From Thermoleophilia bacterium (GTDB lineage: Bacteria; Actinomycetota; Thermoleophilia; RBG-16-64-13), in NCBI GenBank assembly GCA_016929985.1, contig JAFGIH010000318.1:1-5293 (forward strand): a DNA stretch of 5,293 nt. The letters are read 5' to 3'. The notes below the pieces were generated by a model that did no database searches, had not been told where the DNA came from, and was given only the letters and a program-made list of their open reading frames with translations. Each line of letters opens with the position of its first letter. Position 1 is the first letter of the stretch. Shown here one piece after another: positions 1 to 5,293 of the stretch. The translations under genes were made by a program, and so were the position numbers.

Positions 1-1358
1 AGGTGGGCAAAGAGGTCGGCGCACATCTTCTTGACGCGGTCGGGCATGAGCAGCTTGTCTTCGATGTCCGCGGCGCCGTACTTCTCGCGGGCCTCCCCGA
101 CGCCCATCTCCCGGCCCGTGCGGGCGTCGGTCAGCGTCTTGCCCTTCCCCGCGAGGTCGTTCCGCGAGACGCCGGACTCCCGCTCGTTGGCCCTCTTGTT
201 GTCGTGGAAGAGGTCGAAGCGCTCGATCTCGCAGGCCGCGAGATACCCGTCCTCGATGCCCTGGGCCATGTCGTACTCGTAGACCGGCTCGCCGAAGTAG
301 CGGAGGTTGTCGGCGGTGACCTGCGCGTCGGCCCGGGCCTCCTTGCTCTTCCCGGCGAACTCGATCTGGCGCGGCGTGGCGGTCAGACCGACGTGCACCG
401 CGTTCGGGTTCCGCGTCAGGACCTGGGACCACTTGCCCCACGCCGACCGGTGGCATTCGTCGATCACCACGTGGCTGAAGTAGTCCTCAGGGTAGTGGGC
501 GAGCAGGAAGTTGGCGCTGGCCTCGTCGGTGTCCACGTCCAGGGTCTGGTAGGTGGCGACGTGGACGCGGGCGTTCCGGGCGTGGTTGGAGCCGTCCGGT
601 TCGGCGAAGACCTCGGCGGCATCGGAGCCGAAGGCGGCGCGGAGCGCGCCCAGCCCCTGGCTGCGCAGCTCGTCCCGGTCGCAGACGAAAAGCGCCCGGC
701 GAAGCTGCCCGGCGTCGGCGATGCGCCGCAGCAGGTTGACGGCGATGAAGGTCTTACCCGCGCCGGTGGCCAGTGAAAGCAGGGCGCGCTTGGGCTCGCC
801 CCGCTTCTCGCAGGGGGCGACCTTCTCCAGGACCGCGCGGATGGCGGCGTCCTGATAGTAGCGGCGCGTGGCCTCCCCGCCGTGGTAACGCGCCAGGAGC
901 GGCTTGGCGACCGCGTCGGCCAGCCCGAAGCCCACGTGCTCCTCGTAGCGCGCGCGGAGGTCGGCCGGCGTCGGGAACTCGGAGAGCGCCCGAGGGTCGG
1001 TGGTCTTGCCCGTGAGGCGGTCGAACTCGACGAAGAGGTGCCCGTTCGAGGAGAAGACGAACGGGACATTGAGGCGCTTGCAGGCGGCGTAGGCCTTGCC
1101 CTGCTCCAGGCCGTGGCCCGGGGGGAGGTCCTCGGCCTTGGCCTCGATGAGGCCGACGGCCACGGGCTGGGTGTCGATGTTGACCCGGACGCGGAGGGTG
1201 TAGTCCACGCGGCCCTTGGCCCGCTTGCGGGGCTTGCCGTCCACGACCTCGATGGCCCCGGCGGTCTCCTCGCGGCGGATGAGGTCCTCCGTCCAGCCGC
1301 GCGCGTGCAGCGCGGGGTCGATCAGCTTGGCGCGGGTGTCCGATTCGCCGAGGCCCAT
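1..1358 (-). CDS. hsdR: Type I restriction enzyme R subunit (HsdR), N-terminal 452 residues, 3' end outside window
   Basis: HsdR is the ATP-dependent DNA translocase and endonuclease subunit of type I restriction systems; with HsdM and HsdS it cuts unmodified foreign DNA in the cytoplasm. The visible product starts MGLGESDTRAKL. An N-terminal RecB-type nuclease domain (about residues 1-150) shows D52, the E72-A-K74 catalytic pair in LIEAK, and the QxxxY motif typical of HsdR (Q86...Y90). A superfamily 2 helicase domain follows: YYQDAAI near 167, Walker A ATGAGKT at 197-203, TYQTL at 269-273, the DECH box at 300-303 (VVIDECHRS), and motif III LTATP at 325-329. The layout resembles EcoEI-type R subunits, typically around 800 residues, so roughly half is present. 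The ATG at 1358 is preceded by GGAG (1369-1366) with a 7-base spacer. A strong promoter lies just upstream. Nearly every codon ends in G or C, unlike the divergent plus-strand genes. hsdM and hsdS are not in the window and may lie further left. Confidence 0.93.
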   Translation of the reverse strand, partial: MGLGESDTRAKLIDPALHARGWTEDLIRREETAGAIEVVDGKPRKRAKGRVDYTLRVRVNIDTQPVAVGLIEAKAEDLPPGHGLEQGKAYAACKRLNVPFVFSSNGHLFVEFDRLTGKTTDPRALSEFPTPADLRARYEEHVGFGLADAVAKPLLARYHGGEATRRYYQDAAIRAVLEKVAPCEKRGEPKRALLSLATGAGKTFIAVNLLRRIADAGQLRRALFVCDRDELRSQGLGALRAAFGSDAAEVFAEPDGSNHARNARVHVATYQTLDVDTDEASANFLLAHYPEDYFSHVVIDECHRSAWGKWSQVLTRNPNAVHVGLTATPRQIEFAGKSKEARADAQVTADNLRYFGEPVYEYDMAQGIEDGYLAACEIERFDLFHDNKRANERESGVSRNDLAGKGKTLTDARTGREMGVGEAREKYGAADIEDKLLMPDRVKKMCADLFAH

Positions 1359-1393
1359 CTTCTCTCTCCGGCGCTGACCTGGAGGTTGGGGGC

Positions 1394-1421
1394 ATTGTAG
1401 GGCTGGAGAGGAGGAGGTCAA
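1394..1421 (-). promoter_or_regulatory. Sigma70-type promoter for hsdR
   Basis: On the minus strand a -35 box TTGACC (1421-1416) and a -10 box TACAAT (1399-1394) are separated by 16 bases. Each hexamer differs from consensus at one position. Transcription would begin near 1387, giving a leader of about 29 bases before the hsdR ATG at 1358, with the GGAG ribosome site inside it. The call rests on sequence match and position only. Confidence 0.6.
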
Positions 1422-1454
1422 ATGCGGGTCAGGGTGACGCTGCACTTGACGCCA

Positions 1455-1487
1455 CTCCAACGATGTGGACCATCCCAGCCGTTGGAG
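1455..1487 (+). promoter_or_regulatory. Inverted repeat covering the ribosome-binding site of the first operon gene
   Basis: CTCCAACG at 1455-1462 is perfectly repeated inverted as CGTTGGAG at 1480-1487, with a 17-base spacer. The last four bases, GGAG (1484-1487), are the best Shine-Dalgarno sequence for the ATG at 1496 (8-base spacer). In RNA the element would fold into a hairpin that hides this site; in DNA it could be an operator. Which of these applies, if either, cannot be told from sequence. An 8-bp match of this kind in a short region is uncommon but possible by chance. Confidence 0.4.
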
Positions 1488-1495
1488 ATGATACG

Positions 1496-1654
1496 ATGAC
1501 GAATTTCGCCAATTCGCCCTGGCCCTCCTTCTACTCCGCCGCCGATGGCTTCCGCCATCTTGCGCCCTGGTCTGCGATGGGCGAGGAGGACGTGTTCGGC
1601 GTCCAGAACCCGGCCACGGGCGAGCCCTTGTGCGGTTCGGCTGAGGAGTTCTGA
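1496..1654 (+). CDS. 52-aa ORF resembling the truncated N-terminus of a DUF7309-like hypothetical protein
   Basis: The product begins MTNFANSPWPSFYSAADGF and contains FRHLAPWSAM near residues 19-28 and DVFGVQNPATGEP at 32-44. From memory, the combination of an LAPW segment followed by D-x-FGVxxPxTGE marks the N-terminal part of a family of conserved hypothetical proteins several hundred residues long (I associate it with DUF7309; the number needs checking). There the motif normally continues into a glycine-rich hydrophobic stretch. Here it instead runs into LCGSAEEF and a stop, so the gene looks cut off after about 44 family residues. The ATG at 1496 is preferred over the in-frame ATG at 1463 because GGAG lies 8 bases upstream of it. 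Its TGA shares its A with the ATG of the nuclease gene, so translating it may help load ribosomes on the nuclease. It could be a degenerate remnant now serving as a leader, or a real small protein. Confidence 0.5.
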   Translation: MTNFANSPWPSFYSAADGFRHLAPWSAMGEEDVFGVQNPATGEPLCGSAEEF

Positions 1655-2517
1655 TGGGCGCAAAGGCATGTTTCCGCCGAGGGCTCACCGACGAATTCTT
1701 CGCGGCGCTGAACGCCGGGCGGTTTTCCAGCTTGCTGCGCGCCGTCATAGACGGCGGGCTGGACCTGCAAATCCGCGAGGACTATCTCGACATCTACCAT
1801 CGTGGGCTTGCGGTCCTGAAGCTGGCACGGCATCGCAGGCCTCCGGAGTACCGGGCGACCATCCATCACAAGTTCCTCAAAGGCGTTTCTCTGCCAGCGC
1901 GGTGTTCAACGGGCTCTAGTAAGTACACAACGTTCTCCGCAACCGACGCCTTCGTGGCCGACTACATGGCGCACCTGCCACAGGTTCTGGAGAACGCAAG
2001 GGAGTACTCTTCTCCTGAAGCCGAGGTAGAGGAGCGGATGATTCAGGACAGCTACACGGCGCCCTCGCCGGTCGTCTTCATTGACCGACAGGTCCAGGTT
2101 CACGGAGTAAGGAAGAAGGCGGACCTGCTCGGCGTGAACCGGCTGACGGGGGCCGCTGTCCTTACCGAACTCAAGCGCGACTTGGACGCCAGGATTCAGC
2201 ACCTGATGTCTCAGATTGCCGACTACCATGCGGTCCTGGTCGGCAGGGACGGACGGCTCAGGCGGGAGGTCGCCGACTCCTATCGCCTCGTGACCCGCCA
2301 GAAGAAGCTCCTCGGCCTGTTGCCGGACGCCGCGTTGCTGTCTGACGAAGCCCCCGTGGTCGAGTGCTTGCTCGTGCTCCACCGCTACAACCTCAAGAGC
2401 AAGCTCCTGGGGCGGCTGAAGGACTCCGCCCAGCAGAGCCCGCTCAAGACCAAGTTGGTCCTACTTCCCAAGGACCAGTACGTGCTCCCGCCGCCGGAGC
2501 AGTGGGAGCGCCTGTGA
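1654..2517 (+). CDS. PD-(D/E)XK superfamily nuclease (RecB/NucS-like), 287 aa
   Basis: Predicted cytoplasmic metal-dependent nuclease. The catalytic half shows the full superfamily signature in order: an acidic helix with E125/E126 (AEVEERMIQD), D157 in RKKADLLG, the E172-L-K174 pair in VLTELKRD, and Q187 in LMSQIADY. The spacing and the DLLGxxxxxGxxxxxELKR pattern recall NucS- and RecB-type nucleases. The N-terminal part (about 1-90) holds REDYLDIYHRGLAVLKL near 41-57 and a HHKFL segment at 71-75, a pattern I have seen in uncharacterised nuclease-like proteins but cannot name. No membrane segment or signal peptide is apparent. The ATG at 1654 is fixed by an in-frame TGA at 1642 and by GAGGAG at 1643-1648 (5-base spacer). 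It overlaps the preceding stop by one base, and its own stop overlaps the next start (GTGA). Codon choice is less GC-rich at third positions than in hsdR. Substrate (DNA or RNA, any modification) cannot be predicted. Confidence 0.75.
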   Translation: MGAKACFRRGLTDEFFAALNAGRFSSLLRAVIDGGLDLQIREDYLDIYHRGLAVLKLARHRRPPEYRATIHHKFLKGVSLPARCSTGSSKYTTFSATDAFVADYMAHLPQVLENAREYSSPEAEVEERMIQDSYTAPSPVVFIDRQVQVHGVRKKADLLGVNRLTGAAVLTELKRDLDARIQHLMSQIADYHAVLVGRDGRLRREVADSYRLVTRQKKLLGLLPDAALLSDEAPVVECLLVLHRYNLKSKLLGRLKDSAQQSPLKTKLVLLPKDQYVLPPPEQWERL

Positions 2518-3470
2518 CCCCCCATGCAACGGTCCTCGCTCACGGCGACTTGGACGGCATGGTCTCCGCCATCCTGCTGTTGGGGCGCTTGCAGCCCGAT
2601 ACGCGAGTCATCATCACCAACGGCGCTCGACTGCACCGCGAGTTGGCCGGGCTTGCCGACAGCCAGGAGCCGGTCAGCGACATCTATGTGGTAGACGTGC
2701 CGCTTGCCCTACAGGAGGCCGCGTCCGTCGCGGCGGCGATGAGGCGGGTGGGCGAGCGGGGGGCGAAGGTCCACGTCTACGACCATCATCTGGGATGGGA
2801 ACAGGCGGAGAGCAGCACGGGCCTTCGGGAGGCTTGTGCCATGTTCATCGTGGATACCCGGAAGACCACGGCGGCAGTCCTGGTTCACCGGCACTTCCTG
2901 GGGGGCGCACCGGAAGGGACATCCTGGCTCCGCCTCCTGAGCGAGAAAGGCGACTCGGCAGATCCCGGCATCCGGCAACGGTTCGGCATCCTCGCCGCAC
3001 TGATGGACCGCCGACACTGGAAGCTCACGGAGCCGACACTGAAGGCGCTGGCTTGCGGAGCACCGCATGCCAAGGAACAAGAGCGGCTGGCCGACTGGTA
3101 TTACAACGAGCACCTGCCACGGGAACGAAAGCTGGCCGAGGAAGCCGAGATTCTGACGACGAGACAGGACCGCAGGCTGGCATGGTTCGACCTGCGGCAG
3201 GAGCAGGGCCACTATCACCTCGCCAAGCTCGCCGCCGAGATTCACAGGGTGCAACTGACGGCCACGGTGGACCGCAAGGGCGTCCTGCTTGGCGGGGAGT
3301 CCATAGACAAGGGCGTGGACCTCCAGCCGCTTCACGGGCGGCATGAGCATCAGGGCGTTGCGTTCTCCGTCGCCGGACACAAGAGCCCGGTCCGGTTCGC
3401 GCCGCTGGACGGCAAGGTGTCCGACGAGTTAGTTGCGGCGGTCAGGGCGTTCATCCTGGAGCGAGTGTGA
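2514..3470 (+). CDS. DHH-family phosphoesterase (RecJ/NrnA-like), 318 aa
   Basis: DHH enzymes use two metal ions to hydrolyse phosphodiester bonds in single-stranded DNA, nanoRNA, cyclic dinucleotides or related molecules. The protein shows motif I HGDLDG at 10-15 (canonical HxDxDG), motif II aspartate D61 in YVVDVP, the DHH triad D90-H91-H92 in VHVYDHH, and a probable motif IV aspartate in EKGDSAD (144-150). A smaller C-terminal region (about 225-318) contains LLGGES near 258-263 and GVAFSVAGHK at 281-290, which may be a divergent form of the DHHA1 substrate-binding domain and its glycine-rich GGGH-like loop. The size fits stand-alone NrnA-like enzymes rather than full RecJ. GTG at 2514 is chosen as start because it overlaps the nuclease stop as GTGA, has GGGAG at 2504-2508, and puts motif I ten residues in, as usual. 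A longer frame back to 2364 would overlap the nuclease by about 150 bases. The pairing with the nuclease suggests sequential nucleic-acid degradation, but the substrate is unknown. Confidence 0.82.
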   Translation: MTPHATVLAHGDLDGMVSAILLLGRLQPDTRVIITNGARLHRELAGLADSQEPVSDIYVVDVPLALQEAASVAAAMRRVGERGAKVHVYDHHLGWEQAESSTGLREACAMFIVDTRKTTAAVLVHRHFLGGAPEGTSWLRLLSEKGDSADPGIRQRFGILAALMDRRHWKLTEPTLKALACGAPHAKEQERLADWYYNEHLPRERKLAEEAEILTTRQDRRLAWFDLRQEQGHYHLAKLAAEIHRVQLTATVDRKGVLLGGESIDKGVDLQPLHGRHEHQGVAFSVAGHKSPVRFAPLDGKVSDELVAAVRAFILERV

Positions 3471-3517
3471 CGGCGCTGGAGAGCTTCCGGTGGGAGTTGT
3501 TCGAGAGGTTCATGTGA
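3467..3517 (+). other. 16-codon translationally coupled mini-ORF in the gap after the DHH gene (possible gene remnant)
   Basis: A GTG at 3467 overlaps the DHH stop in the GTGA arrangement and has GGAG at 3458-3461 (5-base spacer). It reads MTALESFRWELFERFM and stops at 3515-3517. Coupling and ribosome site are as good as those of the real genes nearby, and the peptide looks like the start of an ordinary protein. It could be the leftover 5' end of a deleted third gene, a leader peptide, or chance. There is no evidence that it is translated. Confidence 0.25.
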
Positions 3518-3520
3518 AGC

Positions 3521-3526
3521 AGGAGG
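3521..3526 (+). promoter_or_regulatory. Strong Shine-Dalgarno that sets the start of the DUF1841-like gene
   Basis: AGGAGG, the full anti-16S complement core, sits 8 bases before the ATG at 3535. It favours that ATG over the in-frame GTG at 3514 and TTG at 3433, the latter of which would overlap the DHH gene. Confidence 0.7.
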
Positions 3527-3534
3527 AGCGGGAG

Positions 3535-3912
3535 ATGGACGAATACAACCCGGAGCAAGCCCCCGACGCCACCGCGTGGCTGGAGTTGGACGAGGGCGAG
3601 CGGATGATTCTGGTCGCGGACTACCACAAGCGCGAGAAGGTGAAACTCCCGAACTGGAGACTGCACGCGGCGATCCACACCGCGGTGGAGAACCAACTGG
3701 CCGAGGGGCTCCCGGTCGTCAGGGATGCCCTCCAAAGGCTGATGGGCGAGGGGCTCGGTCGGCACGACGCCGTCCGCGCCATCGGCTCGGTGCTGGCCGG
3801 GCACATGCACCGCGCATTGCAGCCGGACGCCCACACCCAGCAGACGAACGAGCGGTACTACCAGGAACTGCGGGAGCTTACCGCCGAGGGCTGGCGGAAG
3901 CAGGCGGAGTAG
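3535..3912 (+). CDS. DUF1841-like protein, 125 aa
   Basis: A small, charged, predicted cytoplasmic and mainly helical protein. It begins MDEYNPEQAPDATAWLELDE and continues with GERMILVADYHKRE (21-34), then LPNWRLHAAIHTAVENQLAE (38-57), RLMGEGLGRHDAVRAIG (68-84) and a final helix ending GWRKQAE. The pattern of a proline followed by spaced histidines (H44, H48) and a glutamine (Q54), then G-L-x-RHDAxxAIGSVL, recalls the DUF1841 family, whose function is not known to me. The histidines H31, H44, H48 and H77 with E52 could bind a metal; this is only a suggestion. The gene is 64 bases downstream of the DHH gene, the largest gap in the operon, and has its own strong ribosome site. The next gene follows after 20 bases. 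Confidence 0.65.
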   Translation: MDEYNPEQAPDATAWLELDEGERMILVADYHKREKVKLPNWRLHAAIHTAVENQLAEGLPVVRDALQRLMGEGLGRHDAVRAIGSVLAGHMHRALQPDAHTQQTNERYYQELRELTAEGWRKQAE

Positions 3913-3932
3913 CCGTCGAGGAGCGTCGGACC

Positions 3933-4607
3933 ATGCCGGAACCGAAAACGCAGCCCTTCAAGAAAGGCAACTCGGTCAAGGTCAAGGCCGGGGTGATGTG
4001 CCCGGACCACAAGGAACTGTGCATCGGCGGCTGGCAGGGCCGGATAGATGAGGTGCACGAGGAGACCGTGGATATCCACTGGGACAGCCCTACGCTCAAG
4101 GCCATGCCCGCCGAGTTCGTCACCCACAGCGAGGAGCACGGGCTCTCCTTCGCCGTCATGGGCCTCAACCATGCCGAGGTCGAGCCGGCCGAACCGCGCG
4201 ACTCGGCGAAGGAAGCCGAGGACCTGGCGGTGGAGATGGAGAACCGGTGTTACTGGCTCGGCGAGGGCAAGGAGGGCCGCAGGATTCATGCCGTCGTGGG
4301 ACTCATGGACCCGGACGACGAGATAGCCATGTTCGAGGCCTGGAGGGCCCACTTGAAGAAGGCCCTCTCGTTTCCCTTCGACGCCGAGGTTTCCGAGTTC
4401 CAGGAAGGCGGTGCCGTGCGCCAGGGGGACAAGGTATCTGTACGCGAGCTTCTGCCCGAGGTTGACGAGGTGTGGGGCGTGTTCGTGAAAGTGCGGCGCG
4501 GCGGGCGGGACTTCGAATTCCCCCTGTGCGAACTGAAGGCCATCGGCAAGAAGACCCCGAACTATGACCCGGTCAGCGACTACGCCGTCTGGTATGCCAA
4601 CAAGTAG
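3933..4607 (+). CDS. Hypothetical protein with a CcbP-like (calcium-binding) C-terminal domain, 224 aa
   Basis: A predicted soluble two-part protein. The C-terminal half (about 115-224) contains IHAVVGLMDPDDEIAMFEAW (118-137), ALSFPFDAEV (144-153), RQGDKVSV (163-170), WGVFVKVRRGGRDFEFPLCEL (181-201) and a final YDPVSDYAVWYAN (211-223). This FPF-AEV, GD-V-V, FPL-L, DYAVWFAN-type pattern matches, from memory, the family named after the cyanobacterial calcium-binding protein CcbP, a small acidic beta-barrel fold. The N-terminal part (about 8-65) reads like an SH3/KOW-type barrel, with GNSVKVKAGVMCPD, GWQGRIDEV and VDIHWDS. An acidic linker (about 82-105) joins them. No EF hand is present; calcium binding is assumed only from family naming. 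The ATG at 3933 has GGAG at 3920-3923 with a 9-base spacer; the open frame further upstream overlaps the previous gene and is not used. It lies 10 bases before the next gene. Confidence 0.6.
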   Translation: MPEPKTQPFKKGNSVKVKAGVMCPDHKELCIGGWQGRIDEVHEETVDIHWDSPTLKAMPAEFVTHSEEHGLSFAVMGLNHAEVEPAEPRDSAKEAEDLAVEMENRCYWLGEGKEGRRIHAVVGLMDPDDEIAMFEAWRAHLKKALSFPFDAEVSEFQEGGAVRQGDKVSVRELLPEVDEVWGVFVKVRRGGRDFEFPLCELKAIGKKTPNYDPVSDYAVWYANK

Positions 4608-4617
4608 GGCGGCAGCG

Positions 4618-4944
4618 ATGAAGAAAGCGTTCGCCGGGCGGTTCCGCATAGTCGAGATGGAGATGTGGGGCAAGGACTACCTCGACATGGACGTGCCCGC
4701 CTACATGAAGATAGAGGGGAACGGCAGCGGCGCGTTTCAGTTCGGCCTGGTTTCCGGTCAGATGGACTGCCGGGAGGTGGAGCGGGACGGGAAGCCTGCC
4801 ATCGAGTTCTCGTGGGAAGGCTGCGATGAAATGGACCCCGCGAGCGGACGAGGATGGGCGGTCCTGGAGGGTAAGACACTGACCGGTCGCCTGTTCTTCC
4901 ACATGGGCGACGACTCCGGTTTCGTAGCGCGGAGGACCAGGTAG
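4618..4944 (+). CDS. Conserved hypothetical protein, 108 aa
   Basis: No function can be assigned. The product has FRIVEMEMWGKDYLDMDVPA at 9-28, GSGAFQFGLVSGQMDC at 36-51, IEFSWEGCDEMDPASGRGWA at 62-81 and GRLFFHMGDDSGFVARR at 90-106. These alternating hydrophobic and acidic stretches look like a compact beta-rich cytoplasmic fold. I recognise the sequence pattern as a widespread uncharacterised family found in many unrelated bacteria, without a name. The ATG at 4618 begins 10 bases after the preceding stop. The in-frame ATG at 4564 would overlap the CcbP-like gene by 44 bases and place non-family residues before MKKAFAGRFRIVEM. The ribosome site (GGGCGG near 4607-4612) is weak, which suggests dependence on translation of the preceding gene. 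Confidence 0.7.
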   Translation: MKKAFAGRFRIVEMEMWGKDYLDMDVPAYMKIEGNGSGAFQFGLVSGQMDCREVERDGKPAIEFSWEGCDEMDPASGRGWAVLEGKTLTGRLFFHMGDDSGFVARRTR

Positions 4945-4949
4945 GCGCG

Positions 4950-5293
4950 ATGCCAAGACTGGTTCACTGCTCCATTCTCGACATCGACCTGGACTACTTC
5001 AACCTCGCGGACGACCCTGTCCAAAGGCTGCGGGAGCTTCTGGCATGGGCCGGGCGTCCGGTGGACTTCAGCGTGGACAAGCATCACCACGCCCTGAGAC
5101 GTTGGCGGGCGTCGGTCAAGCGCGGCAGGCTGGCTGCGCCGACGCATGTCCTTCATGTTGACGAGCACCACGATATGATGGACACGAGGGCGTCGCCGAA
5201 CATCGCCAACTTCATCTACCACGCCATGCGGCAGTGGCCCGGATGCCGGGTCCATTGGCTGGTAGACGAGCCGATAGATTCGCCGGAGGCGTG
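4950..5293 (+). CDS. UPF0489-family protein (arginase-fold, peptide-arginase-like), N-terminal 114 residues, 3' end outside window
   Basis: The visible part begins MPRLVHCSILDIDLDYFNLA and carries two features of the UPF0489 (C5orf22-like) family: an aspartate-rich ILDIDLDYF strand (D11, D13, D15) and HVDEHHDMMD at 69-78, a metal-binding strand of the arginase/deacetylase fold type. Some members of this family act as peptide arginases that turn arginine into ornithine in ribosomally made peptides; most are uncharacterised. No precursor peptide gene or other peptide-modification enzyme is visible here, so that role is unproven. An additional histidine cluster lies at 45-47. The ATG at 4950 is 5 bases after the previous stop; GGAGG at 4931-4935 is rather far (14 bases), with a weaker AGG closer. 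At least half of the protein probably lies beyond the right edge. Confidence 0.65.
   Translation, partial: MPRLVHCSILDIDLDYFNLADDPVQRLRELLAWAGRPVDFSVDKHHHALRRWRASVKRGRLAAPTHVLHVDEHHDMMDTRASPNIANFIYHAMRQWPGCRVHWLVDEPIDSPEA

Follow-up and report, generated by a model that had tools for sequence, protein, structure and literature searches.

We asked whether two overlapping genes in a 5,293-nucleotide stretch of a Thermoleophilia bacterium contig (henceforth 'the window') form a functional unit that recurs beyond this genome, and what such a unit might do. A reading of the letters without database searches (henceforth the 'sequence-only reading') had taken them for a candidate undescribed defence module. 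The first gene (1654..2517, + strand, ATG start) encodes a PD-(D/E)XK nuclease of 287 aa, with an alpha/beta N-terminal domain (residues ~1-120) and a C-terminal nuclease domain (~121-280), and the second (2514..3470, + strand, GTG start) encodes a DHH-superfamily phosphoesterase of 318 aa. Both open reading frames, and their coupling through GTGA at 2514-2517 as read from the bases of the window, were found as the sequence-only reading had described them. The full nuclease site that it had recognised is also conserved: E122, E126, D157, E172-x-K174, Q182 and Q187 are invariant in all 24 aligned nuclease relatives. Likewise, the HxDxDG and DHH motifs that it had noted in the second gene are present, with H10-x-D12-x-D14-G15 in 29 of the 29 aligned DHH rows that cover the motif (one further row is without that end) and with D61 and D90-H91-H92 kept in 30/30 rows; D150, which we assign as a possible fourth metal-site aspartate, is D in 23/30. 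The window protein has the metal-binding motifs of the DHH superfamily (HxDxDG, D and DHH, the fourth aspartate being variable) and a DHH fold across its entire chain. The Pfam DHH model (PF01368) gave it 19 bits, under the curated cut-off of 28.1, and is present in some of the DHH relatives by precomputed annotation. Homology searches returned 27 clusters for the nuclease and 34 for the DHH protein, each including the window's own and each far above chance. One nuclease relative (P0054) is a protein of 491 aa in which most of the nuclease is joined to unrelated sequence, a possible fusion, insertion or assembly join.

To establish how far the adjacency of the two genes is kept, we searched 683 genomes of two phyla (291 and 392), taking a DHH match of 60 bits or more as strong. 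Strong matches (60 to 474 bits) were present in five genomes (G001, G002, G249, G003 and G449), and in all five a nuclease gene lies directly upstream of the DHH gene, with nuclease identity down to ~20%. G001 and G003 have identical DNA across the 600 bases tested and may carry one element, and we therefore count four independent cases besides the window. The sequence-only reading had named adjacency in this genome or its close relatives only as the result that would tell against a module, and the five genomes come instead from distant taxa. In the most distant pair (L027) the nuclease is 20-26% and the DHH protein 23-28% identical to those of the four clade A pairs compared (clades are described below), a divergence which indicates that the pair is not limited to close relatives. 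The DHH gene of another locus (L002, 5397-6349) contains one in-frame TGA, which may point to decay or misassembly of this copy. Seven other genomes gave weaker DHH matches (21 to 31 bits), and at none of the 16 loci whose DHH relatives are weaker (9 from archaea and 7 from bacteria) was a nuclease-family ORF present in the stretches examined, which were 2 to 3.5 kb for some and included only ~1.5 kb of flank for several. A further search of 397 genomes of the class returned as its sole match one already known, and the pair is rare. In metagenomes, 8 of the 26 non-window nuclease clusters apparently share a contig with a DHH cluster, as deduced from equal-sized contigs (P0036/P0002, P0037/P0004, P0038/P0003, P0045/P0010, P0057/P0025, P0047/P0073, P0049/P0106 and P0052/P0094); P0036/P0002 also carry consecutive locus tags, and P0057/P0025 correspond to L001, where adjacency was directly confirmed. 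The remaining 18 clusters had no DHH match by this crude test.

The pair of PD-(D/E)XK and DHH proteins put forward by the sequence-only reading thus recurs, but the DHH member is not obligatory, since in relatives of the nuclease an RNase J-like metallo-beta-lactamase-fold (MBL) protein replaces it. A profile that included divergent nucleases found further members of the family in Planctomycetota, without a DHH gene, and an MBL gene encoding beta-lactamase-fold and RMMBL domains adjoins the nuclease gene in L050, in L052 and in one of the two L054 copies. Comparison by hhalign of the MBL-partnered nucleases with the window family, as two alignments with no row in common, gave a probability of 99.7 (E 4e-25), and a single BLASTP comparison of the window nuclease with that of L052 gave 30% identity over 238 columns (E 3e-14); judged by these alignments, the MBL-partnered nucleases are true relatives of the window nuclease. 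A tblastn search of plasmids with the L054 MBL returned 19 records, nine of which were examined: a nuclease-family ORF stands beside the MBL gene in six, from Rhizobium phaseoli (L059), Ochrobactrum (L060), Sphingomonas (L061 and L063), Cereibacter (L062) and Cupriavidus (L067), and is absent beside it in plasmids of Prevotella (L064), E. coli (L065) and R. leguminosarum (L066). The reverse search, with two of the MBL-partnered plasmid nucleases, gave seven distinct records; the six that were read all have an MBL gene beside the nuclease and are the same six loci that the MBL query had reached first, and the seventh is a second R. phaseoli plasmid whose length and match coordinates equal those of one already read. 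When 203 genomes were later searched for the nuclease, three new loci emerged (L075, L076 and L077), and an MBL neighbour was present in each, that of L076 being a partial ORF near the contig end. The HxHxDH and SGH motifs are kept in all nine aligned partner MBLs, and the solved structures closest to the L054 MBL are EF2904 (E 1.5e-23) and RNase J.

The surroundings of the MBL gene gave two further observations. Four proteobacterial plasmids encode, beside the MBL protein, a small protein of ~125-160 aa (GIFW...HYR; relatedness judged by eye) (L059, 4516-4992; L060, 4558-4953; L061, 6256-6630; L066, 3555-3995); this protein is a possible third component, and L066 carries it without the nuclease. 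In the two Planctomycetota loci L054 (12574-15423) and L075 (10182-13524), two more genes precede the MBL gene and form a conserved block (56% and 68% identical between the loci), with an extra small gene in L075.

When close relatives were counted once (L003 with L001; L077 with L075, the nucleases being 89% identical; L051 with L050, 98% identical), a DHH or MBL partner adjoined the nuclease in 16 of the 18 independent loci in which a neighbour could be read. The partner is a DHH protein in five (the window, L001, L002, L026 and L027) and an MBL protein in eleven (L050, L052, the second L054 copy, L059, L060, L061, L062, L063, L067, L075 and L076), and is neither in L030 and in the first L054 copy, which has masked bases on one side; in L051, L053 and L055 the contig ends on the side where a partner would lie. 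A search with the L027 nuclease gave two Pimelobacter plasmids of the L030 type, and in the one that was read neither a DHH nor an MBL gene adjoins the nuclease. In L030 (8323-10978) a gene for a TM0106 RecB-like nuclease precedes the nuclease relative by 28 bases, and this enzyme may be a third type of partner. The spacing of nuclease and MBL genes ranges from an overlap (~280 bases in L061, with gene starts that are uncertain) to a gap of 631 bases (L060), and the two genes are convergent rather than co-directional in four loci (L054, L075, L076 and L077), three of them independent.

Exchange of partners is also evident among the DHH proteins themselves, which fall into two distant clades, A (that of the window) and B; clade B is common in environmental data (106 matches with E of 1e-3 or less, of which the final few are more distant). 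L026 combines a window-like nuclease with a clade B DHH protein, the clade that it has in common with L027. The nucleases of L026 and P0047 are 43% and 53% identical to that of the window, but their DHH proteins only 33% and 30%; conversely, these DHH proteins are 48% and 53% identical to that of L027, while the L027 nuclease is only 19% and 23% identical to the L026 and P0047 nucleases. In a maximum-likelihood tree of 35 nucleases, the grouping of the five clade B-paired rows as one clade was rejected (log-likelihood lower by 83.9, p-AU 2.85e-61), in a tree that has several long end branches and in which three of the five clade B labels rest on equal-sized contigs. As read from these sequences, the DHH partner has been exchanged between clades A and B among the nucleases of the module.

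The setting of the pair in the window bears on its possible role. The sequence-only reading had placed it beside a type I restriction gene, and this gene is real, encoding an EcoAI-type HsdR subunit (3..1358, - strand; NCBIfam NF046051, E 6e-79; PADLOC REase_I, E 3.7e-53) that runs past the window edge; the NF046051 score is under the model's curated cut-off because just part of hsdR lies within the window. However, hsdR starts at 1358, ~295 bases upstream of the nuclease gene and on the opposite strand, and is a divergent neighbour of the pair, outside its operon. No hsdM or hsdS match was found among the window proteins scanned, and the pair does not form a single type I restriction-modification operon with hsdM, hsdS and hsdR. 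Between hsdR and the nuclease, an ORF of 63 aa (1463..1654, + strand) matches DUF7309 (PF23988, E 4e-7) over positions 1-37 of 170 only, and its stop overlaps the nuclease start in TGATG; it is probably a gene remnant at the edge of the module. On the 3' side of the pair, on the same strand, are a weak DUF1841 match, a CcbP calcium-binding-like gene (3933-4607, matching over residues 126-220 of 224), an uncharacterised ORF and the start of a UPF0489/FlmR-OhkR peptide-arginase-like gene (4950-5291), and these unrelated single genes make the region resemble an island of accessory genes.

Across the family, recognised defence genes lie within ~15 kb of six of the 20 independent loci (L053 and L055 in addition to the 18 readable ones), a count that rests on unequal context lengths and a non-uniform scan with no matched control and is suggestive only. 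Besides the window with its HsdR, these are L002, where a TmtA-model ATPase gene (95-4525; TmtA we take to be Tiamat) overlaps the nuclease start; L054, with HsdR ~6 and 14 kb from its two nucleases and a Cas4-like gene; L055 (159-4183), in which the nuclease follows genes for a C5 methylase, for a type II restriction enzyme (E 1.3e-153) and for Vsr, all four being on one strand, and in which the contig ends on the far side; L059, with a type IIG restriction gene; and L075, with an OLD/GajA-like and UvrD/GajB-like (Gabija-like) pair ~5 kb away. Type I R genes recognised by PF04313 were present in 7 of 11 host genomes, at ~18 genes (20 rows merged) per ~59 million bases, and at the rate in these genomes a match of this class would fall within 20 kb by chance in ~1% of cases or less; PF04313 gave the window's own HsdR 17 bits against a cut-off of 25.1 and misses it, so that these counts are too low. 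The defence setting claimed by the sequence-only reading accordingly stands for some related loci, beside which restriction, TmtA-like or Gabija-like genes occur, but at the other DHH loci, which were read and not scanned, no hsdR was recognised. L026 and L050 appear, by eye from translations, to lie among ordinary chromosomal genes. The profile search against known defence systems that the sequence-only reading had advised found no PADLOC family for the two proteins of the pair at E up to 1, nor did PADLOC match the four neighbours tested from L060 and L063 or the L050, L052 and L054 MBLs. The 24 nuclease rows gave PADLOC matches that were all weak (PDC-S11 for five, best E 5.8e-4; PDC-S18 for two, 7.2e-5; PtuB for one, 4.1e-3), and the wider nuclease family gave one weak match to a type II restriction model (E 1e-3). 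Searches of phage records and viral contigs found no relative, and literature searches turned up no such system.

We considered what a nuclease whose partner can be exchanged in this way might do. For the DHH enzyme the sequence-only reading had proposed removal of the fragments, removal of a signal nucleotide or restraint of the nuclease. The presence of unrelated catalytic folds in one slot suggests that the two folds share an enzymatic activity and that this is what the second gene supplies, at its simplest the cleavage of phosphodiester bonds in nucleic acid. 5'-end exonucleases occur among DHH enzymes of the RecJ type as well as among MBL enzymes of the RNase J type, and we therefore favour a cut by the PD-(D/E)XK protein followed by processing by the partner. 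In such a scheme, the constant PD-(D/E)XK protein would recognise its target via the N-terminal domain and make the first cut, and the variable neighbouring phosphodiesterase, a RecJ/NrnA-like DHH protein in the window and an RNase J-like MBL protein elsewhere, would trim or degrade the cut ends so that the cut is beyond mending, the likeliest purpose being a restriction-like defence against incoming nucleic acid. The sequences show the gene pair, its conserved catalytic residues and repeated adjacency, partners of two DHH clades and of another fold, a patchy distribution and several neighbouring defence genes; the activities, the order of cutting and degradation, the substrate and the defence role are what we infer. 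We consider the chances evenly balanced that the pair is one version of an accessory nuclease module with two components, the PD-(D/E)XK protein cutting and an interchangeable exonuclease or phosphoesterase processing the products, probably in defence. More tentatively, the module could belong to a widely scattered, undescribed defence family in which one PD-(D/E)XK endonuclease has recruited interchangeable exonucleases that are not homologous to each other (DHH proteins of two clades, an RNase J-like MBL and perhaps a TM0106 RecB-like enzyme), the second step destroying the cut nucleic acid.

Phosphodiesterases of nucleotide signals are also found among DHH-DHHA1 and MBL enzymes, and the DHH/MBL swap is therefore no proof of an exonuclease role: the PD-(D/E)XK effector could instead be under the control of a nucleotide second messenger, or of a short oligonucleotide product, that the partner clears. 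We regard such signal control as doubtful, given that neither a nucleotide cyclase nor a CARF-type sensor stood out beside the pair in the loci read (there was no systematic search) and that the MBL partner, being closest to EF2904/RNase J and having an RMMBL (RNA specificity) domain, fits nucleic acid better. It is also unlikely that the pair serves accessory DNA repair, with a NucS/EndoMS-like endonuclease cutting damaged or mismatched DNA and the RecJ-like enzyme resecting it. The occurrence of the DHH pair in just 5/683 genomes and of nuclease relatives on plasmids is not the pattern of housekeeping repair, the window nuclease has no match to the NucS_C Pfam model (PF01939) at E up to 1, and the Vsr in L055 belongs with a restriction system. 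Restraint of the nuclease by its partner, as in a toxin-antitoxin-like pair, could account for the overlap of the genes on one strand and for some mobile-element settings (transposase genes near L003, by eye, and near L062). Yet both partner types have complete catalytic motifs, of which an inhibitor would need none, the genes are convergent in the three independent related loci mentioned above, and L030 and one L054 copy have no DHH/MBL partner; we regard this explanation as very improbable.

The replacement of one member of the pair by an unrelated fold amounts to a natural experiment, in that features common to the DHH and MBL proteins point to the job of the second component, and it makes the chemistry of the module testable. 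If the module is defensive, it adds a nuclease-plus-exonuclease architecture that is absent from the PADLOC catalogue used. Among the closest known systems are Hachiman (HamAB), Shedu (SduA) and further defence systems based on nucleases; the window differs from them in having a DHH protein (an MBL protein in relatives), no helicase or ATPase partner and no PADLOC match. NucS/EndoMS mismatch endonuclease is also among the closest known systems to the window nuclease. The likeness to the RNase J family and EF2904 belongs to the MBL partner of the relatives, the MBL gene being absent from the window. Closest to the window DHH protein are the known DHH phosphoesterases (PF0399 DHH domain, RecJ/RecJ-Cdc45, archaeal RecJ2, PAP phosphatase, PggH and NrnA), with 11-15% identity to the ten best structures; unlike these, the window DHH protein has a PD-(D/E)XK nuclease as its operon partner.
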